From a bacterium (lineage in GTDB: Bacteria > Patescibacteriota > Saccharimonadia > Saccharimonadales > Saccharimonadaceae), in NCBI GenBank assembly GCA_020626475.1, contig JAHKZT010000018.1, positions 1 through 11,161 on the forward strand: 11,161 nucleotides of DNA, in the 5' to 3' direction. Under the pieces are notes generated by a model. The model was not told where the DNA came from. It did no database searches and saw only the letters and a program-made list of their open reading frames with translations. This document shows, piece by piece, positions 1 through 11,161 of the stretch (its first letter is position 1; each line of letters opens with the position of its first letter). Made by a program: the position numbers and the translations under genes.

Positions 1-21
1 AAAAATAGCGACAATACAGTT

Positions 22-50
22 GTTATAGCACACTTTTGCGAAAAATGCAA
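22..50 (-). promoter_or_regulatory. Leftward promoter for a gene outside the window
   Basis: Read on the minus strand, TTGCAT (50-45) is followed by a 17-nt spacer and TATAAC (27-22), with TG one base before the -10 (extended -10). Transcription would start near position 14 and run left out of the window. The core of the spacer and the TGTGC before the -10 match the promoter at 3642-3670 closely, which makes chance less likely. What it drives cannot be seen. Confidence 0.6.
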
Positions 51-236
51 GTGGTTATTTTTGCCGCTCGGCGTTCGCGAGAATATATAGCCTTCGTTTT
101 CGAATTGGGAATAAATTCAAGGTGAGGGATGCAGACTAGGGTGAAAAATATTTCCGAAATGGAAACAAAGTTACTAGCTTATTGAAGAAGTGTGCGCGGG
201 CTATTGGGCGCGCTATTATGTCATAAAAACGAAAAA

Positions 237-555
237 GTGCATAAAATAACGAGCTTATGCTTCAAGAATCTTGCGCCTTGTTTTATGCTACTAAGCACGG
301 GCGGTGATGCGCCCATGAGTGTTTCGCCGAGAAGGCCATTGGAACCCGGTCGCAGGGGGCTTCAATGAACGGTGATACTAGGTGGCTAGAAGCTCCCGGA
401 AAGATACGGAAGCATGACTCTAAGACTAACTGTCCTCTGGACGATTGTGGAGTTGAGAGTCCGGAGTCGGAAACTCAAAAAATCTACCCGTCGCTGTTAG
501 GCTAGGGTAGAGACACCAACGCAGGCTGGTCTCCTAGTTCTGGCCAGCTACTGCG
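237..555 (+). ncRNA. Unclassified structured RNA or long argS leader
   Basis: This gene-free stretch carries many complementary arms in series: 239-246 with 281-288 (8 bp, perfect); 299-303 with 310-314; 355-363 with 389-397 (9 bp with one G-U); 416-421 with 456-461, enclosing 428-431/451-454 and 432-435/439-442; 464-467 with 473-476; 484-489 with 505-510 (CTACCC/GGGTAG). At the 3' end are two competing hairpins, 510-514/529-533 and 520-529/544-555. The G-U in the 355-397 stem favours the plus strand. An upstream hairpin 151-155/161-165 and weak pairing of 132-140 with 533-542 could extend the RNA to about 132-542, a length like RNase P RNA or tmRNA, but I find neither family's conserved core. 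No clear promoter is visible for it. It could be an independent RNA or the 5' leader of argS. The class is unknown. Confidence 0.45.
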
Positions 556-580
556 TATATTATACCATAATATGATAAGA

Positions 581-586
581 TATAAA
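581..586 (+). promoter_or_regulatory. Probable -10 box of argS (leaderless)
   Basis: TATAAA lies 5 nt before the argS ATG, the same geometry as at dnaG and pilT. There is no Shine-Dalgarno sequence between the box and the start codon. No convincing -35 is present, and an alternative -10 (CATAAT, 566-571) would give a leader of about 14 nt. Transcription could also enter from the structured region upstream. Confidence 0.4.
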
Positions 587-591
587 CAGAT

Positions 592-2271
592 ATGGATAGT
601 TTGAAAGCAAAAATTTCTGAAGTTATTAAGAAGCTTTATGGTGTAGAAGTGCCAGTAGAGTTTGCGCCGGTGCCGGCGGAAATTGAGGGCGATTACTCGT
701 GCAACGTCGCGATGCGCCTTGCAAAGGCGGCGGGGAAGGCGCCACGCGATGTCGCGGCGGAGATTATTGCGGAGTTGCCGACGGATTTTGAGTATTCGGT
801 AGCGGGGCCTGGTTTTATTAATATCGCTGTGAGCGGCCGTGCATTGCAAGAGCAGCTGGCTGAGGCTTGGACGGATGATTACGGTTATAATCAGTCTGGT
901 GCCGGTAAGACGGCGGTTTCGGAGTTCCCGAGTACGAACATGGCGAAGCCTTATTCGGTCGGTCACTTGCGTCCTGGCACGCAGGGCTGGGCAGCGAAGC
1001 GCATTTTAGAGGCGAACGGCTGGAAGGTGATTACCGACAATCATCTTGGCGATGCGGGTACGCCATTTGGTATCTGGGCAACGGGTTTTAAGCGCTCGGG
1101 TTTGGATATCGACAAGGTGACGATTTACGATCTTGGCGAAATTTATATCAAGATGAAGGCCGATATGAAGGCTGAAGAAGCGGCGGGCGAGCATGCTTTG
1201 GCGGATTCGGCGCAAGATTGGTTGCTGAAGCTTGAGGCGGGCGATGCGGAAGCGGTTGAGCTTTCTGAGCGTTTTAATAAGATTTCGCTCGATCACATTC
1301 ATAGCGTGATGAAGCGCATGAATCTTTCGACGGATTATGAGCTTGGCGAGAGCTTCTTTGTGGAGCGTGGCAAGGCTTTGGTGCAGAAATATCTTGATGA
1401 GGGCGTCTTCGTAAAGAACGAGGATGGCTCGGTGATTTGTCCTTTGGATGAGTTTGGCATCGAGGTGCCGATGCTAGTACTGAAGAGCAACGGCGCGGCT
1501 CTGTATGCAACGACGGACCTTGGCTGTTTGGATTATCGTCTTCACGAGTGGAAGGCAGACCGCTTGATTTATGCGGTTGGTGCAGAGCAGAAATTCTATT
1601 TTGAGCAGCTCTTTGCGGTAGCGAAGAAGCTTGGCTGGAATGCTGAGATGCAGCATGTTTGGTTTGGTACGATTGATCAGGTGACCGAGGATGGTAAGCG
1701 CGAGAAAATGTCTTCGCGCAAGGGCGTGGTGCTACTCGAGGCGATGCTTGATGATGCAGAGAAGCGCGTGCGTGAGAATTTTGCCGGTTCTGAGCTCTCT
1801 AATGAAGATGTCCGCCGCGTAGCAACTGGCGCAATTAAGTATTCTGACTTTATCGCCGATCGCAAGACTGGCATTCTTTACGACCCGAATAAGATTTTTG
1901 CTTTGACGGGGCAATCTGGTCCATTCTGTCAGTATGCCTGTGTGCGCATGCGTAGAATTCTCGAGAAAAATGCAGACTTTGCGGGCGCGGATTTTGGTGA
2001 TTATGATTTTGCGGCAGAGAAGGCAGTTTTGCAGAAGTTGCTAGAATTTCCGGCTTTGGTGGCTGGCGTGGCAGAGAACTTGGAAGCGCATAAGATTGCG
2101 GGCTACTGCTTTGAGCTCGCGCAGGAAATGAACCGCTATTATGAGAACGCGCCGATTTCCTCGGCGGAGGATAATGTGAAGGCGGCTCGTCTCTGGGTGG
2201 TGGCACGCGCCGCAACGGTGCTTGAGCGTGGCCTTGATCTCTTAGGAATTGAGATTCCAGAGAAGATGTAA
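592..2271 (+). CDS. argS: Arginyl-tRNA synthetase
   Basis: Class I aminoacyl-tRNA synthetase that charges tRNA-Arg with arginine using ATP in the cytoplasm. The 559-aa protein shows an N-terminal Arg-tRNA-synthetase domain (about 1-85). The catalytic Rossmann fold starts with a HIGH-type motif, SVGH at 122-125 followed by LRP; the first His is replaced by Ser. The GDxG segment (HLGDAGTPFG, 151-160), the YATTDL segment (305-310) and the KMSKS-type loop KMSSRKG (372-378) follow. A C-terminal DALR-type helical anticodon-binding domain begins near 445. The family usually runs 550-600 aa, so it is full length. The start is the ATG directly after a -10 box, with no Shine-Dalgarno sequence, suggesting leaderless translation. 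It ends in TAA, and the next promoter begins 14 nt later, so it appears monocistronic. The family call is firm. Confidence 0.95.
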   Translation: MDSLKAKISEVIKKLYGVEVPVEFAPVPAEIEGDYSCNVAMRLAKAAGKAPRDVAAEIIAELPTDFEYSVAGPGFINIAVSGRALQEQLAEAWTDDYGYNQSGAGKTAVSEFPSTNMAKPYSVGHLRPGTQGWAAKRILEANGWKVITDNHLGDAGTPFGIWATGFKRSGLDIDKVTIYDLGEIYIKMKADMKAEEAAGEHALADSAQDWLLKLEAGDAEAVELSERFNKISLDHIHSVMKRMNLSTDYELGESFFVERGKALVQKYLDEGVFVKNEDGSVICPLDEFGIEVPMLVLKSNGAALYATTDLGCLDYRLHEWKADRLIYAVGAEQKFYFEQLFAVAKKLGWNAEMQHVWFGTIDQVTEDGKREKMSSRKGVVLLEAMLDDAEKRVRENFAGSELSNEDVRRVATGAIKYSDFIADRKTGILYDPNKIFALTGQSGPFCQYACVRMRRILEKNADFAGADFGDYDFAAEKAVLQKLLEFPALVAGVAENLEAHKIAGYCFELAQEMNRYYENAPISSAEDNVKAARLWVVARAATVLERGLDLLGIEIPEKM

Positions 2272-2284
2272 GCATAAGCAGGTA

Positions 2285-2313
2285 TTGACATTTTTGCGAA
2301 TCTGTGATATAAT
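2285..2313 (+). promoter_or_regulatory. Consensus sigma-70 promoter
   Basis: TTGACA (2285-2290), a 17-nt spacer and TATAAT (2308-2313) match the consensus perfectly, and TG one base before the -10 makes it also an extended -10 promoter. The spacer is nearly identical to that of the minus-strand promoter at 3642-3670. Transcription should start near 2320, giving a leader of about 195 nt before the 119-aa gene. Confidence 0.9.
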
Positions 2314-2386
2314 GGAATCGTGGTGTTAGAAATAATGCCACTGTTCATTTATTTGTTGAGACTAAGTTGATAATTGCGACATTTTG

Positions 2387-2500
2387 TTGCGTTTTCGGGT
2401 TAGTTTTCTGCAGGCAGGGGAGCGGAAAACTAGCCCGAAAGTTGCAAGCCAGCCACTTGCTCTACCGGGGTAGAATTTATTTTGCCCCGAGGTAGGGCAA
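2387..2500 (+). promoter_or_regulatory. Two-hairpin structured 5' leader
   Basis: The leader has a small hairpin (2377-2382/2386-2391 region) followed by two strong ones. Hairpin A pairs 2393-2408 with 2425-2440 over 16 bp with a single G-U, and extends outward through TTGC 2387-2390 with GCAA 2444-2447. Hairpin B pairs 2457-2466 with 2491-2500 and 2467-2470 with 2485-2488, 14 bp with a 2-nt bulge at 2489-2490. The Shine-Dalgarno region (2501-2511) begins directly after hairpin B. An alternative stem, GCAAG 2444-2448 with CTTGC 2456-2460, uses bases from both hairpins and would compete with them. There is no T-run after either hairpin, so any control would act on translation or stability rather than by termination. 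It could instead be a processed small RNA. No known riboswitch class is recognised. Confidence 0.65.
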
Positions 2501-2515
2501 GGAAAGAGGTGTTCC

Positions 2516-2875
2516 ATGATGATGGATAAGAATGTTGCAAGAAGAATGTCGGAAGCGAACGCTCTTGGCATGAGCGTAGATCAGTTCTCCGTTGGAGATC
2601 TCGAAGAGCTTGAAGCTATTCATGAGGTTTACAATGATGAAGAACAGAGGCTTATAGACGCAATGGCGGATTCGCTGATTGCGCTCTATGAACTTGGAGA
2701 CTGTTCGCCAGCTAGGAGCACGGATGCGCGTGAGTTTGGCAACATGATTGACGAGCTCTGCGAAGCAAAGACTTCCGAAGAGTATGACATAACGCTTGGC
2801 TGCTATGGCGACCTTGGTCGCAATAAGGCTGTTCAGGCTTATGTGGCTTTCAAGAAGTCAAAGCTTTCTGCTTAA
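2516..2875 (+). CDS. Hypothetical acidic 119-aa protein
   Basis: I do not recognise this protein. It is small, rich in Asp and Glu, likely mostly helical, with no signal peptide and no membrane segment. Acidic helices span about 26-60, and a lysine-containing C-terminal tail (about 103-117) follows. Three Cys (63, 82, 96) form no CxxC motif. The gene opens with three consecutive ATG codons; GAGGTG (2506-2511) is only 4 nt before the first, so the second (2519) or third (2522) may be used. It is a single-gene unit with a perfect consensus promoter, a structured leader and its own terminator, which suggests high or tightly controlled expression. It faces a convergent unknown gene that uses a near-identical promoter, so the two may be co-regulated; that is inference. 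Confidence 0.8.
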   Translation: MMMDKNVARRMSEANALGMSVDQFSVGDLEELEAIHEVYNDEEQRLIDAMADSLIALYELGDCSPARSTDAREFGNMIDELCEAKTSEEYDITLGCYGDLGRNKAVQAYVAFKKSKLSA

Positions 2876-2902
2876 TTCAACATTCTCTCGGCAATAAAAA
2901 TT

Positions 2903-2931
2903 GTCCCCGACATCTAGTCGGGGACTTTTTT
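2903..2931. terminator. Bidirectional intrinsic terminator
   Basis: GTCCCCGAC (2903-2911) pairs perfectly with GTCGGGGAC (2917-2925) around a 5-nt loop and is followed by six T on the plus strand. On the minus strand the stem is followed by AATTTTTATT, so it probably also ends the convergent gene, whose stop codon lies at its edge (2930-2932). Confidence 0.92.
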
Positions 2932-3565
2932 AGTTATTGCCATTGTCGTCGTCGCTGTTCGTCAGGCGCACCACTTTCGTGGGCTCGTTGTTCCGACGAA
3001 TAACTTCAGCTTTCATGGAGTCGAAGATGATCTCGTCTGCGACTTCAGAGCGTCCAAGCTCAGAGTCGTAAGGAAGATAGTTGTATGTAACTTCCCAGAG
3101 AGTCTCGTCGACTTTTGCGTTGATTACGCCCAGTGCGTACAGCACGAAAGCGGCAAGCTTCAGACCCTTTTTGGGGGTCGCTGCATGGTCATACCAACCA
3201 CAACCGATATACCCATCTTTGCAGGAGACGAACACCATTGCGTATTCGTCTTCTTTTGATTGATATATCATAGTCGGAGAAGATATATATGCGGAAGCTT
3301 TGTCCTTGGTGCTGTCGAGCTTCGATGCGAGTTTGATTTGTTTTTGTCTAAGCTCATGTGCGTTCTCAACAGCTCCGGTGGGCACGTAACCTCTCGCAAG
3401 CTCTGTTGAGCTTAGCTTCGTATAGTGTTTTACGATATAGAGGTCGGTGCCTACGCCTCTGGCGTGTTCAAAATACTTGCCAATCGTTATAGGCAGCACT
3501 TTGTTATATCCGTCAACTTTCTTGAAAGAGAAGCCGGACGGAATTAGCTTATAAATCTCTGCCAT
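2930..3565 (-). CDS. Hypothetical 211-aa protein
   Basis: I do not recognise this family. Start at MAEIYK (ATG 3565-3563) because GGGAGGTG lies 7 nt upstream; the upstream in-frame ATG at 3586 precedes that site and is unlikely. The product appears soluble: no signal peptide and no clear membrane segment, though 140-154 (LKLAAFVLYALGVIN in the longer frame) is hydrophobic. The middle has a segment with two Cys and aromatic residues (VSCKDGYIGCGWYDHA), and the C-terminus is an acidic, Asn-rich tail (SDDDNGNN). It has its own near-perfect promoter and a leader of about 70 nt, and shares a terminator with the convergent 119-aa gene. Function is unknown; a role paired with its neighbours is speculation. 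Confidence 0.85.
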   Translation of the reverse strand: MAEIYKLIPSGFSFKKVDGYNKVLPITIGKYFEHARGVGTDLYIVKHYTKLSSTELARGYVPTGAVENAHELRQKQIKLASKLDSTKDKASAYISSPTMIYQSKEDEYAMVFVSCKDGYIGCGWYDHAATPKKGLKLAAFVLYALGVINAKVDETLWEVTYNYLPYDSELGRSEVADEIIFDSMKAEVIRRNNEPTKVVRLTNSDDDNGNN

Positions 3566-3641
3566 ATAAATACACCTCCCTTTCATGTGTCAATGGCCAT
3601 TAAGGTCCAAAAACTGGCCCGTGAGGACAGTTATCTTGGTC

Positions 3642-3670
3642 ATTATAGCACAGATTGCGAAAAATGTCAA
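3642..3670 (-). promoter_or_regulatory. Consensus promoter of the 211-aa gene
   Basis: On the minus strand TTGACA (3670-3665), a 17-nt spacer and TATAAT (3647-3642) match the consensus exactly, with TG one base before the -10. The spacer differs from that of the 2285-2313 promoter at only four positions. The rightward mscL promoter overlaps it. Confidence 0.9.
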
Positions 3671-3683
3671 GTTTTGTTATAGT
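3655..3683 (+). promoter_or_regulatory. Promoter of the mscL-orn-yjbR operon
   Basis: TTGCGA (3655-3660), a 17-nt spacer and TATAGT (3678-3683). Its -35 lies within the spacer of the divergent promoter, so RNA polymerase cannot occupy both at once. The predicted start near 3690 leaves a leader of about 20 nt with AGGGA (3701-3705) before the mscL ATG. Confidence 0.7.
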
Positions 3684-3710
3684 GAAATTAAGATTAAACA
3701 AGGGAAGAAT

Positions 3711-4112
3711 ATGGCCGAAAAAGCAAAGAAGGCAGATGCGAAAGCGAAGGCTGCCGACACGAAAGCAAAGGCAAAAGAATTCAATAAAGCTGCGCTTGGT
3801 AAAATTAAGAACCATGGTGGCGGTTTTATGCAGTTTATTCGTGAGCAGAACATCGTTGGTCTCGCAGTAGGTTTGGTATTGGGTACCCACGCTGGTGCGT
3901 TGGTTAACTCTCTCGTTAATAACGTCTTTATGCCGCCAATTGGTCTTCTCCTTGGTTCTACTGAAGGTTTGAAGGGCTGGACGATTGCGCTTGGTGATAC
4001 TGGCGCTGTCTTGTCGCTCGGTGCATTCCTTAACGATTTAATTAACTTCGTTATCTTGGCATTCGTCATCTACATCGTTATTAAAGCTTTGAAACTAGAC
4101 GTCAAAAAGTAA
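3711..4112 (+). CDS. mscL: Large-conductance mechanosensitive channel MscL
   Basis: Inner-membrane pentameric channel of the MscL family, which opens under membrane tension to release solutes on osmotic downshock. The start at 3711 is chosen because AGGGAAG sits just upstream and the promoter at 3655-3683 excludes longer starts. In the 133-aa product, a Lys/Ala-rich N-terminal extension (about 1-38) precedes the family core: FIREQNIVGLAVG (42-54), TM1 to about 68, the conserved MPPIG segment (74-78), a short periplasmic loop (about 83-100), and TM2 (about 105-126). The cytoplasmic tail after TM2 is only a few residues (KLDVKK), so the usual C-terminal helix bundle is lacking. The stop overlaps the orn start (TAATG), implying coupled translation. 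The family call is strong. Confidence 0.92.
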   Translation: MAEKAKKADAKAKAADTKAKAKEFNKAALGKIKNHGGGFMQFIREQNIVGLAVGLVLGTHAGALVNSLVNNVFMPPIGLLLGSTEGLKGWTIALGDTGAVLSLGAFLNDLINFVILAFVIYIVIKALKLDVKK

Positions 4113-4651
4113 TGTCAAAGAAGGCCGAAAAATCGATGCTGCTCTGGGTTGACCTCGAAATGACGGGGTTGTCGCCAGTGCATGATAGAATTCTTGAGGT
4201 TGCAGCGATTATTACGGGTTGGGATCTCGAGGAAAAAGCGACCTATACGGGCGTCGTGAAAGTCTCGGATGAGATTATCGCGAAGCGTATGGTTGGCGAA
4301 TTCTGGGAGAAAAATAAAGCTTCTTATGATGGCCTCGTGGCGCAGAATGCCTCCGGCAAACCGGCTGCGACAATCGAGAAGGAGCTCTTGGATTTTGTGG
4401 CTGAGAACTGTGGTGATGCGGTGGTTTATCTCGCGGGCAACTCGATTCATCAGGATCAGAAGTTTATTGAACGCGAGTGGCCAACACTAAATGCACGTTT
4501 GCATTATCGTCAGTTGGATGTGTCGGCTTGGAAGGTTTACTTCGAGAATGCCTTGGGGCAGAAGTTTATGAAGCCAGAGAATCATCGCGCGCTTGATGAT
4601 ATTCGTGGCAGTATTGAGGAGCTAAAATGGTATCTGAAGAAGCTGTCTTAG
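4112..4651 (+). CDS. orn: Oligoribonuclease (DEDDh 3'-5' exoribonuclease)
   Basis: Degrades 2-5 nt RNA fragments to mononucleotides in the last step of RNA turnover; in bacteria using cyclic di-GMP, Orn also clears pGpG. The 179-aa length is normal for the family. The DEDDh residues are visible: D14 and E16 in WVDLEMTGL, D115 in HQDQKF, and H158 with D163 in NHRALDDIRGSI. The ATG shares its A with the mscL stop codon (TAATG). The downstream gene starts inside the last 25 bases of orn. A homodimeric metal-dependent cytoplasmic enzyme is expected from the family. Confidence 0.95.
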   Translation: MSKKAEKSMLLWVDLEMTGLSPVHDRILEVAAIITGWDLEEKATYTGVVKVSDEIIAKRMVGEFWEKNKASYDGLVAQNASGKPAATIEKELLDFVAENCGDAVVYLAGNSIHQDQKFIEREWPTLNARLHYRQLDVSAWKVYFENALGQKFMKPENHRALDDIRGSIEELKWYLKKLS

Positions 4652-4938
4652 AGTATTTGAAACGTTTTGATGATGTTGCTAGCCGTGTCGAAAAAGGCTG
4701 GCAGATCTTTGAGCGTGGCGAAAAGATTTTCTTGTGCGTGGAGCAGGGCAAGACGCCGCTTCGCCTAGAACTGCGTTGCGATAGGAAGCTTGGCAAGACT
4801 TTGCAGGAACGCTATGAGAGTGTAATGGAGAGTCGCGCTTTGGGGCGTAATGGTATTGAGATTATTTGCTCGGGGCAATTGAGCGAAGAGGACATTATCG
4901 ATTTAATCCGACACGCCTACGAAGTTTCGGCAGAATAA
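4627..4938 (+). CDS. YjbR/MmcQ-like (DUF419) protein
   Basis: A 103-aa protein resembling the MmcQ/YjbR family, small double-wing-fold proteins of unclear function, sometimes suggested to bind DNA. The supporting segments are PLRLELRCDRKLGKTLQERY (43-62), equivalent to the family's LxLKCDPELAxELRERYPGV, and a C-terminal SEEDIIDLIRHAYEV (86-100), equivalent to the family's final helix. The usual central YHMNKRHW segment is not conserved (here ESRALGRNG), so it is a divergent member. Start choice: GAGGAG (4616-4621) lies 5 nt before ATG 4627, within the end of orn, giving a 25-nt overlap and likely translational coupling. It is the last gene of the operon, with a terminator directly after the stop. 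Confidence 0.75.
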   Translation: MVSEEAVLEYLKRFDDVASRVEKGWQIFERGEKIFLCVEQGKTPLRLELRCDRKLGKTLQERYESVMESRALGRNGIEIICSGQLSEEDIIDLIRHAYEVSAE

Positions 4939-4971
4939 AAAAATATCTCCTCAATCGAGGAGATATTTTTT
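4937..4971. terminator. Bidirectional intrinsic terminator
   Basis: ATATCTCCTC (4943-4952) pairs with GAGGAGATAT (4957-4966) around a 4-nt loop, with an A-run on the left and a T-run on the right, so it can act in both directions. It ends the mscL operon and the convergent membrane-protein gene, whose stop codon (4970-4972) overlaps the T-run. Confidence 0.92.
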
Positions 4972-5587
4972 AGTGGCTTTCTGACCAAGTATTGAAGTTT
5001 TCTTCTAGGACAGTAAGGTCGGCGATAGATTTATTGATGAGGTTTGCGTAAGCTTGGCTATTGGCCTTTTTGAGAGATTCTTGCTCATATTGAATGAGAG
5101 TTGAAATCTGGTAGAGCGTCTCTGAGGCGAAAGTGCGGTCGAGTGTGCCGGCGAGGACGGCGTTTTCTAGAGCGGATGTGTAGCTTGAGAAGCTAGCGCT
5201 TTCAGCAGTAGAGACCTCTTTGCTGATGGCACCGGTATTAACGCCAGTAGTACTGATAACACCCGATAGATCGTTGCTGAAGGTAAGAAGAGTCTGGTAT
5301 AGGGTACTCGCATAAGAGCGTAAATCAGAATTGCGAAGAAGCTGGGAATATTTCTTGAGTGGCGCATTCGTCTTGTTGTCGGCTAGATTGGCGACGCGAA
5401 GATAGACGCGCTCGTGAGTTTGCGTAACCTTTGCATTACTACTGCTAACGACGCTACCAACGATAATCATAGTGATGAGCATCACGACGCCGGCGGCAAT
5501 TAGCTTGATGAGCATTGGGGTAAAAATAGGACCCGATTTGACTTTGCCTTTGACGGCGATTTGATCAAGATAAGCTTTATTATCCAT
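4970..5587 (-). CDS. Hypothetical single-pass membrane protein
   Basis: No family recognised. The 205-aa product has a short basic cytoplasmic N-terminus (Lys 13, 15, 17), one strongly hydrophobic helix (about 23-47), and a Ser/Thr/Ala-rich, mostly helical domain (about 50-205) expected outside the membrane by the positive-inside rule. There is no cleavage site or lipobox, so it is probably membrane anchored. Promoter: TATAAT (minus strand, 5604-5599) with a TGT just before it forms an extended -10, leaving only 11 nt to the ATG, so the message has an almost absent leader and no Shine-Dalgarno sequence. It is divergent from dnaG and convergent with the mscL operon. The function is unknown. 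Confidence 0.85.
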   Translation of the reverse strand: MDNKAYLDQIAVKGKVKSGPIFTPMLIKLIAAGVVMLITMIIVGSVVSSSNAKVTQTHERVYLRVANLADNKTNAPLKKYSQLLRNSDLRSYASTLYQTLLTFSNDLSGVISTTGVNTGAISKEVSTAESASFSSYTSALENAVLAGTLDRTFASETLYQISTLIQYEQESLKKANSQAYANLINKSIADLTVLEENFNTWSESH

Positions 5588-5598
5588 AGTTAATGTTT

Positions 5599-5607
5599 AT
5601 TATAACA
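5599..5607 (-). promoter_or_regulatory. Extended -10 promoter of the membrane-protein gene
   Basis: On the minus strand TGTTATAAT is an exact extended -10 element. No good -35 is seen 17 nt upstream (ATTATT), as expected for this class. Transcription would start about 5 nt before the ATG. Confidence 0.7.
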
Positions 5608-5672
5608 TAAGCGGAAAGAAAAATAATCAATAAGACTAAGGGGTGTCGTTATTATTTTGGTTTTATATGGGG

Positions 5673-5678
5673 TATAAT
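5673..5678 (+). promoter_or_regulatory. -10 box of dnaG; leaderless start
   Basis: A consensus TATAAT is followed by 6 nt and then ATG 5685, which places the expected transcription start at or next to the start codon. The -35 region is weak. This spacing decides the start codon of dnaG, because an in-frame upstream ATG at 5667 would precede the transcription start. Confidence 0.7.
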
Positions 5679-5684
5679 AGAGAT

Positions 5685-7307
5685 ATGGAGGATGCCAAAG
5701 AGGAAATTCGGGCGCGGTTAGCAGTTGAAGATGTGATTGGGCAATACATCGAGCTGAAGCGTGCCGGCAGAAATTTCAAAGGGCACTCACCTTGGGGGAC
5801 GGACAAGACGCCGAGTTTTATGGTTTCGCCAGAGAAGGGAATTTGGCATGATTTTTCGAGCAACAAGGGTGGCGACATCTTCACTTTTGTGATGGAAATG
5901 GAGGGGATTACTTTTCGCGAGGCGCTCGAGAAGCTCGCGCAGCAGGCTGGTGTTGAGCTGAAGCGCTATTCTGGCGACGACAGGAAGATGGCGGAGTATA
6001 AGGCACGTCTGTATGAAGCTTTGGAGCTTGCAACGAAATATTTTCAGTTCTGTCTAACGAAGAATAAGGCTGTGATGAACTATGTGTTCTATAAGAGAAA
6101 TCTTAATAAAAACACGGTCGAGAAGTTTCGGATTGGCTATGCACCAAAGTCGGGTAGGGCGCTTGTTGATTTTTTGACGAAGCGTGGCTTTACGAAGAAG
6201 GAAATTGAGGATGCCGGTCTCGTAAATCGCTTTGGGGGCGACTTATTTAAGGGGCGCATGACGGTGCCTTTGATGGACGTGTCTGGGCGTGTGATTGGTT
6301 TTACGGCGCGCATTATCGAAAAAGACGAGAACTCGCCAAAGTATCTCAATACGCCGGAGACTTTGCTCTATAACAAAGGGCGTCATATTTTCGGCCTGAG
6401 CCAGGCAAAAGACGCGATTCGTCGCTCGGAATTTGTGGTGGTCGTAGAAGGAAATATGGATGTGATTTCTTCACATCAGGCGGGGGTTTGTGAGGCAGTC
6501 GCGACGGCTGGTACGGCGATGACGGAAATGCATTTGAAGAGTTTTTCACGTATGACGAACGATATTCGTTTGGCTTACGATGGCGATGAGGCAGGCGTAC
6601 GCGCAGCGGAACGAGCGATTTCGATGGCGTCGAAATTCGGCATCTATCTCTCGGTGATCGACGATTATCATGGCTGCAAGGACGCGGATGAATTGATCCA
6701 GAAAGACCCGAAATTATGGCAGGCGGCAACGCAAAGTTATCGTCCGGCACTCGAGTGGTTGCTCGAAAAATACGAAGGTAAGTTTAATTTGAAGACCGAA
6801 AAAGGCTTTGCGGAATATGCGACAACAGCAAAGGAATTGATAGACGATGTTGAGGACGCGGTCTTGCGTGAGAAATACGAGCGCATTGTGAGCGATAGGC
6901 TTGGAATTTCGCTTGAAGCATTTCGTGCGAAGAAAGTTGCGAAGCCGGAAAAGAAGATGAAGAAAAATGTCGCCATAAAAGGTGAAAAGGCGGAGATTTC
7001 GCGTGCCGAGAAAAACTTGGCGGCGCTTGTAAAAAATGGTCCGGTTGAACTAGAAGATTTTGAGCCAATGGCGGGGCTTGATGATGATGAATTGGCGCTA
7101 ATCTTTGATGAATTGTATGCGAAACTCGACAAGGTTGGACGAGAGCGGGAAGCGAAAAATTTGCTGAAAAAAGTATTACGTGAGCGTTTGGAGGCCGAGC
7201 GGGCGAACTTGGCAGAAGAGATTCGTAAAGCCGAAGAAGCCGAGGATGATGATAAGGTCGATGAATTGCTGCGCGAAATGCAGAAAATAGATAAAAAATT
7301 AGGCTAG
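5685..7307 (+). CDS. dnaG: DNA primase DnaG with a ligand-less zinc domain
   Basis: Makes the RNA primers for chromosome replication, working with the replicative helicase. The 540-aa protein shows the N-terminal zinc-ribbon (CHC2) region (about 1-95), the RNA polymerase core with YLNTPETLLYNKGR (220-233), and the TOPRIM domain with EGNMDV (255-260) and the metal-binding YDGDEAG (298-304). A charged, coiled C-terminal part (about 400-540) is shorter and less conserved than the usual helicase-binding domain. The zinc domain aligns well by its KTPSFMVSPEKG core (41-52) and KGGDIFTF (61-68), but the four expected ligands Cys, His, Cys, Cys are Ser35, Gly38, Asp56 and Ser59. The message is probably leaderless. 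rpoD follows 135 nt downstream, as in the classical macromolecular-synthesis operon. Confidence 0.95.
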   Translation: MEDAKEEIRARLAVEDVIGQYIELKRAGRNFKGHSPWGTDKTPSFMVSPEKGIWHDFSSNKGGDIFTFVMEMEGITFREALEKLAQQAGVELKRYSGDDRKMAEYKARLYEALELATKYFQFCLTKNKAVMNYVFYKRNLNKNTVEKFRIGYAPKSGRALVDFLTKRGFTKKEIEDAGLVNRFGGDLFKGRMTVPLMDVSGRVIGFTARIIEKDENSPKYLNTPETLLYNKGRHIFGLSQAKDAIRRSEFVVVVEGNMDVISSHQAGVCEAVATAGTAMTEMHLKSFSRMTNDIRLAYDGDEAGVRAAERAISMASKFGIYLSVIDDYHGCKDADELIQKDPKLWQAATQSYRPALEWLLEKYEGKFNLKTEKGFAEYATTAKELIDDVEDAVLREKYERIVSDRLGISLEAFRAKKVAKPEKKMKKNVAIKGEKAEISRAEKNLAALVKNGPVELEDFEPMAGLDDDELALIFDELYAKLDKVGREREAKNLLKKVLRERLEAERANLAEEIRKAEEAEDDDKVDELLREMQKIDKKLG

Positions 7308-7319
7308 ATTTTAGTTTTA

Positions 7320-7328
7320 TGCTATAAT
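7320..7328 (+). promoter_or_regulatory. Extended -10 promoter upstream of rpoD
   Basis: TGCTATAAT is an exact extended -10 element in the dnaG-rpoD gap. An ATG lies 5 nt after the box (7334). Transcripts from here would reach rpoD with about 109 nt of leader, or encode the small ORF 7334-7435 without a leader. Confidence 0.65.
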
Positions 7329-7333
7329 TTGCG

Positions 7334-7435
7334 ATGAATGCGCTGGAAATGCGGGAATTTTTGTTTATATCCGCGCCAGAAAGAAGTTATTTAGATAAAA
7401 CGAAAACGATAAAACAAAGCAAAATAACAACTTAA
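7334..7435 (+). CDS. Possible 33-codon leaderless upstream ORF
   Basis: The ORF begins [11 protein letters not shown] and ends with a Lys/Thr-rich stretch and TAA at 7433-7435. Its ATG stands 5 nt after an extended -10 box, the same arrangement seen at argS, dnaG and pilT in this window. Its stop codon overlaps the AAGGGG Shine-Dalgarno sequence of rpoD, 7 nt before the rpoD ATG, which would suit translational coupling. It has no recognisable domain and codon evidence is too short to judge, so it may be a regulatory leader peptide or chance. Confidence 0.35.
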
Positions 7436-7442
7436 GGGGAAT

Positions 7443-8420
7443 ATGGACGAAGAAGAAAGAGATGATTTGAGGCTCGACAGCGATTATACTGACGAACCGA
7501 GCTTTGATGATATGGACGAAGAATCCGAAGAGGATTTGAATATTGATTTTGATGCGACGAGCTATGACGAAGCCTCTGATGACTCAGTAAAGCTATACCT
7601 TCGCGAGATTGGTAAAATTCCGCTACTTAGCCAGGAAGAAGAATACGAATTGGCGCAGAAGATTATTAACGGTACGCCAAAAGAGCAGAAGCGCGCTAAG
7701 GATAAAATGGCCGAATCAAATATGCGTTTGGTTGTTTCGATTGCAAAACGTTATTCTGGCCGCGGTTTGGATTTCTTGGATTTGATTCAGGAAGGTAATA
7801 CCGGCTTGCTTCGCGCCGTCGAGAAGTTTGATCCGGATAAAGGCTTTAAGTTTTCGACTTATGCGACTTGGTGGATTCGCCAGGCGATTACGCGTGCAAT
7901 TGCCGACCAGGCACGTACGATTCGTATTCCAGTTCATATGGTTGAGACGATTAACAAGGTGCTTCGCACGCAGCGTCGTTTGACGCAGGAACTCAATCGT
8001 GAGCCATCGACTGAGGAAATCGCAAAGGCGATGGGTATGGAGCCGGAGAAGATTGAATATGTTATGAAGATTAAGCAGGATATTGCTTCACTTGATGCTT
8101 CTGTTGGCCGTGACGGTGATGATGACGATTCTTCGCTCGGCGATTTCATCGAAGATGAAGACCGTGTATCGCCAGAAGATTCCGCAGCTACGCAGTTGCT
8201 AAAAGAGCAGATTGCTGCAATTCTTTCGACTTTGAGCGATCGCGAGCAGAAGATTATTAAGATGCGCTTCGGTATTGGTGGCGGCAAGAGTCATACGCTC
8301 GAGGAAGTTGGCGCCGAATTCTCAGTTACGCGCGAACGTATTCGTCAGATTGAGGCGAAGGCTTTGACGAAGCTTCGCAAAAATAAAGATACGAAGAAGC
8401 TGCACGAGTACTTGAAATAG
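7443..8420 (+). CDS. rpoD: Primary sigma factor (sigma-70 family)
   Basis: Housekeeping sigma subunit that directs RNA polymerase to promoters such as those seen in this window. In the 325-aa protein a short, very acidic N-terminus (1-47) stands in place of a full region 1.1. Region 1.2 follows ([16 protein letters not shown], 48-63), region 2 (about 90-165) with [18 protein letters not shown] and the -10-reading [16 protein letters not shown] (138-153), region 3 (about 166-245), and region 4 (about 262-325) with its helix-turn-helix [20 protein letters not shown] (285-304). There is no non-conserved insert between 1.2 and 2.1, so it is a compact group 1-like sigma. AAGGGGA lies very close to the ATG. 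It sits downstream of dnaG in the common gene order; a terminator follows. Confidence 0.95.
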
Positions 8421-8430
8421 TCTGTTTCGT

Positions 8431-8564
8431 GCGAACCGTATAAAGGATTTTCGCGGCGAATCGTGTAATTCTGAACCGTCTAAAGACTATATAAAACTTT
8501 AGACGGTTTTTTATGGTTCAAAAATGGCAAAAACATGCGATAGGGATTGTTTTGTATGGTTCGC
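8431..8564 (+). repeat. Nested inverted and direct repeats after rpoD
   Basis: A 13-nt direct repeat, GAACCGT(A/C)TAAAG, occurs at 8433-8445 and 8473-8485, and ATGGTTC occurs at 8513-8519 and 8556-8562. As inverted arms, 8431-8440 pairs with 8555-8564 (10 bp, one G-U), enclosing 8472-8477/8515-8520 and the terminator stem. The strand is given as the rpoD transcript. It could be an extended 3' structure or a small RNA. Confidence 0.5.
8474..8512 (+). terminator. Intrinsic terminator of the dnaG-rpoD unit
   Basis: AACCGTCTAAAG (8474-8485) pairs over 12 bp with CTTTAGACGGTT (8497-8508), with an 11-nt AU-rich loop and six T at the 3' side (8507-8512). Confidence 0.9.
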
Positions 8565-8593
8565 GTAGGGTGGAGTAAAAGCATCAAAATTGT

Positions 8594-8622
8594 TTGCTTT
8601 TTTGAAAAAGCTTAAGTATAAT
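8594..8622 (+). promoter_or_regulatory. pilT promoter with internal palindrome
   Basis: TTGCTT (8594-8599), a 17-nt spacer and TATAAT (8617-8622). The ATG of pilT is 6 nt beyond the -10 box, so the message is probably leaderless. A perfect inverted repeat, GCTTTTT-TG-AAAAAGC (8596-8611), covers the -35 and half of the spacer and could be an operator; it is followed by CTTAAG. Confidence 0.75.
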
Positions 8623-8628
8623 GGTGGT

Positions 8629-9759
8629 ATGGAACAAAGTGGGCAGGTAGGTGTTGCAGCTCCAAGCGTAACTCCGAATACTAATGCAGCAAACACCGCA
8701 AACATTCGCATCGAGAATCTTCTCGAGGAGTGTGTGCGCACTAAAGCAAGCGACCTTCATTTACAGGTCGGTTTGCCTCCGATTTTGCGTATTGATGGTG
8801 CTTTGCAGCCGGTTTCGGGTTATAACGCGCTTGATGAAGCGACGGTTGAAAAACTCGTTTTCGCAACACTAGAAGAAGATCAAAAACAGATTTTAATTAA
8901 AGATAAAGAGTTCGATTATTCGTTCTCGTTTGGCGATTTAGGTCGTTTCCGTGTGAATGCTTTCCACGAGAAGGGCAATCTTGCGGCGGCATTTCGTCTA
9001 ATTCCAAATACGATTCAGACAATTAATGAGCTTGGTATGCCGCCAGTAGTAACGAGTTTCGCAGATTTTCCGCGTGGTCTCGTGCTTGTGACTGGTCCTA
9101 CCGGTTCTGGTAAATCTACGACGCTTGCAGCGCTAGTTGATAAGATTAACACCGAAAAAGCTGCACATATTATCACGATTGAGGATCCAATTGAGTTTAC
9201 GCACAAGTCTAAGCGCTCGGTTGTGGTTCAGCGTGAAGTCCACTATGATACTTATTCCTTCTCGGCCGCTCTTCGTAGCGCGCTACGTGAAGATCCTGAC
9301 GTTGTGCTTATTGGTGAGATGCGCGACCTTGAGACGATTTCGGCCGCGATTACGATTGCGGAAACTGGTCACTTGGTCTTCGCGACACTTCACACCAACT
9401 CTGCTTCTCAGAGTATTGATCGTATGATTGACGTTTTCCCACCACATCAGCAGCCACAGGTACGCTCGCAGCTTGCGAATATCTTGCAGGCAATTTGTGC
9501 ACAGCGTCTCGTTCCGGCAATTGGCGGTGGCCGTGTTGTCGCAGCGGAAATTCTAGTTGCTAACCCGGCAGTTCGCTCGGTTATTCGCGAGGGTAAGACG
9601 CATCAGCTCGATACGATTATTCAGACTGGTGCCGATCAGGGCATGCAGACGATGGATCGCACACTTGTGAAACTCGTTCAGACTGGCGTTATTACGCATG
9701 ATGCCGCACGTGAATATGCCGTTGATTTGCAAGAATTTGAAAGGTTGTCTCGCGGATGA
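8629..9759 (+). CDS. pilT: Type IV pilus retraction ATPase PilT
   Basis: Cytoplasmic hexameric ATPase that powers pilus disassembly, producing twitching motility, and in some bacteria DNA uptake. The 376-aa length is slightly above the usual 345-370 because of a disordered N-terminal tail rich in Ala, Asn and Thr (about 1-26). Motifs are in order: Walker A GPTGSGKST (156-164), Asp box ITIEDPIEF (182-190), Walker B VVLIGEMRD (225-233), His box TGHLVFATLHTNSA (246-259), and AVRSVIREGKT (314-324). The last is equivalent to the AIRNLIRE motif characteristic of PilT and separates it from the assembly ATPase PilB; PilB's tetracysteine motif is absent. The start is the ATG 6 nt after the -10 box; an in-frame TTG at 8590 lies upstream of the -35 and is rejected. 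It overlaps pilC by 4 nt (ATGA). Confidence 0.93.
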   Translation: MEQSGQVGVAAPSVTPNTNAANTANIRIENLLEECVRTKASDLHLQVGLPPILRIDGALQPVSGYNALDEATVEKLVFATLEEDQKQILIKDKEFDYSFSFGDLGRFRVNAFHEKGNLAAAFRLIPNTIQTINELGMPPVVTSFADFPRGLVLVTGPTGSGKSTTLAALVDKINTEKAAHIITIEDPIEFTHKSKRSVVVQREVHYDTYSFSAALRSALREDPDVVLIGEMRDLETISAAITIAETGHLVFATLHTNSASQSIDRMIDVFPPHQQPQVRSQLANILQAICAQRLVPAIGGGRVVAAEILVANPAVRSVIREGKTHQLDTIIQTGADQGMQTMDRTLVKLVQTGVITHDAAREYAVDLQEFERLSRG

Positions 9760-10955
9760 AACGTTTTGTCTACAAAGCAAAAGAGCAGAGTACCGGCAAA
9801 ATTATTAAAGGTACGATTCAGGCGGAAACTGAACGTATTGCCGGTAAACTTTTGGTGGACCGCGGCTATGTGCCAGAGTCGCTAAAGGAAGAAGGCCAGA
9901 GCTTTGGAGATAAGTTAAATAAAGTTACCGCAAAAGATCGCATTAACTTTACGCGTCAGTTTGCTACGCTAGTTGGTGCCGGTTTGCCGATTGCGCAGTC
10001 GCTTCGTACGGTTTCTGAGCAAACTCAGAATAAGGCGATGAAGGCTGTTATTGAAGAGATTTTGGCAGAAATTGAAGCGGGTCATAGCCTCGGTGACGCA
10101 TTTGCAAAACACCCAGAAGTATTCAATAACGTTTACCTTTCTTTGGTTCGTGCTGGTGAAGTTTCTGGTACGCTTGATGATTCTTTGAAGCGTATTGCTA
10201 TGCAGGAAGAAAAAGATGCGAAGATGATGAGCAGTATTAAAGGCGCGATGGTGATGCCGATTATTACGCTCTTAGTAATCTTCGTAGTCTTTCTTTATAT
10301 GATGCTCGAAGTCGTTCCGCAGGTTGAAGGCCTCTATGAAGATCTCGGAGAAGAGCTTCCGGCTCTAACGCAGGCTTTTGTAGCGATTAAGGATTTCATT
10401 ATCAACTTCTGGTGGTTGGCGTTGTTGATTTTGGCTGGTATTGTCGCCGGTTTCTTGCAGTGGCGTAGGACGGTTGGTGGTCAGCGTGCATTGGCGAAGT
10501 TCAAATTGAATGTACCGATGTTCAATGGTTTGTTCCGCATGCTTTATATGGCACGTTTGGCACGCATTTCTCAGATTCTTCTTTCGACCGGTGTCGCCGT
10601 GCTCGATACGCTCCAGATTGCGGGCGATGCAACAAATAACTTGATCGTGATTGATGAAGTTCATGATGCGATGGACAAAGTTCAAGCAGGCAAGCCGATG
10701 TCTGAAGCGTTGCGCGATCATGAATATATCTTACCTTTAGTCTATCAGATGGCGGCAATTGGCGAGCAGTCTGGTAAGATGGACGAAATGTTGGGGAAGG
10801 CGGCGCAGGTCTTTGAGGATGATTTGGACGAGAAAGTCGCTGCAATTAGCTCGGCGATTGAGCCAGTGATGATGATTCTTTTGGCGATTATGGCCGGTGG
10901 TCTCGTTGGCGGTATCTTATTCCCAATCTACGCTCTAGTGAATACGATTGCATAA
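9756..10955 (+). CDS. pilC: Type IV pilus inner-membrane platform protein PilC
   Basis: Polytopic inner-membrane protein of the PilC/GspF family, on which the ATPases act to add or remove pilin subunits. The 399-aa product has a short cytoplasmic N-terminus with the typical FVYKAKEQSTGKIIKG opening (4-19). The first GspF domain (about 65-188) ends in TM1 (about 166-188) and is followed by TM2 (about 217-236). The second GspF domain (about 265-390) carries the family EQSGKMDEML (337-346) and ends in TM3 (about 368-395). The two halves show the usual internal similarity (VRAGEVSGTLDDSL versus IGEQSGKMDEML). Translation is coupled to pilT by the ATGA overlap. No terminator follows; a new promoter lies just downstream. 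Confidence 0.95.
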   Translation: MKRFVYKAKEQSTGKIIKGTIQAETERIAGKLLVDRGYVPESLKEEGQSFGDKLNKVTAKDRINFTRQFATLVGAGLPIAQSLRTVSEQTQNKAMKAVIEEILAEIEAGHSLGDAFAKHPEVFNNVYLSLVRAGEVSGTLDDSLKRIAMQEEKDAKMMSSIKGAMVMPIITLLVIFVVFLYMMLEVVPQVEGLYEDLGEELPALTQAFVAIKDFIINFWWLALLILAGIVAGFLQWRRTVGGQRALAKFKLNVPMFNGLFRMLYMARLARISQILLSTGVAVLDTLQIAGDATNNLIVIDEVHDAMDKVQAGKPMSEALRDHEYILPLVYQMAAIGEQSGKMDEMLGKAAQVFEDDLDEKVAAISSAIEPVMMILLAIMAGGLVGGILFPIYALVNTIA

Positions 10956-10960
10956 AACTC

Positions 10961-10989
10961 TTGCAAAATGCTTAAGTTTAGTATATATT
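10961..10989 (+). promoter_or_regulatory. Promoter of the prepilin gene
   Basis: TTGCAA (10961-10966), a 17-nt spacer and TATATT (10984-10989), five of six at the -10. The spacer contains GCTTAAGT, also found in the pilT promoter spacer (8610-8617). The predicted start near 10996 leaves a leader of about 105 nt. Confidence 0.65.
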
Positions 10990-11003
10990 TTGATTAGATG
11001 CAA

Positions 11004-11076
11004 TTTTGCAACTTGCGATTTCTAGGGGTAATCCCTCCCCGAGAAAGAGTGTGGGTAGAAATTGCGGATTGCAAAA
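11004..11076 (+). promoter_or_regulatory. Long stem-loop leader of the prepilin gene
   Basis: TTTTGCAA (11004-11011) pairs with TTGCAAAA (11069-11076), then after a C-A mismatch 11013-11024 pairs with 11056-11067 over 12 bp with G-U pairs. Together they form a nearly continuous 21-step helix. It encloses a G/C-run loop (11025-11055: GGGG, CCC, CCCC, GGG runs) able to form alternative hairpins. An A-rich single-stranded stretch and AGGAG (11089-11093) follow. The G-U pairs favour an RNA-level structure. Candidate regulatory leader; no known riboswitch core is recognised. Confidence 0.6.
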
Positions 11077-11100
11077 ATAAAAAATAAAAGGAGCATATAT

Positions 11101-11161
11101 ATGGCAAAAAATAAAAAAGGCTTTACGATCATCGAGGTGGTCTTGGTGCTTGCAATTGCGG
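11101..11161 (+). CDS. Type IV prepilin-like protein (5' end only)
   Basis: The first 20 codons read MAKNKKGFTIIEVVLVLAIA, a classical class III (type IV) prepilin signal. It is a short basic leader ending in Gly7, with the prepilin peptidase site between G7 and F8, Glu at +5 of the mature protein (E12), and a hydrophobic helix following. AGGAG lies 7 nt before the ATG. After cleavage the product would be a pilin or pseudopilin subunit, fitting the pilT-pilC neighbours. The window ends here, so major versus minor pilin cannot be decided. Confidence 0.88.
   Translation, partial: MAKNKKGFTIIEVVLVLAIA

Follow-up and report, generated by a model that had tools for sequence, protein, structure and literature searches.

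A DnaG primase of Saccharimonadaceae with all four zinc ligands of its CHC2 ribbon replaced, and similar replacements in other bacteria

Introduction

The DnaG primase of a Saccharimonadaceae bacterium, encoded in the 11,161-nt stretch of contig JAHKZT010000018.1 analysed here (the window), carries an N-terminal ribbon in which none of the expected zinc ligands is present. What is such a ribbon, and does it still work? In known primases, it is the ribbon that decides where primers start (PMC6163395, PMC5204125), and the role of its zinc site is described as unresolved (PMC6163395). A search of the open literature revealed no description of a ligand-less bacterial DnaG, though other papers may exist.

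Results

Identification of the primase gene

The dnaG gene starts with an ATG and encodes 540 amino acids without any frameshift, in line with the first-pass annotation of this DNA (Table 1). The GTG start at 5643 proposed by the ORF caller lies upstream of the start at 5685, from which the relatives align. The protein scores well above the cut-off of the model for bacterial DnaG primases (283.6 bits for TIGR01391) and contains, besides the CHC2 ribbon, DNAG_N and Toprim families, with a further match to the putative helicase-binding family DnaB_bind (PF10410, residues 357-411 of 540). The residues E255, D299 and D301, which we take to be the catalytic TOPRIM acids of the DnaG family, are invariant in a 97-row alignment (A1), and the catalytic domain is intact, as had been claimed. 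Judged by profile, predicted fold and catalytic residues, the protein is a DnaG, which fails the ligand feature that gives the CHC2 finger its name.

The gene directly downstream encodes an rpoD-type sigma factor, the usual chromosomal neighbour of dnaG. Farther downstream, type IV pilus genes (T2SSE ATPase, T2SSF) are located at 8590-10955 on the forward strand. Three ORFs of the window (2930-3586 and 4970-5587 on the reverse strand and 2516-2875 on the forward strand) had no Pfam match at E 0.001. A second, zinc-bearing DnaG was considered and rejected, as the PF01807 search of 13 zinc-less genomes gave one match in each of them (the window's own genome, 808 kb, is 82% complete). The window dnaG encodes the ordinary replicative primase of this bacterium, and apparently its sole one.

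Table 1. Features of the dnaG region (window coordinates)
Feature	Position	Strand	Evidence or remark
dnaG, DNA primase, 540 aa	5685..7304	+	TIGR01391, 364.3 bits; relatives match from residue 1
Zinc-less CHC2 (DnaG zinc-ribbon) domain, residues 5-94	5697..5966	+	PF01807, 87.9 bits (gathering cut-off 24.9); predicted fold matches 1D0Q
Ligand column 1, Ser35 in place of Cys	5787..5789	+	Ser in 106/106 distinct zinc-less rows
Ligand column 2, Gly38 in place of His	5796..5798	+	zinc-less rows vary: T, G, S, N, K, R and, rarely, H
His55, preceding ligand 3	5847..5849	+	in C. difficile primase, His or Lys at this position influences the choice of start site (PMC5204125)
Ligand column 3, Asp56 in place of Cys	5850..5852	+	Asp or Cys in zinc-less rows
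Ligand column 4, Ser59 in place of Cys	5859..5861	+	Ser, Thr or Ala in zinc-less rows
RNA polymerase (TOPRIM) domain, residues ~105-405	5997..6899	+	PF08275 and Toprim families; predicted fold matches 1DD9, 5GUJ, 4EDG; E255, D299, D301 invariant
rpoD-type sigma-70 factor, directly downstream of dnaG	7443..8420	+	Sigma70 r1.2, r2, r3, r4

The ribbon lacks its ligands and is highly constrained

Alignment to Aquifex DnaG (2AU3) and 77 further loci places Ser35, Gly38, Asp56 and Ser59 in the Cys-His-Cys-Cys columns; the loss of all four ligands noticed earlier within 5784-5888 (residues 34-68) is thus confirmed. Furthermore, the whole ribbon is devoid of cysteine. The landmarks KTPSF, VSPEK and GGD..F are retained, and positions 34, 37, 40-45, 47, 57, 62 and 63 agree with those of the rows possessing all ligands (CHCC rows). 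An assembly error was rejected, since the ligand loss is common to all 41 unbroken Saccharibacteria-like relatives.

The ribbon is the most constrained part of the protein measured, with a median dN/dS of 0.018 (dS was saturated, and hence not computable, in 2 of 105 ribbon pairs, 27 catalytic pairs and 87 C-terminal pairs), and on these substitution rates it is under strong purifying selection. Its predicted structure superposes on the zinc-bearing domain of Geobacillus primase (1D0Q) at 1.5 A over 97 residues with 50% identity, which supports the previously suggested stabilised metal-free fold; note that AlphaFold probably saw both 1D0Q and 2AU3, and its high score is therefore no proof of zinc-free stability.

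Distribution of zinc-less primases

The first survey comprised 77 loci besides the window's own copy, 42 of them assigned to Saccharibacteria by title or, in one case, by place in the tree. The latter locus (L036, JAITNW010000003.1) is titled Nomurabacteria, but its DnaG (65% identical) falls inside the Saccharibacteria clade; it is probably a misnamed bin. All 41 unbroken loci of this group lack the ligands, and in the single broken row (L009) the reading frame shifts within the ribbon, immediately behind the SPWG motif. Among the remaining 35 loci, 12 are without ligands, i.e., eight Chlorobi, three Spirochaetaceae and one Parcubacteria.

For the ligand counts, a set of 300 distinct DnaG rows was used, from which L234-L237 (other proteins or a fragment), L351 (wrong frame), L009, 14 rows from genomes already present and 8 identical rows had been dropped. 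In this set, 194 rows keep four ligands, 78 none and 28 a single one (26 with Cys56, two with His38); not a single row keeps two or three. Of the 106 zinc-less rows, 78 are thus without any ligand. Three of the dropped loci (L234, L235, L236) are separate CHC2 domains with intact CHCC beside Patescibacteria dnaG genes (genomes G049, G138 and G124) and perhaps belong to mobile-element primases.

Outside Saccharimonadia, 116 of 120 sampled patescibacterial DnaG proteins have CHCC; the four exceptions carry SRDS (L205, L220), STCT (L212) and SKCT (L221). Within Saccharimonadia, 30 of 60 matching genomes from a sample of the class were read, 12 of which have CHCC (families f9, f10, f154, f156, f157, f158) and 18 are zinc-less. 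The first-pass annotation had suggested a lineage-wide saving of zinc in an epibiotic bacterium. The ligand loss is lineage-wide in the window's order, where close relatives with intact ligands were sought in vain, but not in the class with its CHCC families; nor is it restricted to epibionts, as Chlorobi and some Spirochaetaceae are zinc-less too. The loci read from Bacteroidota and Spirochaetota (30 each, out of 60 and 58 matching genomes) were those that ranked highest against a zinc-less query, and their zinc-less proportions therefore do not represent prevalence. As the whole order of the window shows this replacement and it turns up again in other groups, it is beyond chance.

Replacement pattern

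The replacements follow a limited set of combinations. Besides the ligand columns (Table 1), position 58 is affected: it is Gly in 186 of 195 CHCC rows and Ser in every zinc-less row except four. These four (L048, L205, L220, L301) keep Gly58 and combine Arg38 with Asp56. Since Arg38 and Asp56 replace residues that would share one zinc, a salt bridge between them appears plausible in these four other lineages. The zinc-less rows of Chlorobi and Spirochaetaceae have STCT or STCS, i.e., Thr38, Cys56 and Ser or Thr in the fourth column, together with Ser58. In two Saccharimonadia rows, L288 (SHDT, family f159) and L290 (SHDA, family f155), His is the sole ligand left, which suggests that the Cys ligands were lost before His and that these rows may represent an intermediate stage.

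Number of origins

The tree inferred from the catalytic core (97 rows, 39 of them zinc-less; residues 101-409 with the ribbon columns excluded) requires 10 changes of the ligand state. This figure is rough, since the tree was built quickly and many of its branches are weak. The changes fall in Chlorobi, Spirochaetaceae, several Patescibacteria lineages and, as one or two events, inside Saccharimonadia. The Chlorobi with STCT or STCS group with zinc-bearing Ignavibacteria on a starred branch, and L218 and L219, both zinc-bearing, group with L220 and L221. Two zinc-less clades emerge from a carefully built tree with 44 rows of Saccharimonadia and 8 of outgroups. A single zinc-less clade in Saccharimonadia was marginally rejected in the AU test with fuller sampling (34 zinc-less rows, p 0.0435), in disagreement with an earlier, sparser test that did not reject it (27 zinc-less rows, p 0.953).

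With the ligand columns and position 58 masked, the best ribbon match outside the own zinc-less group was determined for 15 rows. For 12 of them (the window, L048, L050, L062, L067, L205, L216, L220, L288, L289, L301, L338) it was a CHCC row, usually from the same large group. A foreign zinc-less row was the best match for L212, L221 and L313; foreign zinc-less rows are among the nearest ones in 4 of the 15 tests (these three and, weakly, others), and in these cases transfer is possible alongside convergence. Overall, the all-or-none ligand swap seems to have had several origins among distant bacteria.

Other zinc proteins

Zinc economy was assessed in two related genomes, G335 (same family, one contig of 845 kb) and G353 (same genus). 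In their comparison, the cysteines are kept in UvrA (12/12), RadA (5/5), Fpg (3/3) and PriA (8/10, all eight of its Cys pairs), and the four Cys pairs of PriA are present in the window's own genome as well. However, the whole Cys-rich zinc domain is missing from DnaJ of the own genome (297 aa; 1096-1989 on the reverse strand of L369, contig C46) and of G353 (296 aa; C4:174342-175232, reverse strand). The DnaJ of G335 (366 aa) has this domain, though the DnaG of G335 is zinc-less; therefore, the two losses are separate, and on this gene comparison the change in the primase preceded that in DnaJ. Moreover, L33 and S14 of G335 look Cys-free by eye, TopA has one Cys in each of the two genomes, and cysteine makes up 0.50% and 0.78% of residues over 390 ortholog pairs. 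No reciprocal match of NrdR was found in G353. Other pairs of the two genomes have one-sided Cys pairs, e.g., G335 98902-100104, 496544-497599 and 781009-782049. With UvrA, PriA, RadA and Fpg kept and the DnaJ domain lost in the genus, the loss of zinc proteins is piecemeal.

Discussion

Taken together, the ligand loss is real, lineage-wide and recurrent, the domain is under strong selection, and the ribbon is most likely metal-free and functional. The reading that we favour, and consider probable, is a working metal-free ribbon in which the polar replacements of the ligands hold the fold. The N-terminal ribbon would have changed from a domain held by zinc into one without metal, with hydrogen bonds of Ser35, Asp56, Ser58 and Ser59 holding the two knuckles together and no metal being bound. 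Such a ribbon would still choose where on the template priming begins, and His55 would occupy the specificity position. In the primase of C. difficile, His or Lys before the third ligand affects the trinucleotide used (PMC5204125), and by analogy the window primase is expected to start like His-type primases.

A metal could be bound by other residues, and the first-pass annotation had pointed to His34 and His55; in the window and the relatives nearest to it, these and Asp56 indeed adjoin the former site. Nevertheless, only 36 of the 106 distinct zinc-less rows have His34 (63 have Leu) and 79 have His55 (27 have Lys or Tyr), rows without His34 still conserve the domain, and the window ribbon offers no Cys, so that a replacement site is improbable. 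Still less credible is decay of a ribbon that is becoming dispensable, as in animal Twinkle, in view of the intact catalytic residues and of the dN/dS values, which are lowest in this very region.

Two further explanations deserve more weight, although both are unlikely. One is that small bacteria dependent on a host save zinc (or cysteine) throughout a lineage, an idea whose zinc version the first-pass annotation had also raised. This explanation gains from the DnaJ proteins of the window's genus, from L33, S14 and TopA and from the cysteine content. As the main cause it was rejected, with some weight remaining: PriA keeps its ribbon in all three genomes, the cysteines of UvrA, RadA and Fpg persist, the primase and DnaJ losses are separate, most other Patescibacteria have CHCC primases, and free-living Chlorobi lost the ligands as well. 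Slightly less likely is a ribbon that changed its job, by choosing start sites differently or less strictly or by gaining a new partner, in which case the zinc loss would be a side effect. The role of the ribbon in start-site choice and the Lys55 of Chlorobi versus the mostly His55 of Saccharimonadia would fit; the retained landmarks and the positions shared with CHCC rows argue against it.

The primase zinc site may be an evolutionary toggle that, in many bacterial lineages, switches over as a whole to a cluster of polar residues without metal and leaves a working template-reading domain behind. Its fixed rules would be Ser in the first column together with Arg38-Asp56-Gly58, Thr/Lys38-Cys56-Ser58 or x38-Asp56-Ser58; we see the chances of this generalisation as about even. 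With such a toggle, zinc could be substituted in template recognition, and the primase step of replication would be zinc-independent in these bacteria. Because the all-or-none swap seems to have recurred in distant bacteria, the ancient priming domain may not require zinc. Natural, repeatedly evolved zinc-free primases and their zinc-bearing sister families would separate the metal from the fold and allow the role of zinc at the start site to be probed, and the few replacement rules lend themselves to testing how metal sites disappear as a unit.

Comparison with known systems

The window protein shares the fold and the KTPSF, VSPEK and GGD landmarks with the CHC2 domains of Geobacillus (1D0Q) and Aquifex (2AU3), but all four metal ligands are replaced. 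The zinc-less DnaG proteins of Chlorobi and Spirochaetaceae resemble it in having Ser first, Ser or Thr fourth and no other CHC2 protein (two genomes searched); they differ in Cys56 and Thr38 (with Ser58) and in their separate origin on the core tree. Animal Twinkle has a ribbon-type domain reported to be without primase function; its primase is inactive, whereas the window DnaG has kept the catalytic acids. Zinc-less "C-minus" forms of the ribosomal proteins L31, L33, L36 and S14 were reportedly described by Makarova et al. in 2001. They and the zinc-less DnaG are alike in that ribbon ligands were repeatedly lost while the protein was retained. C-minus proteins commonly come with a C-plus paralogue and with Zur control, whereas the zinc-less DnaG is encoded by one gene, no zinc-binding paralogue being found in the 13 zinc-less genomes. 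Unlike these ribosomal proteins, the zinc-less DnaG ribbon is a DNA-reading domain of the replisome.
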